Of a DNA stretch of 64,000 nucleotides, positions 1 to 64,000 are shown one piece after another. How positions within the stretch are numbered: position 1 is the stretch's first letter; each line of letters starts with the position of its first letter. The DNA comes from a virus. The stretch is from positions 19,757 to 83,756 of IMG/VR virus record IMGVR_UViG_3300033144_003384. One strand, 5' to 3'. Position numbers and translations under genes: made by a program. The notes beneath the pieces are model-generated. The model searched no databases. It was not told where the DNA came from and saw nothing but the letters and a program-made list of their open reading frames with translations.

Positions 1-25
1 GGTCGATGTTTAGGGGTAGTGCCAT
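1..25 (-). CDS. 5' end of a minus-strand gene leaving the window
   Basis: An ATG at 25-23 opens a frame reading MALPLNID before the window edge. It is preceded by an AAAGGAGAA Shine-Dalgarno at about 30-38 and by a minus promoter at 61-89, so the start is well supported. Too little is visible to assign a product. Confidence 0.6.
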
Positions 26-60
26 TGGGTTCTCCTTTTGTTGCACTCCTTATGCTTATC

Positions 61-89
61 AGTGTATAAGGTCGGCGCTCTCTTGTCAA
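61..89 (-). promoter_or_regulatory. Promoter for the leftmost minus-strand gene
   Basis: TTGACA (89-84), 17-bp spacer, TACACT (66-61). Transcription would start near 54 and give a short leader carrying the AAAGGAG site. It is back to back with the plus promoter at 113-141. Confidence 0.7.
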
Positions 90-112
90 GTCATTTATCT
101 GAAAAGAATCAC

Positions 113-141
113 TTGACATACTGTCCCCAATAGTGTATAAT
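113..141 (+). promoter_or_regulatory. Leaderless promoter for the gene at 148
   Basis: TTGACA (113-118), 17 bp, extended TGTATAAT ending at 141. The ATG at 148 lies 6 nt after the -10 box, where transcription should begin, and there is no Shine-Dalgarno. Confidence 0.8.
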
Positions 142-147
142 AGAGGT

Positions 148-498
148 ATGAGAACAAGAACAGAAACGCCCCAAATTGGAGCGACCATCAAAGACAAACG
201 GTGGCACTTCATCCCCGAAGGTAAGTGGCTCTGGTCTTACTGCGGCCTGCGCCTAACCGACGAACCGCACCTAAACAAGCTACTCGACCACCTAGCCCCA
301 AGCTGGGACACCACGATGAACGCTTGTGATGAGTGCCTTCAGGCTCACAAAGACTGGCTGGAAAGCCCGACCGAATACGAACAAGAGAGAAAGTGGGCGA
401 ACAACCATATGGCATCCATCATGGGAACCCCAGCGCCAAGCTTCGATGACTTCGGGGATTGGCTTCAGTACGACGACGAGGACGAGGAAGCTGCGTGA
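148..498 (+). CDS. Small acidic protein with a possible zinc-binding Cys pair
   Basis: 116 aa. I start it at ATG 148 rather than the in-frame GTG at 133, because 133 lies inside the -10 box and 148 sits at the predicted transcription start. A CDEC motif about 60 residues in, with a nearby YCG, suggests metal binding. The C-terminus is strongly acidic (DDEDEE). It is a single-gene unit closed by the terminator at 513-540. Family not recognised. Confidence 0.7.
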   Translation: MRTRTETPQIGATIKDKRWHFIPEGKWLWSYCGLRLTDEPHLNKLLDHLAPSWDTTMNACDECLQAHKDWLESPTEYEQERKWANNHMASIMGTPAPSFDDFGDWLQYDDEDEEAA

Positions 499-512
499 CA
501 AAAGGAGATTTG

Positions 513-540
513 GCCCCCTGCTCCGGCGGGGGGCTTTTCC
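513..540 (+). terminator. Rho-independent terminator
   Basis: GCCCCC/GGGGGC stem followed by a T-rich run, directly after the 148-498 gene. Confidence 0.75.
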
Positions 541-574
541 TGTGCCGCCGGGACTGTTGGAGTACACTGAAGGC

Positions 575-799
575 ATGAAGTACAAGAAGTGCGACGACTG
601 CACGAGATATGTCCCCGCCTCCCAGGTAGCCCCGATCGGGGCACTCCTTCGGTGCGATGAATGCACTGATTTCGAGACGATGACAAGGCTTCTCCCCCGC
701 CAACCGGAGGAAACGTGGGTCGAGATGTGGGACCACGAAAACCCTTTCAGCCCATACGATGATGGCCGTGGGTATTACGCTCCAGTATATGTGGCGTAG
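575..799 (+). CDS. Zinc-ribbon-like small protein
   Basis: 74 aa starting MKYKKCDDCTRYV. Two CxxC pairs (CDDC near residue 6, CDEC near residue 27) form a likely zinc ribbon; the rest is rich in aromatic and acidic residues. A TACACT -10 box at 563-568 ends exactly 6 nt before the ATG and no Shine-Dalgarno is present, so it is probably leaderless, although no good -35 is seen. Possible DNA or protein binder; family not recognised. Confidence 0.65.
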   Translation: MKYKKCDDCTRYVPASQVAPIGALLRCDECTDFETMTRLLPRQPEETWVEMWDHENPFSPYDDGRGYYAPVYVA

Positions 800-820
800 C
801 CGGGGCTAATTGGGCACAAA

Positions 821-845
821 AGAAAGGCCGCCCGCTAAGGCGACC
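821..845 (-). terminator. Terminator of the minus-strand RNA unit
   Basis: On the minus strand GGTCGCC, a TTAG loop and CGGGCGGCC are followed by TTTCTTTTG. It ends the transcript carrying the RNAs at 896-1237. Confidence 0.7.
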
Positions 846-895
846 CTTCTCGTTTTGCTCTGACCCGTTTTGCTCCAGTTGGAGTGGGTACTGGC

Positions 896-975
896 TGGTG
901 GAGCTGGCGGGAATCGAACCCGCTTCCAGACATTTGCACTTCGGCATTTCAGTCTGTCGAAACCATTACAGCCCC
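896..975 (-). ncRNA. 80-nt tmRNA-like RNA lacking the tag-coding domain
   Basis: The 5' end GGGGCTG pairs with CAGCTCC next to an encoded ACCA, giving a tmRNA-type acceptor stem. The segment GGTTTCGAC matches the conserved D-loop region of tmRNA, which has no D stem. The T arm is GCGGG-TTCGATT-CCCGC. Between them a 5-bp helix (CAGAC/GTCTG), equivalent to P2, encloses a loop of only 20 nt where normal tmRNAs carry the tag reading frame and pseudoknots (about 270 nt more). No canonical anticodon arm fits. It is preceded after 1 nt by another CCA-ending RNA. It may be a trimmed tmRNA, a decoy, or a decaying copy. Confidence 0.7.
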
Positions 976-976
976 T

Positions 977-1056
977 TGGTGCCAACCTGCGGAATTGAAC
1001 CGCAGCCCCTTTCCCGATATCACTCGGGGGTTACCTTGGGTGTTTATCCCGTTGGC
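977..1056 (-). ncRNA. 80-nt tRNA-like RNA with encoded CCA
   Basis: GCCAAC at the 5' end pairs with GTTGGC before ACCA. The T arm is CTGCGG-TTCAATT-CCGCAG. In place of normal D and anticodon arms there is a GGG-ATAAACA-CCC hairpin and a CCCC...GGGG arm containing CCGA/TCGG. I could not fit a 7-nt anticodon loop with T33. It may be a non-canonical tRNA or a tRNA mimic. It is separated by exactly 1 nt from each neighbouring RNA and shares their promoter at 1267-1295. Confidence 0.6.
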
Positions 1057-1057
1057 A

Positions 1058-1237
1058 TGGTAGTTGCTCGATCCCCCTCCGGAGAGTGGGGGCAGTAGGG
1101 AGGCTATCCGCGTCTTACCTTTTCAGCAGGGCTCGTATTAGGTTTCCCCGCGCAGTCCCCGTTGGGGGCGATGCGGGTTTCGCTGCCGGAGGTTCACTCC
1201 CGTCCCCACACTCAGGGTGGGGATCGAACTGTCACTA
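1058..1237 (-). ncRNA. Structured 180-nt RNA ending in CCA
   Basis: The 5' segment TAGT...GTTCGATCCCC pairs with GGGGATCGAGC...ACTA just before CCA: an 11-bp helix with one wobble, plus 4 bp. The interior contains several more hairpins, including CCCCAC/GTGGGG, CCCC/GGGG and CCCCC/GGGGG. Reading frames overlapping it on either strand look non-coding. The family is unknown; the terminal stem and CCA make it look like an oversized tRNA-like RNA. Confidence 0.45.
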
Positions 1238-1266
1238 TTCAGTTGTCAAGGTGCTTTACTACCTAT

Positions 1267-1295
1267 AGTGTCTCACATAACCACCCTCTTGTCAA
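1267..1295 (-). promoter_or_regulatory. Promoter for the three-RNA unit
   Basis: TTGACA (1295-1290), 17 bp, GACACT (1272-1267). Predicted start near 1260, about 23 nt before the first RNA. Back to back with the plus promoter at 1329. Confidence 0.6.
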
Positions 1296-1328
1296 GGGTT
1301 ATCTCGGATTGTTTTATCTAATAAGCAC

Positions 1329-1357
1329 TTGACACACTATGCTCAGTAGTATACAAT
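1329..1357 (+). promoter_or_regulatory. Leaderless promoter for the gene at 1364
   Basis: TTGACA, 17 bp, TACAAT ending at 1357; ATG at 1364 follows after 6 nt with no Shine-Dalgarno. Confidence 0.8.
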
Positions 1358-1363
1358 GGATGT

Positions 1364-1591
1364 ATGCTACTAACTACTATGACACTCCGAGAGACATACG
1401 CCGCGCTCCCGTCTGCACAGACGGAACGGGTAACACGCTTCTGGTTCAAGTCGCCGTGCTACTTCGTAAGAGCAATCGACGTCGCCATTCACATCACGCT
1501 ACCAGAGTTGATCGACGGCTTCATGCCGATATCGGCTGCGTGGCTCCGAAAGGAATCGCCACGCTGGGGTCGAAGCTGGAGAAGTTGGTGA
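1364..1591 (+). CDS. Small protein with SPRWGRSWR tail (paralog of 10345-10572)
   Basis: 75 aa. About half of its residues match the minus-strand protein at 10345-10572, including a central FVRAIDVAIHITLPEL block and the C-terminal SPRWGRSWR motif. Both are first genes behind leaderless promoters. Closed by the terminator at 1608-1629. Family not recognised; the conservation of two diverged copies argues for a real function. Confidence 0.7.
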   Translation: MLLTTMTLRETYAALPSAQTERVTRFWFKSPCYFVRAIDVAIHITLPELIDGFMPISAAWLRKESPRWGRSWRSW

Positions 1592-1607
1592 AAGTACCCA
1601 AAGTCGA

Positions 1608-1629
1608 GGGCCCCTCCGGGGGCCCTTTT
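1608..1629 (+). terminator. Rho-independent terminator
   Basis: GGGCCCC-TCC-GGGGCCC followed by TTTT. Confidence 0.75.
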
Positions 1630-1748
1630 CTCGTGGCCCGGTAAGCCCCGGCTTCGCCTCATCTTGGCGTGCAAGGGAGGTGCGATCCAGGTGATCCGGC
1701 GGGGCTCGACGAGGAGGGGAGGGCCATCCCTCCCCAGCCACTCGTTCT

Positions 1749-1949
1749 TCAGCTCCTCGCCAGCTCCCGCATGAAGTTGGCATACTGGTTGAGATAACGG
1801 TCGATCTCGGGGTTGCCCCCGACAAAGATGACCCTTTCCTCGGTGCCTTTCGAGTCCTGACCGCACGGGCAGTCATCCATCGCTGGCGGGCGATATGACG
1901 GTTGCTCCTGCCCGCAGGTAACGCAGAAGTCCTTTGTGATAGTGCTCAT
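1749..1949 (-). CDS. Small Cys-rich protein
   Basis: 66 aa starting MSTITKDFCVTCG. A CVTC pair and a CPCG pair suggest a zinc ribbon, followed by a charged C-terminal helix. The start is supported by GGAAAGGAAGG just upstream. Single gene; family not recognised. Confidence 0.65.
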   Translation of the reverse strand: MSTITKDFCVTCGQEQPSYRPPAMDDCPCGQDSKGTEERVIFVGGNPEIDRYLNQYANFMRELARS

Positions 1950-2061
1950 ACCCTTCCTTTCCTATTCGGGCTTACTCCCCCATCATATCAGGGGGGTGCG
2001 ACAGCTTCTCATCCTGAGCGCCTACTTCACGTTTCAAACAATTCGATATTGCCCCTAGTAA

Positions 2062-2090
2062 TTGTCACACCCCCGTGATACACTAGTACT
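2062..2090 (+). promoter_or_regulatory. Weak promoter for the gene at 2112
   Basis: TTGTCA, 17 bp, AGTACT (2085-2090). Weaker than the others but correctly placed for a short leader containing AAAGGAGG. Confidence 0.4.
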
Positions 2091-2111
2091 AACAAGAGCA
2101 AAGGAGGCAAA

Positions 2112-2336
2112 ATGATCAACATGTATCACGACCCAGAGGTACCGGCAGGGTATCAAGATGCGGACCTCGAAATGAGGGACTTGCGGGAAGCCGCAAACGA
2201 ATCGTACGAACAAGCATTCAGGGGACGGTGCATTGACTGTCACGGCAGGGGCGGATATCAGGATTACAACAATCACGGTAGCCGCAGAAGCTACCAAATC
2301 TGTTCGACCTGCGGTGGTGCTGGCGAACTGTTCTGA
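2112..2336 (+). CDS. DnaJ-type zinc-finger small protein
   Basis: 74 aa. Two CxxCxGxG motifs (CIDCHGRG near residue 38, CSTCGGAG near residue 65) match the cysteine-rich zinc-finger repeats of DnaJ without a J domain. Such fragments may bind unfolded protein or nucleic acid. Strong AAAGGAGG before the ATG; terminator at 2353-2374. Confidence 0.75.
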   Translation: MINMYHDPEVPAGYQDADLEMRDLREAANESYEQAFRGRCIDCHGRGGYQDYNNHGSRRSYQICSTCGGAGELF

Positions 2337-2352
2337 TCCACCAAACTCGAAG

Positions 2353-2374
2353 CCCCCGCTCCGGCGGGGGTTTT
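2353..2374 (+). terminator. Rho-independent terminator
   Basis: CCCCCGC/GCGGGGG stem followed by TTTTC. The 2375-2540 stretch beyond holds no convincing gene; it contains a GTAAGCCCCG motif also present near 1644. Confidence 0.75.
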
Positions 2375-2542
2375 CTTGTGGGCCCAGCACGCCCCGCCGA
2401 TCCGCAGTTCGTCGAACGACACGAAGGTAATAGACATGGTTGTTTGAGTATGCTTACCTGGCGAAGGCGGGGCTCGCCCGGTGCAAAGGAGCCGAGTGCC
2501 CAGTTCGGATCGTTTTACCCGGTAAGCCCCGTTGACGCAAAG

Positions 2543-2563
2543 AAAAAGCCCCCCGACGGGGGC
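2543..2563 (-). terminator. Terminator of the 3233-2582 operon
   Basis: Minus strand GCCCCCG-TC-GGGGGGC followed by TTTTTCTTT. Confidence 0.75.
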
Positions 2564-2581
2564 TCCTCCTTGTTCTTCAGC

Positions 2582-2773
2582 TCAGTTTGTTGTGTCGTAG
2601 TCCTTCTTGTCGAGTATTGCGTCGCAACTGATGCACTCGATCTCAAGCACTATCCGGTCAAGCGGCACAGCGTTTGCCTCGTCCATGTCGAGCCGTCCGT
2701 CCTTCGTGCTTGCTGGGACGTTATTCACATCCTCCACGAGAACGTAGACAAACTCGTGCTTGCATTCGCTCAT
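2582..2773 (-). CDS. Small acidic protein with CxxC
   Basis: 63 aa starting MSECKHEFVYVLV. Residues CKHEF near the start and CISC near the end may bind zinc together. Start chosen at 2773, where ATGA overlaps the stop of the preceding gene. Last gene of a three-gene operon. Confidence 0.65.
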   Translation of the reverse strand: MSECKHEFVYVLVEDVNNVPASTKDGRLDMDEANAVPLDRIVLEIECISCDAILDKKDYDTTN

Positions 2774-3015
2774 GCTGCTACTTTCTGGCCGAGTACCAAT
2801 CCGAGTACGACTGCGTCTAGGTAGTCGATGAAGTCTTGATATGTTCTCCGCCTGTCTCCGAACTTCGACGTTGATACACCTCCGTGGTCGGAGCCTTCCT
2901 CCAACCGCCAACCTCCGTAGGTGGAGTTGTAGTCGATGGTGAGTTCGAGTCCTGTCATGTTGGCGATGTTGCCAACCTTCAGGTTGATCGTCTCACGCTT
3001 GGCTTGCTTGCTCAT
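2770..3015 (-). CDS. Hypothetical protein, 81 aa
   Basis: Starts MSKQAKRETINLKVGN behind AGGAGAGGC and overlaps both neighbours by ATGA. The N-terminal half looks beta-rich, the C-terminal half hydrophobic. Family not recognised. Confidence 0.65.
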   Translation of the reverse strand: MSKQAKRETINLKVGNIANMTGLELTIDYNSTYGGWRLEEGSDHGGVSTSKFGDRRRTYQDFIDYLDAVVLGLVLGQKVAA

Positions 3016-3233
3016 ATGCCTCTCCTGTCCATGCCACCAAGCTTTGGCTCGGTTGGCTTTCCTTGCAGGTGGCGGAGTGCCGTGAAGGTGTCCACGACGA
3101 ACATGCAGTCTCGGGCAGCGTTAGCGTCGCCCTCTTCCTCGAACATGATGGCCATAGCCCGGAAACGCTCGATGCGTTCCAGCGATGGTGTGCGCTTCTC
3201 TATGAAGCGTCCGATCTGGTCGTGGTTTGTCAT
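3012..3233 (-). CDS. Hypothetical helical protein, 73 aa
   Basis: First gene of the operon, with AAAGGAAAGGAGA before the ATG. Charged and helical (LERIERFRAMAIMFEEEGDA). Transcribed from the promoter at 3257-3285. Confidence 0.65.
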   Translation of the reverse strand: MTNHDQIGRFIEKRTPSLERIERFRAMAIMFEEEGDANAARDCMFVVDTFTALRHLQGKPTEPKLGGMDRRGI

Positions 3234-3256
3234 GTTGTCTCCTTTCCTTTGTTCTA

Positions 3257-3285
3257 AGTATACCAGTATTCAGGTTGGATGTCAA
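3257..3285 (-). promoter_or_regulatory. Promoter for the 3233-2582 operon
   Basis: TTGACA, 17 bp, TATACT; start near 3250, leader with a Shine-Dalgarno. Its -35 faces that of the plus promoter at 3304. Confidence 0.8.
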
Positions 3286-3303
3286 GTGAATAAACAAAAG
3301 GAC

Positions 3304-3332
3304 TTGACAAAAGGGGTCCAATGCTGTATACT
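3304..3332 (+). promoter_or_regulatory. Promoter for the gene at 3356
   Basis: TTGACA, 17 bp, TATACT preceded by TG. The leader of about 17 nt holds GGAAGGAGG. Confidence 0.85.
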
Positions 3333-3355
3333 GTAAGTAGGAAGGAGGCCACACT

Positions 3356-3589
3356 ATGACAAAGTTTGACACACCGCTAGCAGAAAAGCTGTACGGAGAG
3401 ATGCCAGACGACGAAAGCGGGTCCGTACAGGAACTCGGCTGGTACGGACGCTACGACAGCGAGCTGGTCATCCTCAACGAAGACTCCGATGGGTTCGTCA
3501 ACACATTCGAAGCAATCGACAAGGCAGACCTCGACCGATTCTGGAGCCTAGTAACCAAGGAATACGAGCTGTACTACAGCATCTCCTGA
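3356..3589 (+). CDS. Hypothetical acidic protein, 77 aa
   Basis: Starts MTKFDTPLAEKLYGE. Acidic and rich in Tyr and Trp; the C-terminal half (LDRFWSLVTKEYELYY) looks helical. Single gene with strong promoter, Shine-Dalgarno and terminator, so probably well expressed early. Family not recognised. Confidence 0.7.
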   Translation: MTKFDTPLAEKLYGEMPDDESGSVQELGWYGRYDSELVILNEDSDGFVNTFEAIDKADLDRFWSLVTKEYELYYSIS

Positions 3590-3608
3590 CCATCAACCAA
3601 AAGGAGGA

Positions 3609-3630
3609 GCCTCCCTCACGGGAGGCTTTC
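3609..3630 (+). terminator. Rho-independent terminator
   Basis: GCCTCC-CTCAC-GGGAGGC followed by TTTC. Confidence 0.75.
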
Positions 3631-3658
3631 CTTGTGTCCTCGGCAAGTCCCGCCCAGG

Positions 3659-3877
3659 TCAGAACAAGGGCTTCTCGGACCAGGCCACTTCGCCACGCTT
3701 CTTCGTGATGTCGATGCAGTTCCCGTGCGCCCACCCGGTTGGACTCGAAGCCAAAGTGATCGAGTTTCCCCCGCCCTGCCTCCGGTTCTGCACCCACCCG
3801 ACAACACGACGATAGTTCCCATTCGCCTTCGTGTCCACAGGCTCCTTACAGAACTCGCAATTGATGTTCGGTGTCAT
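3659..3877 (-). CDS. Small zinc-finger-like protein
   Basis: 72 aa starting MTPNINCEFCKEPV. The CEFC pair and a later WAHGNC segment could form one zinc site. Only a weak AAGG lies upstream. It follows the DUF932-type gene on the same strand beyond the hairpin at 3968-3990. Confidence 0.55.
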   Translation of the reverse strand: MTPNINCEFCKEPVDTKANGNYRRVVGWVQNRRQGGGNSITLASSPTGWAHGNCIDITKKRGEVAWSEKPLF

Positions 3878-3967
3878 GTCGGTACCTTACTCTCATCAGA
3901 TTTGTCCTACAACAACGACGCGGTTGCGCCATCGTTCTTGCAGAATCCGATATCGCCGGGGCTCCAA

Positions 3968-3990
3968 GAGGAGGGGGCCCTTTCGGACCC
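3968..3990 (-). terminator. Hairpin after the DUF932-type gene
   Basis: GGGGGTCC-GAAA-GGGCCCCC on the minus strand followed by a pyrimidine run; partial terminator between 4001-5002 and 3659-3877. Confidence 0.5.
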
Positions 3991-4000
3991 CCAGCTCTCA

Positions 4001-5002
4001 TCAGACCAGATTCAGAATCGCCTGCTCGGCGACCATCTTCTTCTGCGACACCAGTGACGTTGAGTCCATGGATGCCATTGCACGGGCGATGCCCGAACCG
4101 CTGCGTCCGTGGTCTAGATACTCGGTGACAGCGTTGTACAGCCCCCATCCGTTGAACCCGACCAGACCAGCGTTGCGGTTGTTGTTGAAACGTACCCTGA
4201 CGTCCGTCAAGATTTCGTCACGGTTTCGCTCTTTGCGATCCGTGTCGGCATCTGCGGCTGGCCATAAGGCGTTCAACACGACATCCACATTCTGCGATGC
4301 CTGCGGCACCGGGATGCGTAACAGCTCTTCGGCACGAGCCTTGAAGGCTTCCGCCCACTCGGTCGATATCTGCAACACCGCCTGTGCCTCTTGCAACGTG
4401 TCTTCGTAGTTCGGCGTGTGCCTTGCCTTGAAGGTCGATCGGGCCATCTGGTGGCCAAACCTGCACGTGTTGGCGCATACTGGGCGTATGTCCGTGTTTG
4501 AGTAAACGATCGGCATGGTTCCGTCGTGTGACGTTTGTACCAGCAAGAATCGGTCGATCTTGTCGTTGACACCGACGGGGTCGATGATCAGCGAGCCAAG
4601 GTCGATGGATGCGAAAAACTGGCGTCCGTCTTTCAGGACACCTAACGTTTCGATCACAGCATCTCCGTTGGACGCGCCAACGACCGCTAGCGCCTTTTCA
4701 AGCACCACGGCGTTCTGTACTACCCGATAGCGCTTCTTCATAACCTCGAAAGGCACCAGCGTTCCATCATGGTTGACCCGTGTCGTTGCGAAACGATCCG
4801 TGATCTCGATGAACTCACCAGCGTCATTCTGAACGAAGACAGGACGTAGGTCGACGTGATAGTTGGCGTGTGCGATCTCAAGCATTTGCTCGGCTGATTG
4901 CAACCCAACGACTGGCGTCCCTAGTCCGTGCCATGGTGTACCAGACTCGATGTTGTAGGCGAAGTTTGCCTTACCGTTTACGATCTCTAGTTCGTGTGAC
5001 AT
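4001..5002 (-). CDS. DUF932 / phage-plasmid-like protein (TIGR03299 type)
   Basis: 333 aa. The opening MSHELEIVNGKANFAY, the PWHGLG motif near residue 23, and the VVEFEVMKKRYRVVQN-like segment are typical of DUF932 proteins found on phages and plasmids, whose role is unknown but often near replication or recombination genes. Start chosen at 5002 behind GGAAAGGAGGGG, not at the in-frame 5059 ATG. Transcribed divergently from the SNF2 helicase. Confidence 0.8.
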   Translation of the reverse strand: MSHELEIVNGKANFAYNIESGTPWHGLGTPVVGLQSAEQMLEIAHANYHVDLRPVFVQNDAGEFIEITDRFATTRVNHDGTLVPFEVMKKRYRVVQNAVVLEKALAVVGASNGDAVIETLGVLKDGRQFFASIDLGSLIIDPVGVNDKIDRFLLVQTSHDGTMPIVYSNTDIRPVCANTCRFGHQMARSTFKARHTPNYEDTLQEAQAVLQISTEWAEAFKARAEELLRIPVPQASQNVDVVLNALWPAADADTDRKERNRDEILTDVRVRFNNNRNAGLVGFNGWGLYNAVTEYLDHGRSGSGIARAMASMDSTSLVSQKKMVAEQAILNLV

Positions 5003-5040
5003 GTGGTTTCTCCCCTCCTTTCCTTTTGTGTCTTGTTTAG

Positions 5041-5069
5041 ATAATATCACATTGAACAAACGATGTCAA
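5041..5069 (-). promoter_or_regulatory. Promoter for the DUF932-type gene
   Basis: TTGACA, 17 bp, TATTAT; leader of about 30 nt with a strong Shine-Dalgarno. Confidence 0.8.
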
Positions 5070-5076
5070 GTACTTG

Positions 5077-5105
5077 TTGCACTCGAACACCTGTTCGGTT
5101 AGAGT
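5077..5105 (+). promoter_or_regulatory. Leaderless promoter for the SNF2 helicase
   Basis: TTGCAC, 17 bp, TAGAGT; the ATG at 5112 follows after 6 nt. Confidence 0.65.
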
Positions 5106-5111
5106 TTCAGT

Positions 5112-7169
5112 ATGAAACCAGCCCAAGAGTCACAGGTTCTCCTCGCCCAAGACCACCTTGCACTCCTCTTCCCATATGTACCTGACCAGATCAAAGAACT
5201 GAAGGAGATACCCGGAGCCAAGTGGGACAAGCTCTCCCGAACTTGGCGAGTCCCGCTACGCCAGCTCGCTGATGTCAAGCGATTCGCCGAAAAACATGAG
5301 TTTTGGGTTGACCCAGATGTCCTTGCCATCCGAATGCCCGAAGAACCCTTCGGCACAGCTCAGTTCTACCACGAGAACACCTCCTTCTACGTCGAGTTCT
5401 CCTATGACCCGGTCATGGTCCAGTCCATCAAAGAGATCACCGGAGTGAAATGGAACGGAAAAGAGATGCGCTGGTCCGCCCCCGCCTCGGCCCTCATCGA
5501 AGTCGTCAGTTGGGCCGATCGTTTCAAAGTTCCAGTCCCAGAAGACATCCGACAACTCATCGAAGGAGAAGCCGGACTTCGAGAACAGCTCGTCGACCTG
5601 TCCCGATCAACGGGACTCGACGCCCCCATCGAGATCGCCGGGCTCGAAGGAGAGCTGATGGGGTTCCAACATGTCGGAGTGAAGTATGCCCTCGAAACCA
5701 AGAGATGCTTCATTGCGGACGAAATGGGCCTCGGAAAGACGCTGCAAGCCATCGCTGCCCTCCAAGTCGGCAAAGCGTGGCCTGCTGTCGTCGTTTGCCC
5801 ACCCACACTGACCCTGAACTGGGTGTACGAGATACGAAAGTGGCTACCCGAACTCACCATCAGCCACATCCAAGGCATGGCGAAGGCTGCATACTGCTCC
5901 AGTGTCCTGGATGCCTGGGACAGTCCCGTGTCTCCGCCAGGTAAAGAAGGCTGGTTCGAGGTGTCGTCGAAGAAAGACGCCAAGGAAACTGCGGGGCTCC
6001 TCTCCTCCTCGGATGTCGTCGTCCTCGGATACTCAACCCTCGGAAGCTGGCTGCCCGTTCTCGCCCGATTCGCTACGTCAGTTGTGTTCGACGAGTCGCA
6101 ATACATCAAAACGCCCACCGCCAAGCGCACCAAAGCCTCCATCAAGCTCGCCAAGGGGTGCCAGAGCGATTCTTCGATGGTGTTGTGCCTCACAGGTACC
6201 CCAATCACCAATCGGCCCGCTGAGTACGTCCCACAGCTTCAAGCCCTCGGACGCATAGACGACTTCGGTGGCGCATGGCCGTTCTACAAGAAGTTCTGCA
6301 ACGCCTTCAAGGACAGGTGGGGGCAGTGGCATCTCGAAGGAGCGAACAACCTCGAAGAACTCAACTACCGCCTCCGGGCCACATGCTATGTGCGTAGGAA
6401 GAAGAACGAAGTCCTCAACGACCTCGACGAGATCAGGTACTCCGTCATTCACGTCGAAGGAGACCCGGCGGTCATGTCGGAGTACCACAAAGCGGAGCGG
6501 GACATAGCGACCTTCATGGCGAACCGGGCGGCGGAGATTGCGAGGGAACTCGGAACGAACCCTCGGTCTGCGGCTGTCCGTGCGAGAATTCGGGCGGAGT
6601 CTGCCGAACATCTCGTAAGGATTGCTGCCCTCCGTCGGCTAGCGGCAAAGGCGAAGATGAAGCCCATCATGGAGCTGGTCGATTCCCACATTGAGGACGG
6701 ATCGAAGGTTGTGTTGGCAGCTCACCATCGTGATGTCGTGGATGAGTTGGCCAACAAGTACGGCGGGTACAAGATTCAGGGCGGGCAAGCCCCGGAGGAG
6801 GTTGAGCTGTTTAAGGATCGGTTCCAGAAGATGCCCGTGGATGAGGTTCCCGTGATGGTTCTTTCGATTCAGGCTGCTAAAGCGGGCCATACTTTGACGG
6901 CTGCCCAAGACATCGTGTTGGTCGAACTGCCTTGGACACCTGCGGACGTTGACCAAGTGATCGCTCGGCTTCACCGCATTGGACAGGAGGGGTCGGTGAT
7001 GGCGACGTTCATGTTGACTGAAGGGACGATTGACGAGAAGCTGTATGCCCTGTTGCGTGAGAAACGCCGCATCGTGGATGCTGCCACGGAGGGTGGCGAG
7101 CTTGTCACGGGCGACGTCCTCGGTGATTTGGTTATGTCGTTTGCTGAGATGGGCCTAGCTGATCTGTAG
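5112..7169 (+). CDS. SNF2-family helicase/ATPase (SMARCAL1-like)
   Basis: 685 aa. Two N-terminal HARP-like repeats (around residues 30-48 and 106-124, each with IPGAKW or ITGVKW) precede the ATPase core. Walker A is DEMGLGKT (203-210), motif II reads DESQ instead of DEAH (about 325), motif III is LTGTP (about 362), and motif VI is LHRIGQEG (about 618). Such enzymes translocate on DNA and anneal or remodel strands at forks. The N-terminal repeats suggest binding to branched DNA. Leaderless start at 5112. It converges with 7155-7427 by 15 nt. Confidence 0.9.
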   Translation: MKPAQESQVLLAQDHLALLFPYVPDQIKELKEIPGAKWDKLSRTWRVPLRQLADVKRFAEKHEFWVDPDVLAIRMPEEPFGTAQFYHENTSFYVEFSYDPVMVQSIKEITGVKWNGKEMRWSAPASALIEVVSWADRFKVPVPEDIRQLIEGEAGLREQLVDLSRSTGLDAPIEIAGLEGELMGFQHVGVKYALETKRCFIADEMGLGKTLQAIAALQVGKAWPAVVVCPPTLTLNWVYEIRKWLPELTISHIQGMAKAAYCSSVLDAWDSPVSPPGKEGWFEVSSKKDAKETAGLLSSSDVVVLGYSTLGSWLPVLARFATSVVFDESQYIKTPTAKRTKASIKLAKGCQSDSSMVLCLTGTPITNRPAEYVPQLQALGRIDDFGGAWPFYKKFCNAFKDRWGQWHLEGANNLEELNYRLRATCYVRRKKNEVLNDLDEIRYSVIHVEGDPAVMSEYHKAERDIATFMANRAAEIARELGTNPRSAAVRARIRAESAEHLVRIAALRRLAAKAKMKPIMELVDSHIEDGSKVVLAAHHRDVVDELANKYGGYKIQGGQAPEEVELFKDRFQKMPVDEVPVMVLSIQAAKAGHTLTAAQDIVLVELPWTPADVDQVIARLHRIGQEGSVMATFMLTEGTIDEKLYALLREKRRIVDAATEGGELVTGDVLGDLVMSFAEMGLADL

Positions 7170-7427
7170 CTCCTTGGCGTCTAGCCCGTCACCGCAGATG
7201 AGGCAGTACACCGCTTGGTCGATGCCTCCCTCTACGAACGTGCCTTTGTCCCAGTCCACGGTCACGGAGCTTCCGTACCTCTGGGCGTTGTATGCCATGC
7301 GCTCGGACTGCAAGACCTCCACGTACTTGTGCGGGCAGTCGGGGTCAACGGTAGGTGCGTCCTTGAACTGGTCTTCCCCGTAGTTGCCTGTGATGTACCT
7401 GTCCAGTGCGGGTCCGTCGATGGTCAT
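7155..7427 (-). CDS. Hypothetical protein with C-terminal CxxC
   Basis: 90 aa, last gene of a five-gene ATGA-overlapping operon. A CPHKY motif and a C-terminal CLICGD may form a zinc site. AAGGACACG precedes the ATG. Family not recognised. Confidence 0.65.
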   Translation of the reverse strand: MTIDGPALDRYITGNYGEDQFKDAPTVDPDCPHKYVEVLQSERMAYNAQRYGSSVTVDWDKGTFVEGGIDQAVYCLICGDGLDAKELQIS

Positions 7428-7591
7428 GTTCGTGTCCTTGGGTTGACCATTGGGATCGGCGGGTCGATCTGTTCGTGGTCCATGATTTCGATGGCGTAAC
7501 CCCCGTGCAAGTCCCGTTGGAATTGCTCGATGGCTTCGTCGATGTCGTCTGCTTCGATTGTGATTTCGACGACTAGTGCGTATGTTGCCAT
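7424..7591 (-). CDS. Small acidic protein, 55 aa
   Basis: Starts MATYALVVEITIEADD and stops in an ATGA overlap with the next gene; AAGGGGC lies upstream. The beta-strand then acidic-helix pattern (VVEITIEADDIDEAIEQF) recalls a small ferredoxin-like fold. It is identified from its frame and overlaps. Confidence 0.6.
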   Translation of the reverse strand: MATYALVVEITIEADDIDEAIEQFQRDLHGGYAIEIMDHEQIDPPIPMVNPRTRT

Positions 7592-7592
7592 T

Positions 7593-7715
7593 TCAGCCCC
7601 TTATTTCCATCGTTCGATTGTCGGTGAAGTTGTCGAAGGCTCGGAACCCGCAGGGTTCGTATCCTCCCGACCATACGACTAGGTGTATCTGGTGGTGTTT
7701 CGGGTTGTATGTCAT
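7593..7715 (-). CDS. Small protein, 40 aa
   Basis: Starts MTYNPKHHQIHLVVWSGG in an ATGA overlap with the upstream gene and ends 1 nt before the next gene. Beta-rich and aromatic; no family recognised. Confidence 0.55.
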   Translation of the reverse strand: MTYNPKHHQIHLVVWSGGYEPCGFRAFDNFTDNRTMEIRG

Positions 7716-7900
7716 CCTGCGTCCTTTCCGCAGATGAGGTTGCCCATGGTTTCGCAGTTCCACCGCGGGTCGTCCTCTTGGATCGTTTGGCAGTTTGTTT
7801 CTTCGTAGCCCGTGATGCAGTTGTCTCCTTGCTCTGAGACGAGCCACAGTGCGGCCAGAAAGACCACAATAGCTAGTGCGGTTAGTGCCTTTGCCTTCAC
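7712..7900 (-). CDS. Small membrane or secreted protein
   Basis: 62 aa from a GTG at 7900, chosen because CAAGGAG lies just upstream and GTGA overlaps the previous gene. After MKAK comes a hydrophobic helix (ALTALAIVVFLAALWLV), then four cysteines in a hydrophilic tail. Probably an N-terminal anchor with an external Cys-rich domain. Confidence 0.65.
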   Translation of the reverse strand: MKAKALTALAIVVFLAALWLVSEQGDNCITGYEETNCQTIQEDDPRWNCETMGNLICGKDAG

Positions 7901-8091
7901 GACTTGCTCCTTGCGTCCATAGCGGCTAGGCAGAACCCTGCTACTAGCTTGTCCCACTCATCAGCTATGTGGTTGGTGAATAGGAATTCGTTTGGCCCTT
8001 GTGTCTTTGCTGCTTCTCGGAGCCAGTCGCTTACTGTGTCTACTGGTACGGCTAGGTCGCCGTTGCGGTTGAAGTAGGGTGCTTGTGCCAT
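7897..8091 (-). CDS. Hypothetical protein, 64 aa
   Basis: First gene of the 8091-7155 operon; AAAGGAAAGGA precedes the ATG. Sequence is mixed alpha/beta with no recognised motif. Confidence 0.65.
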   Translation of the reverse strand: MAQAPYFNRNGDLAVPVDTVSDWLREAAKTQGPNEFLFTNHIADEWDKLVAGFCLAAMDARSKS

Positions 8092-8114
8092 GTGTCCTTT
8101 CCTTTACTCTCTAT

Positions 8115-8143
8115 AGGATATCAGGTTTCGCCCCTTTTGTCAA
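8115..8143 (-). promoter_or_regulatory. Promoter for the 8091-7155 operon
   Basis: TTGACA, 17 bp, TATCCT; leadered, with Shine-Dalgarno. Confidence 0.75.
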
Positions 8144-8166
8144 GGATTATTGGTTAGAACAATCAC

Positions 8167-8195
8167 TTGACATCCCTCTCGCCATACTGTATACT
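8167..8195 (+). promoter_or_regulatory. Promoter for the small membrane protein at 8223
   Basis: TTGACA, 17 bp, TATACT preceded by TG. Confidence 0.8.
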
Positions 8196-8222
8196 ATGAA
8201 GTACAGAAAGAAGGGAGACAGA

Positions 8223-8321
8223 ATGACCTACAAGATCGCAAGCATCCTCATCATCGGAATGCGAATCGCATCCGTCACCGCACTCACGGTCGGCATGTAC
8301 TTCGCAGGACAGGCAGGCTGA
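8223..8321 (+). CDS. Small single-span membrane protein, 32 aa
   Basis: Starts MTYKIASILIIGMRIAS and is almost wholly hydrophobic, consistent with one membrane helix. AAGGGAG precedes this ATG; the in-frame ATG at 8196 overlaps the -10 box and would not be transcribed. Followed by a strong terminator. Possibly a superinfection or membrane-effect peptide; function unknown. Confidence 0.6.
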   Translation: MTYKIASILIIGMRIASVTALTVGMYFAGQAG

Positions 8322-8366
8322 AACGAAGACTTCTCGTACAAGAGATGGGTTGAACAAACAAAGCTG

Positions 8367-8395
8367 AAGGGGCCTTCGGGCCCCTCTTCTTTTTG
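8367..8395 (+). terminator. Rho-independent terminator
   Basis: GGGGCC-TTC-GGGCCCC followed by a T-rich run. Confidence 0.8.
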
Positions 8396-8414
8396 GCCGC
8401 CGGGGCTCCAGGGG

Positions 8415-8443
8415 TTGACAACCAGCTTGTCCAGTGATATGTT
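8415..8443 (+). promoter_or_regulatory. Leaderless promoter for the gene at 8450
   Basis: TTGACA, 17 bp, TATGTT; ATG 6 nt after the -10 box. Confidence 0.7.
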
Positions 8444-8449
8444 GACGAC

Positions 8450-8734
8450 ATGGAGAACAAACTCGAACGCACCCCCGACGGGTACTTCCTCATCTGGGAC
8501 GGAAGAAAAGACGGCCACGATCGGGCCAACCAAAACGCTGCCCTCGTCCTCAACTGCAATCGGGACAACGGAGTCATCCCCTCGGACTACGAACTCCGCC
8601 AATATGACTCTCGCCTCGAAATCCGCACCCAATCTGAAGCCACAATGGCCGCCATCATCCGGCTACTACTCAAGAAGCCCCGTGATCGGGGTGTTGCGTC
8701 AGCCACTGGCCAAGAACCGCAGCAGACCGCATGA
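8450..8734 (+). CDS. Hypothetical protein, 94 aa
   Basis: Starts MENKLERTPDGYFLIWDG. The first 80 residues look like a compact alpha/beta domain; the tail runs through a GC-rich hairpin at 8680 that may act as a shared terminator. It overlaps the convergent gene 8670-8987. Family not recognised. Confidence 0.6.
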   Translation: MENKLERTPDGYFLIWDGRKDGHDRANQNAALVLNCNRDNGVIPSDYELRQYDSRLEIRTQSEATMAAIIRLLLKKPRDRGVASATGQEPQQTA

Positions 8735-8987
8735 ACACTTCCTCCACCGCAGCAGCCCACGCTGCACGCACTGGCCGATTCATCTCAATGCTCGGCATCT
8801 CTGCGTAAGGGATCGCCACGATGACACGGCTTGGGTCTGCGGTCGTGATGATCTCGAACTCGGCTATGCCCGGAGAGGGAACAAGTATCCCGTAAACGTC
8901 GATTTGGTTTGCGAGTCCGGCGGGAGCTTGCACTACTCCGAGCACATCTTCCCCGTCAATGTGTTCCATTGGTTCTACCATCGGCAT
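8670..8987 (-). CDS. Hypothetical acidic protein, 105 aa
   Basis: Follows the WhiB gene on the minus strand and probably shares its transcript. Starts MPMVEPMEHIDGEDVLG; no close Shine-Dalgarno, and the start could be the second ATG. Hydrophobic and acidic, possibly an alpha/beta domain. Family not recognised. Confidence 0.55.
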   Translation of the reverse strand: MPMVEPMEHIDGEDVLGVVQAPAGLANQIDVYGILVPSPGIAEFEIITTADPSRVIVAIPYAEMPSIEMNRPVRAAWAAAVEEVFMRSAAVLGQWLTQHPDHGAS

Positions 8988-9017
8988 GATCTTAGTACCG
9001 GGGCTCCTGGGGGCGGA

Positions 9018-9287
9018 TCACTCCTCGGCAGCTCGGCGTTCCCGTCGGAGCCGATCCGCTACTACACGCCGATATTTCCTGCGAGGGTCCGGCAACATCC
9101 CGCCCCACACACCTGCTTCTTGGTTGGTGTGCACCGCATACTCCAAGCATTCGTGCCGCACGCTGCACTCGGCGCAGTGCGCCATCAGCCGCTCCTGTCG
9201 TGCGGGTGAGCCAAGGTCGAAGAAGTCCAGTCCTGACTCGGCGCATTCGCCTAAGTCTCTCCACGTGATATCGAGTTGGATAGCCAT
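9018..9287 (-). CDS. whiB: WhiB-family iron-sulfur regulator
   Basis: 89 aa. Four cysteines in WhiB order (C15, then C38-x2-C41-x5-C47) should hold a [4Fe-4S] cluster. The GVWGG turn follows, then a basic C-terminal tail (RRKYRRVV, RRERR) for DNA or RNA-polymerase contact. WhiB proteins bind the sigma-factor region of actinobacterial RNA polymerase and are common in actinophages, where some block host WhiB function. Start at 9287 is 7 nt after the -10 box; the ORF could also open at 9296, but that codon lies in the promoter. Confidence 0.92.
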   Translation of the reverse strand: MAIQLDITWRDLGECAESGLDFFDLGSPARQERLMAHCAECSVRHECLEYAVHTNQEAGVWGGMLPDPRRKYRRVVADRLRRERRAAEE

Positions 9288-9294
9288 GTCAAGC

Positions 9295-9323
9295 ATTGTC
9301 GCAGCTCAACGAGGGGTTGTCAA
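9295..9323 (-). promoter_or_regulatory. Leaderless promoter for the WhiB gene
   Basis: TTGACA, 17 bp, GACAAT; ATG at 9287 after 7 nt. Confidence 0.7.
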
Positions 9324-9342
9324 GTCCCGTCGGCAAAGAGAA

Positions 9343-9364
9343 AGCCCCCGCCGGAGCGGGGGCC
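9343..9364 (-). terminator. Terminator after 9690-9370
   Basis: CCCCCGC-TCCG-GCGGGGG followed on the minus strand by CTTTCTCTTT. Confidence 0.7.
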
Positions 9365-9369
9365 GTTGC

Positions 9370-9441
9370 TTACTTTCGGGGCCACTTTCTGCACTCGGTT
9401 GTCGGGTGCGGCTTCCCATTAGCGGGAACGTGGATTCCCAT
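9370..9441 (-). CDS. Possible 23-aa peptide
   Basis: Reads MGIHVPANGKPHPTTECRK plus four residues, then stop. AGAAAGGA precedes the ATG within the end of the previous gene, and the frame ends just before the terminator. Very short, so tentative. Confidence 0.35.
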   Translation of the reverse strand: MGIHVPANGKPHPTTECRKWPRK

Positions 9442-9444
9442 TGA

Positions 9445-9690
9445 TCATTCCTTTCTCTTGGCCAATCCTGCTTCGCAGTGCCTTCCCTGTCCTGTCTCTA
9501 GGCAAGTCCACTCGGCCTGCCTGTCGTCATTGCACCACCACGACACTGTTTCGTGTGTCTGGTTGCTTTCGTGTGATGTGACGGTGAACCTGCGTTCGGA
9601 GAGGCGGTTGGGGTTCGCGTGCTCAAGCTCGACGCCTTCGCCACGGTGTCCGCATCCGCATCCCATGAAGTTTTTGGGTGGTGCGCCCAT
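9445..9690 (-). CDS. Cys-rich small protein, 81 aa
   Basis: Starts MGAPPKNFMGCGCGHRGEG with six cysteines spread through it, suggesting one or two metal sites. AAAGGAGG before the ATG; promoter at 9717-9745. Family not recognised. Confidence 0.65.
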   Translation of the reverse strand: MGAPPKNFMGCGCGHRGEGVELEHANPNRLSERRFTVTSHESNQTHETVSWWCNDDRQAEWTCLETGQGRHCEAGLAKRKE

Positions 9691-9716
9691 TGCGCCTCCT
9701 TTCTTTGTATGTTCTC

Positions 9717-9745
9717 ATTGTACACTACGCCCTGTAGTGTGTCAA
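9717..9745 (-). promoter_or_regulatory. Promoter for 9690
   Basis: TTGACA, 17 bp, TACAAT. Confidence 0.8.
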
Positions 9746-9749
9746 GCTT

Positions 9750-9941
9750 TTATTCTGAAAACCCGCCAGCGTTGTGCTCGTCGCAGCCTTCGCCATCGAA
9801 GCAGCGCTCTCCGCAATACTCGCACGGTGCCCTGTCGCACTTGGCGCATATCTCGCCGAACCTGTAGCCCAGTGTCTTGGGCAGCATCGGGAACTCGGTG
9901 CGTGTCGTCGCTCCGCATTCTTTGCATAGCGGTCCGCTCAT
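9750..9941 (-). CDS. Zinc-finger-like protein, 63 aa
   Basis: Eight cysteines in paired CxxC form (CKEC, CAKC, CEYC, C...C) predict two zinc sites. Starts at 9941 in a TGATG overlap with the upstream gene. Last of a four-gene operon led by the SPRWGRSWR paralog. Confidence 0.7.
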   Translation of the reverse strand: MSGPLCKECGATTRTEFPMLPKTLGYRFGEICAKCDRAPCEYCGERCFDGEGCDEHNAGGFSE

Positions 9942-10120
9942 CAGAAGTCCGCCCGATGTACCACTGGCACGCCATCGACCTCTGCCAGCATGACATGCAC
10001 TAGATGACGCTTGGCCTTACTCGGCCTGAAGTGCTCCATAGCCTTCAGATGTGCGTGATAGGATGTGTCGCTCCATATCTCGACTTGCTTGCCGTCAAAC
10101 ATTGCGATATAGCCGTTCAT
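9941..10120 (-). CDS. Hypothetical protein, 59 aa
   Basis: Starts MNGYIAMFDGKQVEIW; ATG at 10120 overlaps the upstream stop by ATGA. The pattern of short beta strands then a helix with HLKAMEHF resembles small phage proteins that feed amino-acid-like substrates, but no family is recognised. Confidence 0.65.
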   Translation of the reverse strand: MNGYIAMFDGKQVEIWSDTSYHAHLKAMEHFRPSKAKRHLVHVMLAEVDGVPVVHRADF

Positions 10121-10326
10121 ACGTTGGCTCTTCCGAAGTCCCACGTTCCGGCCTCGATCAGCTTGTCGCACACGCCGTCAAGCCTGCCGACGAAACGGCG
10201 CAGTAGCTCGGTGTGTCCGTTGTGCTTCTCAATGGAAGCGATGAGCTTGCGCGTGCGCTGTTGGTCGCTTGTGATGGCCTGTAGCACGGTCTGTGCCTCG
10301 GCGTCTGTCAGTGTTACTCGTACCAT
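10117..10326 (-). CDS. Helical protein, 69 aa
   Basis: Starts MVRVTLTDAEAQTVLQ behind AAGGAGA. Predicted almost wholly helical with heptad-like spacing (LLRRFVGRLDGVCDKL). Family not recognised. Confidence 0.65.
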   Translation of the reverse strand: MVRVTLTDAEAQTVLQAITSDQQRTRKLIASIEKHNGHTELLRRFVGRLDGVCDKLIEAGTWDFGRANV

Positions 10327-10344
10327 GTGTCTCCTTGTGTCTCC

Positions 10345-10572
10345 TTACCAGTTTCTCCAGCTTCGGCCCCATCGTGGTGATGTTGACCGTAGGTAGCGTG
10401 TGAGCTTCGGTGCTAGTGCCTCTGTTAGTTCGGGCAGTGCGATGTGTACTGCGATGTCGATTGACCTTACGAAGCGGCACGGTGAGCCGAATGCGAATCG
10501 GCTCTTGGGTGCTTGCTCAAAGTAGGGCAGTAGCTCAAGTGTTTCGGTGAGTGTGAATGTGCTTGTAAGCAT
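10345..10572 (-). CDS. Small protein with SPRWGRSWR tail (paralog of 1364-1591)
   Basis: 75 aa starting MLTSTFTLTETLELLP. Shares FVRSIDIAVHIALPEL and the C-terminal SPRWGRSWR with 1364-1591. Start fixed by the TATAAT box ending 6 nt upstream; the longer frame to 10686 crosses the promoter. First gene of the 10572-9750 operon. Confidence 0.7.
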   Translation of the reverse strand: MLTSTFTLTETLELLPYFEQAPKSRFAFGSPCRFVRSIDIAVHIALPELTEALAPKLTRYLRSTSPRWGRSWRNW

Positions 10573-10578
10573 GAGTAC

Positions 10579-10608
10579 ATTATAACCTGTAAAGGCTAGG
10601 GTTGTCAA
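10579..10608 (-). promoter_or_regulatory. Leaderless promoter for 10572
   Basis: TTGACA, 18 bp, TATAAT; ATG after 6 nt. Confidence 0.8.
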
Positions 10609-10642
10609 GCGATTGTTTGGAATAAATAATCTGAGAAAACAC

Positions 10643-10671
10643 TTGACAAACGCTCCCCCATAGTGCATACT
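10643..10671 (+). promoter_or_regulatory. Promoter for 10704
   Basis: TTGACA, 17 bp, TGCATACT. Confidence 0.75.
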
Positions 10672-10703
10672 GTCACTATAAGGCATAAGGGAAAGGAACC
10701 CAA

Positions 10704-10919
10704 ATGACCACCACCCTCAACGCAATGACCACCACCGAAAACATCAACGGTGTCGAAGTCAACATCGAAGGTGAATACGGATACGGATACGTCGTAACAC
10801 TCTACAAGAACAACGGCGAACACCCCAACGGCCCATACTTCGAAGAAAAGGAATACGAAGTCGGAACCTTCTCCACAATCGACGAAGCCCGTGACGAAGC
10901 CCGAATGACAATCGGCTGA
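10704..10919 (+). CDS. Hypothetical acidic protein, 71 aa
   Basis: Starts MTTTLNAMTTTENINGV after GGGAAAGGAA. Repeated Gly-Tyr and Glu-rich strands then a helix (STIDEARDEARMTI), resembling a small DUF1508-like or beta-grasp fold. Monocistronic with its own promoter and terminator. Confidence 0.7.
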   Translation: MTTTLNAMTTTENINGVEVNIEGEYGYGYVVTLYKNNGEHPNGPYFEEKEYEVGTFSTIDEARDEARMTIG

Positions 10920-10933
10920 AACACTCAAGCGAA

Positions 10934-10960
10934 AGCCCCCCGTGAAAGCGGGGGGTTTCT
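10934..10960 (+). terminator. Rho-independent terminator
   Basis: CCCCCCG-TGAAAG-CGGGGGG followed by TTTCTTC. Confidence 0.8.
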
Positions 10961-11147
10961 TCGTGCGTCAGCTCACTCCAACAACCAGATGGCGGGACTT
11001 ATCAGGGAACAGTCGCCCGGCGGAGTCGAACAGCTCGAACACTCGGTTACCCCCCTGGAAGAGCCCGGAGAGCCCCGACGAAGCGCAAAAAGTCTCGATC
11101 GTGCGCGCGCGGGGGCCCGTTTAGAAAAAATGGGATTCTCAGTTTTG
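10961..11147. other. Gene-free stretch
   Basis: No convincing reading frame. Contains an alternating GCGCGCGCG run (about 11103-11111) followed by GGGGGCCC, and a minus-strand TTGACA near 11151 with no good -10 box. A minus transcript from there would end at the hairpin 10934-10960. Confidence 0.4.
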
Positions 11148-11375
11148 TCAAGTGTTATTTGGCCAGGTGTAGTTGATTGGGGGTGTGGCGTCTGGGTTGA
11201 GTTGTAGGATTGTGTTTCGTGGGATGTGGGGGTTGAGTTCGGTTTCTATGCCCATGATTACGTCTAGGGGTGATGTTCGTGAGGGGTGGCTTGCGGCTTT
11301 GAGGTCTTCCCATGTTTGTGGGTGCATGTGTAGTGGTAGTGGTTTGTTGTTGTGGTCGCGGAGTAGGTTATTCAT
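11148..11375 (-). CDS. Hypothetical protein, 75 aa
   Basis: Last gene of the ten-gene minus operon from 13906. Starts MNNLLRDHNNKPLPLH; Pro/His/Asn-rich with a central helix. It overlaps its upstream neighbour by 8 nt. Codon use is unlike neighbours, with many CCC and CAC codons. Confidence 0.55.
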   Translation of the reverse strand: MNNLLRDHNNKPLPLHMHPQTWEDLKAASHPSRTSPLDVIMGIETELNPHIPRNTILQLNPDATPPINYTWPNNT

Positions 11376-11655
11376 TGTCGTTTGTTGTGTCGTTTGATAT
11401 GTAGGACAGGATTTCGTCGTAGATTAGGCTTTCGATTCTGTAGGTTGTTTCTGATGTCAGGTCGTTTGATGTGATGATCATTAGTGTGCCGTCGAAGTTG
11501 TTTTGCCACTCAGCCTCGGTCTTTAATCGTTCGCTTCCGTATTCATGGGTGATGTGCTGAACAATTCTCCAATTTTCCAAAGACAGGATAAATCTATCGT
11601 TCTCAAATAGGGCATGAACATTCAGTGCATCTTTTCTTGTCGGTAGGTCACTCAT
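11368..11655 (-). CDS. Hypothetical protein, 95 aa
   Basis: Starts MSDLPTRKDALNVHAL at 11655, overlapping the previous stop by 8 nt. Mixed alpha/beta, acidic at the C-terminus. The longer frame to 11790 runs inside the upstream gene and is not used. Confidence 0.6.
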   Translation of the reverse strand: MSDLPTRKDALNVHALFENDRFILSLENWRIVQHITHEYGSERLKTEAEWQNNFDGTLMIITSNDLTSETTYRIESLIYDEILSYISNDTTNDNE

Positions 11656-11998
11656 CGTTGTTGTCCTCGGTGAGAGCATCCGGCGGTCTGAACGGCTTGT
11701 CGGCATCCATAACCCACGACGGCTCACGTTCCTCCTCGGTGATGAAGTCGTGCAGACGGTCCAACGCTGCAGTCCCTTCCACAAACTCACGATGCTCTTT
11801 CATGGACATCGGCGTGATCTCCAACCCTTCTGTCCACACAATCCATTTCTCGTCACCTAATTGTCCGAAGCAAAACACACAAATGTCTGAGTTGCGCCAC
11901 GTATGCCCCGCAACAGCATCGAAGATATGGTCTGGCGACCAGAACCCCCAACCACGGCGATTACAGCGGGCGCATACTTGTCGCGTAGGATCAGTCAT
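11648..11998 (-). CDS. Hypothetical protein with N-terminal zinc site
   Basis: 116 aa starting MTDPTRQVCARCNRRG. CARC near residue 9 and CVFC near residue 40 form a probable zinc ribbon; the C-terminal half is acidic and helical. Family not recognised. Confidence 0.65.
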   Translation of the reverse strand: MTDPTRQVCARCNRRGWGFWSPDHIFDAVAGHTWRNSDICVFCFGQLGDEKWIVWTEGLEITPMSMKEHREFVEGTAALDRLHDFITEEEREPSWVMDADKPFRPPDALTEDNNDE

Positions 11999-12356
11999 CG
12001 TCTGTCCCCTCCAACCATGCGCTCACTGCCTTGTCCAAGGCTGTTCTTGTCCAAGGCTGTGTTTCTTGTGTGATGCGGACCAGCTCAGCGTTGGCGGTGT
12101 AACGTCGTTCGTTCTCGTAGATGTCTCCACCAGCGAGACGGTCGAGAACCGATTTGAATCTGTTATTCATTCGTCTGTCCTGGTTGTCTCCCCATCGTTC
12201 TGTTGCTCCGCAGATTTTGCATTCGAATATGGTGGCGATGACTTCGTTGTTGTCGTTTTTTTCGAACCAGACGTCGTGTTTGGTGCTTGGGCAGTTTTTG
12301 CGTGGGCATTCGGTGGTGCCGTTGATGTTTGTGTATCGGATGATTGGGTGGCTCAT
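11991..12356 (-). CDS. Zinc-ribbon protein, 121 aa
   Basis: Starts MSHPIIRYTNINGTTE at 12356 in an ATGA overlap. CPRKNC near residue 18 and CKIC near residue 45 are spaced like a zinc ribbon; a helical acidic tail follows. Possibly nucleic-acid binding. Confidence 0.65.
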   Translation of the reverse strand: MSHPIIRYTNINGTTECPRKNCPSTKHDVWFEKNDNNEVIATIFECKICGATERWGDNQDRRMNNRFKSVLDRLAGGDIYENERRYTANAELVRITQETQPWTRTALDKAVSAWLEGTDDD

Positions 12357-12469
12357 GGTTGGTATGTGATGATGTGGCAGGGTTGTTTGATCCAGTTGTT
12401 GCCGTTGCACATGATGGTGCCTTGTGCTTGTTGGTGGTGGGTGTGGCACCAGGATATTGTAGGAGGCAT
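12353..12469 (-). CDS. Possible small protein, 38 aa
   Basis: Starts MPPTISWCHTHHQQAQ and stops in an ATGA overlap with the next gene. Only GGA lies upstream, so the start is uncertain. It fills the gap between two operon genes. Confidence 0.45.
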   Translation of the reverse strand: MPPTISWCHTHHQQAQGTIMCNGNNWIKQPCHIITYQP

Positions 12470-12485
12470 ATGGGGTTCCGTTTGT

Positions 12486-13016
12486 TTAATCGCTAGTTGT
12501 TGATGGGCTTACAGGGTATGTCGCCACATCTGCTGCCAAAAGCTCATAATTGTCGTCGGCATCCTCCAGGTCACAGTCCCCACGATGACGATGATCGCCA
12601 CAGAACGCACGCACAGGGATGCCATAGTCGCGCACCATTTTGTGGCCCCGCTCGGAATGGGTTGTCCACTCCTGCTTGATGCGGTAAAGGACGGTGGGTT
12701 CGTTCATGCATCGCGGCTGAAAGCACAGGGTGATATCTCCAAACTTTTCAACTAAACCGAAATATGGGCGATGGTTCTCAGCAATGAATTTGCCCAAAAT
12801 CGAGACAATGTCGAGGTCACGGTATTCTCTGACTGTTCGGTTGTTGGTGTTGTGGTTCAGAAATGTCTTGTTTGGGTTTCTTCGCACAACGGTGAGGATA
12901 CGTGTGTATCGCCATTCGTCGCCAGATAGCTCCGATTCTTTCCAACGTGGAAGCATTTCGTATTCCATGGATAGGATGCCGTCGTCTTCAGGTAGCGGCT
13001 TCAGGTAGTAGTTCAT
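12486..13016 (-). CDS. Hypothetical protein, 176 aa
   Basis: Starts MNYYLKPLPEDDGILS behind GGGAGGAAA. The C-terminal half has CFQPRC and a CGDHRHRGDC cluster that may bind metal. Family not recognised. Confidence 0.65.
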   Translation of the reverse strand: MNYYLKPLPEDDGILSMEYEMLPRWKESELSGDEWRYTRILTVVRRNPNKTFLNHNTNNRTVREYRDLDIVSILGKFIAENHRPYFGLVEKFGDITLCFQPRCMNEPTVLYRIKQEWTTHSERGHKMVRDYGIPVRAFCGDHRHRGDCDLEDADDNYELLAADVATYPVSPSTTSD

Positions 13017-13210
13017 GTGGTTTCCTCCCAATCTACAGTTCCTGGTGCAGACGTGATGGTGGCTATGTAGTGTGTTGAGCAGAAATGTCCTTTGGGGTCT
13101 TTTATGGGTGTGAATGCTCCTTCTTGGTCGCATTTGTCGCATTTGGGGGTTGGTGTTGCGTTGCTGGTGCCTGTTATGCGTTGGTAGGGGAAGGGTATTA
13201 TGTCTGGCAT
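13013..13210 (-). CDS. Zinc-ribbon-like protein, 65 aa
   Basis: Starts MPDIIPFPYQRITGTS; CDKC near residue 24 and a later C...H pair suggest a metal site. ATGA overlap with the next gene. Confidence 0.6.
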   Translation of the reverse strand: MPDIIPFPYQRITGTSNATPTPKCDKCDQEGAFTPIKDPKGHFCSTHYIATITSAPGTVDWEETT

Positions 13211-13215
13211 TGGCG

Positions 13216-13536
13216 TTATTGGCTTCGGGCCTCTTGCGCATCCTCTACGATGTGGTGATAGGCACCGTATTCGTAACCGAAGCAGTGGTTACAGAAATGA
13301 AACCAGGAGTAGTCGTCTTTCTTCTCTTCGGGGGCGTCGTTGATTGTGTCTAGCCATTCTTGGGCGTTTCGTGCGTCGTGGACGCTTTGCCATTCCGGGG
13401 ACGTTCCGTTGCATCGTGTCTTGTATCCGTCTTCTGTTGGCTTAATGCGGTGCAGCGTTTGTAAGCCCAGGAAATATCCGTGATAGGTCATGCCCCATAT
13501 GGGGGTTTCTGTGCCGTGAATGGTTAGTTCCATCAT
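13216..13536 (-). CDS. Hypothetical protein, 106 aa
   Basis: Starts MMELTIHGTETPIWG; CNHC near residue 82 and several aromatic residues. Start is the first or second ATG. Family not recognised. Confidence 0.6.
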   Translation of the reverse strand: MMELTIHGTETPIWGMTYHGYFLGLQTLHRIKPTEDGYKTRCNGTSPEWQSVHDARNAQEWLDTINDAPEEKKDDYSWFHFCNHCFGYEYGAYHHIVEDAQEARSQ

Positions 13537-13712
13537 GGGTCAATTTTCCATTCTCTGTCAGGGAGGATCATTCCTGTCTGTCGATACATCTGGAGGTCCA
13601 TTCGTTGGATTGTGTTCCAGGGTGAAGTGGTGGAATACCATGTGGCTTGGACAGTAGCGGTTGAGCCCCGCCATGTTTGAGTGAGCGTTATTCGGGAAGG
13701 GTGACTCGGCAC
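13533..13712 (-). CDS. Possible small protein from a GTG start, 59 aa
   Basis: The frame ends in an ATGA overlap with 13216-13536 and reads well (QATWYSTTSPW, ILPDREWKIDP). No ATG covers the reading part; the best start is GTG 13712 inside the upstream gene. Trp-rich composition resembles genuine neighbours, so I include it tentatively. Confidence 0.4.
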   Translation of the reverse strand: MPSHPSRITLTQTWRGSTATVQATWYSTTSPWNTIQRMDLQMYRQTGMILPDREWKIDP

Positions 13713-13906
13713 GTGACGGCGTTCCCTTTGATTGTCGTGATTTCGAAACTGAGTCCTTCGAGAATGATGTCAGTCACGTTCGCTAACCCTTCGCGGTCGT
13801 CCTCATAATCCGGGCTTTCTTTATCAATTTCTGCAAGGTCGACAAGGACGTCGGTGATGTAGTCGTGGATTCGGAGACGGATAATGTCATTTGATACTGT
13901 TGCCAT
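13688..13906 (-). CDS. Hypothetical acidic protein, 72 aa
   Basis: Starts MATVSNDIIRLRIHDY; first gene of the long left operon. The frame opens at 13918 but that codon falls in the -10 box, so I use 13906. An amphipathic helix precedes a beta region. Family not recognised. Confidence 0.65.
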   Translation of the reverse strand: MATVSNDIIRLRIHDYITDVLVDLAEIDKESPDYEDDREGLANVTDIILEGLSFEITTIKGNAVTCRVTLPE

Positions 13907-13911
13907 AATGC

Positions 13912-13940
13912 TTGACATTGTAGCAGAAGTCGGGTACGGT
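13912..13940 (+). promoter_or_regulatory. Near-leaderless promoter for 13949
   Basis: TTGACA, 17 bp, TACGGT; ATG after 8 nt, no Shine-Dalgarno. Confidence 0.65.
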
Positions 13941-13945
13941 GTCTA
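13917..13945 (-). promoter_or_regulatory. Promoter for the 13906-11148 operon
   Basis: TAGACA, 17 bp, TACAAT; start codon about 10 nt after the -10 box. It overlaps the plus promoter at 13912-13940 almost completely, so the two should exclude each other. Confidence 0.6.
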
Positions 13946-13948
13946 CAT

Positions 13949-14470
13949 ATGGATTACGTACAGATAACCGGATGGCAAAACGAAGTTACCGGCAAAATTC
14001 ACGGAACCAAAGGTCCCCCCCATTCTACAATGGGATTATGCGGCAACGGCGGGTGGCTACTCGACGGTTTACGCAACAAAGACGTCGGGGACTTCTACGA
14101 CACACCCCAGACGCAACGGTGCGAAAAGTGCAACGAAGCAGCAAAGAAACTCAACCCGTTCAGGATTACCAGGAAATTGGTCGAAGCGTTCAAAGAAGAT
14201 GTCGCAAAGGAAGGGGCCACGGTGAGGGTGAATGTCGCCTTCAGGGACGTAAAGAATCTCCAAAAGTTTTACAGGACAGAGAAGTCGGTTGTGGTGTATA
14301 GAAAGCTGCCCGACAATCAGACAATGTCGTCCGACCATGGGCACAGCTATCCGGCGACCATCTATCAGTGGGTGAGGGAAGACTGGAAAGGGAAGGTCAA
14401 CACCTTGCATTCGTGGTCTGGGAGTCCCGAGAATGTGTGGGTTGATCGTCGTGGGGATATTGATGATTGA
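13949..14470 (+). CDS. Hypothetical protein, 173 aa, with CxxC
   Basis: Starts MDYVQITGWQNEVTGK. CEKC near residue 58 may bind zinc. First gene of a six-gene train linked by 8-11 nt overlaps. Family not recognised. Confidence 0.7.
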   Translation: MDYVQITGWQNEVTGKIHGTKGPPHSTMGLCGNGGWLLDGLRNKDVGDFYDTPQTQRCEKCNEAAKKLNPFRITRKLVEAFKEDVAKEGATVRVNVAFRDVKNLQKFYRTEKSVVVYRKLPDNQTMSSDHGHSYPATIYQWVREDWKGKVNTLHSWSGSPENVWVDRRGDIDD

Positions 14471-14675
14471 CTACGAAGCCATGAAAGAAGTGCTTGCCAT
14501 TCCTGATGAATCTGGAGCATTCTTCAAGTGGCACAGTACCGAACAACTAGAAGATGCGCTGTATGTTGGGCTGCCCGACGGGCCGTTGTACCGACGCAAG
14601 TGTGGGTTCGGACATGACGAGGATTGTCACCCGTTCTATGTGCAGGTGTGGCCGGAGGTAGGCAACGATGATTGA
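14463..14675 (+). CDS. Hypothetical protein, MIDYEA family copy 1
   Basis: 70 aa starting MIDYEAMKEVLAIP and ending near YVQVWPE, like the next gene. Contains a C...H...DC cluster. Start at the ATGATTGA overlap. Confidence 0.65.
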   Translation: MIDYEAMKEVLAIPDESGAFFKWHSTEQLEDALYVGLPDGPLYRRKCGFGHDEDCHPFYVQVWPEVGNDD

Positions 14676-14940
14676 CTACGAAGCGGCGGCACTGATGATA
14701 CATCAGCTTCGCAATTTGGGATCACCACCGAAGCGACTACCGGACATTGATGCAGCGAAGCGCATAGTAGGTGCTGCGTTGGGTGACACCGTGCTGTACT
14801 GCTTAGAACAACACAAGACATATTGTGACGATTACGAGGGGGCAACCGAGTTTGGTTGTCGCGGGGGTCATGTTGAGCGCCGTTACGTTCAGGTGTGGCC
14901 GGAAGGGGATGGCGAATGGGTGAACCAAAAGTATGGGTAG
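14668..14940 (+). CDS. Hypothetical protein, MIDYEA family copy 2
   Basis: 90 aa starting MIDYEAAALMIHQLRN and ending YVQVWPEGDG. Same opening and closing motifs as the previous gene, indicating tandem duplication with divergence. Confidence 0.65.
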   Translation: MIDYEAAALMIHQLRNLGSPPKRLPDIDAAKRIVGAALGDTVLYCLEQHKTYCDDYEGATEFGCRGGHVERRYVQVWPEGDGEWVNQKYG

Positions 14941-15151
14941 GGGGCGCAGTTTGATGAAAACGGAGTACCGCCTTTGTGTCACCAGGGGAACTAGCAAGCG
15001 TCCAATGCGCTACGGGAAACGCGACAGGAACCACGCTGAAACCGATGCAGCGAAATACGCTACACCTTTGGAGCGTGGGCTAGCGGAGCGGGTTTGGATC
15101 GAATCGAGGCAGGTAAGTGAATGGAAAGAAGGGAACAACGATGACGGTTGA
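14933..15151 (+). CDS. Basic small protein, 72 aa
   Basis: Starts MGRGRSLMKTEYRLC in an ATGGGTAG overlap; a later ATG at 14954 is possible. Rich in Arg and Lys, perhaps nucleic-acid binding. Confidence 0.55.
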   Translation: MGRGRSLMKTEYRLCVTRGTSKRPMRYGKRDRNHAETDAAKYATPLERGLAERVWIESRQVSEWKEGNNDDG

Positions 15152-15350
15152 AGAACCGTGGGAGTGTGCTTGCGGAGAGACAGACATCACGAAGCACGAT
15201 CTTGGCATGGTGATTTCACACACGTTCGACATGTCGATGCAGGAAGGTCGGGATATGCTGGTTCGTATTCGTAATCGTGCTGGTGTCGAAACTGCCGATG
15301 AGGACAGGATATTTCCGGATGCTCTCACGAAGGAGAACACAGATGGGTGA
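15141..15350 (+). CDS. Hypothetical protein, 69 aa
   Basis: Starts MTVEEPWECACGETD; the CACG with nearby His may bind metal. Helical, ending in an acidic tail. Overlaps both neighbours. Confidence 0.6.
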   Translation: MTVEEPWECACGETDITKHDLGMVISHTFDMSMQEGRDMLVRIRNRAGVETADEDRIFPDALTKENTDG

Positions 15351-15609
15351 CCTGTATGAATTGCGATGGCATGACGGTCTCCTGCCTCGTCCCATTCAGC
15401 AGCAAATTGATGACGGCATTTGGGTACTTGTTGAGCTATGTGAACACGATCGGTCGAAAGGCCATTGGGTTACAATGATATGTCGTTGTAGTAATTGGCT
15501 CGGTAAAGCGTTTGGGCGGTGGGTTGATTCTGGGGAAGAATATGTGCCTGGCGAATGGGTGGAGTGTGATCATGTTTGGTGTGAGGGTGCAGAGTTGAGG
15601 AACGGGTAG
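15343..15609 (+). CDS. Hypothetical protein, 88 aa
   Basis: Starts MGDLYELRWHDGLLPR; C-terminal CDHVWC may be a metal site. Last gene of this train. Family not recognised. Confidence 0.6.
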   Translation: MGDLYELRWHDGLLPRPIQQQIDDGIWVLVELCEHDRSKGHWVTMICRCSNWLGKAFGRWVDSGEEYVPGEWVECDHVWCEGAELRNG

Positions 15610-15626
15610 ACCCCATAGAATAATGC

Positions 15627-15654
15627 TTGACATTCGGTAGGTTTCCTGTACGAT
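15627..15654 (+). promoter_or_regulatory. Leaderless promoter for 15661
   Basis: TTGACA, 16 bp, TACGAT; ATG exactly 6 nt after. Confidence 0.7.
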
Positions 15655-15660
15655 GTCAAT

Positions 15661-16155
15661 ATGACGTTAGATACTAAAATCATCATCTCCGGAGTAGACC
15701 TCGACCCCGAGTCTGTGTTCCTATACGCGGCAAGCCTTCTTGGGGCAGACGACAACTACCAATACGATATTGACCCCGAAACGTGGATGACGAGTGGCTA
15801 CTACGCGTCCGTCATCTCCGCAAAGCCAGGACAGGGACTCCCCGCATGGCTCATCGTATCCGTCGAACCTGCCGGACTCATCCGAATCTCATACGACACC
15901 GCATACGGTTACAAGATGGACAACGGGGCTGGGTGTGGCGACTTGCACGCATGGCTCATCGCCCAACTCGCCCTGAAATACGCACCCAATGCCACCATGC
16001 TGTGGCAAAACGAATTCAACGGCAACTGGCAAGAAATCATTTACGACTATTTACAAAACGAACAAGACTGGGAATGGTTCCTCGACAGTTTTGAAGGCTT
16101 CGGCAATCCTCGCAAAGGGGCCCTGGAATTTGGGAAACGACTGGAAGTAGCATGA
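15661..16155 (+). CDS. Hypothetical protein, 164 aa
   Basis: Starts MTLDTKIIISGVDLDP; acidic, rich in Tyr and Trp, ends with a helical EWFLDSFEGFG region. First gene of a six-gene overlapping operon. Family not recognised. Confidence 0.7.
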   Translation: MTLDTKIIISGVDLDPESVFLYAASLLGADDNYQYDIDPETWMTSGYYASVISAKPGQGLPAWLIVSVEPAGLIRISYDTAYGYKMDNGAGCGDLHAWLIAQLALKYAPNATMLWQNEFNGNWQEIIYDYLQNEQDWEWFLDSFEGFGNPRKGALEFGKRLEVA

Positions 16156-16745
16156 CTTTTTACGAACTATGCAGAAACGCAACAGACCTAGACCTGGAAC
16201 TGATCAAACAAGTCTGTTCAACTGGCGGACTAACCCCAATTACCTTGGAAGATATTGTTCTTGGCCCAATAGCAGGTTTGGTTGGTAGCGGGCTAACCGC
16301 CGACGACCTCGAAATAACCTACGACGAAGGGTACGACGCCGGAATTCTTGATGCCGCCTACGTAGGAAATGACATAGAAGTCGCCCTAGCTCCTTTGTTT
16401 AAACGGGTAAAGGACGGAAACTACATAGGGATAGGGACCGGACCCGGCTGGTGGCCACTGCTACTCAAGCTCGACTCGCGCCTAGCCATTACAGACCCCG
16501 ACTACACCATCGGGCAAGTCAAAGAGAAGTTCGGCACCCTACGGTTTTACACCGGGCCACTGACCGAAGCAGGTCGGGCCCTAGTTCAGGCAGCCGAAGC
16601 CGCAACAGCGACCACCTGTGAAGAATGCGGCAAACCAGGCACGCTAGACGCTAGCGATTACTGGATGAAAACGCTGTGCGAAGCACATCAGCAATTGCGG
16701 GCGGAGAAGCGGAATGCGCAGCGGGCGGAAGAAGCTAATGACTGA
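16152..16745 (+). CDS. Phage-common protein with C-terminal zinc finger
   Basis: 197 aa. The GWWPLL...LDSRL and QVKEKFGTLRFYTG segments followed by CEECGKPG...LCEAH are a combination I associate with many phage hypothetical proteins. The last part is a probable zinc finger. ATGA overlap with the upstream gene. Role unknown. Confidence 0.7.
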   Translation: MTFYELCRNATDLDLELIKQVCSTGGLTPITLEDIVLGPIAGLVGSGLTADDLEITYDEGYDAGILDAAYVGNDIEVALAPLFKRVKDGNYIGIGTGPGWWPLLLKLDSRLAITDPDYTIGQVKEKFGTLRFYTGPLTEAGRALVQAAEAATATTCEECGKPGTLDASDYWMKTLCEAHQQLRAEKRNAQRAEEAND

Positions 16746-16956
16746 CAGGCTCACAAAAAGGCAAGCACAAATCGTTGGTGCCTTCACCGGAATTGTTGCC
16801 GGTCCCTTCCCGGAACTCCACGAATACATTCAAGAGATTCTGGGTCGACCAGTATTTACAATTGAGCTAGGAAACGAAGAGATGGCAGACAGAATCAGTG
16901 CCGCAGCGAAGGAAGATTTCCTCAATCTCGTAAGAACCGTAGACGACGATGGGTAG
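16738..16956 (+). CDS. Hypothetical protein, 72 aa
   Basis: Starts MTDRLTKRQAQIVGAF; helical, with a central FPELHEYIQEIL. Overlaps its neighbours by 8 nt each. Family not recognised. Confidence 0.65.
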   Translation: MTDRLTKRQAQIVGAFTGIVAGPFPELHEYIQEILGRPVFTIELGNEEMADRISAAAKEDFLNLVRTVDDDG

Positions 16957-17521
16957 GGAAATCAGGCGAGTGCCGATCGGGTGGGAACACCCCAAAGAGA
17001 ACAATTACAACCCGTACACCGACACCGTCACGTCTGATTACGTCGCCCTGTACGACGGGTCATTCGAGGCCGAAGCTCAAGAATGGCTTGACGGGTGTGT
17101 TGAGTGGGTGGCCGGGAAGCACAAAGATTTCGCTGAAGATTCTTGGGCTCGCGGATATCATGCGAAGAAGTTCGAAGAGACGGGCGACGAATATCATCTG
17201 CCGGAGAATTTTCTTGCCAAAACATACGTACGGTTTTGTGAGTTTCGTGGCAATTTCCCCAATCCCGACGATTACCGACCGGACTGGCCCGAAAGGGACA
17301 TGGTGGCATACCAAATTTACGAGACGGTGTCTGAGGGGACTCCAGTGTCTCCCGTATTCCTAACGCACGCCGAAATGAAACGGTGGCTGTTCAGTCAGGG
17401 GCATTCGGAAGTTGCTGTATCGAAATTCATCGAATATGGGTCAGCGCCGTCGATGATCATGTTCGGCGGCCCAGGTGGCGTATCGTTGAAGTCAAACATC
17501 GACGCATTGGAAGACTTGTGA
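16949..17521 (+). CDS. Hypothetical phage protein, 190 aa
   Basis: Starts MGREIRRVPIGWEHPK. The N-terminal RRVPxxWEHP motif recurs in many actinophage proteins of unknown function. C-terminal region is helical (HAEMKRWLFSQGHS). Overlaps the next gene by GTGA. Confidence 0.7.
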   Translation: MGREIRRVPIGWEHPKENNYNPYTDTVTSDYVALYDGSFEAEAQEWLDGCVEWVAGKHKDFAEDSWARGYHAKKFEETGDEYHLPENFLAKTYVRFCEFRGNFPNPDDYRPDWPERDMVAYQIYETVSEGTPVSPVFLTHAEMKRWLFSQGHSEVAVSKFIEYGSAPSMIMFGGPGGVSLKSNIDALEDL

Positions 17522-17742
17522 CGAAGAGATGTCATGTCAAGATTCCTGACGGCGGGCGTGGTAGATACAAGACGTTCATAGGTAAGTCGTGTCGGAACAG
17601 GGCGTGGCGTAACGGTTATTGCAAAACTTGTTACGAACATCACGTATCTCAAGTGCTTGCTGACTATGAAGAGATGTATGACGCATTTAAATATGCTTTG
17701 GAGAACGATATTGAGCCATTTAAATTGAAGTGGGAAACATGA
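17518..17742 (+). CDS. Small zinc-finger-like protein, 74 aa
   Basis: GTG start in a GTGA overlap. RCHVKI...SCRNRAWRNGYCKTCYEHH has a Cys/His arrangement suited to one zinc ion and is rich in Arg and Lys. Confidence 0.6.
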   Translation: MTKRCHVKIPDGGRGRYKTFIGKSCRNRAWRNGYCKTCYEHHVSQVLADYEEMYDAFKYALENDIEPFKLKWET

Positions 17743-17879
17743 AGAAGCCGAAACCAGAGCACACGATCCAGCACACCATCACCACGCCAAGGGGCGAGTT
17801 CAACATTCCGTTGGAGTTTCAGCTTTGGAAGGACGGCACGGTGACCTGGAAACGCAAGCCGGTCAAATTGACTAGCTGA
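17739..17879 (+). CDS. Small basic protein, 46 aa
   Basis: Starts MKKPKPEHTIQHTITT in an ATGA overlap. Beta-rich with a basic end (TWKRKPVKL). Last gene of this operon. Confidence 0.6.
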   Translation: MKKPKPEHTIQHTITTPRGEFNIPLEFQLWKDGTVTWKRKPVKLTS

Positions 17880-17899
17880 CGTTTCTGTATTCCTAACAC

Positions 17900-17928
17900 T
17901 TGACAAACCTATGTGAATATGGAATACT
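17900..17928 (+). promoter_or_regulatory. Leaderless promoter for 17935
   Basis: TTGACA, 17 bp, AATACT; ATG 6 nt after. Confidence 0.75.
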
Positions 17929-17934
17929 GAAACC

Positions 17935-18339
17935 ATGCCCGTGAACCGATACAAGAAACTCCAAGTCGTCGTGAGCGCCATCGAATGGCTAGGCGACGAT
18001 AAAGTCAACCACGAAGAGACCATGAAGTTTTGTGAAGGCAACGCACGCCTCAAGGGAGACTTCCTCATCATCGACACACTGGAAGGCGGAATGCAAGCCT
18101 CCTGGGGCGACTTTATCGTCAAAGGAATTGAGGGAGAGTTCTATCCCGTCAAGCCGAGCATCTTCTGGAAAACATACCGAGAGCTTGGCGATGCCTGCGA
18201 AGAGGGCGTCGTCTATCTCGACGCAGAATCCTATGACGCCCTAATGGCTGACCTTGATGTGCCACCCCAAGAGTTACCCGGACTCAAAAGACTGTTCGAA
18301 GCCGACGTGTTCTCGGACGAAACAACACAGGGAAGCTAA
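17935..18339 (+). CDS. PGDYG-like phage protein, 134 aa
   Basis: Starts MPVNRYKKLQVVVSAI. The central ASWGDFIVKGIEGEFYPVKP matches the pattern of the phage PGDYG domain, with the usual EGEFYPxKP core. Function unknown. First gene of a ten-gene plus-strand operon. Confidence 0.7.
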   Translation: MPVNRYKKLQVVVSAIEWLGDDKVNHEETMKFCEGNARLKGDFLIIDTLEGGMQASWGDFIVKGIEGEFYPVKPSIFWKTYRELGDACEEGVVYLDAESYDALMADLDVPPQELPGLKRLFEADVFSDETTQGS

Positions 18340-18653
18340 TGGGACATGATAGGCCATCTAAGCGGTACAACTATCAAGGCACATTCATCACTGGCGGAAC
18401 ACGGCGTTACAACTATGTGTGCTTCGACTGTCGCTACACGTCACGGGAAGGATCAAATTGCCCAACTTGCGGCAACAGACTTTGGTTTGCCAGAGACAGA
18501 TGGCGAGTACCGCCCAAAAAGGACAATAAGGCTTGGACCGAATACAAAAGACAAACCATCGCCATCAGAGACAACTGGAACGATAGGTACACACCGGAGG
18601 GGCACGCCCTGTGGCGAGGCCGTCGACTATTAGCGAAATGGAAACGGAAATGA
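18339..18653 (+). CDS. Basic zinc-ribbon protein, 104 aa
   Basis: CFDC...CPTCG near residues 28-50 form a zinc ribbon; the rest is rich in Arg/Lys/Trp. TAATG overlap with the previous stop. Possible nucleic-acid binding protein. Confidence 0.65.
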   Translation: MGHDRPSKRYNYQGTFITGGTRRYNYVCFDCRYTSREGSNCPTCGNRLWFARDRWRVPPKKDNKAWTEYKRQTIAIRDNWNDRYTPEGHALWRGRRLLAKWKRK

Positions 18654-18817
18654 CTATTACGGAAGCACCAGTTACATGGAAAGAACTTGCTGCACTCGGA
18701 GGCGACTTCACCCAATTCGTCCAGTGGATAGTTCAAACCCACGGGCCGCTCCCTGACGGCAACATCCAGCAAGCCGACTACGAACGATACAAACAACTCT
18801 ACGAGGCAAAAACATGA
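18650..18817 (+). CDS. Hypothetical protein, 55 aa
   Basis: Starts MTITEAPVTWKELAAL; ATGA overlap on both sides. Acidic, helical. Confidence 0.6.
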   Translation: MTITEAPVTWKELAALGGDFTQFVQWIVQTHGPLPDGNIQQADYERYKQLYEAKT

Positions 18818-19083
18818 CTTGGCCATCAGAAAAATTTGTTGCCAACTTCGAAATTGGCGACCACGTTGGAGACCTTCCCACCATGAGAGCTGTCGTTGCC
18901 GCAATGGAATCTGCCGAAACTATGCAGAAAAACATGATGGAAGCTGCCGGAGACACTCACGCCGAAAATCTGTGGCTGGGAGCAATCCCCATCCTTTACG
19001 ACGTAGAGGTTATGGGGTACATTGTGTTTGAGGACTTCGGGTCCACGTATTATAAGGCCAAAGAGAAGGAGGGAAAATCGTGA
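18814..19083 (+). CDS. Hypothetical protein, 89 aa
   Basis: Starts MTWPSEKFVANFEIGD; a helix rich in Met (AMESAETMQKNMMEA) then beta strands. ATGA and GTGA overlaps. Confidence 0.6.
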   Translation: MTWPSEKFVANFEIGDHVGDLPTMRAVVAAMESAETMQKNMMEAAGDTHAENLWLGAIPILYDVEVMGYIVFEDFGSTYYKAKEKEGKS

Positions 19084-19502
19084 ACATAAAGGACACGACA
19101 TGGGGTGGCAACATCATTCAAGACAACTGGATACAAGGAGACCAAGTGGGACTTAACAACCTGTCATTTGCCGTAGGGACGGTCAAAAGGGTCGTCGTAG
19201 AGAACAAAGAGAAACACGCCGCCGAATTCCATGCCGCGTATGTGGGTTGGGTAGAGACGTGTAGACAATCAGCCACGACCATGATGGAACGTTTCGATGC
19301 TAGTGCTGAACCAGACGAGATGTTCCGTTTCCCTACCGCACCCGTTTCCCATGAAGACGACTACAGCCGCGTAGTCGACATGCTCGAATACACGACGGAC
19401 AGCACCGTAGCGTTGACAGAGTCCGAGTTCGAACAATACATGCGCGACCAATGGTCGTGGTCCGCAGGACATCAGGCTTCGTTCATGGCTTACACGCAGT
19501 AA
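19080..19502 (+). CDS. Hypothetical protein, 140 aa
   Basis: GTG start in a GTGA overlap; begins MNIKDTTWGGNIIQDN. The INKD...GNxIQGDQVG opening resembles pentapeptide or beta-helix initiation, but is followed by helical sequence. Family not recognised. Confidence 0.6.
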   Translation: MNIKDTTWGGNIIQDNWIQGDQVGLNNLSFAVGTVKRVVVENKEKHAAEFHAAYVGWVETCRQSATTMMERFDASAEPDEMFRFPTAPVSHEDDYSRVVDMLEYTTDSTVALTESEFEQYMRDQWSWSAGHQASFMAYTQ

Positions 19503-19591
19503 TGAAAGAGTTCAACTGGGTAGCAGCTTGCGGGTTTGCTTTCTGGACATTGCTGGTGTTTCTCCTGGGCTACATGGTTGGCATGTCGTGA
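19502..19591 (+). CDS. Single-span membrane peptide, 29 aa
   Basis: MKEFNWVAACGFAFWTLL then a further hydrophobic stretch: one membrane helix. TAATG overlap upstream and GTGA overlap downstream support translation. Confidence 0.55.
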   Translation: MKEFNWVAACGFAFWTLLVFLLGYMVGMS

Positions 19592-19740
19592 GCCACAAGC
19601 ACCACTTCAAGTGGAGTGTTAATCTGGACGGCTGGCTTTGTCTGTGCGGCAGTTTGTATCAGCGGAGCGAGCGGTTCAGTGGCGTGTGGATCGAGACGAT
19701 GCAGTTCGACGAGAACTTTGTTGGGTCAGACGATGAGTAG
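19588..19740 (+). CDS. Small protein, 50 aa
   Basis: GTG start in a GTGA overlap; begins VSHKHHFKWSVNLDGW. CLCG may bind metal; ends acidic. Confidence 0.55.
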   Translation: MSHKHHFKWSVNLDGWLCLCGSLYQRSERFSGVWIETMQFDENFVGSDDE

Positions 19741-19897
19741 GACTCGACGCAGGAAAATGTGGTACAAGGGGCCGGGCTTTGAGTTTTGGTCCAGGCGTCC
19801 GTACTTCGGGGAAGGCAAAGAGGGGAAGCGGGGGACTCATCGTCAGGAGCGTCACGTTGAGGCAAAGAAGGAAATTAAGGATCAATTGAATGAGTGA
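19733..19897 (+). CDS. Basic small protein, 54 aa
   Basis: Starts MSRTRRRKMWYKGPGF in an 8-nt overlap; strongly basic, perhaps RNA or DNA binding. Confidence 0.6.
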   Translation: MSRTRRRKMWYKGPGFEFWSRRPYFGEGKEGKRGTHRQERHVEAKKEIKDQLNE

Positions 19898-20075
19898 CTG
19901 CAACATGTTTCCGATACCGCCGCCGCCAACAGATTCGGGGAAATTCTGGTTGGTGATTGGGGTGTCTGTTACGTTGTTCATCATAAGCATATACGCCATT
20001 ATCTCATATTTCGGTGGCTCTACTTCGGTAGTCCTTGACTGCGTCATCGTTGATAGCATCCAATATTGCCGATGA
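19890..20075 (+). CDS. Membrane protein, 61 aa
   Basis: Starts MSDCNMFPIPPPPTDS; one hydrophobic helix (FWLVIGVSVTLFIISIYAII) followed by a Cys-containing tail. Overlaps neighbours. Confidence 0.6.
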   Translation: MSDCNMFPIPPPPTDSGKFWLVIGVSVTLFIISIYAIISYFGGSTSVVLDCVIVDSIQYCR

Positions 20076-20161
20076 ACAACCGAGTATTCTGGCTCATCTG
20101 CTTCGCCGTTGTCTTGGGCCTTGTCCTTCTCTACTTCGTGCAAGTCTTATCACCCTACTGA
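20072..20161 (+). CDS. Single-span membrane peptide, 29 aa
   Basis: MNNRVFWLICFAVVLGLV then a short tail; one membrane helix. ATGA overlap with the previous gene; ends just before a new promoter. Confidence 0.55.
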   Translation: MNNRVFWLICFAVVLGLVLLYFVQVLSPY

Positions 20162-20162
20162 T

Positions 20163-20191
20163 TTGACACCGCCATCTTCTTGGCGTACACT
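20163..20191 (+). promoter_or_regulatory. Promoter for the replication operon
   Basis: TTGACA, 17 bp, TACACT; leadered, with GAAAGGAG before the ATG at 20226. Confidence 0.8.
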
Positions 20192-20225
20192 CCCTACGTC
20201 GGCTAGCGCCACGAAAGGAGCGCCC

Positions 20226-20555
20226 ATGCCAGATGTCTTACATCTCTTCCCCGTCCCCGAAGAAGAAGCCTCCCCGGTGGACACCATCTTCGACCATTGG
20301 GTTGAAATCACGTGGCCCAAACGTGGCCCGCGTCCCCGCCTCACCGACCAACGCCGTCGCGCCATCAAGCGTGCCTTGAAGGACTACAAGCCTCAAGACT
20401 GTCTCGACGCAATCGACGGCATCATGCTGTCCGACTTCCACACGGGCCACAACAGCAGCGGAAAGAGGTACCTTGACATCGGGCTGATTTTGAGAGACGC
20501 AGAACACATCGAACGATTTGCCATGATGAAACACGAAGAAGGGGACCTTTGGTGA
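20226..20555 (+). CDS. Replication initiation-type helical protein
   Basis: 109 aa starting MPDVLHLFPVPEEEAS. The pattern IFDHW...LTDQRRRAIKRALKD...DAIDGIMLSDFHTG...YLDIGLILRDAEHI is common at the C-terminus of phage replication proteins (winged-helix or DnaD-like). It lies directly ahead of a helicase-loader-like gene and the primase-helicase, so a role in initiation or helicase recruitment is likely. Start at 20226, supported by the Shine-Dalgarno. Confidence 0.7.
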   Translation: MPDVLHLFPVPEEEASPVDTIFDHWVEITWPKRGPRPRLTDQRRRAIKRALKDYKPQDCLDAIDGIMLSDFHTGHNSSGKRYLDIGLILRDAEHIERFAMMKHEEGDLW

Positions 20556-20980
20556 CGAAGGAAGAGCTACAAGCGATCGTCGACCGCGTATCAATCAACT
20601 GGAATGTCTACGAGATGCCAACACGACGCAAAGGTGCTTACAAGGTTTGGTGGCATTTTCTTAGCGACCTCGACTTTGACCTTGTGTCAAAGTATGTTGA
20701 CGAACGCGCCCTGGCGGGCGACTACCCACCACGACCCGGAGACGTACGCGGCGAATTGATTTATCGCAAGACAGGTATCGCGCCGCCAACGAAACAAGCG
20801 TGGGTTGAGTTTCAAAAAGCTCGCAGCGACCTTGAGTCCGGGGTTGATCCCGGCAACCTCGACCCTATCGTAGCCAAAACGATGAAGGAGATGGGGCGGA
20901 ACAATCAGAGGGACGTGTTTTTTCGCCTGTACGACGACAACCGCGGGGAATATTTTGCCAATGAATTGGACAGCCGATGA
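20552..20980 (+). CDS. Helicase-loader-like small protein
   Basis: 142 aa from GTG 20552 in a GTGA overlap. The segment WWHFLSDLDFDLVSKYVDER...YPPRPGDVRG fits small phage proteins next to replicative helicases, possibly loaders. Inference rests mainly on position. Confidence 0.6.
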   Translation: MTKEELQAIVDRVSINWNVYEMPTRRKGAYKVWWHFLSDLDFDLVSKYVDERALAGDYPPRPGDVRGELIYRKTGIAPPTKQAWVEFQKARSDLESGVDPGNLDPIVAKTMKEMGRNNQRDVFFRLYDDNRGEYFANELDSR

Positions 20981-22659
20981 AAGGCATTCCTCCGTGGGCT
21001 GACGGAGTTTTCGATCGCTTCAAGGGTGTTAAGACTTCCGGCAACGGCTGGTCGGTCATATGTCCTGCTCACCCAGATTCACACCCGTCTATGTCGATCT
21101 CTATTGGTACCGATGGTGACAAGCTGATTTTCAATTGTCATCGTGGCTGCGCTGTTGACGATATTGTGAAGTCTGCCGGACTTGAAATGAAGGACTTGTG
21201 GAAGCCGGGCTCGTCTCGCGACCGGAAGAAAAAAGAGTGGATAGCCAATTACGACTATACCGACGCTGAGGGCAATTTGATCTTTCAGGTAACCCGCTGG
21301 ATCGAGGGCGACGGTCGTAAAACGTTCACGCAACGCAAGCCGACGAAGGCTGGTGGCTGGGAATATTCGACTACGGGTTTGAAGAAGCCGATTTACAGGT
21401 ATCCGCAGATCAAGTCCGCTATTGAGCAAGGTCTCCCGATCTATGTTGCCGAGGGTGAGAAGGACGTTGCAACGTTGGTGACTGCTGGGGTACAGGCAAC
21501 TTGCAACCCAGGCGGTGCCGGGTCGTGGCAAGCAAATCACACGAAAGCTTTAGCTAAGGCGTCTCAGGTGTTTATTGTGCCTGACCGTGATGCTGTAGGC
21601 ATGTCTCACGCAGCTCACATCAAGGGCGAATTAGAAGACCTAGATGTTGAGGTTCACGTTGTTGGTCCCCCTGAGGGTAACAAGGATGTGACGTGGTTCT
21701 TTGAGAACGCTGGCGGTTCGCTGGCTGGTCTTGTGAGCATTGAGCTGTCGGCAGAGAATCAGGACCCGTTTGTTGACATCTTGACAGAGCTTCGCAGCTT
21801 GTCTAAACAGAACATGGCGTTTGAGAAGAAGCTGCACCGTGCCCGCTCAATGCTTGATATTGCAGAGTTCGACCCTACGGATTATGGGCGGCTGGTGAAG
21901 TGGGAAGATTTCCTAAAAGAGGGAGTCGATGATTACGATTGGGTAATTCCGGGGTTGTTGGAACGGCAGGAACGCGTTATTGTGGTTGCTGCGGAGGGTG
22001 TCGGCAAGACGATGCTTGCGCGGCAAGTTGCACTAATGTCGTCTGCTGGCATTTCCCCGTTTCGTAAGGATTCGATGCCGAAGGTTGCGACGCTGTTTGT
22101 TGATTTGGAAAACCCTGAGCGGATCATTAAGCGTACGTCTGCGAAGATTTTGGAGCGCATTCGTTGGGTCAAGCCTGACGTTGGTCCGCTGGATGCTCAC
22201 CTTCTGGTGAAGCCAGATGGCTTGGATTTGCTAAAGTCTGAGGATCGTGTCCTGTTGGAGCGCATTGTTGCCCAAACTGAGCCCGACATTATCTTCCTCG
22301 GTCCGCTGTATAAGGCAATGGTTGATCCGGGTGGCCGTACTGCTGAGGCTGTGACGACTGAGGTTGCAAAGTTCTTCGACTATATCAGGGATCAGTACAA
22401 CTGTGCTTGGTGGTTAGAGCATCACGCTCCTTTGGGTTCGTCGGATTCTGGTCGTCCGCTTCGTCCGTTTGGTTCGTCGGTGTGGTCTCGTTGGTCGGAG
22501 TTTGGTATCGCGCTGGCTCCCGATCCGATGATTCACCATAGGTTTGAAGTGAAGCACTATCGTGGCCAACGTGATGAGCGAGAGTGGCCTGCTGCGTTGG
22601 TGCGTGGCGATATTTGGCCGTTTGAGGCTGAATGGGTTGACAGTCACGGCACGATTTAG
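20977..22659 (+). CDS. Bifunctional primase-helicase (zinc finger, TOPRIM, RecA-like ATPase)
   Basis: 560 aa. An N-terminal CHC2-like zinc finger (C29, H32, C52, C57 region), a TOPRIM fold (YVAEGEKD about 156, VPDRDAVG about 201), and a RepA/AAA_25-like ATPase (AEGVGKTM about 337-344, LFVDLENPE about 370, DIIFLGPL about 432). It should prime and unwind the phage fork. Followed after 180 nt by SSB. ATGA overlap with the previous gene. Confidence 0.88.
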   Translation: MKGIPPWADGVFDRFKGVKTSGNGWSVICPAHPDSHPSMSISIGTDGDKLIFNCHRGCAVDDIVKSAGLEMKDLWKPGSSRDRKKKEWIANYDYTDAEGNLIFQVTRWIEGDGRKTFTQRKPTKAGGWEYSTTGLKKPIYRYPQIKSAIEQGLPIYVAEGEKDVATLVTAGVQATCNPGGAGSWQANHTKALAKASQVFIVPDRDAVGMSHAAHIKGELEDLDVEVHVVGPPEGNKDVTWFFENAGGSLAGLVSIELSAENQDPFVDILTELRSLSKQNMAFEKKLHRARSMLDIAEFDPTDYGRLVKWEDFLKEGVDDYDWVIPGLLERQERVIVVAAEGVGKTMLARQVALMSSAGISPFRKDSMPKVATLFVDLENPERIIKRTSAKILERIRWVKPDVGPLDAHLLVKPDGLDLLKSEDRVLLERIVAQTEPDIIFLGPLYKAMVDPGGRTAEAVTTEVAKFFDYIRDQYNCAWWLEHHAPLGSSDSGRPLRPFGSSVWSRWSEFGIALAPDPMIHHRFEVKHYRGQRDEREWPAALVRGDIWPFEAEWVDSHGTI

Positions 22660-22664
22660 TATCC

Positions 22665-22765
22665 TTGCAGCAGGAGAGGCTCCTGACAAAGCCCAAGGCC
22701 CCGGATGCGTGTCCCCCCCGCAGGCATTCTGCGGCCGCCCCTTCTATCCTGTCAGGGGTCTCTTC
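22665..22765. other. Structured intergenic DNA between primase-helicase and SSB
   Basis: Contains CAGGAG-AGG-CTCCTG, a CCGCAG-GCATT-CTGCGG hairpin in a C-rich region, and a long-range CCTGACA...TGTCAGG pair. No gene. It may be a terminator/antiterminator or an origin; unproven. Confidence 0.45.
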
Positions 22766-22772
22766 TTCTGTC

Positions 22773-22800
22773 TTGACTTGTCTTGCCGAGTTGCTATAAT
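22773..22800 (+). promoter_or_regulatory. Promoter for SSB
   Basis: TTGACT, 16 bp, TATAAT. Confidence 0.8.
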
Positions 22801-22838
22801 GAACTCCTGTAAGGCTCTAGACGATTAGGAGTTAGCCG

Positions 22839-23249
22839 ATGAATTTGAGCCCAATTACGCTCGTAGGTAATGCAACTGCCGACCCCGAGGTCACTACGAC
22901 CCCAGCCGGACACAAGAAGGTCACCTTCTCCGTCGCTGTTGAGCACCGTTACAAGCAAGGGGAAGAGTGGGTATCGAAGCCTTCCTTCTTCAATGTTGTG
23001 ACGTGGCGTCAGACTGCCGACCGTGTCGAAATGCTGCTTGAGAAAGGTATGGGCGTCATCGTGACGGGCCGCCTTGATCAAAGATCGTGGGAGAATGACG
23101 AGGGCCAGAAGAGGTCATTCGTTGAGGTTGTTGCAGACAACGTTGCGATCAACGTGTGGACGGTTGATTCCGTTACGCGTCGTCAGCGTCAGTCTGCTCC
23201 TGCTGGTGCTTCCGCTCCCAGTGGTGCGCCCGCGGATTCGCCCTGGTAA
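22839..23249 (+). CDS. ssb: Single-stranded DNA-binding protein
   Basis: 136 aa OB-fold SSB: opening MNLSPITLVGNATADP, GHKKVTFSVAVEHRY strands, FFNVVTWRQTAD, and GMGVIVTGRLDQRSW. A proline/alanine-rich tail follows, ending DSPW rather than the usual acidic DDDLPF. TAGGAG before the ATG. Closed by the terminator at 23274-23300. Confidence 0.92.
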   Translation: MNLSPITLVGNATADPEVTTTPAGHKKVTFSVAVEHRYKQGEEWVSKPSFFNVVTWRQTADRVEMLLEKGMGVIVTGRLDQRSWENDEGQKRSFVEVVADNVAINVWTVDSVTRRQRQSAPAGASAPSGAPADSPW

Positions 23250-23273
23250 CGAGTCAGCTCGAATAGGGAATAA

Positions 23274-23300
23274 GGGGCCCCGTGAGGGCCCCTTCTCTTT
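23274..23300 (+). terminator. Terminator after SSB
   Basis: GGGGCCC-CGTGA-GGGCCCC followed by TTCTCTTT. Confidence 0.8.
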
Positions 23301-23315
23301 GCCCTCAGGGCACAC

Positions 23316-23344
23316 TTGACTTTTCTGTAAATTTGGGCTACAAT
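23316..23344 (+). promoter_or_regulatory. Promoter for the LPXTG protein
   Basis: TTGACT, 17 bp, TACAAT; leadered with GTAGGGAGAG. Confidence 0.8.
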
Positions 23345-23381
23345 ACGTAGCAAGGACGCCACAGAAAGTAGGGAGAGACAC

Positions 23382-24101
23382 ATGAGAAGGTATTTGCTAT
23401 TAGGGGCAGCGATCTTGGCGATAGTCGTATCGACTTTGCCCGTGTTGGCTGCGACCACGGAAGAATGCCGGGGATACAGCAACCACAGTGGGGAAATTCC
23501 CGGTCGTTATGACGTTGCTTACTTCTTTGAAAATGGTCACAACAACAATGAGTGGATCGGCCCTATCGTCGTTCCGGATGGTGGGCTGAGCTATCCGCCA
23601 CCTACCGGACGTAGGTCGTGGGACACAGTCAAAAAGTGCTACGTCACGGTGACAACCACGACCACCACCGAACCGCCAACTACGACGACGACGGTGTCGG
23701 ACACGACCACCACCGAACCGCCAACCACTACGACGACAGAACCACCGACAACCACAACAACAGTGCCGAACACAACAACTACAACGGTGCCGGACACAAC
23801 AACAACAACAACAACAGTGCCGAACACAACTACGACGACGGAATCGCCAACGACCACAACAGTTCCCGATACGACCACAACGACAGACCCGCCAGCGACT
23901 ACCACAACGATTCTTCCCGAGAAATGTGATGACGGTCTTGTTGTGAACGCCAACGGGGAGTGCGAACTCCCGGCAACAGGTTCGCCAGACATGAGCCTTT
24001 GGGCAGGGGTCGGCATGGTTGCCCTTTTGGTTGGAATATTGCTTCTAGCCTTGGGACGCAACAGGAGACTCAGCGAACAAGAACGGGTTGACATTACGTA
24101 A
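23382..24101 (+). CDS. LPXTG cell-wall-anchored protein, Thr-rich
   Basis: 239 aa with a signal peptide (RRYLLLGAAILAIVVS), a globular part with cysteines (about 29-88), a Thr-rich low-complexity stalk (about 90-185) built of TTTTT, TVPNTTTTT and EPP units, then a C-terminal LPATG (near 206), membrane helix and RNRR stop. This is the layout of proteins that host sortase links to peptidoglycan, so the phage probably displays this on its host surface, perhaps to block superinfection. A small-RNA promoter starts inside its 3' end. Confidence 0.85.
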   Translation: MRRYLLLGAAILAIVVSTLPVLAATTEECRGYSNHSGEIPGRYDVAYFFENGHNNNEWIGPIVVPDGGLSYPPPTGRRSWDTVKKCYVTVTTTTTTEPPTTTTTVSDTTTTEPPTTTTTEPPTTTTTVPNTTTTTVPDTTTTTTTVPNTTTTTESPTTTTVPDTTTTTDPPATTTTILPEKCDDGLVVNANGECELPATGSPDMSLWAGVGMVALLVGILLLALGRNRRLSEQERVDIT

Positions 24102-24116
24102 CTTGCTTGCTATGCT
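24088..24116 (+). promoter_or_regulatory. Promoter inside the LPXTG gene
   Basis: TTGACA, 17 bp, TATGCT, overlapping the last 14 nt of the 23382-24101 gene. No start codon follows before the hairpin at 24180-24205. Confidence 0.7.
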
Positions 24117-24122
24117 AGAGAC

Positions 24123-24205
24123 AAGCACCTAACGGTGTGGGTGAGTCCCAGTGACTGATCCTCCTTTCTCGGAAGCGGAGGGGCCTTAGCGGGCCCCTTC
24201 TTCCG
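24123..24205 (+). ncRNA. Candidate phage small RNA
   Basis: About 80 nt from the predicted start to the terminator, with no ATG-led frame. It folds into CACC-TAAC-GGTG, GGG-TGAGT-CCC, CCTCC...GGAGG and the GGGGCC-TTAGC-GGGCCCC terminator. Might instead be a leader for 24238, but that gene has its own -10 box. Confidence 0.5.
24180..24205 (+). terminator. Terminator of the candidate small RNA
   Basis: GGGGCC/GGGCCCC hairpin then TTCTTCC. Confidence 0.7.
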
Positions 24206-24237
24206 TTCCGGGGTATTTACGGCTAGACTGCACGATT

Positions 24238-25197
24238 ATGCAATCCTGGCTAACACACGCAGAATCATGGCCTGCCGTAAACGCTCGCGGCGGTGCTATC
24301 AATGGAACTCCATTTCAAGAAGGCCCTACTCGCGTTGCCGTAGACACTTCGAACGCCGTCTCCGTACGGATAGCCGCACTGTCTTATGGCGAGAGCGGAC
24401 GAGTACCGCACTTCACACTTGACGCAACCACGGAAACCGTGGCACAACATCTCGACATTCAGCTTGCTCCCGTGAGTGTTACTGATTTTCCGGTTGAGCC
24501 CCACAGGTTCGGTCACAACATTTGGGTTACTGTCCTTACTCCCGCAGGGGAAACGCCTACAGCGAAAGAGTCAATGTGGCTGGGTGGCGAAGTCGCGAAA
24601 ATCGCAGCCGCCGCAGGCTCGCTCACCGAGCTGTATAGTGGCGATCCGATGGGTGTCGGCGAATGGTTGCGATTCGAAGGAGTTGCGTTTACTTCCGAAG
24701 TTCCACTCACGCATGCAAGCGATACGCGTGTCGACAAGGACATGTTCCTCCTCGGTCTTTATGGCAGTCCCGTTGCCTCGGGATTTGAGATTTCAGACGA
24801 AGACATTTCGCCTACTGTCGCCCAAACTTTGGAAGAAATCGAAAACGGTGACGTTACTACTGTTACGTCGATCGAAGAGTTCAGGGCTGCGCTCGATGAT
24901 GTTGATACGATCGAGACGGAGACGATCATGGTCACCCCGGTAGTCAACGAACCAACTGCTGTTGCGACAAACGAAGAGACTGTTCTCGGCAAATTCCCTG
25001 GTCGCAAAGTCCAAGTTGGGTCCGGCGGCAAAGCGGTTGCCACCATGAAAGAAGCATTCGGCTTAGGCAAAGGCAAGTTCGATGAAGAGCTTGAAGATCA
25101 CGTAAAGATGATTCAGGAACTGGCTGATCTTCACGTGGACGGCGTGGTAGATTCTGACACCTGGGCAGCAATTGACACACACCTCCTGGAGGAGTAA
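24238..25197 (+). CDS. Protein with C-terminal peptidoglycan-binding domain
   Basis: 319 aa. The N-terminal 240 residues are beta-rich and unrecognised. The C-terminal 80 residues (VQVGSGGKAVATMKEA...DGVVDSDTWAAI) fit the PG_binding_1 repeat. A TAGACT box ends 8 nt before the ATG, so it may be leaderless. It opens the lysis cassette and may help position the endolysin or be a structural wall-binding protein. Confidence 0.7.
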   Translation: MQSWLTHAESWPAVNARGGAINGTPFQEGPTRVAVDTSNAVSVRIAALSYGESGRVPHFTLDATTETVAQHLDIQLAPVSVTDFPVEPHRFGHNIWVTVLTPAGETPTAKESMWLGGEVAKIAAAAGSLTELYSGDPMGVGEWLRFEGVAFTSEVPLTHASDTRVDKDMFLLGLYGSPVASGFEISDEDISPTVAQTLEEIENGDVTTVTSIEEFRAALDDVDTIETETIMVTPVVNEPTAVATNEETVLGKFPGRKVQVGSGGKAVATMKEAFGLGKGKFDEELEDHVKMIQELADLHVDGVVDSDTWAAIDTHLLEE

Positions 25198-25199
25198 TC

Positions 25200-25352
25200 G
25201 TGGAAAAGGAATACGACTATTTGAACCCTCCCCCCGAGGGCATTCCTGCTGATCCTCTGCCTGCCTGGAAGCAGGAGGGAGAAGCAGATGACACGGAGAA
25301 ATGGGACTGGTCGGACACGCCGCCTAACCCAACAGAAGGGAGGGCCGAGTAA
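25200..25352 (+). CDS. Small acidic Pro/Trp-rich protein, 50 aa
   Basis: GTG start 3 nt after the previous stop, behind CTGGAGGAG. Begins VEKEYDYLNPPPEGIP; acidic with several Trp. TAATG link to the endolysin. Role unknown. Confidence 0.7.
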   Translation: MEKEYDYLNPPPEGIPADPLPAWKQEGEADDTEKWDWSDTPPNPTEGRAE

Positions 25353-26356
25353 TGGGTTACGAACACTCTTCACTTCTTTGGCTTCCCGACGCAATGCGTG
25401 CCGAGGGTCTGAACGTAATTGAACTCGATGGCTGGAAAGAGAACGAGCAGGGCTACTACTGGTCACGCCTTCGCGAGAGTGACGGCAGGCAGGTTCACGA
25501 CGGCTACATCGGCGATCCTCGTGGCTGGGTTTGGCACCACACGGCCACAAACGGATACACCCCATTTGTGAAAAACGGCCTGGGCCAGACGAAGGCAAAT
25601 ATTTTCATGGGCATGTGGCAGGGTGGATCGAACTACAGGCTGTACAACAGTGATGCCGGGCAGCCGACCGCTGTCATTGTCTCGGCTGGCCCCTCTGATT
25701 ACAGCAACGGATCGGGATATAAGCCAGTGCTTATAGATCACGTTGAAGCCGACATAAGGTTCTACGGTCCCCAGAAGAATTCAGACTCGTATCCGAAGTT
25801 CTACGGAAACCGCTTTATGGGTGGCACCGAAATCGTTCACCCCGGTAACGGAAGTCCCGTAAACCAAGGCGTGTTCCGTATGGCCTACATTACGGCGTCG
25901 CTTCTTTCAGAACATTACGAGTGGTCGATTTATCGAAACATCGGCCACCTGGACTGGAGTCGCAGAAAAATTGATCCAAGATTTGAACAGGGTTCGCCCT
26001 ACACGATGGGCCTATTCCAAGACGCGGCAGAAGGCTTCACAGCCGGAACAGTTACACCGCCACCAACAGAACCAATTCCACCCCCGACAGGAGACTACGA
26101 GATGCATACAGTCGTGAGAGGCGACGGGTACAACAGCAAGGGCACGGCAGAGAAGCGCCCTACGGTGAAGGCAGCACAGCTGATGCTTGCCCACTGGGGC
26201 TTCGCTGACAAGAGGTCCGAAGACGGTACTTGCGCAGCAGATGGCATTTTCGGTTCTGGTACGGAGTCCGCAGCCAAGAACTTCCAGGTCGCCAAGGGCC
26301 TCGTTGTTGACGGCAAGGTCGGTCCGGTTACCTGGGCACAACTAGAAAGCTGGTAA
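25352..26356 (+). CDS. Endolysin: N-acetylmuramoyl-L-alanine amidase
   Basis: 334 aa. Amidase_2-type domain with zinc ligands in WHHTA (H62/H63) and GHLDW (H199) and the catalytic K/D in SRRKIDP. A proline-rich linker (about 235-250) leads to a PG-binding domain (about 255-334). Cleaves the amide bond between glycan and peptide of host cell wall. Followed by the holin-like genes. Confidence 0.9.
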   Translation: MGYEHSSLLWLPDAMRAEGLNVIELDGWKENEQGYYWSRLRESDGRQVHDGYIGDPRGWVWHHTATNGYTPFVKNGLGQTKANIFMGMWQGGSNYRLYNSDAGQPTAVIVSAGPSDYSNGSGYKPVLIDHVEADIRFYGPQKNSDSYPKFYGNRFMGGTEIVHPGNGSPVNQGVFRMAYITASLLSEHYEWSIYRNIGHLDWSRRKIDPRFEQGSPYTMGLFQDAAEGFTAGTVTPPPTEPIPPPTGDYEMHTVVRGDGYNSKGTAEKRPTVKAAQLMLAHWGFADKRSEDGTCAADGIFGSGTESAAKNFQVAKGLVVDGKVGPVTWAQLESW

Positions 26357-26363
26357 TCCCGAC

Positions 26364-26696
26364 ATGTGGGGAACTGGGCTCAGGCTGGTAGTTGCCTTTG
26401 CGTGGCTGACGGCTGGCTTTGTTTATTGGCGCGCCTATCGGTTCGAAACCACCACGGTATTCCGTCCCATGCGAATATATGCAGTTGGGGTGTCCTTTGC
26501 GTGGGGAATCTGGGAAGGGTACATCGGGATATATGGCGGGCTCTTGGGGCACGACCTTCCCGAAGCGGTGAAAAATGGGTCGATTACTCTCGGCTTACTG
26601 GTCTCTACGGTGGCATACTTCTTGTTGGCTGGGTACATTACCCACAGGGTCGTACAGGCTTACTTCCCTCCCGACATGGAGGACGATGATAGCTAG
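26364..26696 (+). CDS. Holin-like membrane protein, 110 aa
   Basis: Three hydrophobic helices with short loops (about 7-25, 38-58, 72-95) and an acidic tail. Just after the endolysin; no clear Shine-Dalgarno. Candidate holin or pinholin. Confidence 0.65.
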   Translation: MWGTGLRLVVAFAWLTAGFVYWRAYRFETTTVFRPMRIYAVGVSFAWGIWEGYIGIYGGLLGHDLPEAVKNGSITLGLLVSTVAYFLLAGYITHRVVQAYFPPDMEDDDS

Positions 26697-27136
26697 TGTT
26701 GGAACAATTTGGCGATCAGCTAATAGCCGTAGTTGTCGCACTCGTCGGTCTTGGCGGTGCGGCTTTTGTCGGACGTTCTACCAATCGCAAACTCGATCGT
26801 GAGGGTGCCGACGCAATCTCGCGTGCCGCGGTGCAGCTTGTCGATCCACTAGAGCAACGCCTCGACAGGTCGGACAGCGAGAACGAGGGGCTTCGCATGA
26901 GGATTACCGCCCTTGAGGCAGAGGCCAGAGACCTCGAAACATTCCGATTTGAGAATCAGCACTTGCGTGAACGCGTGAAGTATTTGGAGATGCAAGTTGA
27001 TCTCTTGAGGGAGCGCGCCGACTATCGTGAGGAGTTGGAAAGGGCAATGGCTTCCGCCAAGGAAGAGATTGTTCTGCTCAGGGATCAGATTAGGTCTTTG
27101 GGCCATGACCCGGTAACCGAACAAGGGACTGATTGA
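26696..27136 (+). CDS. Membrane-anchored coiled-coil protein
   Basis: 146 aa from a GTG overlapping the previous stop. One N-terminal membrane helix (IAVVVALVGLGGAAF) then about 110 residues of charged coiled coil. Possibly a spanin-like or holin-partner protein. Confidence 0.65.
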   Translation: MLEQFGDQLIAVVVALVGLGGAAFVGRSTNRKLDREGADAISRAAVQLVDPLEQRLDRSDSENEGLRMRITALEAEARDLETFRFENQHLRERVKYLEMQVDLLRERADYREELERAMASAKEEIVLLRDQIRSLGHDPVTEQGTD

Positions 27137-27387
27137 TGTCAGACTTCGTAATTGCTCAGATTCGGACATATGTTCCGATGGGCGTTGGGATGCTTTTGTC
27201 TTGGTTGGTCGCCCAAGGAATGCTCGATGAGGCAACTTCTATGGAAGCTGTCGCAGCGATTTCCGCTGGCTTGACTGCCGTTCTCGGTGGTCTCTACTAC
27301 TTTGTTGTCAGGATGGCAGCGAAGAGGTGGCCAGGCGTGGGTGTCCTTCTTGGATATAACAAAGCTCCTGCATACACAGAAGAGTAA
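27136..27387 (+). CDS. Holin candidate, 83 aa
   Basis: Two hydrophobic helices (GVGMLLSWLVAQG and AGLTAVLGGLYYFVV), small and basic at the end: usual for small holins. TGATG overlap with the previous gene. Confidence 0.7.
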   Translation: MSDFVIAQIRTYVPMGVGMLLSWLVAQGMLDEATSMEAVAAISAGLTAVLGGLYYFVVRMAAKRWPGVGVLLGYNKAPAYTEE

Positions 27388-27397
27388 CGCTAGGAGG

Positions 27398-27425
27398 TGG
27401 CGGATTTGTTGGGGCTTCGGCCTCA
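27398..27425. terminator. Bidirectional hairpin
   Basis: GGGGC-TTCG-GCCTC with T-runs on both sides; ends the lysis cassette and the 27620-27423 gene. Confidence 0.55.
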
Positions 27426-27620
27426 GCTTTTCCGTCTCCTTTTCCGTTTCGGGATAGCTGGCTTGAGGTCTTCGTGACGGTAGAACCTGCTGCGTCCGTC
27501 GTTGTCTAGTAATTGGTATCCAGTTAGCGCACCGTCTTTTTCGATGAAGCGCATGATGGTCATGATGCGATTGCTTCCGTCTTTTGCTTTGACCTTGTCC
27601 CCCGGTACGAACGTGTTCAT
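27423..27620 (-). CDS. KOW/Hypothetical small basic protein, 65 aa
   Basis: Starts MNTFVPGDKVKAKDGS; the pattern resembles a KOW or SH3-like motif, then an Arg/Lys-rich tail. Leaderless start 7 nt after TAGGGT; in-frame GTG codons at 27626/27629 are alternatives. Confidence 0.6.
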   Translation of the reverse strand: MNTFVPGDKVKAKDGSNRIMTIMRFIEKDGALTGYQLLDNDGRSRFYRHEDLKPAIPKRKRRRKS

Positions 27621-27627
27621 GAACACC

Positions 27628-27656
27628 ACCCTACCATAGTGTCAAGGAATTGTCAA
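27628..27656 (-). promoter_or_regulatory. Leaderless promoter for 27620
   Basis: TTGACA, 17 bp, TAGGGT. The spacer contains CCTTGAC, and the whole element resembles the promoter at 30451-30479. Confidence 0.7.
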
Positions 27657-27971
27657 GCCGTTCGGTTCTTCGGGAACATCAGCGGGTTCGTAATTGAGGA
27701 CGAATCCGGCACGCTCCATCGTCTCCATAGCTTCGGCCAGTTCTTCCTCTGTTGGGGGGCTCCCGAGTTCCAGAAGCTCGTCCATGGTTTTCAGTACGTC
27801 ATCGACCTTGTCGCTGACTTCTTCAAGTAAGCCTTTCACATCTGCTGGCGTTGTGGTGATCCTCAGCCAGTTCAAGATTGGGCTCCTTGCGAACTTCAGG
27901 ATTATGGCGAGGGCAGCAAGCAGGGCGGCTACGGTGACGAGCCCGCTTGATAGCGAGTTTAGGAGTTCCAT
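27642..27971 (-). CDS. Membrane-anchored helical protein, 109 aa
   Basis: Starts MELLNSLSSGLVTVAA behind GGAAAGG. One membrane helix, then acidic coiled-coil sequence. Its last residues reach into the 27628-27656 promoter. Role unknown. Confidence 0.65.
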   Translation of the reverse strand: MELLNSLSSGLVTVAALLAALAIILKFARSPILNWLRITTTPADVKGLLEEVSDKVDDVLKTMDELLELGSPPTEEELAEAMETMERAGFVLNYEPADVPEEPNGLTIP

Positions 27972-27996
27972 TTGCGCAAGCCTTTCCAGTGGGTTA

Positions 27997-28302
27997 TCAA
28001 GCTTCTTGGCCGAATTCGGTGAGGGCTCCGCCGAGCCCATGGGCTGAATCAAGGTGCAGGATGTACAGGTCTGCGACAATCTCCCACATAGCCGCTACGT
28101 CTTCCCTGACTTCGTGTTTCGATACGATTTCTCCGCATCCGATGTATTCCTCGATGGAGCCGTTTGTTCTTTCGATTGCTATGCGTTCGCCTGCTTCGCA
28201 TCGCAAGGTAACCGTGCTGCCTGCCGTGACCGGAAAGGAACTTTCGTACTCCTTGGCCATTGTGTCGCGGATGTAATTGATCTCTTCTCTGGTCAAACTC
28301 AT
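27997..28302 (-). CDS. Hypothetical protein, 101 aa
   Basis: Starts MSLTREEINYIRDTM; acidic, mixed helix/strand. Part of the minus operon from 30444. No clear Shine-Dalgarno. Confidence 0.6.
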   Translation of the reverse strand: MSLTREEINYIRDTMAKEYESSFPVTAGSTVTLRCEAGERIAIERTNGSIEEYIGCGEIVSKHEVREDVAAMWEIVADLYILHLDSAHGLGGALTEFGQEA

Positions 28303-28340
28303 CGTATTAACAGGCTAGCCGCAGGGATTGCAACCGAGGC

Positions 28341-28703
28341 TTACTTGCCTGCGAGTTTCCTAACTTGAGTTCCGCCAAGCACAACCATCGCTGATTGAAC
28401 TTTCGGTCGCCCCCCAACCATGCGCGCTTCGATGGTTACACTTTCTTGAGTAATCTCAAGGGCGGATGCGAGACGAGCCCTTACATCGGACGTATAGGAC
28501 ATGAGAGTAGCCTCTTCGTTGATTTCCACGGTGTTGTCCCTGTCATAGGAACATAGGCCACAGCCAATCTTCTTGCCTGGAGCTTTTCTCTTACGCAATT
28601 CCAGATGACCGCACTCCATCCAGTGCTCCCACCAGACATCGGGATAGCCGCCAGTTCTGACGATATCGACGACTCTACGCTTTGGCGCGTGTCTTCGTGT
28701 CAA
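28341..28703 (-). CDS. Hypothetical protein from a TTG start, 120 aa
   Basis: TTG 28703 is chosen because GGAGGAA lies just upstream and the RTGGYPDVWWEHW region needs it. A CGH...C...C set may bind zinc; C-terminal half is a beta-rich DUF-like domain (TLMSYTSDVRARL). Overlaps the upstream gene by 29 nt. Confidence 0.6.
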   Translation of the reverse strand: MTRRHAPKRRVVDIVRTGGYPDVWWEHWMECGHLELRKRKAPGKKIGCGLCSYDRDNTVEINEEATLMSYTSDVRARLASALEITQESVTIEARMVGGRPKVQSAMVVLGGTQVRKLAGK

Positions 28704-29055
28704 GATATTCCTCCGCGCTTTCGATGGCGTCGTAGAGGTTTTGTGACCATGGCGACATCAAGGTTTCCGACCAAGGCGTTCCGATCCAATCCGGGTATTC
28801 GACCGGGTTGCCAGAAAGGATTTGCTTTGTCGTAGGGGGAGGCGCTGCGACAACCATCTCTTGGTAGAGGGCGAGAGCTTTTTTCTGAAGTTCGTGCTGT
28901 TCGTCGACCCATTCGAAATCTCGGTCATGCGGTTCGCCTTCGACCTTCAACATGGCACGCAACCCTGGCGAACCTTGTGGGGGAAGCCAACTTGGGTCGT
29001 CTTGATATGCCAGGAGAGCAATCATTAGTTCATCTGGCAGATGTCGGTCGGTCAT
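28675..29055 (-). CDS. Hypothetical acidic protein, 126 aa
   Basis: Starts MTDRHLPDELMIALLA behind GGAAAGAA. Helical, Pro/Trp-rich in the middle. Family not recognised. Confidence 0.65.
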   Translation of the reverse strand: MTDRHLPDELMIALLAYQDDPSWLPPQGSPGLRAMLKVEGEPHDRDFEWVDEQHELQKKALALYQEMVVAAPPPTTKQILSGNPVEYPDWIGTPWSETLMSPWSQNLYDAIESAEEYLDTKTRAKA

Positions 29056-29059
29056 AGTT

Positions 29060-29205
29060 TCTTTCCGGCTGAGTTCATGCTATTACCATAGCTCGGGTGA
29101 GGCCGCTTCGGAAGGGTTTCCCTTCCTCTTCCCTGTCCAGCCGGGGTGGCCAGAGCGAAGGGTCTGGGGTGTAGCGTTTCCTCCTTTCCGCTGCATCCCA
29201 GGCTC
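29060..29205 (-). other. Intergenic stretch with hairpin
   Basis: Contains GGAAGGG-AAA-CCCTTCC on the minus strand and a GGAAAGGAGG site. One 37-aa frame begins MQRKGGNATPQTLR there, but it is weak; the hairpin may be a partial terminator. Confidence 0.35.
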
Positions 29206-29727
29206 TTACTTATCGGGAGTCTTGGGGCGCTCAATCTGGATGCGCTCAACCTCCCCCTTCGTTTCCACAGGAACCCATGCTTGACTATATTTGTGTTCTT
29301 TCATCTTTTTGCGCTTCAGCAAGTCGCCTTCAGCTAGCACCTGGAATTCGTCCACAGTCATATTGAGGATCATGCGCAGTTCGTCTGTGCTGTACTTTTT
29401 GCTGCGCACTACACGCTTGATGAGTCGGGATAGGTCTTTCGCCACTATCTGTCCTCGTCCGCGGTTGAGCTGTACGTGCTTCAACATGGCATTGATCTCT
29501 GGGCCACACAGCCACACAACAGGTATAGGAAGGATCGACGGTTCGTCTTGCGCTATAAGCCACCGCGCATATCCGTCAATGATGTAGCCGTCCTCATGGG
29601 CCACGATTGGCGCAAGCCATCCGGCTTTTAGCGAGGCCGTCAATACCTTCAAGTCTGGTCGAAGAATATGGGTAGTTCTCCAGGGGGCTGGTTTTAGGTT
29701 CTCTGGCTGCACATATTCAATGTTCAT
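29206..29727 (-). CDS. ParB/Srx-like nuclease-domain protein
   Basis: 173 aa. Opens MNIEYVQPENLKPAPW, a ParB N-terminal pattern (residues that place the arginine/histidine site follow, e.g. IVAHEDGYIIDGYARW). Such domains bind and sometimes cut DNA or modify proteins. AAGGAATCGG before the ATG, which overlaps the upstream stop by ATGA. A second ParB-like protein lies at 32172-32924. Confidence 0.7.
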   Translation of the reverse strand: MNIEYVQPENLKPAPWRTTHILRPDLKVLTASLKAGWLAPIVAHEDGYIIDGYARWLIAQDEPSILPIPVVWLCGPEINAMLKHVQLNRGRGQIVAKDLSRLIKRVVRSKKYSTDELRMILNMTVDEFQVLAEGDLLKRKKMKEHKYSQAWVPVETKGEVERIQIERPKTPDK

Positions 29728-30068
29728 TCCGATTCCTTCAACCATCCGCAGTTCTTGCAATACTCGCCACCTGAGACGAGTTCGTTCGACATGTCAATCC
29801 ATTCGTGTTCTGAGCAATCATCGAGGACGAGGTGACGTTTAGTGGAGTCGATTGCTGCCCACAGTTCGTATGACTTTTTGCACACAAGGTGAGTACACAG
29901 CTCATACACGTCACAGACCATTCCAACGGAATACTGGCCTAGCTCGATCACGTTCAGTAAGGCTGTGATGGACTCGTTATTGGGGTCGATTCCTTCTTTG
30001 TCCCATAGCGGATCGTCGTAGGTTGCCGAAAAGCGAACGGGTTTCTTTTTACTTCTCTTGAAGCCCAT
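29724..30068 (-). CDS. Hypothetical protein with C-terminal CxxC
   Basis: 114 aa starting MGFKRSKKKPVRFSAT. I use 30068 because AAGGAA lies directly upstream; the ATG at 30080 is in frame. C-terminal CKNC with an upstream DCSEH suggests a zinc site; the middle helices carry further Cys residues. Confidence 0.6.
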   Translation of the reverse strand: MGFKRSKKKPVRFSATYDDPLWDKEGIDPNNESITALLNVIELGQYSVGMVCDVYELCTHLVCKKSYELWAAIDSTKRHLVLDDCSEHEWIDMSNELVSGGEYCKNCGWLKESE

Positions 30069-30444
30069 AGGTTCCTTCATAATCTACATAAACGAGATGC
30101 GGGATGCGTTTCGTTGCGAGCAGCTTGATCATGCCTTTTGTGCCGTGGCTTTCTCCGTCCCACAGGACGAACGCGAAGTCGGGCGGGACGTTCACCATTT
30201 CGTTGTTGCGAATATGTCCTGCCTTTTTGCCGTACTTATTCCAGTCGGCTGGCATGTACAAAATCTCATGCTTGTGGGAAAGGGCCCAGTGCTCGCCCGA
30301 AGTGTCTACGCCCCCGGCTGTGCCGGAGATGATTACGTGTTGCGTGTAGAGACGCTGTTCGGAGTCTAACGACCCGAGGGCGTGGTCGATTAGGCGCACT
30401 GGTGCGTATCGGTTTCGGCTGCCTGCGATAAGGAATCTTGCCAT
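30049..30444 (-). CDS. SLOG-domain (YspA-like) protein
   Basis: 131 aa. The Rossmann-like pattern GSRN...VIISGTAGGVDTSGEHWA...LYMPADWNKYGKKAGHIRN...AFVLWDGESHGTKGMI matches the SLOG/YspA (DUF2493) family, thought to bind nucleotide-derived ligands in stress or defense. Leaderless ATG at 30444, 6 nt after TAGGGT. First gene of the operon. Confidence 0.8.
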   Translation of the reverse strand: MARFLIAGSRNRYAPVRLIDHALGSLDSEQRLYTQHVIISGTAGGVDTSGEHWALSHKHEILYMPADWNKYGKKAGHIRNNEMVNVPPDFAFVLWDGESHGTKGMIKLLATKRIPHLVYVDYEGTYGLQEK

Positions 30445-30450
30445 AGCCAA

Positions 30451-30479
30451 ACCCTACCCGATCGTCAAGGAAATGTCAA
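30451..30479 (-). promoter_or_regulatory. Leaderless promoter for 30444
   Basis: TTGACA, 17 bp, TAGGGT; ATG 6 nt later. Spacer begins TTTCCTTGAC, like the promoter at 27628-27656. Confidence 0.75.
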
Positions 30480-30495
30480 CACGTACGGTAGTGTT

Positions 30496-31659
30496 CTATA
30501 CGGTATCGTCGAGGAGGTCCATGTTGTTGGCATCCATGACCTCCTGGTGAGCGACACGCATTGTGTTCGCCCTTGTCTTGGGGCCGACCGGGGTAGGGGA
30601 TGACACGAAAAACTCATTCAGCAACAGTGTTCGAATCAAATGATCCAGTGGGTACGAATACGGGTCTGTGACGTGTTTCTTGCGGTACTTCGACACGAAT
30701 ACCTTCGCCCCTTTCTGTAGGCCAGGGGTCAACATATTCTCTTCAATGCACATCTTCACGCCATCCCATCCGAATGATCCGTACGTTTCGATGAGGGCCT
30801 GGACGTCAAACTCCCCCCACAGTCTGCGCTGTGCGTCGATCTGGGGGAACGCCGTAACGAGCCTGTCGTAGAACTCCGGTTCCGTAACAACAACGTCGTT
30901 GAGCCTGCGCGCAGCGATTGAGTGCAACGGAATTCCGACCCTTGGATTTGCTGTCGTCATATCGGCGTAGTCGTAGAAGGCACAGTAGTCGGCACCGTGT
31001 TCGTCAATGATGAATTTCATGACGTCATCCGACGTCCAGTCGTAGATGATTTTGGCAAACCTGAGCGGTACGGCTTTCGACATCCGATATGGGCGATTGA
31101 TGTAGTTCTCGTGGAGCTTCTGTGTCACGGACCTGTATCGGATCATCGACTCGTTGGCGCGTACCCCCGTGATGAAGGCGGTCATGCCCTCTTTGCCCTG
31201 CATCGTGTAGTAGTCCACGGATTTCGGAACAGGCTTGTTGCGATCAAGCCCAAAGTCGGATGCCATGATGGCCCCCTCTGGGATTGGCCGGACAAGGCGG
31301 CCTTCGGCTTCTCTCTGCGCTGACCACAGCAGAACGTACTCTCGCCTGCCAAGCACCCAAACTTCTTGCCCCATTGGGAGGCAATACCATTCGAGGTCGA
31401 TCCAGCTATAATCACGTACACGTTCAATGAAGTCGATTACGGAAGGCGAAACCATTTCTTCGTCTCGGAAGATGACCTTGACTGGCCCCAGCCCGCGTTC
31501 TTCGTGTATCTCTTTGGCAAGATAGATAACAGCAGTGGAGTCTTTGCCGCCAGAGAATTGGACAGCAACGGTGTCGAATGTGTCGTAGACGTGCCGGATG
31601 CGTTCCCGAGCAGCCTTTAGGACGTTTGTGTGGTCCAGGAATAGCCGTTTCCGAGCCAT
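30496..31659 (-). CDS. PAPS-reductase-family protein (IbrA-like)
   Basis: 387 aa. The PP-loop is SGGKDS (residues 36-41) and the family fold continues with VKVIFRDEE, TGVRANES and the C-terminal helical region. It lacks a sulfate-assimilation context; instead it shares an operon with a ParB-like protein (32172-32924), the arrangement known as IbrA/IbrB in phages and islands. Last gene of the long operon. The start at 31659 overlaps the previous gene. Confidence 0.82.
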   Translation of the reverse strand: MARKRLFLDHTNVLKAARERIRHVYDTFDTVAVQFSGGKDSTAVIYLAKEIHEERGLGPVKVIFRDEEMVSPSVIDFIERVRDYSWIDLEWYCLPMGQEVWVLGRREYVLLWSAQREAEGRLVRPIPEGAIMASDFGLDRNKPVPKSVDYYTMQGKEGMTAFITGVRANESMIRYRSVTQKLHENYINRPYRMSKAVPLRFAKIIYDWTSDDVMKFIIDEHGADYCAFYDYADMTTANPRVGIPLHSIAARRLNDVVVTEPEFYDRLVTAFPQIDAQRRLWGEFDVQALIETYGSFGWDGVKMCIEENMLTPGLQKGAKVFVSKYRKKHVTDPYSYPLDHLIRTLLLNEFFVSSPTPVGPKTRANTMRVAHQEVMDANNMDLLDDTV

Positions 31660-31925
31660 TCTTTACCGTCCTTGACATATACCACGGGTTGTTCGTGGTC
31701 CTTTAGGTCTATGGCAATATCCCTCAAGATGGTTTCCCAGAACTTTTCGTGATCCCCAAAGTCGGGGTCGTCGGGGATATAACTGATCCCGATGCTGCAC
31801 GGTTCTTTAGTCCAACCCAAAATCTTATCATCGTCGTCGACGTAGATTTCGTGAAGGTTGTCGTCGTGCCAGGTGCTGCTTTCGGTTTCCGTGATGTTGC
31901 GAACGATTCCGTAACGCCAACGCAT
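31617..31925 (-). CDS. Hypothetical protein, 102 aa
   Basis: Starts MRWRYGIVRNITETES at a TGATG overlap. Acidic, beta-rich; contains EIYVDDDDKILGW, a motif seen in many phage proteins of unknown role. Confidence 0.65.
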   Translation of the reverse strand: MRWRYGIVRNITETESSTWHDDNLHEIYVDDDDKILGWTKEPCSIGISYIPDDPDFGDHEKFWETILRDIAIDLKDHEQPVVYVKDGKEWLGNGYSWTTQTS

Positions 31926-32194
31926 CAGAGTCCTTCCGGTACGTGCATGATGGACGGGGTGCCCTCTCCTGCCCATAAGCATTCGATGTTATGTCCGTAA
32001 TAGTCCAAGGCTTCCTCGTAGGACTGGCCTTCGTTGATCAAGATAGTAATGATCTTCTCGTAAGAGTATACCACACGAGTTGGCTGCGTATGGGTGTGCG
32101 CAATTCCAAGAATAGCGTCGTCGAGCCCGTCGAAAACGATTAGCTCTTCTTCGGATATGTTTGCGTATTCGTCAATCTGTTCGCGAATTCCCAC
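31925..32194 (-). CDS. Conserved phage protein, 89 aa
   Basis: GTG start behind AAGGAGATATTCG. The LIVFDGLDDAILGIA...RVVYSYEKII...YYGHNIECLW pattern recurs in actinophages, function unknown. Confidence 0.7.
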   Translation of the reverse strand: MGIREQIDEYANISEEELIVFDGLDDAILGIAHTHTQPTRVVYSYEKIITILINEGQSYEEALDYYGHNIECLWAGEGTPSIMHVPEGL

Positions 32195-32924
32195 CGAATA
32201 TCTCCTTTTCCAGATACGCAACAAGTTGCGCTCCTGTTGTGTTGCCCGGATAGTCGTCGCTTCTTGCCTTTAGCCACCGAATAAAGTCGTACCAGCGTGC
32301 CTGGTGGTTTTGGGATTCAAAGACGAGCGTGTATTGTACGAGGTGTCTCTTCGATCCGGACAGTCCAGCGGCAGTAGAGCCAGACGTGACTAGGTCTTTC
32401 TCCATGTCTTTGTCTCCGGTAAAGTGGAGCTGTTCGTCATCTTCGCTGATGAGTTCGGGCGGTTGCCATCCGACGTTCGCTGGCGAAGGCTCCGGGTTGA
32501 GGACTGGCTCCATGGCCGCCATCTCATATTCGTCCCAAGCTAATGCCTCGAATACGTCTCCGTATTCTTCAAAATGCTGTTCTAGCATCTCGTACACAAT
32601 GTTGGTGTCGATGGTTCCGAGTTCTGATGTACGGTTGTCGGCTAAGGCATATGCGGCGGCTTTGCTGTCGTCGAAAGGAACCCTGGTGGCTGCTATGTGC
32701 GTCCAGCCTAGTTTGATTGCACCCTTCAAAGAGGTATTTCCGGCAATGACGGTGAGGCCCCCGTCGGTGTCCTCGACCACCACGACGGGTTTGGTCTGTC
32801 CGAATCTGTCATAGGATGCGGCAACCGCGTCAACGTCACCATGCCTGGGGTTGATCGGCAACAGCTTGATTGTGTTGATTGGCGTGATTAGCGATAGCAG
32901 GTCTTCGTGGATTTTGTGCTTCAT
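32172..32924 (-). CDS. ParB-like nuclease-domain protein (IbrB-like)
   Basis: 250 aa. N-terminal ParB fold: TIKLLPINPRHGDVDAVAAS...KPVVVVEDTDGGLTVIAGNTSLKGA...LADNRTSELG. A C-terminal part of about 110 residues carries an SDYPG/YLEKE region. With 30496-31659 it forms a PAPS-reductase/ParB pair. ATGA overlap start at 32924. Confidence 0.8.
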   Translation of the reverse strand: MKHKIHEDLLSLITPINTIKLLPINPRHGDVDAVAASYDRFGQTKPVVVVEDTDGGLTVIAGNTSLKGAIKLGWTHIAATRVPFDDSKAAAYALADNRTSELGTIDTNIVYEMLEQHFEEYGDVFEALAWDEYEMAAMEPVLNPEPSPANVGWQPPELISEDDEQLHFTGDKDMEKDLVTSGSTAAGLSGSKRHLVQYTLVFESQNHQARWYDFIRWLKARSDDYPGNTTGAQLVAYLEKEIFGGNSRTD

Positions 32925-33049
32925 AGCTTTTTCGTTATGCATGTGCAGCAGCGCCATTCGATAAGCTTTCTACCCGCTGGAGCGTAGTCAAAGACAACTT
33001 CAACCCATTCGCCACAGCTAAAGCACTGAAACTCGCCGTTCTCGTTCAT
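32921..33049 (-). CDS. Small zinc-ribbon protein, 42 aa
   Basis: Starts MNENGEFQCFSCGEWV; CFSC and CCTC form a two-pair zinc site. It fits with ATGA overlaps on both sides. Confidence 0.6.
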   Translation of the reverse strand: MNENGEFQCFSCGEWVEVVFDYAPAGRKLIEWRCCTCITKKL

Positions 33050-33291
33050 ACTGTGCTCGACCAGCCTTCGTCTTCGATGAGGCCCGGACACCAACTACCA
33101 ACATAGTCTTCCTGAAAGTGGCCCAAAGCTTCTGTGTCAGAATGTTCGCAAAGCCAGTACATTTTCTCTGGTTCGCCGAGTGCTATGAGGACAGCTTCTT
33201 TGAAGTCTTCGCCAGCAATTGTCTCACCGTTTTTCCACCGTTCGAAGTCTTTTCCAAACAGATGCCTAGCACCTCTGTTGTAATTGATCAC
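33046..33291 (-). CDS. Hypothetical protein, 81 aa
   Basis: GTG start in a GTGA overlap with 33288. Begins MINYNRGARHLFGKDF; acidic C-terminus. Family not recognised. Confidence 0.6.
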   Translation of the reverse strand: MINYNRGARHLFGKDFERWKNGETIAGEDFKEAVLIALGEPEKMYWLCEHSDTEALGHFQEDYVGSWCPGLIEDEGWSSTV

Positions 33292-33632
33292 GTTTGTGCC
33301 CTTACGTTTGCCGAAAGCGTCCGGAGGGCATCAATGGAAGTCCGGAGACCGTGCATCTTTTCGCGCTTTGCTCGCATAAGAGCATCGGCGACCTTCATGT
33401 CAAACATCTCGTCGGCGTTCTCATAATCGGCCCACGCCTCTTTCTCCTTGACTGACCCTTCCTTCTTTGCCAAAAACGTCATGGCCCACTGTTTCTTGAA
33501 GCGTGCCTGTTTCTTTGCTTCATCTTCTGCCGCAATAGCAAAGTCGTCGGTTTCTTGTTCAAGTAAGGCTACGAGCCTTACAAGTTCTTCTTCGATCTCA
33601 ATTTGGCTAATCGGCCTATGGTTGGTCGTCAT
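33288..33632 (-). CDS. Hypothetical coiled-coil protein, 114 aa
   Basis: Starts MTTNHRPISQIEIEEE; almost all helical (EELVRLVALLEQETDD). Overlaps the RuvC gene by 17 nt. Confidence 0.6.
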   Translation of the reverse strand: MTTNHRPISQIEIEEELVRLVALLEQETDDFAIAAEDEAKKQARFKKQWAMTFLAKKEGSVKEKEAWADYENADEMFDMKVADALMRAKREKMHGLRTSIDALRTLSANVRAQT

Positions 33633-34167
33633 CTTGTCCAGTATTGTCGATTTCGATGCCCCAGTCAACTGCCTCCAACGCAGAGAGGTTCACTTTCGGC
33701 CACGTTCTGTCTGATTGCCCATATGCAACCATTCCCATTTCTTGCAAAATCCATGCGTCACACTGATCGTCGGCACCCTTGCCGCTGAACGTCATGCCCG
33801 TACGTGCAGAGATGGCAGACACAACTTCGGACTTGTTGGCATTGCCCTTTCCGGTTGCGAATTTGGCGCGGTTCGTTGGCGGCACGATAATAACTTGCCA
33901 ATCGTTTTCGTACCAAGACAACTTCATCACCCCGCCAAGTTCTCCGATGGAATGTGCTTGGCTGTGCCTGGCTGCGAAAGAATATCCCTCGACAACGATG
34001 ACGGGGTTTTCATATCTTGCGATAAAGTCGTTCACCTCGCGTCGGATAGCGAATAGGCGGACAGCACCTTTCTGCTTGGGTTGTATGACTTCGAGCTTTC
34101 CGTCAGGTAACGCAAGGCCCGTAGAGGTAAGGGATAGGTCTACCCCGATGATTGTTGGGGGGGTCAT
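33616..34167 (-). CDS. RuvC-like Holliday-junction resolvase
   Basis: 183 aa. RuvC/RNase H-fold signature: GVDLSLTSTG near residue 9, VVEGYSF about 55-62, and the DDQCDAW acidic end. It should resolve branched recombination intermediates. Start MTPPTIIGVDLSL at 34167, ATGA overlap with the HNH gene. Confidence 0.8.
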   Translation of the reverse strand: MTPPTIIGVDLSLTSTGLALPDGKLEVIQPKQKGAVRLFAIRREVNDFIARYENPVIVVEGYSFAARHSQAHSIGELGGVMKLSWYENDWQVIIVPPTNRAKFATGKGNANKSEVVSAISARTGMTFSGKGADDQCDAWILQEMGMVAYGQSDRTWPKVNLSALEAVDWGIEIDNTGQDDDQP

Positions 34168-34553
34168 GTTTCGCCTTTCAGCCACTCGGGAGTAGCTGGC
34201 TCGCCGCTTGTCCATGACAGACGAACGTGGTATGCCTCATCATACATCCAGTCGTGTGCCCAACCGGGGAGGGCGAGCCCGAGGGATTCCGATAGTGCCG
34301 GGTTGTTGCCGATGTTCGTATGGCACTGTCGGCAGATTGACAAAAGGTTGCGCTCTTCGAGAATGGAGCCACCTTGCGACCGTCGCTTTAGTTCGTGGAT
34401 ATCGGATGATGGCCGCCGGTTGTACACCACGGCACCATCGTAGGCGGCAAACACGGGGCAGGCTTCACATGCCGGTCGCTCTCGTAGGAGTCGCTCAACG
34501 AGGGGTCGCCTTTGCCTGTAGATGGTTTCCTGCTTTTTGGATCGGTACCTCAT
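34164..34553 (-). CDS. HNH endonuclease
   Basis: 129 aa starting MRYRSKKQETIYRQRR. CxxC (CEAC), then DIHELKRRSQGGS and LLSICRQCHTNIGN form an HNH core. ATGA overlap at 34553. It may be a packaging-associated or homing HNH; it sits in a recombination operon between a glycosyltransferase and RuvC. Confidence 0.8.
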   Translation of the reverse strand: MRYRSKKQETIYRQRRPLVERLLRERPACEACPVFAAYDGAVVYNRRPSSDIHELKRRSQGGSILEERNLLSICRQCHTNIGNNPALSESLGLALPGWAHDWMYDEAYHVRLSWTSGEPATPEWLKGET

Positions 34554-35629
34554 GCGAGCGAAGCTATCAGTCCGTCCCATTTCGCTGCGCCCCATTTGGC
34601 GTCGAGCGGCTCTAGGGCGACACGTTGGCGGTCTGCCTCTTCTTGTCTGACTGCTGGATCACGAAGTTCTTTGAAGTGCTTAACCCACTGGGCGTTGTTT
34701 TTGGCTGTGCGGCCAATCTTGTATTCTTTCTTCAGTCGCTTGTATTCGCCAGAGTCGGAGGCTACGAACGGGATTCCTGCAGCTGCGTACTCGATACCTT
34801 TGATCCAGCTTTTCGATTCATTGAATGGTGATTTGCGAATCGGGACGACCCCGATGTCGAACCGCATGAGGTCGTCGAGTCGTTCGGGTGGTACGGGGAG
34901 GAGGATGGTGACGTCGTCTTTCCCGAGCCCGACGACGTCGTAAAAGTGTGGGTGATATCCGACGTGGCCTGAATGGTGGTATCTCCACCCTTCGGTGCCG
35001 ATCGTTCGGTATAGGCTTTTCAATATGTCGAGGTCTCCGGATGTGCGGTGTGCTGTTGATCCGATCCATCCGACAGTTGGCCGGTCTTCTTCTTCGTGTA
35101 CATGTGGCGTGAATTTGTCGAGTTCTACATGGTTCTCCATGATGTGAATTTTGTCGGATGCAACGAATTGACTTAGTCTTTTCGCTAAGTAGGGGGTGGA
35201 TGTGATGACGGCGTCCGACACGGCGAGCGTCTTGCGATAGTGGTCGGTGTTTTCGTTTGGGTGGGCTCTTGGGTGTGAGGCGTAGTAGGCGAGATTGCCC
35301 GGTCCGAGGCCCCAATACCAGTCGTCGATGTCGTTAACGATTACGACACCTTTCTTCCTAACTGTTTTGATCTGTTCGGGAATCGAGGCATGCATCCATC
35401 GCTGCATTACGATCATGTCAAGCCCGTAAGTGAGGTCTTCCGAATCGAATTTACGGATGGCGAATTCTTGAACAGCCGGGTCCCAGGCGAGTTCGCCGAG
35501 CACGTAGTTGTGGTTCGTGTATCGGAGGTACTGACCGAGACGGATATGTCCGGCTCCGCCAAGGATTTGCGATCCGTCTAGGCGAACTGCTTCTGTTACG
35601 AAGTCGCCGGTCGCAATCCCGACTTTCAT
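34550..35629 (-). CDS. Glycosyltransferase (GT4/GT1-like)
   Basis: 359 aa starting MKVGIATGDFVTEAVR. Two Rossmann-like halves; HTENVELDKFTP-like and VGWIGSTAHRTSGDLD segments, then the EYAAAGIPFVASDSGEY motif typical of nucleotide-sugar-dependent GT4 enzymes. Its place inside a recombination operon is unexpected; it may act with the sugar genes at 38.9-43.9 kb. Confidence 0.8.
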   Translation of the reverse strand: MKVGIATGDFVTEAVRLDGSQILGGAGHIRLGQYLRYTNHNYVLGELAWDPAVQEFAIRKFDSEDLTYGLDMIVMQRWMHASIPEQIKTVRKKGVVIVNDIDDWYWGLGPGNLAYYASHPRAHPNENTDHYRKTLAVSDAVITSTPYLAKRLSQFVASDKIHIMENHVELDKFTPHVHEEEDRPTVGWIGSTAHRTSGDLDILKSLYRTIGTEGWRYHHSGHVGYHPHFYDVVGLGKDDVTILLPVPPERLDDLMRFDIGVVPIRKSPFNESKSWIKGIEYAAAGIPFVASDSGEYKRLKKEYKIGRTAKNNAQWVKHFKELRDPAVRQEEADRQRVALEPLDAKWGAAKWDGLIASLA

Positions 35630-36132
35630 TCCAAGTCGGCTTCTGTGATTTCGTCGAACACCCACGTACCACCAAGTGATGCCCATAGCGCTTCATCTAT
35701 GACGTTGTAGTCAACGTCGTATTGCTCAATGAGTGCCTTGTGCTTTTCGATGGACTTTTGAAGGAACGCAGTCATGGACATGTCCTGTTCGGATGTTTCT
35801 CCGAGGGCAATGAGGCGGTCTGCTTCGGTGAGGCGTTGCTCTACGTAAAAGCGAAACCGTTCAATTTTCTTCTTGCGTTCACTGAAGTTGTGACGCGCTT
35901 CGAAGAGAAGAGTTTTCCCGGCTTCGCCCATAGCGTTGTATCGCTCTCCGGCGACTTTCTCTTCCTTCTCGATTTCATACACTTGCGAGTCGAGGCTGTT
36001 GAGAAGCCGCTTGGCTTCTTTCCTCCAGCGTCCTCGCACGTCGGGAGAACGGAGGTAATCTTTCTGTTCGTCAGTAGCTCTGTTCTTTACGTCTTCAGCT
36101 ACGAGACGAGCAAATGCGTCGTCGTTTAGCAC
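35626..36132 (-). CDS. Hypothetical helical protein, 168 aa
   Basis: GTG 36132 chosen because AAGGAACTAACA precedes it and the RecB-like stop is just upstream. Long charged helices; perhaps a scaffold or recombination accessory protein. Overlaps the glycosyltransferase by ATGA. Confidence 0.6.
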   Translation of the reverse strand: MLNDDAFARLVAEDVKNRATDEQKDYLRSPDVRGRWRKEAKRLLNSLDSQVYEIEKEEKVAGERYNAMGEAGKTLLFEARHNFSERKKKIERFRFYVEQRLTEADRLIALGETSEQDMSMTAFLQKSIEKHKALIEQYDVDYNVIDEALWASLGGTWVFDEITEADLE

Positions 36133-36145
36133 TGTTAGTTCCTTG

Positions 36146-36925
36146 TTAGTTCCAAGCTGGGCAACGGCTCTTGTAGGCGCACCAGTCACATAGCTTTGAT
36201 GTTATTGCTGGGAAGTCGCCAGTCTGGCATGACTCCGTCAGATTTGCTTGCGTGTCCCGCACGAGTCCGTACATGTATTCGCGCGCATCCTTGGTCGGTT
36301 CATATGTGACGATTTTCTCACCCGAAATGTACCACAGTTCCATCCGGTCCACTTCTTGTCCGGTGTCGGTTTCGGTGAGGTCGGCGTACACCATCAGCGG
36401 GAATTCTTTGTCCCGATCCCATGGTGACCCTCGGTCGTACGCCTTGCCAGTCTTGTAGTCCTGGATGACAAGCTTGCCGTCCTCTTCAACGATACGGTCG
36501 ATGATGCCACGGACTCGGATGCCGGAGATGACCGTTCCGTCTACCCACGTTTCCAGGGCAACTGGTTCGGTCTCGTTCGGGTCTTCCATTTTGAGGTAAC
36601 TCTCTATGAGCCACCATGCTTGCCATCGGAAGTCTCGCTGAGCGTTTTCTCCCTGTACGATGCCGGTGAGTCTGCCCTTCCATTTCTTTTCCCACAAGTC
36701 GCGTGAGATAGTTTTTAGGACGTCTTCGTTCCGGTCGCCTTTATCTATTGTCTTGAACAGAACTTCCAGGATTTCGTGGACGAAGGAGCCTTTCAGGGAT
36801 TCCTGCGTTCCGGGGTCTTTGATCTTGTCGATTTTTGCAAATTTCACTTTCAGCGGGCATTGGTTGTAGGACAAGATCGTGGATGGGGAAAGGATGGGTG
36901 TTGGTACGGGGGTCCAGTCAGTCAT
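36146..36925 (-). CDS. RecB/Cas4-like PD-(D/E)XK nuclease
   Basis: 259 aa. GSFVHE, VRGIIDR and VIQDYKTGK give the PD-(D/E)XK active site; cysteines near the start (CPLK) and end (CDWCAYKSRC) suggest an iron-sulfur or zinc cluster as in Cas4/AddB-type exonucleases. Probably produces ssDNA for the annealing protein. Start at 36925, ATGACTGA overlap with the next gene. Confidence 0.8.
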   Translation of the reverse strand: MTDWTPVPTPILSPSTILSYNQCPLKVKFAKIDKIKDPGTQESLKGSFVHEILEVLFKTIDKGDRNEDVLKTISRDLWEKKWKGRLTGIVQGENAQRDFRWQAWWLIESYLKMEDPNETEPVALETWVDGTVISGIRVRGIIDRIVEEDGKLVIQDYKTGKAYDRGSPWDRDKEFPLMVYADLTETDTGQEVDRMELWYISGEKIVTYEPTKDAREYMYGLVRDTQANLTESCQTGDFPAITSKLCDWCAYKSRCPAWN

Positions 36926-37058
36926 CTGTTTCTCTTCTCGGTGCCGTAAACGCATCTACTTTGCCAGCAGCTTTCTTGCGATGCTCTTCGTTGTCGCAGT
37001 AGTAGCTGTATGTCGTCTTGTTTGTGGTCCGGTTGAACGGACATGTGCATTTAGGCAA
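36918..37058 (-). CDS. Small Cys-containing protein, 46 aa
   Basis: TTG start overlapping the previous stop; begins MPKCTCPFNRTTNKT. Two Cys pairs suggest zinc binding. Fills the gap between 36146-36925 and 37051-37584. Confidence 0.5.
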   Translation of the reverse strand: MPKCTCPFNRTTNKTTYSYYCDNEEHRKKAAGKVDAFTAPRRETDD

Positions 37059-37584
37059 GGTGGTCAATTGGGCAATCCCCTCCGTTGTAGCAAACGTGCC
37101 TGATCTTGTTTCCGTACCCGTCGCCCTCCGTCCATTCCACCGCTGCGCCCGGCTTGTGTTCGCGTGAGGTTCCGCACGACCCTGTATCTGTGGCGCACCA
37201 CGTGTTTCCGAGGTCCGGCATCGGGTCGCCCGTGTTGGGTTGCGCGTATGGCGTATATGGTGGTTGTGGAACTGACGGATAAGGATGAGGAGTCCACGGA
37301 TATGGATTCGGGTCAATAGGTGCGGGCGTGTACGGTGGCGTGTATGGACGCGGGAATGGGCCCGTCGCTTCCTCGACCTCAGCCTCATCTTCGTCACGGC
37401 CTACGGTTCGATTGTGGCCGACCTTGATGTCGAATATCCCCGACATGGTCAGTTCTGACCACGTATTGAAATCAACAGTAGCGAGGTGGTAGTAGACGCC
37501 GCACTCGTCATTCCAGTAGTCGATGTGGTATTCGTCCAGCTCTTCCCCGTTGTGGTCTTGCCTGGCAATTAGAATAGTCGGCAC
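37051..37584 (-). CDS. Pro/Tyr-rich protein, 177 aa
   Basis: GTG start in a TAGTG overlap. N-terminal beta-rich part, then a low-complexity PYTPPYTPAPIDPNPYPW region, then a Cys-bearing tail. Perhaps a flexible partner of the annealing protein; function unknown. Confidence 0.6.
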   Translation of the reverse strand: MPTILIARQDHNGEELDEYHIDYWNDECGVYYHLATVDFNTWSELTMSGIFDIKVGHNRTVGRDEDEAEVEEATGPFPRPYTPPYTPAPIDPNPYPWTPHPYPSVPQPPYTPYAQPNTGDPMPDLGNTWCATDTGSCGTSREHKPGAAVEWTEGDGYGNKIRHVCYNGGDCPIDHLA

Positions 37585-38258
37585 TAGAACGGCTCCCCGT
37601 TGACAACCTCTGCCCCGAGAGCGGTGGCTACAGTCTCGGCGCTCGTGTCGAGTTTGGTTTGGTCACCGTTCTCCGTTAGCGACTTCACGTAAGTTCCGAA
37701 CGCTTTGAACAAATCCAACGTCATGGATGCGTACTCCGGCTTCGGGGCATTCCCGTTCTCAGCCCACCAATCCTGCGCAACCTGAACCTTCTCCGGAGGA
37801 AGTCCCTTCAACACGTCAAGCATCTTCTGCCAGCTATCCCCACCAATGGCCGGGTTCGGATCGACAGGCTCAACCTCTTCGTGAATAGCGAGATGAAGGC
37901 CGACACCAAGACGCTGACACGCTTTCTTCAACGCATCCGAATAGGCGGATTTGTAGTCCTTCCCCAAGTCAAGAATCTCGTTGGAATCTCTGCGAGTCGT
38001 GATTTGCGACCCGCCGACAGCTTCGGCAATGCACACATTTCCATCAATGTTTGCTGTGATCGAAATGTGGGCGACAACGTAACCATTCGATTCGAACACG
38101 TTCGAGATGCGTGACGACCAGTTCCCCGTGCCGAGCACAGAATTCATACGGTTCACGACCTCGCCGACAGGCACATAGTCCATGCCCTGAATTTGTCTGA
38201 TCAGGTCATCCGTATATGCCTCTTCAAGTTGCTGTTGTTGTTTTCTCTCGTCAGTCAT
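37584..38258 (-). CDS. Rad52/22-type single-strand annealing protein
   Basis: 224 aa. Starts MTDERKQQQQLEEAYT; the VPVGEVVNRMNSVLGTGNW...VVAHISITANIDG...EIALTRRDSNEI-like segments match phage Rad52-family annealing proteins, and the tail is poorly conserved. AAAGGGGACCC precedes the ATG. Confidence 0.75.
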   Translation of the reverse strand: MTDERKQQQQLEEAYTDDLIRQIQGMDYVPVGEVVNRMNSVLGTGNWSSRISNVFESNGYVVAHISITANIDGNVCIAEAVGGSQITTRRDSNEILDLGKDYKSAYSDALKKACQRLGVGLHLAIHEEVEPVDPNPAIGGDSWQKMLDVLKGLPPEKVQVAQDWWAENGNAPKPEYASMTLDLFKAFGTYVKSLTENGDQTKLDTSAETVATALGAEVVNGEPF

Positions 38259-38268
38259 GGGTCCCCTT

Positions 38269-38787
38269 TCAGACCTTGGGTTTCCTGATTGAAACCGATA
38301 CGGTGCCTTCACCTAATTCGCAGTAGTTGTTTGCATCAACCCCAAGCTTTTTCAACTGTGTCACACGCCAATAAGACGGTGCAGCGTACTGAAGCATCGA
38401 AGTCATCATTTCCTCGGCAGACATCAAAATCTCGCCAGTGTCCATGTCTATGGACCTGTCGTGGATTCTGTGCGCCACCTCTCTACCCAATTTCTTGTGG
38501 TTCCACTTTTTCCTCGGCCTGCCCTCTTTGCGTTCCACGATGAAGCCGCCAGGCATCTCGACGAACGGTTTGCGTTCCATGTCGTGAGCGACCACTGTCT
38601 CGTACTGTTTGTAGGCGGTGGTGAAGGTTGCCTTTGCAAGATTGAGGTCGATTAGGCGATTGATAGATCGTTCCGGATCGGATTCGTCTTCGGCAGAAAG
38701 CAACGTCAGTCGCTCTAGGTGGTTGACTAGCCGACCTATTTCGGAAACGGTTTCGTCAAGAGTTAGGTTTAGTGGATCAGTAGGCAT
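38269..38787 (-). CDS. Hypothetical recombination-operon protein, 172 aa
   Basis: Starts MPTDPLNLTLDETVSE; charged helices then a basic C-terminal region. It leads the whole 38.8-30.5 kb operon and is leaderless, 7 nt after TATCAT. Family not recognised. Confidence 0.65.
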   Translation of the reverse strand: MPTDPLNLTLDETVSEIGRLVNHLERLTLLSAEDESDPERSINRLIDLNLAKATFTTAYKQYETVVAHDMERKPFVEMPGGFIVERKEGRPRKKWNHKKLGREVAHRIHDRSIDMDTGEILMSAEEMMTSMLQYAAPSYWRVTQLKKLGVDANNYCELGEGTVSVSIRKPKV

Positions 38788-38790
38788 AGC

Positions 38791-38874
38791 CTACATGATA
38801 GTCGAACCCTGTGACAGAATCAAGGGTTGTATCTCTTTCATCGAGTTGCCCGCTTCGTACATCTTGTCGACCAT
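38791..38874 (-). CDS. Possible 27-aa peptide or helix-turn-helix remnant
   Basis: MVDKMYEAGNSMKEIQPL... resembles the short recognition-helix segment of resolvase-type HTHs (YEAGNSxKEI). AAGAAG lies upstream. It may be a fragment of a lost gene or a tiny real gene. Confidence 0.35.
   Translation of the reverse strand: MVDKMYEAGNSMKEIQPLILSQGSTIM
38795..38823 (-). promoter_or_regulatory. Leaderless promoter for the recombination operon
   Basis: TTGATT, 17 bp, TATCAT; ATG after 7 nt. It lies inside the 27-aa frame 38791-38874. Confidence 0.7.
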
Positions 38875-38890
38875 CTGAACTTCTTGCGTT

Positions 38891-39955
38891 CTATCCGTCC
38901 AGCCATTCTAAGTTGTTCATCGTCCACTCGACTATTTGTTTCAAAGATTCGTGGATGTCCATAGGCGGAGCCCAGCCTGCGTTCCTCAAACGAGAACCAT
39001 CGAGGCTATATCGAAGGTCATGTCCAGGACGCGACGAGTGGAAGTCAACCATCTCATACTTGAGAGGCTTCCCAATGTAGCCAGCGATTTCCTGAGCGAT
39101 TTCAAGATTGCTCAGCTCCTCGTCACCAGCGATGTTCCACCAGTTGGGATGGTCGGAGTAGTCGCCGTCCATATACATGGAAGGCTCATCGTTTTGGAGA
39201 ATCCACATCAGAGCATCAGCGTGATTCCGAGCATGTAGCCAAACCCGAGAGCCAATCTCCCAATGCGTGATGTCTGTGTACCCCTCATCTTCCAGGCTCT
39301 TCATCTCTGCTGGATGGGGCTTACCGTGAACCTCAACCGTTTCTCCGTTGAGGACCTTCTTCATGACCATGGGCACATATTTCTCCGTGTCCTGCCTCTC
39401 GCCCACGTTATTCATCGTCCGTGTCAAAATCACGGGAACATCGTAGGTTCTCCAGTATGCGAAGGCAATTTGTTCTTGCGCTGCCTTCGATGCGGAGTAT
39501 GGGTTAGAAGGACGAAGGGGGTCGTCTTCTTTGTGCGACACTCCGGCTGGTGCTGGTCCAAATATCTCATCGGTCCCGATCTGAATGAACTTTTCGGGTT
39601 CGGCGAACCTTGCGTAATCGAGCATGGTCGTCGCCAAGTTGACGTTGTTGCGGATGAATGGCCCAGGGTTCACGATTGACCTATCGACGTGAGAGTCTGC
39701 GGCCATGTTCACGATGTAGTCAAAGTCGCCCATGCGGCTTAAGGTCAGGGGAGTGAATTGCACGTTCAGGTCGTGCCAATGAACAGTCACCCTATCGGGG
39801 TCGTATTCTTCGATGTCTGTGAGGCGTTCGATTCTTCCGGCGTGCCGCAAGGAATCTATTACCACGATTTCCCAGTCAGTGTTTTTGAGCCAATGCTCAA
39901 CCGCGTGACTCGCTATGAACCCGAGCCCGCCCGTAAGCAGTACGCGTGTACTCAA
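38891..39955 (-). CDS. NDP-sugar 4,6-dehydratase/epimerase (extended SDR)
   Basis: 354 aa. Glycine-rich TGGLGFIASHA near residue 8 (the usual third Gly replaced by Ala), then YSASKAAQE giving the catalytic Tyr/Lys. Matches dTDP- or GDP-glucose dehydratases and epimerases. TTG start in a TTGA overlap with the previous gene. Likely makes a deoxy sugar for the nearby glycosyltransferases. Confidence 0.85.
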   Translation of the reverse strand: MSTRVLLTGGLGFIASHAVEHWLKNTDWEIVVIDSLRHAGRIERLTDIEEYDPDRVTVHWHDLNVQFTPLTLSRMGDFDYIVNMAADSHVDRSIVNPGPFIRNNVNLATTMLDYARFAEPEKFIQIGTDEIFGPAPAGVSHKEDDPLRPSNPYSASKAAQEQIAFAYWRTYDVPVILTRTMNNVGERQDTEKYVPMVMKKVLNGETVEVHGKPHPAEMKSLEDEGYTDITHWEIGSRVWLHARNHADALMWILQNDEPSMYMDGDYSDHPNWWNIAGDEELSNLEIAQEIAGYIGKPLKYEMVDFHSSRPGHDLRYSLDGSRLRNAGWAPPMDIHESLKQIVEWTMNNLEWLDG

Positions 39956-40284
39956 TCTGTAATCCTCTCAACGGTTGTTCCCTCAGGTGCATTGATAGCC
40001 AACATCGTGGAGTAGTCCTTGGAGTAGTGCGGGCGTTTAATTCTAATGTCCCACTCAGGGATAGGGAACCCGTCCTCCAGTGGCTCAACTCTTACTCCCC
40101 ACAGGCCATCCTTGCTGTACGCGACCTCGACACGCAAACCATCAACCGCCCCAGCAGGGTCTTGGTACTTGACGTCGAACAGTTCCGGCTCGTCGTAGTT
40201 GGTGTTGATCTCGTCCAAGTTGTCGACGCCACCGACTTCAACGAGGTCGTCACTGGTTCCATAGAATGTTATTTCAGTAGTCAT
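39952..40284 (-). CDS. Hypothetical acidic beta protein, 110 aa
   Basis: Starts MTTEITFYGTSDDLVE; beta-rich. Leaderless, 6 nt after TAGAAT. First of a two-gene unit with the sugar dehydratase. Confidence 0.65.
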   Translation of the reverse strand: MTTEITFYGTSDDLVEVGGVDNLDEINTNYDEPELFDVKYQDPAGAVDGLRVEVAYSKDGLWGVRVEPLEDGFPIPEWDIRIKRPHYSKDYSTMLAINAPEGTTVERITD

Positions 40285-40290
40285 GGCCAC

Positions 40291-40319
40291 ATTCTATGTG
40301 ATTTGCATTGTCTCGTCAA
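40291..40319 (-). promoter_or_regulatory. Leaderless promoter for 40284
   Basis: TTGACG, 17 bp, TAGAAT; ATG after 6 nt. Overlaps the plus promoter at 40303-40331. Confidence 0.75.
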
Positions 40320-40331
40320 GTCGTGTATGGT
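40303..40331 (+). promoter_or_regulatory. Promoter-like element upstream of 40338
   Basis: TTGCAT, 17 bp, TATGGT, with an ATG exactly 6 nt after. That ATG opens only a 6-codon frame (MFAKIS), so the target may be the longer frames at 40342 or 40452. Confidence 0.55.
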
Positions 40332-40341
40332 CGCGCGATGT

Positions 40342-40452
40342 TTGCAAAGATTTCATAACGCTGACGAGCTTCAGTTAGATGTTGCGGCGGTGGGTTCACT
40401 CGCTAAATCTGGCAGTAGAAGAAGCTCCGGTACGGCTAGAAGGCAGTCTTAA
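40342..40452 (+). CDS. Possible 36-aa protein from a TTG start
   Basis: Reads LQRFHNADELQLDVAA... to a stop that overlaps the ATG at 40452 (TAATG). Weak start, but the reading frame looks coding. Confidence 0.4.
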   Translation: MQRFHNADELQLDVAAVGSLAKSGSRRSSGTARRQS

Positions 40453-40664
40453 TGACCGACCTCCCGAGACCACATGGAGCGCCAGCGCAGTTCCCAGCGA
40501 TATGGGGGAGAGTGACAGGACCGAACTCATACAGTCCTGTTGGGCCAAGATACATTTAACATCCGGATCAACCACATAGCTACCGGAAGCATTTTACCCC
40601 ATTGCCAGCAAATGGGTGGGTAGTGTATGGCTTACGCTACGAAGTGGAAGGTTCCTTGGAGTAG
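40452..40664 (+). pseudogene. Frame interrupted by an in-frame TAA
   Basis: ATG 40452 gives MTDLPRPHGAPAQFP to TAA at 40557-40559, then the same frame continues, coding-like, for 34 codons to TAG at 40662. Either two frames or one gene broken by a C-to-T change. Followed by 40667. Confidence 0.45.
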
Positions 40665-40666
40665 GT

Positions 40667-40960
40667 ATGGCGACAGAAGAAATCCTTGAAGAAGTTCCCT
40701 GCGACGAGTGCGGCAAGAGCCTCCGCATCATGTTCGCTGGAAATGGGCTCGGCCCGCCAGATACGGCCTACAAGCAAGTCGACGGCGGCCTGTGCCTTAA
40801 CATGGTCGGGCATTACGGCGGCTACACAGACGCACGGTTTTATGTAGACGATCCGTGGATGGTTCTATGTGACGACTGCTGTGACTGTCTGGTTGAGATG
40901 TTCCCGAAGGCGATGGGGCCGTTTGTGTGTTTCACCCGGTTCGGTGTTGACATCGTTTGA
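40667..40960 (+). CDS. Cys-rich protein, 97 aa
   Basis: CDECGKS near residue 11 and CDDCCDC near residue 66 predict a zinc-binding domain. GGAG precedes the ATG. Family not recognised. Confidence 0.65.
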   Translation: MATEEILEEVPCDECGKSLRIMFAGNGLGPPDTAYKQVDGGLCLNMVGHYGGYTDARFYVDDPWMVLCDDCCDCLVEMFPKAMGPFVCFTRFGVDIV

Positions 40961-40972
40961 CTTTTGGGGTAC

Positions 40973-41686
40973 CTACTCCGTAAGCCGCCGATCGTAGAGA
41001 GCCCGTTCTTCCCACAGGATGAGCGGACGGCCAAAATCGGACTTGGAATGAACCGCCTGCCCCCGGCGGTTCTTCCATTTGGTGGCATAAGGCTCAGGCC
41101 ATTCGGCATAGTAGTCGCAAGTCTTCTCCCACTCTTCAACAGAGATCGCCTTGCCGTAGTGCTTCACATATCCGTCACGCAAGACGTTCTGGCTGCCGCG
41201 CACCGTCATCTCTCGTTGGTCGTAGTGCTGATACCGCATCTGCGGTTGTAGACGGTACATCATTAGGATTTCCCGATACTCCGGCCCTATCCACTTGCGC
41301 TCATGCCACGGCTTGTCGACGTCCTCTTCCGTGATGTAGAAATCGAAGAACCTCATCTTGACGCCGTCGTATTTCCACCAGTTGTCCGGTAGTCCGTCGA
41401 TGCGTTCATCGGCATCGAAGCAGATCACCCAAGTGGGGTTGTCAACACGGGCAGCAGTCAGGGCGACCTGCCTGTTGCGTGCCTCCGCACGTGGACGGTT
41501 CGGGTCTAGGTTTGTGCCACGAATAACCGTCTTCACGGCAGGATGTGCTTCACAGATATCTGGCGTGTCGTCTGTTGAGAAATCGTCGTACACGTAGATG
41601 CCGTCACACCACTGTGCATAATGGTTCAGTGTGTCTTTGATAATGTGCGATTCGTTCCGGACTTTGGTGATGCCTGCAACAAACAT
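40973..41686 (-). CDS. GT2-type glycosyltransferase
   Basis: 237 aa. Opens MFVAGITKVRNESHII, with DDFSTDDT near residue 34 (the DxD-like site) and DADER near residue 91. Fits family-2 enzymes that use NDP-sugars. No clear Shine-Dalgarno; it diverges from the methyltransferase at 41702. Confidence 0.8.
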   Translation of the reverse strand: MFVAGITKVRNESHIIKDTLNHYAQWCDGIYVYDDFSTDDTPDICEAHPAVKTVIRGTNLDPNRPRAEARNRQVALTAARVDNPTWVICFDADERIDGLPDNWWKYDGVKMRFFDFYITEEDVDKPWHERKWIGPEYREILMMYRLQPQMRYQHYDQREMTVRGSQNVLRDGYVKHYGKAISVEEWEKTCDYYAEWPEPYATKWKNRRGQAVHSKSDFGRPLILWEERALYDRRLTE

Positions 41687-41689
41687 ATG

Positions 41690-41695
41690 TATGCT
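41690..41695 (+). promoter_or_regulatory. Minus-10 box for 41702
   Basis: TATGCT with the ATG 6 nt after; the -35 (TTGGTG) is poorly spaced. Confidence 0.5.
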
Positions 41696-41701
41696 TTCGT
41701 G

Positions 41702-42394
41702 ATGGCCTATTCGAACAAAGATTATCAGTCAGATTTATCCAACCCGGACATGTTACACCTCAAAACCAGAAAGAGATTTCAGGCATTCTACGATCAATGT
41801 GCCTTAGGGTTAGCGAAGCACATTAAGTATGAGGCTGAACGCATGAACTGGATATCGTTTCGGCCCAATTCTAGGCTCATCGAGCTGGGGTGCTGCTCTG
41901 GTCAAAATGTCGTTGAATGGTTATCCCGTTACCCGACGCTGAGATACACGGCAGTTGACGTTTCTCAAGGTTTTGTTGACGAAACGAAACGCAGAGTTGA
42001 AGAGGCGGGTTTCGGAGATCGGGTCGTATATCACGTGGGTTTCATAGAAGACCTTCCTGGCGGTAACGTTTCTGGGACCTATACGGATGTTGTTCTTACG
42101 GAAACACTTGAACACGTTCAAAACCCACTGCCTGTTCTAAAGGTAGCTTGGTCTCTCGTATCGGATGGTGGAAATCTTTGGATTACGGTGCCGTCACGCA
42201 GGGTTGGGACTTATTCTCATGTGCGCGGAATAGCCCCTAAGGAGCTAAGGGTGCTGTTAACGAAGGCAGGTATAGGTGAAGTTCTATTGTTGGATAAAGT
42301 TTCCGACAGAAGCACCGGATTGGCAACCAGGTGTCACGTCACAAAGACAGGCACTGCCCTACGCCCTTCCCAACGAGTCAGGTCTTCGGGGTAG
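41702..42394 (+). CDS. SAM-dependent methyltransferase, copy 1
   Basis: 230 aa starting MAYSNKDYQSDLSNPD. SAM motif IELGCCSGQNV near residue 58, then AVDVS near 82, and VVLTETLEHV near 125, as in class I methyltransferases. Aligns along its length with 43867-44544. Overlaps 42334 convergently by 61 nt. Confidence 0.85.
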   Translation: MAYSNKDYQSDLSNPDMLHLKTRKRFQAFYDQCALGLAKHIKYEAERMNWISFRPNSRLIELGCCSGQNVVEWLSRYPTLRYTAVDVSQGFVDETKRRVEEAGFGDRVVYHVGFIEDLPGGNVSGTYTDVVLTETLEHVQNPLPVLKVAWSLVSDGGNLWITVPSRRVGTYSHVRGIAPKELRVLLTKAGIGEVLLLDKVSDRSTGLATRCHVTKTGTALRPSQRVRSSG

Positions 42395-43050
42395 TCGAAG
42401 TCGTCCGTCCAGTCATCTATGTTGACAAACCTGCGAACCTCATCGAAGCATTCGAGCGTGTGGGGTTCCTTTGGCTCACCGTGGTTTACGCATTCCCCGA
42501 GGGCGTGTTGTTTGAGGGGGATACCGTTCATCTGCCGGTAGTGTTCCCATCCGCCGCAGCGCGACAGCTTCTTTTCGCTGCGGTACTTTGCTATTTGGAG
42601 CAGAGCGGTTAGGTGTTCTTGGATGTGTTCAGACCAGAAAGATTGGGCGAAACATTCGCTGCCGCCGCCCGTGACTGCTGAGAGGCCGAATCTGGCGAAC
42701 AACACCCAGTCTTTCGATTCGTAGTTGGCGATAGTGTTGATGGCGTCGTCGGAGAACCACACGTCTCCGTAGGCCACGACGGTTCTGCCATCTCGGCTCC
42801 AAAGAGTTTGTGTGTCTAGAAACTTAGAGGCTTCCCTCCATGCCGAATTTCGCCGTGGGCGAAGGAATCGAGCGCCGTCGACTTTGTATCGTTCGTCGTG
42901 TCCAGCAACGATGACCTCGCCGTGTTTGAGGAATTGTCGGACGGTACGGTCAAGGAGTCGTTCGCCTTCTACTTCGACTAGGTGCTTGGGGGTGTTTCGG
43001 AAGTTTTCCCAGCGGGTGCCACCCCCAGCGGCGATGATAATTGTTCTCAT
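42334..43050 (-). CDS. Nucleotidyltransferase (NDP-sugar pyrophosphorylase-like)
   Basis: 238 aa. MRTIIIAAGGGTRWEN is the AAGGxGTR pyrophosphorylase signature, followed by NTPKHLVEVEGERLLDR. Likely activates a sugar for the glycosyltransferases. ATGA overlap with 43047. Confidence 0.85.
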   Translation of the reverse strand: MRTIIIAAGGGTRWENFRNTPKHLVEVEGERLLDRTVRQFLKHGEVIVAGHDERYKVDGARFLRPRRNSAWREASKFLDTQTLWSRDGRTVVAYGDVWFSDDAINTIANYESKDWVLFARFGLSAVTGGGSECFAQSFWSEHIQEHLTALLQIAKYRSEKKLSRCGGWEHYRQMNGIPLKQHALGECVNHGEPKEPHTLECFDEVRRFVNIDDWTDDFDYPEDLTRWEGRRAVPVFVT

Positions 43051-43868
43051 AGTGCGAGGTACCTTTGGGCGACGTCAACGACGTTGTTGTTCTCAATAAT
43101 GTACTCACGAAGCTTCGGACCCAGTGTTGGATCGTACTCCATGATCGCCCGTTGCAAATCTTGCTCACTCCAGTTAAGGCCATATCGCCGACCGGAGCAG
43201 TTGTTCTTTCGAAACTCCAACATTGACTCCGGTGTAATGATTCCGTCTGCCCCGTTGTAATCCATTACGATAACGTTTCGCTCCATCGACATGGCCTCAT
43301 AGCATCCACGCCCCAACGAAATCACGTGACTAGCTCCGTCCAGCTCTTGAATCAAATGAGGTTGTGAGGTTTGTGAGGCACCGCCGTAGCGTTGATAAGG
43401 AAGTTTCAGTCCCTTGATAGCGCGGGCGATTCTGTGCGTTACCCTTGGCGGATTGTTTGAGAGAACCAACACCTTGGCGGGAGCTGTGGGTATGGGTCGG
43501 GTTCTAACGAACAGATTTGTGTCAATTGGGTTTCGTATCACAACAGACCCATAACCCTTCGCTGCGAGACTTGCCTGCACTTCTTCAGAAACAGACACGT
43601 AAACGATTCCGTGAGACGTGCAGATAAGCCGACCTATGTTTGCCTTACGAAATTTGATGAGGTTCACTGCGTGATTAATGATTCCAAGGTCGTAGTGCTC
43701 TCCGTCATAGTGCGGCATTTCGGGCCACACCTTATTTGGTTTGATCGAAAAGACGTGGACTTCATGAGTTTTCGACAGCTCATCAAACATTGTTTTCGTC
43801 CAAGTTTCTGATCCGCCCAACCTTTCGAGCGCAATATTTGCTAGTAGGATTCGCACAGGCACCACCAT
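43047..43868 (-). CDS. GT4-type glycosyltransferase
   Basis: 273 aa. The C-terminal GIITPESMLEF region and the Rossmann-like RILLANIALERLGGSE start fit GT4 enzymes. Its start overlaps head to head with the 43867 gene; several GTG codons nearby are possible alternatives. Confidence 0.8.
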   Translation of the reverse strand: MVVPVRILLANIALERLGGSETWTKTMFDELSKTHEVHVFSIKPNKVWPEMPHYDGEHYDLGIINHAVNLIKFRKANIGRLICTSHGIVYVSVSEEVQASLAAKGYGSVVIRNPIDTNLFVRTRPIPTAPAKVLVLSNNPPRVTHRIARAIKGLKLPYQRYGGASQTSQPHLIQELDGASHVISLGRGCYEAMSMERNVIVMDYNGADGIITPESMLEFRKNNCSGRRYGLNWSEQDLQRAIMEYDPTLGPKLREYIIENNNVVDVAQRYLAL

Positions 43869-44544
43869 GAGCTACGTTTACACAGATGAAGAATACCAGA
43901 ACGATCTTCAAAATCCAGAAATGCCACACCTGGATAGCGCCGATCGGTTCAAAGCGTTCTACGAGAAGTTAGCCGAAGGCTCGGCGAAAGACATCCAATA
44001 TCCGGCAAGTCGCATGAATTGGGTCAAGATCGAACCGGAAGCTTCCATCATCGAACTCGGATGTCAGTCCGGCTATAACGTCGTTCGCTGGCTACAACAA
44101 CATCCTTCTTGCACAGTTGTGGCAGTTGACGTATCGGGCAGAATGTTGACGAACACGATGGCGCGAGTTAAGGCTGAACTACCGAGCTACATACAAGACA
44201 ACGTGTCCTACGTTGAGTCGTTTATCGAAGAACTGCCGAAACTTTTGTGGCTACAGCCCAGGTTTTCAGATGTGGTCTTGACCGAAACGCTGGAACACGT
44301 ACAAGACCCGCAGAAATGTTTGGAAGTGGCATGGTGGCTCGTCAGGCCGGGGGGAACGCTGTGGATCACAACACCTACGCGCAGGTGGGGAAACTACTCA
44401 CACGTGCGAGGCATCCGTGCCGCCACTTTAGCGTCAATGGTTCAAGACGTAGGGGTGGATGTGGCGTGGATTGAAGAGATCGACGAAGTACCACACCAAG
44501 GAGAACCTATCACCAGGGCCCGGATTGTCAAACCACAATACTGA
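43867..44544 (+). CDS. SAM-dependent methyltransferase, copy 2
   Basis: 225 aa starting MSYVYTDEEYQNDLQN. IELGCQSGYNV and VVLTETLEHVQDP as in copy 1; the two share order, length and many residues, indicating duplication. Overlaps the terminase stop by 17 nt. Confidence 0.85.
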   Translation: MSYVYTDEEYQNDLQNPEMPHLDSADRFKAFYEKLAEGSAKDIQYPASRMNWVKIEPEASIIELGCQSGYNVVRWLQQHPSCTVVAVDVSGRMLTNTMARVKAELPSYIQDNVSYVESFIEELPKLLWLQPRFSDVVLTETLEHVQDPQKCLEVAWWLVRPGGTLWITTPTRRWGNYSHVRGIRAATLASMVQDVGVDVAWIEEIDEVPHQGEPITRARIVKPQY

Positions 44545-46834
44545 CTTTGCGACGTTGCATTCCGCTGATACCAGTGATAAATGAATACGCCGAAGAAGAT
44601 GCGTCCACCTGGTCGTCGTGACCAGTCGCCGACCCTTTCTCGCTGTGAAACGCAACAAGCTCATCGAGGTACCGTGTGATCCATGGGCCCTGTACTAGTT
44701 TCACGTTGCCGTTCGAAACTGCGGATGCAAACGGTCTTGCTCTTGTGATCTTGTCTCCCGTTGACGGGATAGCCGCGAAATCGAATCCTGCGATAATGTT
44801 GCGAGAGTACATGTTGGCAAGCGACTTCCCGGATGAGCCCGGCTCGCGCTCCATCCGAACGGGAACACCTACTCCGTCCTCTGCCGCCGTCTCGGCGATG
44901 AGTGCCTCAACTTTAGGCGACTCTTCCCGACAGCTTTTCACATCCAAAACGTAAACGAAGCCGCGGTCGAAAGCAAGCAGTGCGCCAACCGTCCAGTCGG
45001 GGTCCTTGTTTTGGCTGGAAACTTTCGTTCCGGCAAGGTCCCACCAACGGACCACCTTTGGAGCCAACATCGTTGGCATTTCTCCTGGCTCAATGATTTC
45101 GAAGTTTTCTTTCTTGAACAGATCGCCTTCGGAGGCAACAAACCATTCGCCGTCTGCAAGCTGTGCCCGTTCGACTGGGGTCAGCTCTTGAAGCATCGAA
45201 CGATATGAGGCGTGGTCGACGCCGGGGTTGTCTTCAAGGAATGACTGTACGAAGACTCGCCCCTCTTGGTCTTCTATGATGAACCGCTGGCGTACCCAGT
45301 TTGGCGCAGGGTTCGAAGCGGCACGCATCCGCAGGGGGACTCGGGACAGGGGGCCGGACTTCGGGCGACGCAAACGCGAAAACAGGTAGCGATAGTCTTC
45401 TTCACGAATTTCGGTTACCTCGTCCATCCCGATGAATTGGAATTCAGCGCTATTGCCAGTGAAGGAAATTCTTCCGTTGTGTCGAATCATGTACGTGTGG
45501 TGCGGTGGCACGTTTAGTCCGTGAACTTTTCCGGAGTAGTCACGTCGCTCAACCCACGTAGCAGTATCGGATGGTTTGTGCAATATGGAGACATGATGTG
45601 ATTCTCCCTCAGAAACGAAATGATGCTTTTCGTTATATGGCTGAATGTTATGGGTAGCCCGATAGCCACACATTGTTGCCAAGCGCATCATGTCGTCGGC
45701 AAGTTGCGGTGATGTGGTAACGAAGTGGCCACCCTTTTGGTCAACATCGCGCCACGTGCCGTCTCCTTCCATTAGCGAATCAAGCAAGGCGAACGCGTGT
45801 TCTGAATCCCATTTAAACACCCCGAAAGGCACGTGCTTTGTCTTTGCTGACGACCCGAGCTTGTCAAGGTATTGGCATAGCGCCTTATTGTTGAGGGATA
45901 AGCTTTGGTTGTCGACATGAACATTTGCCCCAGACCGCTCTAAGAGTTTCTGGATGCGCAGCCGATGTTGTGGATACTTTTTTGTCTGACTGATTCTGAC
46001 TTGCCAACGTCCACCATAGGAGCCGCTGTCTCCTTCAGATAGATACCAGCCAAGGAATTCGGCCCAATCTATTGGCGAGAACTTGAGGTTGTTGCCGTGC
46101 GTTCCGGCGAGGAACCGCACTTCGGTAGGGGCAATGCCGGACCACTTTGCGACTTGTGGAAGGTGTGGTCGTTGTGGCAAGTCTTTCGCAAATGACGGAG
46201 TTAGTCGATTCGATTTTTGTGTTGAACGCCACACCGTGTGGTTCGGGGTCACGGCGAACGATACGTCGCTACCAGGTCGTGTTACTACGATCTCGCCGTC
46301 ATAATCGTATTCGTAAGTTTCTGCAACGGCCTCAAACGACCCGACACGAGTCCCTGGGTCCATAGAGAAAACCCTCTCTCCAGCCACGATATTCGATATG
46401 GGCTTCCATCCGTCCTCAGTCAACACTTCCGTATCGGGAGTTGAACATTTGTATCGCAAGTAGTCGTTTTTGTTGTTGAGGTATCCAAATGTGATGCGGG
46501 CACCAGACGGGAACGACGCGGTGTTTGTGTTAGCATTCCAGTGAATCTCGTCGATGCCAGCAGTCCACGACTTGAATCTGTCCATGAGGGCACCAGGGAG
46601 TGCAAGGTCGGCGAAAGTCTTACGAAAGAGGATTGCTGTATAGTTAGGGATATCCACATATTGCAAAGCAGCCATAAGTAGTGCCGACGATTTTCCACCA
46701 CCCGCAGCTCCGCCGAAAAGTGCCTCTGTTTGGTCAGACATCAGAAACACTTTTTGCGTTAGTGATGGTTCTTCGGGGCAATACTGCGGTTCAATTGGTT
46801 GGAGATATTCGTGGAGTGCTTCCCAATCAGCCAT
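44528..46834 (-). CDS. terL: Terminase large subunit interrupted by an intein
   Basis: 768 aa including a 332-aa intein (residues 130-461). Extein: Walker A GGAAGGGKSSALL (41-53), then ATPase and nuclease parts with VVRWWDLAGTK and HDDQVDASSSA. The intein sits just before the SAEFQFIGMDE Walker-B region, a common site. It is read opposite to the portal, which starts 250 nt away. AAAGGA precedes the ATG. Confidence 0.9.
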   Translation of the reverse strand: MADWEALHEYLQPIEPQYCPEEPSLTQKVFLMSDQTEALFGGAAGGGKSSALLMAALQYVDIPNYTAILFRKTFADLALPGALMDRFKSWTAGIDEIHWNANTNTASFPSGARITFGYLNNKNDYLRYKCSTPDTEVLTEDGWKPISNIVAGERVFSMDPGTRVGSFEAVAETYEYDYDGEIVVTRPGSDVSFAVTPNHTVWRSTQKSNRLTPSFAKDLPQRPHLPQVAKWSGIAPTEVRFLAGTHGNNLKFSPIDWAEFLGWYLSEGDSGSYGGRWQVRISQTKKYPQHRLRIQKLLERSGANVHVDNQSLSLNNKALCQYLDKLGSSAKTKHVPFGVFKWDSEHAFALLDSLMEGDGTWRDVDQKGGHFVTTSPQLADDMMRLATMCGYRATHNIQPYNEKHHFVSEGESHHVSILHKPSDTATWVERRDYSGKVHGLNVPPHHTYMIRHNGRISFTGNSAEFQFIGMDEVTEIREEDYRYLFSRLRRPKSGPLSRVPLRMRAASNPAPNWVRQRFIIEDQEGRVFVQSFLEDNPGVDHASYRSMLQELTPVERAQLADGEWFVASEGDLFKKENFEIIEPGEMPTMLAPKVVRWWDLAGTKVSSQNKDPDWTVGALLAFDRGFVYVLDVKSCREESPKVEALIAETAAEDGVGVPVRMEREPGSSGKSLANMYSRNIIAGFDFAAIPSTGDKITRARPFASAVSNGNVKLVQGPWITRYLDELVAFHSEKGSATGHDDQVDASSSAYSFITGISGMQRRKVSIVV
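45452..46447 (-). mobile_element. Intein with LAGLIDADG homing endonuclease
   Basis: Begins CSTPDTEVLTEDGWKP (Cys as first residue, splice block A) and ends RISFTGN before Ser. The penultimate His is Gly, an unusual but known variant. Two LAGLIDADG-like motifs (FLGWYLSEGD and LLDSLMEGDG) make up the homing endonuclease. Insertion site is the terminase ATPase, a conserved target for homing. Confidence 0.85.
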
Positions 46835-46884
46835 TTGTGTATTTATCCTTTGCGGATCACTAATCGAATAGTAAGGTTACCCCC

Positions 46885-47082
46885 GTGACCCTTCCTCAAG
46901 AAGAAACGAAGACCGGGCTATTGACTCGCGTATTCTCCATGCAGAACTTGGCCTATGTAGGGGCAGTTGCGTCTATCCTACTCGTGGGTATCGGTGCTGC
47001 GATGATGTTTGGGTCCGGAGCCGGGCTGCTTGTTGCTGGCGTTGCTCTTGGGTTTTTCTCATATCTGCTTGGGGTTGAGTAA
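46885..47082 (+). CDS. Small two-span membrane protein, 65 aa
   Basis: GTG start 7 nt after a TAAGGT box. Two hydrophobic helices (YVGAVASILLVGIGAAMMFG and AGLLVAGVALGFF). Linked to the portal by TAATG. Role unknown. Confidence 0.6.
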   Translation: MTLPQEETKTGLLTRVFSMQNLAYVGAVASILLVGIGAAMMFGSGAGLLVAGVALGFFSYLLGVE

Positions 47083-49322
47083 TGGCGTGGAACAAGACGA
47101 GCAACAAATCGCTCCAGGGAGTACAGAAGAAAGTTCTGTCTCCGGGTGCGCCCGTTGCCTACATGCCTGGCAAGGTAGGGCGTCCATATCACGACGGCTG
47201 GAACATTGAGCGTGCATATCAAGAAGGCGTGGCGCGCGTTACTTGGGTATACCGTGCAATTGACGCCATTGCTTCCAACCAAGCAAAACTCCCAATTCAG
47301 TTTCGCAAAGACGATGCACGTACCGGGGAAATTGTCGATAACGCGGGAAAGAAGTACAAGGCGCTTTACGACGTACTGAACTCGCAAGCCAACATTGGCG
47401 AATCCTCTTTCGCGTTCCGTTACAGAATCTCCACACAGCTCCTCATCTCTACGCGTGGCGTGTTCATCGAAATCATTCGAAGCAACAACGGAGAAGTTGA
47501 AAGCCTTCACCTGCTTCCTCCACAGTCGACCGCCCCGATACCGCACTCCACGAAGTTCGTGTCCGGCTACGAAGTGAAAATGCCGGATGGAAACAAGAAG
47601 ACCATTAAGCCCGAGAACGTCGTTTGGCTGCGAAGGCCGCACCCGCTCGACCCATATCTTTCCCTCACCCCCATGGAGTCTGCTGGCGTTGCGATTGAGG
47701 TCGAGCAACTGGCAAAGCTTTACAACCGTAACTTTCTCCTGAATGACGGTCGTCCCGGTGGGCTCCTTGTTCTCCGTGGAGAGATTGATCCCGTTGATCG
47801 GGATGAGCTTCAAACGCGATTCCGTGGCAATCTCCGGAAGACGGGTGCCGTGTCAGTTATCTCGTCAGACGATGGAGCAGACTTCGTTGACCTTGGGTCG
47901 TCCCCACGCGACATGGCGTATCAGCAGATGCGTGCCATCACAAAGGAAGAAATCCTTGCAGCGTTCGGCGTACCAGAAACAGTTATCGGAAACGCATCCG
48001 GTCGAACGTTCTCGAACGCAATCGAAGAAGTCCGCGTGTTCTGGCAAGAAACAATGGAGCCACACCTCCTCCTGATGGCGCGCGGCTTCGATCAGCTTTC
48101 GAAAGAGTTGTATGTCGACTATGACACTTCGACCATCCCGGTCCTTGTCCTTTCGAAACAGGAGCGTGAGAAGTATCTTCTTGATGAGTTTCAGTCTGGA
48201 GCGATCTCGGCGAACGAATATCGTGACGGAACTGGTCGAGCGAAAGTAGTGTCCGAACTTTCCGATGCTCTTCTTGCGAATCCGAACCTCACACCGATCG
48301 GAAACACCGAGAAGGAAACGCTTCCACCTGATCCGGCAAACGCAGGTCAGCCAGGACTCCCGCTTGACGTTGCTTCTGGCGATATTCCTGTCGTGGATTC
48401 AAGCAAGGACCCGAATCTATTTGGTGGTGGCGAGCCAGCCTTGGCACCCGGCGTAGCCGAAGACGATGATGATATTGTCGGCAACCTCGACTCGGCGTCG
48501 TTACCAGGCGGCAAGAAAGGGCTTGAAGTCACAGAGACGAAGAATGGGTACGTTCCTGGATTGTCAACCAAGGCAGATTCTGACATTGAGCGATGGGAAG
48601 GCGTGTTTGGTCGCACGATGGAACGTTTCTTCGACCGCCAACAGCGCGTAGTTGCCGAGAAGGCCGAGAGTAAGCGTGTTCGTCGTGCCTTAGATTCTGG
48701 TGTAGCGATAGCTGCGGTCGTTGACCTCATTTTTGATGAAGCTGTTTGGAACCGTAGTTTGGGCGAAGACCTCAAACCAGTGATAGTCGGCGCAATGGCA
48801 GATGCGTCTCGCACCAAAGCGGGAAGTGCTGATGAGGCTGAAGCGAAGCAGATTGACAAACTCGCCGACGAACAGGTGGAGCGTGCCGAGAAACTGAACG
48901 GCACTACGAAGGAGCAGATAGCTGTTGCTGTTGCTGTTGCTGCATCCTTAAAGGCTGAAGACGAGTCTGCGCTGAGCGTTAAGGACAAGATGTCGTATTT
49001 GCGTGTCGTGATCGGTGCCATTTATGTGGACGCAGATTCTGAGCGCAAAGCCATGATTGCAGAGAACGAAGCGTACTCCGCCTACAACGGTGGCCGTTAT
49101 GTTGATGCTTCGACGTCTGGCGTCATCACAAAAACATGGTTGACTCGCAAGGACGACAAGGTGAGGGATTTGCATAAGCTGCTGCATGGCAAGTCTGTTG
49201 CTGTTGGCGAGGCGTTTAACGCTGGTGGTGTGAAGCTCCGGTTCCCCGGCGATCCTGCTGCTCCTGCGAACGCAACAATTGGCTGTCGATGCATCCTTGG
49301 CTTCGGATTCGAAGAAGTTTAA
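47082..49322 (+). CDS. Portal protein fused to a MuF-like head-morphogenesis domain
   Basis: 746 aa. The first 420 residues are an HK97-type portal (YRAIDAIASNQAKLPI, VFIEIIRSNNGEV, WLRRPHPLDPYLSLTP, KEEILAAFGVPETVIG). The last 60 or so (TWLTRKDDKVRDLHKLLHGKSVAVGEAFNAGG ... IGCRCIL, from 685) match Mu gpF head proteins. Fusion joins DNA entry and early head assembly in one chain. Palindrome GTAAAC-CC-GTTTAC follows at 49323-49336. Confidence 0.85.
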   Translation: MAWNKTSNKSLQGVQKKVLSPGAPVAYMPGKVGRPYHDGWNIERAYQEGVARVTWVYRAIDAIASNQAKLPIQFRKDDARTGEIVDNAGKKYKALYDVLNSQANIGESSFAFRYRISTQLLISTRGVFIEIIRSNNGEVESLHLLPPQSTAPIPHSTKFVSGYEVKMPDGNKKTIKPENVVWLRRPHPLDPYLSLTPMESAGVAIEVEQLAKLYNRNFLLNDGRPGGLLVLRGEIDPVDRDELQTRFRGNLRKTGAVSVISSDDGADFVDLGSSPRDMAYQQMRAITKEEILAAFGVPETVIGNASGRTFSNAIEEVRVFWQETMEPHLLLMARGFDQLSKELYVDYDTSTIPVLVLSKQEREKYLLDEFQSGAISANEYRDGTGRAKVVSELSDALLANPNLTPIGNTEKETLPPDPANAGQPGLPLDVASGDIPVVDSSKDPNLFGGGEPALAPGVAEDDDDIVGNLDSASLPGGKKGLEVTETKNGYVPGLSTKADSDIERWEGVFGRTMERFFDRQQRVVAEKAESKRVRRALDSGVAIAAVVDLIFDEAVWNRSLGEDLKPVIVGAMADASRTKAGSADEAEAKQIDKLADEQVERAEKLNGTTKEQIAVAVAVAASLKAEDESALSVKDKMSYLRVVIGAIYVDADSERKAMIAENEAYSAYNGGRYVDASTSGVITKTWLTRKDDKVRDLHKLLHGKSVAVGEAFNAGGVKLRFPGDPAAPANATIGCRCILGFGFEEV

Positions 49323-49336
49323 GTAAACCCGTTTAC
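49323..49336. repeat. Palindrome after the portal stop
   Basis: GTAAAC-CC-GTTTAC immediately follows the portal TAA; possible processing or protein-binding site. Confidence 0.45.
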
Positions 49337-49410
49337 TAAATTTGTTTCATCGAGTCGACACTCCTTGCGTCTAATCTCAGCTTGTTCGCTCTGAGCTAAC
49401 TGGAGATTTC

Positions 49411-50982
49411 ATGACGACCATGGCAATCAACCCCGATTTTGGTAACGACGATGCCATTCTGTTCAAGGCAGTCGGCAACACAACCATCGACATTGATGAA
49501 GCAAAAGGAATCGTAGAAGCCTTTGCCGCAGCAATCGGCAATAAAGACAGCGTCAACGACATCGTCGCCCCAGGCGCATTCGATGCAAGCCTTTCCCGAC
49601 GTAAGCCTCGCGTCGTATGGGGCCACAACTGGAATGAGCCCATTGGCAAGGTACTCGAAATTCGTGAAGTCGGATCAGGCGATCCTCGCCTCCCCTCGAA
49701 GATGCGCCAAGCTAGTGTCGGTGGCCTTTATGTCAAAGTTCAATTTAACCTCAAGTCTGAACGAGGACGCGAAGCGTTCGCATCTGTCGGATTCTTCGGC
49801 GAAGACCAAGAATGGTCCATCGGGTACAAAACTCTACGCGCCGACTACGACCCAAGTCGTGGCGCAAACATCCTGAAAGAAGTTGAGCTGTACGAAGTGT
49901 CCCCAGTCCTCCACGGCGCAAACCAACTTACCGGAACAATCTCTGTCAAAGACGCACAGGGCGAAACCGTTTCCATGGTGTGGGACGAGTCCGACGACAG
50001 ATGGGAAAAGGCCCATCACGACGAGGACGAAAAGAAGGGCCTGGCCGGACTAATTCATCGTGCCGTTGCTGGCGTCTTCGGTCCATCCGCACGAATTCGC
50101 ATGGTTGAAGGCAACAGAGTTGTGTTCACCCGCGGCGAAGGAGAGATGTACCAGACGACGTTCTCCATTGAAAAACCACGCGTTACGTTTACCCCACCCG
50201 TCCGAGCACGCATGCGCACAATCGTAGAACCGATTGGGCCCCAGGTGGTTCCAGAAATGGAACACAAGCCCATGCTAAAGGAAGACGAGCCTGAGGCAAT
50301 CGTCTTGCCCGAGACAATCGTACAACCAGAAGCCAGAGAAGGCACAATCGAAATACTGGATAACGGCACTACGTCGACCACTTTCTCAATTTCAAATAGC
50401 AACGTAAAGTGGGACTTTAGTGATGGTGGAATCACCTGGTCTGATAGTAGCGGAACTGCCGGAACGGTCTATGACATAGAAACCGAAGGGAAAGCTGGGC
50501 GTGTCCTTCGACGCGGGAATATGGATAGCCTCCGGCAGGCCATGGAACTTATCGAACAAGTCATGGCGTCAGGACTGCGTGAAGAAGTTGAATCTAAGAG
50601 CCTTGCCGATATGTACCGCGAAGAAGCAGTCACCGAAGGCTTGATGGTTGCAGGGCAACCCGAAGCCGTCCTTGGTATGTCTCTCGATATTCCCGTGGAA
50701 GACTCGGAACGAACCGAAGCAATCCTCGACGCACTGGAAACACATATCGACGAGCTAAACCTTGCCGTTGTGGCCCCAGGCGAAAAAGCCTTCACAGAAG
50801 GACCAAGCAATGTGTCGGTTTACCTATCCTCCGCGGATAATGTAAACGAACAAATCGAAACCCTTGCTGGGGCATTGTCAAATATTGACGGTGACTTCAG
50901 CGTTTCTGTAGACAAAAAGGACTTCTTCGGTGAATTGAAGTCGTTCGAAGAAGTATTTCCCGAGACAAAAGTTCTCAAGTAG
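49411..50982 (+). CDS. Prohead protease (S78) with long C-terminal extension
   Basis: 523 aa. H72 in VVWGHNWNEP and S136 in DQEWSIGYK are the expected S78 catalytic pair; VSPVLHGAN follows. The C-terminal 350 residues are unusual, acidic and repeat-like; they may act as scaffold cleaved from mature heads. Confidence 0.85.
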   Translation: MTTMAINPDFGNDDAILFKAVGNTTIDIDEAKGIVEAFAAAIGNKDSVNDIVAPGAFDASLSRRKPRVVWGHNWNEPIGKVLEIREVGSGDPRLPSKMRQASVGGLYVKVQFNLKSERGREAFASVGFFGEDQEWSIGYKTLRADYDPSRGANILKEVELYEVSPVLHGANQLTGTISVKDAQGETVSMVWDESDDRWEKAHHDEDEKKGLAGLIHRAVAGVFGPSARIRMVEGNRVVFTRGEGEMYQTTFSIEKPRVTFTPPVRARMRTIVEPIGPQVVPEMEHKPMLKEDEPEAIVLPETIVQPEAREGTIEILDNGTTSTTFSISNSNVKWDFSDGGITWSDSSGTAGTVYDIETEGKAGRVLRRGNMDSLRQAMELIEQVMASGLREEVESKSLADMYREEAVTEGLMVAGQPEAVLGMSLDIPVEDSERTEAILDALETHIDELNLAVVAPGEKAFTEGPSNVSVYLSSADNVNEQIETLAGALSNIDGDFSVSVDKKDFFGELKSFEEVFPETKVLK

Positions 50983-51019
50983 GATTCAAGAATCTCTGGA
51001 TCACTAGGAGTGCCCACTG

Positions 51020-52681
51020 ATGGCTAACGAAAAGCAAGAGCAGGTTGAGACGACCTTAGAAACGACCGAAGAGGTTGAGGCTAAGACCGTCGAAGAAACG
51101 GTCGAGATTGATCTTGACGCGCTCGTTGCGCAGATGGAATCTGGGGTACTTGAGGTCAAGTTTTCCGACGAGGAAGATGCCGTTAACGACGTGAAGTCGG
51201 AAGACGAAGAAGAAACCGACGAGAAGGCCGAAGAGACCGAAGTCGAGGTCAAGGACGATGCACAAACGGACAGCCTGGAAGAAACACTCGACGAAACCGA
51301 AACCAAGGACGACGACGAACTGGAAGTCGAAGTCGAGGAGAACGACGAAGAAATAGAAGTCAAGACCGAGGATGAAGAAGTCGAAGAAAAGACCGGCGAA
51401 TCCGAGGAAGTAGACGAAGTTGTCGAAGTCGAGGAGAAGGCTGAAGGCGACGAAGAGGTCGAAGAGAAGGCCGAGACCGAAGAGACCGAAGTCAAGGACG
51501 ATGAGGAAGAAGTCGAGGAGAAAGCTTCTCCCGAAGGTCTAGAAACCACAGATGTCACAGAAGACTCTGAGGTTCCCGAAACTCAGAACGACGAACGCAA
51601 AGATGCACTTGTCGCCGAGATGTCCGAACTCGCCGAACTCGTTGAAGAGGTCGAAGAAAAGAACGACGACGTTGAAGACATCGAAGTCAAAGATGAGAAC
51701 GAAGAAGTCGAGACGAAGGTAATCGAACTCAACGAATTCGAGATCAAGCGACTCACCTCTATGGGCATGGACGAAACGGAAATCAAAGAACTCCCCAGCG
51801 ATTCTTTTGTTTGTTCCGTAGAGCGCAAGGCGCTCCAAGCTCCGTGCGACTTCTGCCGAGGCGGCTGCGCTTCCGAAGACGGACTCCCGTCGCTCCTTGA
51901 GGTCGAGGGCCGTGCAGAAAAGGATGCAGGCGGTATCGTCGTCGGCTCCGGATACGAACCCACGCATGACGTGTTTATCGTGGACGTGAAGCGCGAGTCC
52001 GAAGAAGACCTGGTTGAGCTTGTCTATACGGGCGCAGGAGAGTTGTGGCAGTGGAAGAAGCTTGAAGTCGAAGGCGAGATTGACGAGAAAGCACTCCAGT
52101 CAACCGCAATCGTCTCCATGGCCGACGCGCAAGACATTGCACTCAAGTCTTTCAACGGAATATCAGTTGGGGTTTACCCCGACAGGTTCCAAGGCGAACT
52201 CGACGTTTACGTTGTCGAAATTGAAGGCAAGGACGGCAAGGACGTTGACGTGTACGTCGACCTCTCGGGAGAAGTCGTTGCTTACGACGAATACGCTGAC
52301 GATCGCGTTGAAGACGACCCAGAAATCAAGGCACTCGAAGATGAAATCGCTGGAGCCAGGGCCGCCCTTGAACTCAAGCGCATGTTCACAGCCGAGCGTC
52401 GTGCTGAACTCGCCGAAGAGGGCGACGCCCTCCCAGACGGTTCGTTCCCGATTGTAAACGAAGGCGATCTTCGTAATGCCGTACAGGCAGCCGGTCGGGC
52501 GAAGGATCAAGAAAAGGTGAAGAGGCATATCAAGAAGCGTGCCCGTGAACTCGATCGCACAGACCTCCTTCCGGACGCATGGAAGAGTGAGCACAGTGTT
52601 GTCGTGGACAATGAGGACGACCCAAGCTTGGCGGAACAGATCGCCGAGTTCGAAGCCCTCGCGGCAGAGCTAGGAGAATAA
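51020..52681 (+). CDS. Very acidic head-region protein, possible scaffold
   Basis: 553 aa. The first 270 residues are a low-complexity Glu/Asp repeat region; around 355-430 (SMADAQDIALKSFNG ... DVYVDLSGEVVAYDE) a PepSY-like stretch, and at about 470-540 a DUF6582-like helix pair (AEEGDALPDGSFPIVNEG ... KRARELDRTDLLPDAW). Such acidic proteins near protease and capsid genes can be scaffolds. Basic 52684 gene follows. Confidence 0.6.
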   Translation: MANEKQEQVETTLETTEEVEAKTVEETVEIDLDALVAQMESGVLEVKFSDEEDAVNDVKSEDEEETDEKAEETEVEVKDDAQTDSLEETLDETETKDDDELEVEVEENDEEIEVKTEDEEVEEKTGESEEVDEVVEVEEKAEGDEEVEEKAETEETEVKDDEEEVEEKASPEGLETTDVTEDSEVPETQNDERKDALVAEMSELAELVEEVEEKNDDVEDIEVKDENEEVETKVIELNEFEIKRLTSMGMDETEIKELPSDSFVCSVERKALQAPCDFCRGGCASEDGLPSLLEVEGRAEKDAGGIVVGSGYEPTHDVFIVDVKRESEEDLVELVYTGAGELWQWKKLEVEGEIDEKALQSTAIVSMADAQDIALKSFNGISVGVYPDRFQGELDVYVVEIEGKDGKDVDVYVDLSGEVVAYDEYADDRVEDDPEIKALEDEIAGARAALELKRMFTAERRAELAEEGDALPDGSFPIVNEGDLRNAVQAAGRAKDQEKVKRHIKKRARELDRTDLLPDAWKSEHSVVVDNEDDPSLAEQIAEFEALAAELGE

Positions 52682-52683
52682 TT

Positions 52684-52911
52684 GTGAAGAAGGTAGCCCA
52701 GTTCAGTGACAAGCACGGCCAAGTAGCTGCTGCTGGTGATGTCGTCAAGAAGCGCGTAGCTCCGGGCGTCACCATGAAGGCGGCACCAAAGCCATTCACC
52801 ATGAAGGCGGCACCAAAGCCAAAGGCCGAGAAGCCAAAGGCCAAGAAGCCAAAGGCCGAGAAGCCAAAGGCCGAGAAAAAGGCAGTCGATAAGGCAAATT
52901 CCGACGAGTGA
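52684..52911 (+). CDS. Basic Lys/Ala/Pro-rich protein, 75 aa
   Basis: GTG start behind GGAGAATAATT. KPKAEKPKAKKPKAEK repeats and a direct 24-bp repeat (52771-52794, 52798-52821). Histone-like composition; may pair with the acidic neighbour or condense DNA. Confidence 0.65.
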   Translation: MKKVAQFSDKHGQVAAAGDVVKKRVAPGVTMKAAPKPFTMKAAPKPKAEKPKAKKPKAEKPKAEKKAVDKANSDE

Positions 52912-52931
52912 ACGGACCCTACGGGGACTAA

Positions 52932-55900
52932 ATGGATGATCTAAAGGTAAAAGCACCTTCGGTCGACCCTCGTGCTGGAATTCCTCAGGAACGAATCACT
53001 GGCGATATTCTTCGCGGTCACGGCCCGCGTCGTGGCAACCTGGAAGACCTCTTGAAGTACTGGCGACCCATCATGCGAAAGCCCGGTGGGTTTCGTCGGT
53101 GCCTGGTGATTCTCGCTGACCACCCTGAGCTTTATCCGCTCCCGCCCCTATGTGCGTGGCTTCACCACGAGACAACGGGCAAGTGGCCAAACGAAGGAAA
53201 CCATCACGGCGGTGTCAGAAAGCGTCGCAGCGGTCGACGCTCTGTGCGGCGTGTTATTCGGCGTGCCCGAAAAAGCGAAGAAATCGGTGGCATTCCAATT
53301 GACGAGCGTGCCTTCATGGCCGACACGTCGTCCATCATGTCGAAACCTGTCGGGTTCGGCAATCAAACACTTGTTGAATACAAGGCAAGCCGTTTCCTTC
53401 GCGGAGCTGCTTCCGCATTTCTTCCAGGTGAACGTCACATGTTTCGCATTTCGCCAACTCGACGTATTGCATTCAGTTTGATCGCACCCGGCGGTAGAAA
53501 CAACCCCCTCATCGGTGTCGGTCTACCTGGCCGTATTGGCGGTTCTGGACGTGGATTTCGATGCCCTCCTGGATTTGAACACGGCGGCAAGTTCACCGAC
53601 GCACGGTTCTCTACTTGCGGTTCCCAACTGTTCGCGACTCCTGGGGCGAAGAAGCCGATCAAAGAAACCCTCCGGACTGTGCAAGGCGCGGTTCGTACAG
53701 AGACAATCGGTAGCAGTTCGGGTCGAGCGAAACGTCGCGACCGTGCTGGCAGCAACCTTGTCAAGCCAGTCAAAGACACTGTAAAGCTTCCAGAGAATGC
53801 AGCTATCGTCCCAGGGCGCAGCCGAACAAACATCGCGAAGCAGGATTCCACAACCAACAAGCTTGCAGCTGCCTTAGCTAAAGCGCCAGCCAGCCAGAGG
53901 GGCGCACGTCGTGTTATCAGAAGCGACGGCGCTGTTCTCGTTCCGGCAGCAAGTGTCGCGAAGCTTGCGTCACAAAGAGACAACGATGACCTCAAGGACG
54001 CAACCTACCTTTCAAGGATCGACCGTCCAATCGAGTTTGGTGGACCCGAACTTGACCTTCTGCGTGCAGATGTACGAAAGATTTCGTTTGTTCTTCCTGG
54101 AGGCACAGTTGTTGAGGTTGTGCGAAACGGGAAAATCAACAGAGCCGAGTATGAAAAGATCAAAAAGGCGGCGTTTGCGCGAGCCGTCAACAAGCCCGAC
54201 ATTCCTGACATCAACCCCGCCCGTCGGTTGACACAAGCAGCTGCGGCTACAACGAAACTCAAGTTCCAAGTTAAGCCAGCAAAAAGCATTCCGGCACCGC
54301 GGCGTCTGATCACAGTACAAAGAGGAACCGCCAGTAGGACAGTCCCGCGATGGGTGTTTGAAACGTTCCTTGCACAAAGCGCGCCCGGTCGACCGAAGAA
54401 CGTCAAGCCGTACAAGTTTGTGGGCGTCGTCGGAAAATCTTTCCCCAACGACTTCGATCCGTTCGAATGGACGTCGAAGAGATTCAAGGATTTAGATGTT
54501 GGTATCGGGAAACCGTGGCACTTTGACGATCCGTCGGCGTGGGGCCCGCTAAATTACACAGCCTCCCCGATTCCCCACGATGACAGTTACCACGCATCAA
54601 TGGCGTTCAAGGCGGCAGCATTTACGCGAGGCCAAACTGACCCGTTTGAGGGTCTTGAAGTTAAGAAGGTTGTGTTTGACCGTGCTATTGGAAGGTTTCG
54701 CTGTCCTCCGGGTTCTGTGAATGGCGGACAGTTGACTAACCGTCAGGGCCTTGGTTGTGGTGGTGGGGCGGCGGGGGCGATTCGTCGTGCGATTGGGCAG
54801 GTGGCTTCGGGGGCAGCGAACGTCATTGATGTCACGAATCGCAATGAACGTGGGGGTGGGCCTGTGCAGCGTGTCCGTCCGGACACTCCTTCTGCTCCGA
54901 AGCCTCGCCGTCGTGGCAAGCTTCGTGACCGGGCTGCGGATGCAATTGATCTAACTAACAAGCCTCGCCGTCGCCGCGGTCGTGTCCGTGACCGTCTTGC
55001 GGATCAGCTTGATGTAACTGGTCAACCCGAGAGGCGTCGCGGTAAGCTTCGTGACCGTTTTGCTGATGTGCTTGATCTTACGAATGTGCCGAGGAAGGAC
55101 CGCAAGAAGGAACGCGGCAAGCTTCGTGAGCGGCTAGCAAACCTTATCGACCCAGAGGCTGTGCGTAGAGATAGGGCAAAGAAGAACCGACCCGGTTGGA
55201 TTGGATTTGACGGAGCTGTGGGACACGACCGCGTAAACGATCACCTTCCTGTTGCTTTGCGTAACGAGAGAGACAATCTTGTTCGTAAGTGGGAAGACCG
55301 TGTTGATGGTGCCTACGAGCACGAAAAGGCACGTCGTTGGCTGCAGGCGAACAAGGACGAGATGTCTGAGAGTACTTATGAGCGCGAGATTGACGAAATT
55401 ATCGACATTGGTTTCCTCGACAACGCGATAGAGAAGAACACCCATTCCGATCAGGTAGATATTGTTGACCAGCTTGAGGGGCCTGTCTTCGAACGCATTC
55501 TTGCCGATATGCGTAGGGAAGATGCTGACCGTTTGAGGTTGTCGAATGAGCGGAGAGCCCGGTTGGGTCGGGAAGAGGCTGCGGCAAATCTTCGTGGGGA
55601 ACCAGTTGGGGACGTTGATGCAGATGTGTTTGCTATCCCAATTGCGGATGCAGACCTCATATCTCAGCCTGGTCGCAGAGAAGAAAAAAGACGTATCGAC
55701 AAGCATGTTGGATACGGGGAGAGGGTTCAGAACAAGATCAACGAGGCCGAAGGCGCTGACGATATTGCCAACATCCTTGATGATGTTGCGAAGGCGCGCG
55801 ACAGTTATCAGAAGAAAGCTGACCTGAACAAGAAGCAACGTCAGGACGCTATCGACCGCGGAGACGAGGCTGCCGCTAAGCGATACTTGAGGTTGTGGGC

Positions 55901-57362
55901 CGGGAATCAATCCATCGCCAAGGTTTACGACGACATCAATACACAAAACCGTCACCGTATTGTTGGCCTACGGCGCGTTGAAGAAGCCAACAATGCTGGC
56001 AATAAGCGCGCATTCAAAGATTTGAATGACATGCGTAGCGTGACGCTCGATGAACAGCAGTCGAAGCGAGTTGATCAGGTGTTTAAAGAGCTTGTCGATA
56101 TCGACGACATTGCTGAACTTGATAGCCGCATCAAGAATCTTCAAGCCGCACAAGACGCTGCGGAAGAGAGGGTTCACCTGCGCGACCAAGACCTTGCCGG
56201 AGATAGCCTATCTGCCGAGCAGGTTGCTGACATTATTGAGCAGCGTGCCGTGGCAGGACAAGATTACGAAGCGGCACGTCGAGCAATTGTCGGAGCGAAT
56301 GAACGGCTTCGGGAAATTAAGTTTGGCTCTGGCGGAGAACAGGGCCCGCTTCCCGATTTTGGCAAACCGGATCGTAAGGATAATGCTTTCGGGGAGTTCG
56401 ACGAACTCGACAGGCCGCTAATCACCCACGTTGAAGTCGGCAACGTTGGTATTAATAATTCGGATGAGGCAAAGCTCTATCTTGAACGCGGCGGTGCCAT
56501 TAGGGACGTTCCGGATGTTTTCCTTGCTGATGCAATAAAGGCAAATCCGGCGAGGTTCACGGAGCAGCATGGCGGAAAGGGTGCAAATGAAGAACACTTC
56601 ATATATGTTGATCGGGAAACTAAAGATTACATTTCTGTTAAAACCGGAATGGGTGGTCCGCACGAAGCTGCGGCAGAGATCGCCGCAAACAGTATTGGCG
56701 CACAACTTGGGATGCCAATGCAGCCAATGCGATTTGTGACAAGCCCCAACAGGGGGAGGGGTACGGTCATTTATCAGTGGGCTGGAAGCCACTGGAATGC
56801 AGGCAATCAGAAGCACCGCGGTGGTGCTGGCATTATTCCGAACTGGGATGCAGGGGATGATCCAGTGACCAAGACGCGCCTAATCGTGATGGATTACCTG
56901 ATGGGCCATACAGACAGACATTATGCGAACGTTCTGTTTGGGACAGGTGGTGACGGCAAGACGCAAGTTATTCCCCTCGATAACGGACTCGGGTTCAACA
57001 TGTCTCCGGGCCGAGAAAGTAGGGCATTCAAGCCAGGATCAACACTTCCGAAACTCTTTGCAAAGAATGCGGGCGGGAACGACTTGTTCTTAGCCCAGCT
57101 TGCCTCGCTCAAGAAGGGCGTAAACGACGGAACGCTTGATCGGAATGAAGTTGTTGACCAATTCTTAGACGCACAGCGCAGAATTTCAGCTGCTGGCGAC
57201 TACCTTGACCTTGGTGGTGCTGGCCTGATAGATTCGTTGCCATCTGGCTATGCGAGGGAGCAGGGGGGCATGAATGTTTCTCAAATTAACGACTTCTACA
57301 AGCAGCACAGCGAACTGTTCCTACAATTGACACGTCAAGACTTTATTGATATGCTGAGCTAG
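52932..57362 (+). CDS. Giant head-region protein with HipA-like kinase domain
   Basis: 1476 aa. N-terminal 1-105 holds a conserved phage block (GPRRGNLEDLLKYWRPIMRK ... LCAWLHHETTGKWPNEGN). Two GRFRCPPG..GG..CG motifs lie near 207 and 589. Residues about 656-738 are Arg-rich tandem repeats (RRRGKLRDR..DLTN). Long helical stretch, then a C-terminal domain (about 1215-1440) with VK at 1236-1237, HEAAAEIAANSIGAQLG, GHTDRHYAN (1325-1333) and PLDNG (D1350), resembling the HipA/PI3K-type kinase fold. Between protease and capsid genes, so probably virion-associated and injected. No other frame in this region is plausible. Confidence 0.75.
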   Translation: MDDLKVKAPSVDPRAGIPQERITGDILRGHGPRRGNLEDLLKYWRPIMRKPGGFRRCLVILADHPELYPLPPLCAWLHHETTGKWPNEGNHHGGVRKRRSGRRSVRRVIRRARKSEEIGGIPIDERAFMADTSSIMSKPVGFGNQTLVEYKASRFLRGAASAFLPGERHMFRISPTRRIAFSLIAPGGRNNPLIGVGLPGRIGGSGRGFRCPPGFEHGGKFTDARFSTCGSQLFATPGAKKPIKETLRTVQGAVRTETIGSSSGRAKRRDRAGSNLVKPVKDTVKLPENAAIVPGRSRTNIAKQDSTTNKLAAALAKAPASQRGARRVIRSDGAVLVPAASVAKLASQRDNDDLKDATYLSRIDRPIEFGGPELDLLRADVRKISFVLPGGTVVEVVRNGKINRAEYEKIKKAAFARAVNKPDIPDINPARRLTQAAAATTKLKFQVKPAKSIPAPRRLITVQRGTASRTVPRWVFETFLAQSAPGRPKNVKPYKFVGVVGKSFPNDFDPFEWTSKRFKDLDVGIGKPWHFDDPSAWGPLNYTASPIPHDDSYHASMAFKAAAFTRGQTDPFEGLEVKKVVFDRAIGRFRCPPGSVNGGQLTNRQGLGCGGGAAGAIRRAIGQVASGAANVIDVTNRNERGGGPVQRVRPDTPSAPKPRRRGKLRDRAADAIDLTNKPRRRRGRVRDRLADQLDVTGQPERRRGKLRDRFADVLDLTNVPRKDRKKERGKLRERLANLIDPEAVRRDRAKKNRPGWIGFDGAVGHDRVNDHLPVALRNERDNLVRKWEDRVDGAYEHEKARRWLQANKDEMSESTYEREIDEIIDIGFLDNAIEKNTHSDQVDIVDQLEGPVFERILADMRREDADRLRLSNERRARLGREEAAANLRGEPVGDVDADVFAIPIADADLISQPGRREEKRRIDKHVGYGERVQNKINEAEGADDIANILDDVAKARDSYQKKADLNKKQRQDAIDRGDEAAAKRYLRLWAGNQSIAKVYDDINTQNRHRIVGLRRVEEANNAGNKRAFKDLNDMRSVTLDEQQSKRVDQVFKELVDIDDIAELDSRIKNLQAAQDAAEERVHLRDQDLAGDSLSAEQVADIIEQRAVAGQDYEAARRAIVGANERLREIKFGSGGEQGPLPDFGKPDRKDNAFGEFDELDRPLITHVEVGNVGINNSDEAKLYLERGGAIRDVPDVFLADAIKANPARFTEQHGGKGANEEHFIYVDRETKDYISVKTGMGGPHEAAAEIAANSIGAQLGMPMQPMRFVTSPNRGRGTVIYQWAGSHWNAGNQKHRGGAGIIPNWDAGDDPVTKTRLIVMDYLMGHTDRHYANVLFGTGGDGKTQVIPLDNGLGFNMSPGRESRAFKPGSTLPKLFAKNAGGNDLFLAQLASLKKGVNDGTLDRNEVVDQFLDAQRRISAAGDYLDLGGAGLIDSLPSGYAREQGGMNVSQINDFYKQHSELFLQLTRQDFIDMLS
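54900..55145 (+). repeat. Tandem Arg-rich repeats in the giant protein
   Basis: Four to five copies of about 60 bp encode RRRGKLRDR-xxD-xxDLTN-type units with diverging DNA. Low-complexity basic region. Confidence 0.65.
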
Positions 57363-57369
57363 AGGACTT

Positions 57370-57675
57370 ATGAGAAAAATTGAATCAAACCTATACGCAA
57401 TTTGGAGAGAGCGTCCGAACGCCGCTGACTATATGGAAGCCGATGCAAGCAAAGCCAAGATAATCAGCATTTTCGTGCAGCCCGGTGGGCCAGAGACCTT
57501 CCGCATTTACGATGGTGACGGGAAAGATGCCGGAGGGGGCTTCCCCGATTCGGACAACAAATTCGGCATCTATGAGAATTTTCATGCCCAGGGAGAAGAC
57601 CCATACTGGGTAGTCGGGAAACTAGATGCCGCAGGGAAAAAGAAACTGAAAGACGAGTTCGGAATCAATGCCTAA
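57370..57675 (+). CDS. Hypothetical protein, 101 aa
   Basis: Starts MRKIESNLYAIWRERP; GAGG precedes the ATG. Beta-rich with a Gly-rich centre. Between the kinase-like gene and the capsid; role unknown. Confidence 0.6.
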   Translation: MRKIESNLYAIWRERPNAADYMEADASKAKIISIFVQPGGPETFRIYDGDGKDAGGGFPDSDNKFGIYENFHAQGEDPYWVVGKLDAAGKKKLKDEFGINA

Positions 57676-58165
57676 AGACCCCATCGACGGAGAAACGGTA
57701 GCGACCAGAGGCGCGGCACTAAAGATCGCCAAAACCCTGGGATGCGACGGTGCCCACAACACAGACGCAGGCTGGGTGCCATGCGAAAGCCGAGAAGCTT
57801 TACTCATCCTCATCCGCGAAGGCAAAGCCGGATACGAGGCATACCAAAAACGGCAGAAACGCAAAACACTTCAACAGAAATCCAAAGCCCGACGCACCGT
57901 AATCACCCCCCTTACTGAAGGCGAAGACGGGCGCAAAAAGTACCGACGTAAATACCGCCAAGGCGAACGCGGTCTCCCCTCGCCGCGAATCCTCAAGAAG
58001 AAACACGACCTCGTGTTCTACACAAACTCCACGATGCCGCAGGTCATCGAAAAAGACGCGCACGCGTCACCGACCACCGATAGTGGCGCAATCCTTGAAC
58101 GCCGACCTGCTCTCGACTATGAAGAAAAGATGATTGCCAAGGGGCTGTGGCAGGTTTCTGCCTAA
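57668..58165 (+). CDS. Hypothetical protein, 165 aa
   Basis: Starts MPKDPIDGETVATRGA, overlapping the previous stop by 8 nt. Basic middle (KRQKRKTLQQKSKARR) suggests nucleic-acid contact. Role unknown. Confidence 0.6.
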   Translation: MPKDPIDGETVATRGAALKIAKTLGCDGAHNTDAGWVPCESREALLILIREGKAGYEAYQKRQKRKTLQQKSKARRTVITPLTEGEDGRKKYRRKYRQGERGLPSPRILKKKHDLVFYTNSTMPQVIEKDAHASPTTDSGAILERRPALDYEEKMIAKGLWQVSA

Positions 58166-58324
58166 ATCTGTTAGTGATAGCAGATTTGCTTTTCATGAAT
58201 AGTTGCATTTAAAGAACCCCGTAGGGTGCTACTTTTATTTGGACCGCTACGGCTGGGTGCTTACCTAAGTCTCGTGAGTCGGCAAGAAACGTATAGCACA
58301 TATCGAAACAGGAGTTTCAAACCC
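58166..58324 (+). promoter_or_regulatory. Structured leader of the capsid gene
   Basis: AAATCTG...CAGATTT hairpin (terminator-like) directly after 57668-58165, then TTGCAT with a possible TGCTAC box, then a CCGTAG/CTACGG pair spanning 58218-58254. The leader ends in CAGGAG before the ATG at 58325. Could tune capsid expression. Confidence 0.45.
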
Positions 58325-59620
58325 ATGAGCTTTGACGAAAGTCGTTACAAGGAGCTTCAAGGCGTTCTCAACGAGAAGATGGCATCCAACAAGGAAATCG
58401 CCGACTCGTTCAAGATTGAAGATGACACCGTCATCGTCGATCGTGACCAGAAGGACGCCTTTGATCAGAACATGGTCGATATCAAGGACGTGAAGTCTTT
58501 GATTGACGGCATGGATGAGATGAAGCGGTTAGAAGACTGGGGCACAGAGGCAGCCGACGAATCAGTCGCAGCTGAAACCGCCGCAGCACAGTTCACTTCC
58601 ATCCCGCAAGCCAAGACCATTGGCCAGGCGTTCGTTGACTCGGAAGAGTTCAAGGCGCTTGCTGGTGGCAAGAATGGCGCAAACATGGCAGCCCCTTGGT
58701 CCTTCAAGACCGAGGATAACGTCATGGAGTACAAGGACGTTTACTCGACGTTGCCATCCGGCACGCCAGCAGCTTTCGGTCAGGTCCAGCGTGACCCGAT
58801 CGTTCTTCCTGCTGAGCGCAAGCATCGTGTTCGTGACCTTTTCCCGGTCCGTCGCACCAATGCTGCGATCGTTGAGTACTTCCGTCAGACTGGCTTCACG
58901 AACAACGCAGCCGCAGTTGGCGAATATGCCTCGGCTTCGTTCACAGCCAAGCCACAGTCGACCCTCGCATTTGAGGGCTTCCAGGCACCAGTTCGCACCC
59001 TTGCGCACTGGGAAGCAGCCCACCGTAACGTTCTAGCCGATGAACCGCAGCTTCGCTCGATCATCGACAACGAACTTCTCTACGGCCTGCGCCTAGAAGA
59101 GGACGACCAGATTCTCAACGGTGCTGGCACTGGCGAGAACCTTGAGGGAATCCTCGAAACCACGGGTATCCAGACCTATGCATGGTCTGCTGGTGCTTCC
59201 GCTCCGGTTTCGGACACGAAGGCAGATGCGATTCGTCGTGCAGCGACGCTTTCCTTCCTCGCCTACTACGAGCCGACCGGCGTCATTCTTCACCCGAATG
59301 ACTGGGAAGATATCGAGCTGACGAAGAACAGCAACGGGACCTACCTGATGGCTGTTTCGATTCAGCAAGGCGGAGAGGCACGTCTCTGGCGTATGCCTGT
59401 CGTTGACACTCCGGCGATCGCTGAGGGCACTGCTCTCATTGGTTCGTTCGGCGTTGGCGCACAGCTCTACGACCGTGAGTCCCCGAATATCCGTATCTCT
59501 GAGCAGCACGAAGACTTCTTCGTCAGGAACGCGATTGTCGTTCTTGCCGAGCAGCGTCTCGCCCTTGCGGTGAAGCGCCCTGAGTCCTTCGTTGAAGTCG
59601 ACTTCGACGCAGCTCCGTAA
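58325..59620 (+). CDS. Major capsid protein (HK97-type)
   Basis: 431 aa. N-terminal 100 residues are helical and acidic (delta-like, with KVLNEKMASNKEIAD region), then the HK97 core: NNAAAVGEYASASF..TAKPQSTLAFEGFQAPVRTLAHWE, NGAGTGENLEGIL, GVILHPNDWEDI, SAYLMAV..LWRMPVVDTPA. The frame opens earlier (58226) but 58325 is chosen behind CAGGAG. Confidence 0.88.
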   Translation: MSFDESRYKELQGVLNEKMASNKEIADSFKIEDDTVIVDRDQKDAFDQNMVDIKDVKSLIDGMDEMKRLEDWGTEAADESVAAETAAAQFTSIPQAKTIGQAFVDSEEFKALAGGKNGANMAAPWSFKTEDNVMEYKDVYSTLPSGTPAAFGQVQRDPIVLPAERKHRVRDLFPVRRTNAAIVEYFRQTGFTNNAAAVGEYASASFTAKPQSTLAFEGFQAPVRTLAHWEAAHRNVLADEPQLRSIIDNELLYGLRLEEDDQILNGAGTGENLEGILETTGIQTYAWSAGASAPVSDTKADAIRRAATLSFLAYYEPTGVILHPNDWEDIELTKNSNGTYLMAVSIQQGGEARLWRMPVVDTPAIAEGTALIGSFGVGAQLYDRESPNIRISEQHEDFFVRNAIVVLAEQRLALAVKRPESFVEVDFDAAP

Positions 59621-59640
59621 TCCGGACACAACCTAGACAA

Positions 59641-59673
59641 GGGAAAGGGCCCCTTCGGGGGCCCTTTCCCTTT
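59641..59673. terminator. Bidirectional terminator
   Basis: Long GGGAAAGGGCCCC-TTC-GGGGGCCCTTTCCC stem with T-runs; ends the capsid gene and the Fic gene. Confidence 0.8.
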
Positions 59674-59675
59674 GC

Positions 59676-60131
59676 TTACGACTTGAACGAGTCTGTGAAC
59701 ATGTCCGGCGGTGCCTTGTAGGCTTTGTTTCCGCAAAGGATGTTCCACAGAATCGAACCGACACGACCGTTCCCGTCGAGGAATGGGTGGATGAGTTCGA
59801 ATTCGTGATACCACTCGTCTGGAGTTAGCGCGTCCCTCGCATCTATAAGATTGCCAAGCAGCCTTTCGATCTGTGCGGCATCTGCTCCGAAGTTGAGGTG
59901 GCCACCGACGACGACCGGCACAATCCGGAAGCCGTACTTGTTCTTTGTGGACTCCACGACTCTTCCCATTTCTTTGACCATCTGGATGGAAATGTGGCTC
60001 TTGTCTGCCCAGTCAAACATCAGGGATGCATCTACTAGACGAGCAACGGATTCTTCTCCGCTGTGTTGACGTGCGCATTCGGCGGCTGCCCAGTCAACCC
60101 TCATCATCATGTCTTGTGTGTATCTCATCAT
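59676..60131 (-). CDS. Fic/Doc-family protein
   Basis: 151 aa with the complete Fic core HPFLDGNGR (115-123). Fic enzymes usually transfer AMP or another nucleotide to target hydroxyls; Doc kinases (phosphorylating EF-Tu) share the motif with K in place of G. No linked antitoxin or self-inhibiting helix is evident, and it is leaderless, 6 nt after TATCAT. May disable host translation or defense. Confidence 0.85.
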   Translation of the reverse strand: MMRYTQDMMMRVDWAAAECARQHSGEESVARLVDASLMFDWADKSHISIQMVKEMGRVVESTKNKYGFRIVPVVVGGHLNFGADAAQIERLLGNLIDARDALTPDEWYHEFELIHPFLDGNGRVGSILWNILCGNKAYKAPPDMFTDSFKS

Positions 60132-60137
60132 GTGGAC

Positions 60138-60166
60138 ATGATATCAGAAAGCCACCATGACGTCAA
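60138..60166 (-). promoter_or_regulatory. Leaderless promoter for the Fic gene
   Basis: TTGACG, 17 bp, TATCAT; ATG after 6 nt. Confidence 0.75.
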
Positions 60167-60169
60167 GGG

Positions 60170-60200
60170 ATGTTAGAATTAAAAGAGCCGCCCTACTTGG
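60170..60200 (-). terminator. Terminator overlapping the HNH stop
   Basis: GCCGCC-AAGTA-GGGCGGC on the minus strand followed by TTTTAATT. Confidence 0.65.
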
Positions 60201-60774
60201 CGGCTACTTCTTGGTACTGCTCGATCATTTCTGGTGAGTGTTGTTGTGCCCAGGTATAGAAATCCTGCCACAAACGAACCCCCTCCGGTTTGGGGAAGGG
60301 GTTTTGCGGGTCCTGCACCGTGAGGTTGTTCCACGTATTGTCGGTGGCGTCACCATTGATGTGGCGAATGTGGTGCCCATTGAGAAGGTCGCCCAGATGT
60401 TCATAGGCGACCGCACGGTGTTCTGATATCCGATTGGATATAGAGTCTGGATGACTTGGCCACTGGTATGTCACGTAGCCCTTTGATTCAAACCATCCTT
60501 CGGGAGTTCCGTATTTAGTAGTTGCTTCAGTAATTTCGGTGGGGGCTTTGGGGTGTAAGCCTGATGTCAGGGGGATTTGTCTGGGGCGTCCGCCGCCCTG
60601 TGTACCCGCTTGGGATGGGAGGTTGGAGGTTTGGAAACATGGCCTAGAACAGAATGATTGTTTCTTGGTTTCGCTCAGTCGCCGTTCAAACGATTTGCCG
60701 CATATGGGGTTTTCACAGGTGAGTTCTACCCATTGTGATCTTCTCTGGCCTGCGTCCTTTCGTGTGGTTCTCAA
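60193..60774 (-). CDS. HNH homing endonuclease
   Basis: 193 aa. N-terminal CENPICGKSFER and SFCSRPC zinc finger (like other homing HNHs), then SEHRAVAYEHLGD...GHHIRHINGDATDNTWNNL, the HNH core. TTG start with GGAAA upstream; longest frame in the region. Between the Fic gene and the tRNA array; probably a mobile endonuclease. Confidence 0.75.
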   Translation of the reverse strand: MRTTRKDAGQRRSQWVELTCENPICGKSFERRLSETKKQSFCSRPCFQTSNLPSQAGTQGGGRPRQIPLTSGLHPKAPTEITEATTKYGTPEGWFESKGYVTYQWPSHPDSISNRISEHRAVAYEHLGDLLNGHHIRHINGDATDNTWNNLTVQDPQNPFPKPEGVRLWQDFYTWAQQHSPEMIEQYQEVAAK

Positions 60775-60803
60775 AAGATTTCCAAAATAAGTGATTGTTC
60801 CGC

Positions 60804-60833
60804 TTGACTTTATGACCGTTCGTATAGTATACT
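60804..60833 (+). promoter_or_regulatory. Promoter of the tRNA array
   Basis: TTGACT, 18 bp, TATACT; start near 60840, about 40 nt before the first tRNA. Confidence 0.7.
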
Positions 60834-60880
60834 ACCATCTGGGTAGCTGGTCAACGATCAGTTCCTTACGAACATTATAC

Positions 60881-60962
60881 GCCTTGGTGGCGAAATTGGC
60901 AGACGCATTCGGCTCAAAACCGAACGGTTCACACCATGAGGGTTCGACTCCCTCCCGAGGCA
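60881..60962 (+). tRNA. tRNA-Leu (CAA)
   Basis: Class II; GCCTTGG/CCGAGGC acceptor, loop CTCAAAA, long variable arm, T loop TTCGACT. CCA not encoded. Confidence 0.9.
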
Positions 60963-61041
60963 CAAGGCACCGAAAGGTGTTAGTCGACTGGAGAGAATAC
61001 TCCGACCGACGGTTTATTGATAATTGCATAGCGATCCAAAT

Positions 61042-61114
61042 GTGCTGGTAGCTCAGTGGCTAGAGCGCCGCGGTGACATCGCGGAAGTCGCTGGTTCAAA
61101 TCCAGCTCAGCACA
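61042..61114 (+). tRNA. tRNA-Val (GAC)
   Basis: Acceptor GTGCTGG/TCAGCAC; CCGCG-GTGACAT-CGCGG anticodon arm gives GAC; T loop TTCAAAT. Confidence 0.85.
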
Positions 61115-61176
61115 CTGGGAACAGGAAGCAGATCACGCAGTAGTGGGGTCGGCTCATAACACACCTGTTCCCTCTT

Positions 61177-61259
61177 ACAGATGTGGCGGAACAGTAGACG
61201 CGTCAGGTTGAGAGCCTGGTAGGGGCAACTCTGTGCAGGTGCGAATCCTGTCATCTGTA
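61177..61259 (+). tRNA. tRNA-Leu (GAG)
   Basis: Acceptor ACAGATG/CATCTGT; loop TTGAGAG gives GAG; long variable arm. T loop TGCGAAT departs from the usual TTCGAAT. Confidence 0.8.
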
Positions 61260-61264
61260 CTAGG

Positions 61265-61292
61265 TTGCCAATCGTGGGGAGTGTGCTACGCT
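61265..61292 (+). promoter_or_regulatory. Leaderless promoter inside the tRNA array
   Basis: TTGCCA, 16 bp, TACGCT; ATG at 61299 after 6 nt. Gives the homing gene its own promoter. Confidence 0.55.
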
Positions 61293-61298
61293 ATCCTC

Positions 61299-61838
61299 AT
61301 GGATGGTAACAAAGTTTGTACCCGATGCGATGAAGATAAACCGTTCAGCGCTTTTAACAAAAACAACAACCGTAAAGACGGTCGTCGTTCCGAGTGCAAA
61401 TCGTGTCGGAAGAGCAGGGAATCGTCTCCCTGCCCAACTTGCGGAACTTTGAAGGCTAGGCAAAGTTTGCTTTGCTTCGGCTGTTCGAGAGACGAGATGA
61501 AGCTTGATTCTCCTGAAACGCTAAAATATATGGACCCTTGTGACGTAGCGTGGCTTGCTGGAATCCTAGAAGGCGAGGGATCGTGGGTCAGAAAAGGCAA
61601 GGATCGAGTCTCGGTTCAGGTGGCGATGACGGATAGAGACATTGTCTACCGCTTAAGGAAGATAACTGGAGTTGGCAATATCTTCGGACCCTACAAGAGG
61701 GAAGCTCATCACAAAGAACTCTGGGTCTGGTCGGTTGGGGCCATTAACCATGCTAGGGATGTCACGGACAAGGTCCTTCCTTACCTTGGACAGCGAAGAA
61801 AGGCAAAGGCTGTCAAGCTTTTTGGAACGTGGGAATAG
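61299..61838 (+). CDS. LAGLIDADG endonuclease with zinc-finger N-terminus
   Basis: 179 aa. CTRCDEDKP..CKSCRKS..CPTCG..CFGC clusters (to about 62) then a single LAGLIDADG motif (VAWLAGILEGEGSW). Probably acts as a homodimer and promotes spread of the tRNA block. Its last 10 nt overlap the next tRNA. Confidence 0.8.
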   Translation: MDGNKVCTRCDEDKPFSAFNKNNNRKDGRRSECKSCRKSRESSPCPTCGTLKARQSLLCFGCSRDEMKLDSPETLKYMDPCDVAWLAGILEGEGSWVRKGKDRVSVQVAMTDRDIVYRLRKITGVGNIFGPYKREAHHKELWVWSVGAINHARDVTDKVLPYLGQRRKAKAVKLFGTWE

Positions 61839-61901
61839 CTCAGTAGGCAGAGCGCAACCTTGCCAAGGTTGAGGTCGCCGGTTCGACTCCGGTTTCCCGC
61901 T
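61829..61901 (+). tRNA. tRNA-Gly (GCC)
   Basis: Acceptor GTGGGAA/TTCCCGC; CAACC-TTGCCAA-GGTTG anticodon arm; T loop TTCGACT. Overlaps the endonuclease stop by 10 nt. Confidence 0.9.
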
Positions 61902-61922
61902 CCGCTCCTAACGGAGCAATAA

Positions 61923-61995
61923 TGGGAGGTGGGTTGATGGTATCCCACCTTGTCTCTGAAACAAGGCCACGAAGGTTCGAGTCCTTCTCTCCCAG
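61923..61995 (+). tRNA. tRNA-Gln (CTG)
   Basis: Acceptor TGGGAGG/TCTCCCA; CTTGT-CTCTGAA-ACAAG; T loop TTCGAGT. Confidence 0.85.
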
Positions 61996-62028
61996 CGGTT
62001 CCTGAGCATGACACCAAACTGCTCACAT

Positions 62029-62102
62029 AGGAGATAGGCGACGGGTGCCGATCAGATTCCAAACCTGATGTCGAGCGGGTTCGACTCCTGCATCTCCTGC
62101 CA
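62029..62102 (+). tRNA. tRNA-Trp (CCA)
   Basis: Acceptor AGGAGAT/ATCTCCT; loop TTCCAAA gives anticodon CCA; CCA tail encoded. Confidence 0.85.
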
Positions 62103-62245
62103 CGGTGAGTTTCCGGATCACTCCGGCACGCCCAAACGGGCGTGGCTCATCAATGCGGTGATTCCCTCATTACACCGCGCTACCCGCTTGTCGGGAAAAG
62201 GGTCATGACGATGATCAAATGGTGTGACAATTAATGAGGTTTGAT
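62103..62245 (+). other. Hairpin-rich spacer in the tRNA array
   Basis: Perfect CACGCCC-AAAC-GGGCGTG stem, GCGGTG...CACCGC, and a GCCACG...CGTGGC pair spanning the upstream 45 nt. No gene. May be processing or a decayed RNA. Confidence 0.4.
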
Positions 62246-62315
62246 GACAGTGCGCTCCGGTCGGGCGAGCTTGCCTGATAAGCAAGCTGTGCAGAGTTCA
62301 ACCCTCTGACTGTCA
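62246..62315 (+). tRNA. tRNA-Ile (GAT)
   Basis: CTTGC-CTGATAA-GCAAG anticodon arm; T loop TTCAACC; acceptor GACAGTG/GACTGTC with a mismatch at the last pair. Confidence 0.8.
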
Positions 62316-62320
62316 ACCAA

Positions 62321-62392
62321 TCCAAGGTGGCCGACTGGCAAGGCGGCTGGCTGTTAACCAGTGCAATGTGGGTTCGAATCCCGCCCTTGGAG
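62321..62392 (+). tRNA. tRNA-Asn (GTT)
   Basis: Acceptor TCCAAGG/CCTTGGA; CTGG-CTGTTAA-CCAG gives GTT; T loop TTCGAAT. Confidence 0.9.
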
Positions 62393-62394
62393 CT

Positions 62395-62460
62395 GTGACG
62401 TAACTCAGGGAGTATTCTGCTCTGTGACAGCGGAAGAGGGGTTCGAGTCCCCGCGTCACC
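62395..62460 (+). tRNA. tRNA-His (GTG)
   Basis: Acceptor GTGACGT/GCGTCAC; CTGCT-CTGTGAC-AGCGG gives GTG; discriminator C. D arm is short (66 nt total). Starts 3 nt after tRNA-Asn. Confidence 0.8.
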
Positions 62461-62462
62461 CC

Positions 62463-62536
62463 GGCGACTTAGACTAACCGGATAAGTTCCCTGCCTTTCA
62501 AGCAGGTTGATATGGGTTCGAGCCCCATAGTCGTCA
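62463..62536 (+). tRNA. tRNA-Glu (TTC)
   Basis: Acceptor GGCGACT/AGTCGTC; CCTGC-CTTTCAA-GCAGG gives TTC; T loop TTCGAGC. Confidence 0.85.
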
Positions 62537-62641
62537 CAAACGGCCCGTTGGAAGTCGTGACCGTCAGCGTATCAGGGCGCATTGGCGAATAAGAAGAAGC
62601 GAAGATACTCTGATTGTCAGCTTCAACTTGATCCAACAAAC

Positions 62642-62712
62642 AGGATGTAGCTCAGATGGAAGAGCCCCCGCCTCCTAAGCGGAAACGCCCAGGTTCAAAT
62701 CCTGGCATCCTG
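62642..62712 (+). tRNA. tRNA-Arg (CCT)
   Basis: Acceptor AGGATGT/GCATCCT; CCGC-CTCCTAA-GCGG gives CCT; T loop TTCAAAT. Confidence 0.85.
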
Positions 62713-62857
62713 GCGAGAGCAAGGTCCCTACGAAACCACGCGACGCTTCGGCCTCTCCGTGCTGGCATACCTTGCTCCCAATCGAGAGATGTAAGACGGT
62801 TTCCACAGGGCAGCACATAACCGTGGCCACGGCCTGCCTGGAACGCATTCTCTTCAC
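62713..62857 (+). other. Structured spacer in the tRNA array
   Basis: GAGCAAGGT (62715 region) pairs with ACCTTGCTC (62770 region), a 9-bp stem enclosing a GC-rich domain. No ORF. Possible decayed tRNA or stable RNA. Confidence 0.4.
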
Positions 62858-62938
62858 GCCGATATGACGGAACGGTAGACGTAGGGAGCTTAAACCTCCT
62901 GGGCGAAAGCCATGCAGGTTCAACTCCTGTTATCGGCA
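62858..62938 (+). tRNA. tRNA-Leu (TAA)
   Basis: Acceptor GCCGATA/TATCGGC; loop CTTAAAC gives TAA; long variable arm. Confidence 0.85.
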
Positions 62939-63130
62939 CGAGACTGATGGACAAGTTATCGCTCTACCCCGTAGCTTCGGCAGGCGGGATGAGAGGAACC
63001 TCAGGACATCTCTGCATAAGGAAGGAGACGAAAGTCGCTTTTACTTCCGAGGATGCGACCGCAAACAGACGTAGCAGGAGTGCAGTGCTTAGCGTCGGGT
63101 AGCGGGCCAATAGATAGATGATAACTATGC

Positions 63131-63136
63131 TATCAT
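63131..63136 (+). promoter_or_regulatory. Minus-10 box for the second endonuclease
   Basis: TATCAT with ATG 63143 after 6 nt; -35 is poor. Confidence 0.45.
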
Positions 63137-63142
63137 GTCTCC

Positions 63143-63478
63143 ATGAACGAAGTTGACGCAGCATGGGTAGCAGGCTTACTGGAAGGCGAAGCGTGTTTCG
63201 ACACAAACGCCGGAGGTAAGCGAAATCGTGTTGGGGCAGCCTATCCGAGAATCCGGATTGAGATGAAGGACAGAGATGTTCTCGTCAAGTTGAAGGATAT
63301 CTTGGGTGGTGTTGGTGGAGAGGTAAGGGAAGTCATTAGACAAAACCCGAATCATTCCAACACTTATTGCTATCAAGTTGGGGCTAAGGGTGACGTAAAG
63401 GTCATCCTTGAAGCAACGCTTTCCCACTACGGAGAGCGTCGCAGAGAAGCCGTACTTGGTCTCATGGAGATTTGCTAG
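63143..63478 (+). CDS. LAGLIDADG endonuclease
   Basis: 111 aa with one LAGLIDADG motif (DAAWVAGLLEGEACFD), so probably a homodimer. It lies between tRNA genes like 61299-61838; no zinc finger. About 200 nt upstream hold no clear gene. Confidence 0.75.
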   Translation: MNEVDAAWVAGLLEGEACFDTNAGGKRNRVGAAYPRIRIEMKDRDVLVKLKDILGGVGGEVREVIRQNPNHSNTYCYQVGAKGDVKVILEATLSHYGERRREAVLGLMEIC

Positions 63479-63623
63479 TTACAGGATTCTGGGTACAGAT
63501 TCAGTTTCACACGCGCAGGCCCACGGTAAAGGTGGGTGAGCTTGGGAACCGACCGTATAGTAGCGCTACAATACGCGGAAAGGCCTTTGTAACAAGGGGG
63601 TGAAGGCCCCTCCCTTCGCTTCC

Positions 63624-63694
63624 GATTCCCGAGCCAGACGGCCCGGCGGCGGATTGCAAACCCGCATAACTCGGTTCGACTCCGAGGGGAATCT
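63624..63694 (+). tRNA. tRNA-Cys (GCA)
   Basis: Acceptor GATTCCC/GGGAATC; loop TTGCAAA gives GCA; T loop TTCGACT. A TACAAT box with a weak -35 lies upstream at 63567. Confidence 0.85.
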
Positions 63695-63698
63695 CTAA

Positions 63699-63769
63699 GC
63701 ACCTGTAACTTAACGGAAAAGTAGTTGGCTCTTAACCAATTAATCGGGGTTCGATTCCCTGTAGGTGTA
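63699..63769 (+). tRNA. tRNA-Lys (CTT)
   Basis: Loop CTCTTAA gives CTT; acceptor GCACCTG/TAGGTGT with wobble pairs; T loop TTCGATT. Confidence 0.8.
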
Positions 63770-63774
63770 CGAAT

Positions 63775-63848
63775 GGACCTTTAGCTCAATCAGGTAGAGC
63801 AGCGGACTTTTAATCCGAAGGTTCAGAGTTCGATTCTCTGAGGGTCCA
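63775..63848 (+). tRNA. tRNA-Lys (TTT)
   Basis: Acceptor GGACCTT/AGGGTCC; CGGA-CTTTTAA-TCCG gives TTT; T loop TTCGATT. Confidence 0.9.
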
Positions 63849-63889
63849 CGACAGCCGAAGGGTTGTAAACAGTCGAAAGGCTGTATTGA

Positions 63890-63964
63890 GCTTCCTTAAC
63901 TCAACAAGCAGAGTCCGGCCTTTTAAGCCACGAGACGAGGGTGCAAGTCCTTCAGGAAGTACCA
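63890..63964 (+). tRNA. tRNA-Lys-like (TTT), degenerate
   Basis: Loop CTTTTAA and encoded CCA, but the anticodon stem keeps only 3 pairs. T arm is close to normal. May be a decaying or unusual tRNA. Confidence 0.5.
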
Positions 63965-64000
63965 AATGCCTACGATATCAGGCCAATCAACTGATTCATC

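What the first reader, a model, noticed from the sequence alone, without database searches (positions are those of the whole stretch)
896..1237. Three tandem CCA-ending RNAs spaced by exactly one nucleotide
On the minus strand, RNAs of 180, 80 and 80 nt each end in CCA; gaps between them are 1 nt (1057 and 976). All share one promoter (1267-1295) and one terminator (821-845). Two contain T arms and acceptor stems without normal anticodon arms, the third is a long stem-closed RNA. Such one-nucleotide spacing suggests co-processing into CCA-bearing RNAs of a kind I do not recognise.
Basis: partly seen in the sequence, partly recalled or inferred. Interest (0 to 1): 0.85.

Follow-up and report, generated by a model that had tools for sequence, protein, structure and literature searches.

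The report
Phage mini-tmRNA beside a tRNA mimic
A bacterial virus carries a cut-down copy of the cell's ribosome-rescue RNA, keeping only the tRNA-like end, next to a second tRNA-like RNA without an anticodon; over a hundred different versions of the cut-down RNA turn up in other phages, which suggests that phages commonly interfere with, or borrow, the host's rescue of stalled ribosomes.

Summary
The region is real but is not three equivalent CCA-RNAs. The last RNA, 896-975(-), is a tRNA-like-domain-only tmRNA. It matches Rfam tmRNA end to end (71.9 bits, E 6.6e-27) but the tag reading frame and pseudoknots are replaced by a 30-nt hairpin. I found 128 distinct relatives, almost all in phage contigs and including cultured Streptomyces phages where they are unannotated. 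All 128 keep the alanine identity pair G3:U70 and A73, although the decisive search did not ask for it, while the other stems covary. A scan of 257 Gb of bacterial and archaeal genomes gave only two, one of them a phage contig. One precedent is published: mycobacteriophage DS6A, and TLD-only RNA inhibits host tmRNA in E. coli. Most likely the RNA is alanylated, binds host SmpB (the phage has none) and competes with host tmRNA at stalled ribosomes. The middle RNA, 977-1056, has a real acceptor stem, T arm and CCA, no anticodon arm, no known family and no relative. The first RNA is a strongly folded leader-like RNA with an rrn-leader-like motif; its 'CCA' lies partly inside a stem. One-nucleotide spacing is ordinary in this phage's tRNA array. 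Expression, charging and function are untested.

The parts
896..975 (-). TLD-only tmRNA (mini-tmRNA), 80 nt: acceptor 975-969/906-900 with G3 (973):U70 (902), D-loop-like GGUUUCGAC, P2 stem 956-952/931-927 closing a 20-nt hairpin in place of the mRNA-like domain, T arm 923-907, A73 at 899, encoded CCA 898-896
   Evidence: Rfam RF00023 71.9 bits, E 6.6e-27, model 1-374; own CM R1 91.3 bits; 128 distinct relatives
977..1056 (-). tRNA-like RNA 2, 80 nt: acceptor GCCAAC/GUUGGC (7th pair G:G mismatched), D-loop-like AAGGUAA, middle arm CCCGA-GUGAUA-UCGGG without an anticodon loop, T arm UGCGG-UUCAAUU-CCGCA, A73, encoded CCA
   Evidence: Fold z -2.9; T arm + acceptor + CCA not reached in 100 random windows; not called by ARAGORN and no match to it in any Rfam family on this strand up to E 10
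1058..1263 (-). RNA 1, structured leader-like RNA about 205 nt, closed by GGUAGU/ACUACC and a long GUUCGAUCCCC/GGGGGAUCGAGC stem; no T arm; CCA at 1060-1058 partly in the closing helix
   Evidence: Fold -83.8 kcal/mol, z -3.8; no Rfam family above its cut-off; no reading frame of note
1233..1250 (-). CTTGACAACTGAATAGTG, similar to the boxA-type leader of Gram-positive rRNA operons (similarity from memory)
   Evidence: Only copy in the window; exact copies in two viral contigs, upstream of a tRNA-Gly and of another structured/tRNA-like RNA
1267..1295 (-). putative promoter TTGACA-N17-GACACT
   Evidence: read from the sequence; the -10 is weak (3 of 6) and the consensus scan did not list it
818..848 (-). 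putative intrinsic terminator, 10-bp stem AAGGGTCGCC/GGCGGCCTTT with tail TTTCTTTT
   Evidence: read from the sequence; weak Rfam hairpin-terminator-like hit 816-850 (ctRNA_p42d, 24.6 bits, below its cut-off); not listed by the scan

Best explanation
The unit is a small stable-RNA operon of a tailed phage of an actinobacterium. Its main product is a tmRNA stripped to the tRNA-like domain. Shown: it has the full tRNA-like domain, no mRNA-like domain, the alanine identity elements and an encoded CCA; the held phage sequence (83.8 kb) has no smpB and no second tmRNA; the same reduced RNA with the same architecture recurs in many phages and hardly at all in cells. Inferred: it is cut out by RNase P and 3' trimming, charged with alanine by host AlaRS, bound by host SmpB and EF-Tu, and enters ribosomes stalled at mRNA ends in competition with host tmRNA. 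Having no tag frame it cannot direct tagging or normal release, so the net effect is to lower host trans-translation during infection, which would spare incomplete phage proteins from tag-directed proteolysis or change how stalled ribosomes are cleared. RNA 2 is probably a second tRNA mimic from the same transcript and RNA 1 a structured leader with an rRNA-type antitermination or processing motif; their roles are not established.
For: End-to-end tmRNA match with the central ~300 positions missing. 116 distinct relatives from a scan that left the acceptor free except C66: all had G3:U70 and A73, while pair 4:69 showed five pair types; in all 128 of 128. P2 pairs in 92% of cells against 29-52% when slid, with up to six standard pair types per position. 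The full members score at least 55 bits with a CM that gives tRNAs at most 36 bits. The same idea scanned in 257 Gb of bacterial and archaeal genomes gave 33 stretches of which two are such RNAs, one a phage contig. No SmpB in G000 or in 47 viral records. None of the 34 viral/phage records searched holds a full-length tmRNA as well. WhiB and capsid/terminase genes point to an actinobacteriophage. Published: the DS6A TLD-only tmRNA, and inhibition of tmRNA by such a molecule (PMC4131195, PMC11915505, both citing Mao et al. 2009, which I could not read).
Against: No expression, charging or binding data. Inhibition by titrating SmpB is said to work whether or not the RNA can be charged (PMC4131195), so the strict conservation of G3:U70 says that charging matters and is not explained by pure titration. 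RNA 1 and RNA 2 have no detectable relatives, so their link to the mini-tmRNA rests on adjacency alone.
Confidence: 0.6

Rival explanations
1. Tag-less rescue factor: the alanylated mini-tmRNA with SmpB enters stalled ribosomes and takes over the nascent chain, and the complex is then resolved without a tag, as has been proposed for mitochondrial tmRNAs that lost the mRNA-like region. It helps the phage instead of blocking the host system.
For: Universal alanine identity argues that the RNA takes part in peptidyl transfer. Mitochondrial tmRNAs without a tag frame are retained together with SmpB (PMC11915505).
Against: No way of release is known without a stop codon; a similar molecule inhibits tmRNA in E. 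coli (PMC4131195, PMC11915505).
Confidence: 0.2
2. tRNA decoys: RNA 2 and the mini-tmRNA soak up host factors other than SmpB (tRNA-cleaving defence nucleases, CCA or processing enzymes), sparing real tRNAs.
For: Both lack an anticodon arm but keep acceptor, T arm and CCA; the phage also carries a large tRNA array.
Against: The tmRNA-specific D-loop motif GG-UUCGAC and G3:U70 are kept, which a general decoy would not need; an anticodon nuclease decoy would need the anticodon loop.
Confidence: 0.1
3. Relic: a decaying tmRNA, or an attP copy of the host tmRNA gene left by integration.
For: Phages do use tmRNA genes as attachment sites, e.g. subcluster K1 mycobacteriophages (PMC10865867).
Against: Both halves of the tRNA-like domain are present and paired; no tyrosine integrase in G000; compensatory changes and invariant identity elements across 128 sequences show selection.
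Confidence: 0.05
4. Split tmRNA: RNA 1 supplies an mRNA-like domain in trans to the mini-tmRNA.
For: A short frame GCU GAA AAG GUA AGA CGC GGA UAG lies in RNA 1.
Against: Base-pairing between RNA 1 and the mini-tmRNA is no better than with shuffled RNA (72 of 200 as good); P2 is closed in the mini-tmRNA; no relative has a comparable RNA directly upstream.
Confidence: 0.03

Closest known systems
TLD-only tmRNA of mycobacteriophage DS6A (Mao et al. 2009, cited in PMC4131195 and PMC11915505)
   Same: Phage-encoded RNA that is little more than the tmRNA tRNA-like domain; no tag frame
   Different: DS6A is not in the collections here, so its hairpin could not be compared; no companion tRNA-like RNA is described for it in the passages read
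tmRNA / ssrA, Rfam RF00023
   Same: Acceptor with G3:U70, D-loop GG-UUCGAC, P2, T arm, CCA; end-to-end CM match
   Different: No tag reading frame, no pseudoknots; 80 nt against about 350
Permuted two-piece tmRNA (RF04321), also found in phages
   Same: Processed from one transcript next to tRNAs
   Different: Gene order here is not permuted; the 23-bit permuted-model hit at 746-923 is far below its cut-off
Mitochondrial (jakobid, oomycete) and ~65-nt plastid tmRNAs without a tag frame (PMC11915505)
   Different: Organellar, partly permuted; not phage

Membership tests
tmRNA (RF00023) | tRNA-like domain: 7-bp acceptor with G3:U70, D-loop motif, T arm, A73-CCA | tested here: met
   alignment
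tmRNA (RF00023) | mRNA-like domain with tag reading frame and pseudoknots | tested here: not met
   18-base middle where the model has 312 positions
tmRNA (RF00023) | alanylation, SmpB binding, entry into stalled ribosomes | not testable with these tools
   sequence elements only
TLD-only phage tmRNA (DS6A type) | little more than the tRNA-like domain, in a phage genome, no integrase/attP explanation | tested here: met
TLD-only phage tmRNA (DS6A type) | homology of the internal hairpin to DS6A | not tested
   DS6A not held
tRNA (for RNA 2, 977-1056) | acceptor stem, T arm, CCA | tested here: met
   one acceptor mismatch at 7:66
tRNA (for RNA 2, 977-1056) | D arm and 7-nt anticodon loop; detection by ARAGORN or the tRNA covariance model | tested here: not met
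permuted two-piece tmRNA | 3' acceptor piece encoded upstream of the 5' piece | tested here: not met

The most novel reading that the evidence does not exclude
RNA 2 is a second, independent class of anticodon-less, CCA-bearing tRNA mimic made from the same transcript as the mini-tmRNA, so that the phage releases two different tRNA-like effectors against (or into) the host translation machinery, with RNA 1 as a dedicated structured partner or leader.
Probability: 0.25. Interest if true: 0.8.

Novelty: new variant of a known kind. Interest (0 to 1): 0.62.

Why it matters
Trans-translation is close to universal in bacteria, and whether phages attack or borrow it is open. The papers I could read name a single phage with a TLD-only tmRNA. 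Here the same reduced RNA is found in more than a hundred distinct forms in phages, under visible selection for alanine charging, together with a recurring internal hairpin. It occurs in cultured phages of Streptomyces lividans, S. mirabilis and S. turgidiscabies where it is not annotated, so the idea can be tested at once. It also means that phage annotation with tools that expect a tag frame misses this RNA.

Tried and rejected
DNA similarity of the region in cultured phages: none. Exact-gap pattern of the window's own mini-tmRNA in IMG/VR: none. Relatives through the nearby helicase: no mini-tmRNA in 38 records, only tRNA-like noise; the phages with the most similar terminase or capsid protease (Gordonia GMA6, DalanDe, Schomber, ChisanaKitsune; Brevibacterium Cantare) lack it. 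Blast hits to phage tmRNA 3' ends (Stenotrophomonas, Xanthomonas, Caulobacter, Pseudomonas phages) are permuted or full tmRNAs, not TLD-only. RNA 2 patterns in IMG/VR: none. Y-RNA idea for RNA 2 dropped: no Rfam hit and no Ro60/TROVE in the genome. attP idea: no tyrosine integrase. Split tmRNA: no RNA 1 to mini-tmRNA pairing beyond chance. The L171 copy of the leader motif is a chance match, probably inside a gene.

Full report
What is in the sequence. On the minus strand a TTGACA-N17-GACACT element (1295-1267) precedes three structured modules and a GC-rich hairpin with a T-rich tail (848-818). Promoter and terminator are read by eye; the consensus scan listed neither.

RNA 3, 896-975, is a tmRNA reduced to its tRNA-like domain. 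Rfam's tmRNA model aligns from position 1 to 374 with 71.9 bits (cut-off 47, E 6.6e-27), but 312 model positions are replaced by 18 bases. It has the 7-bp acceptor with G3:U70, the D-loop motif GGUUUCGAC, P2, the T arm, A73 and CCA. It is the only tmRNA in the 83,756-base virus record, which has no SmpB, no tyrosine integrase and no release factor. ARAGORN does not report it.

It belongs to a large phage family. A pattern scan of IMG/VR gave 91 stretches; 84 loci, the window's own copy among them, have the TLD-only layout with at least six acceptor pairs. With one cyanobacterial contig and the window counted, and a perfect 7-bp acceptor required, this makes 64 distinct RNAs of 66-90 nt. Position 70 was left free in that pattern, yet all 64 have G3:U70 (A73 was fixed by that pattern). 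In all there are 128 distinct sequences, 128 of 128 with G3:U70 and A73. P2 pairs in 92% of cells, against 29-52% with the partner slid by 1 to 3 bases, with up to six standard pair types per position. Inside P2 sits a short GC-rich hairpin, found in 108 of 120 inserts (69 of 120 after shuffling), usually preceded by AAR and followed by A; the window's AAAUGCCGAAGUGCAAA is of this type. A covariance model from 14 members separates the full members (at least 55 bits) from tRNAs (at most 36 bits). Cultured Streptomyces phages LuckySocke, GiJojo and pSt2308 carry unannotated copies (57-60 bits; in GiJojo an ORF is called over it), and Alone3 and a Vibrio phage carry weaker ones.

It is a phage RNA. 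The pattern in 257 Gb of bacterial and archaeal genomes gave 33 stretches, of which only two are TLD-only RNAs: a Prochlorococcus single-cell contig identical to a viral contig, and a cyanobacterium that also has a full tmRNA. None of 47 viral records with the RNA encodes SmpB, and none of 34 viral or phage records searched has a full tmRNA besides. Many of these records are fragments, so absence is not proof. If the RNA works as a tmRNA it most likely uses host SmpB and AlaRS.

RNA 2, 977-1056. Acceptor (6 of 7 pairs), T arm (5 of 5) and CCA were never matched together in 100 random 64-kb sequences, and the fold is better than 199 of 200 shuffles. It has no anticodon loop, is not called by ARAGORN, gives no Rfam match on its strand even at E 10, and no relative was found.

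RNA 1, 1058-1263. Very stable (z -3.8), no T arm, CCA partly in its closing helix. Its first part holds CTTGACAACTGAATAGTG, which resembles the boxA-type leader of Gram-positive rRNA operons (from memory). Exact copies occur in two viral contigs: just upstream of a tRNA-Gly, and upstream of a structured region that ends in another anticodon-less tRNA-like fold. I take RNA 1 to be a structured leader; this is inference.

Host. The virus carries a WhiB gene, found only in actinobacteria and their phages (family, distribution from memory), and its closest terminases and capsid proteases are mostly those of actinobacteriophages, Gordonia first.

Function. Published: DS6A has a TLD-only tmRNA, and a similar molecule, chargeable or not, strongly inhibits tmRNA, perhaps by titrating SmpB (PMC4131195); PMC11915505 says this was shown in E. 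coli. The primary paper, Mao et al. 2009, was not held. The best reading is therefore a phage competitor of trans-translation. The new point is that alanine identity is kept without exception while neighbouring pairs change, which pure titration does not explain: the charged RNA, and so probably its entry into stalled ribosomes, seems to matter. Whether the outcome is a block or a tag-less rescue is open.

Comparison. As a tmRNA it fails a defining feature (no tag frame); as a TLD-only tmRNA it is the kind reported once from a phage in the papers I could read, with a companion tRNA mimic and a recurring internal hairpin. I call it a new variant of a known kind.

Noticed in passing
L265:12785-13101 (-): A viral contig with the same CTTGACAACTGAATAGTG leader, about 230 nt of folded RNA, then a tRNA-like fold with 7-bp acceptor, T arm and no anticodon arm: a possible distant parallel of the RNA 1 - RNA 2 layout.
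   Followed up: partly
L264:2648-2665, L267-L270, L272, L273, L277, L278: CTTGANAACTGNATAGTG, like a Gram-positive rRNA leader (boxA), often lies at the head of intergenic structured leaders in phage contigs; upstream of a pemK-RNA match in L269 and L272.
   Followed up: partly
L250:491-571, L251:491-571, L252:791-871, L253:479-558: Unannotated mini-tmRNAs in cultured Streptomyces phages LuckySocke, GiJojo, pSt2308 and (weaker) Alone3; in GiJojo gene 44 is called over it.
   Followed up: yes
window 63620-63696 and 63889-63963 (+): Two tRNA-like stretches in the tRNA array (one looks like tRNA-Cys, anticodon GCA) that ARAGORN does not report.
   Followed up: no
L223:7186-7269 (Cyanobacteria bacterium FACHB-471): The only TLD-only tmRNA seen in a cellular genome contig that is not plainly a phage; the genome also has a full tmRNA and SmpB. 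Prophage or cellular gene not decided.
   Followed up: partly
L250:340-490: Just upstream of the mini-tmRNA in LuckySocke lies a tRNA-like sequence with a long insert in the middle (possible intron or degenerate tRNA).
   Followed up: no
L007, L026, L043, L061, L091, L092 directly upstream of the mini-tmRNA: A long GC-rich hairpin ending in CACCCUUC or similar lies just before the mini-tmRNA in many viral contigs; possibly the terminator of the upstream gene or a processing signal.
   Followed up: no
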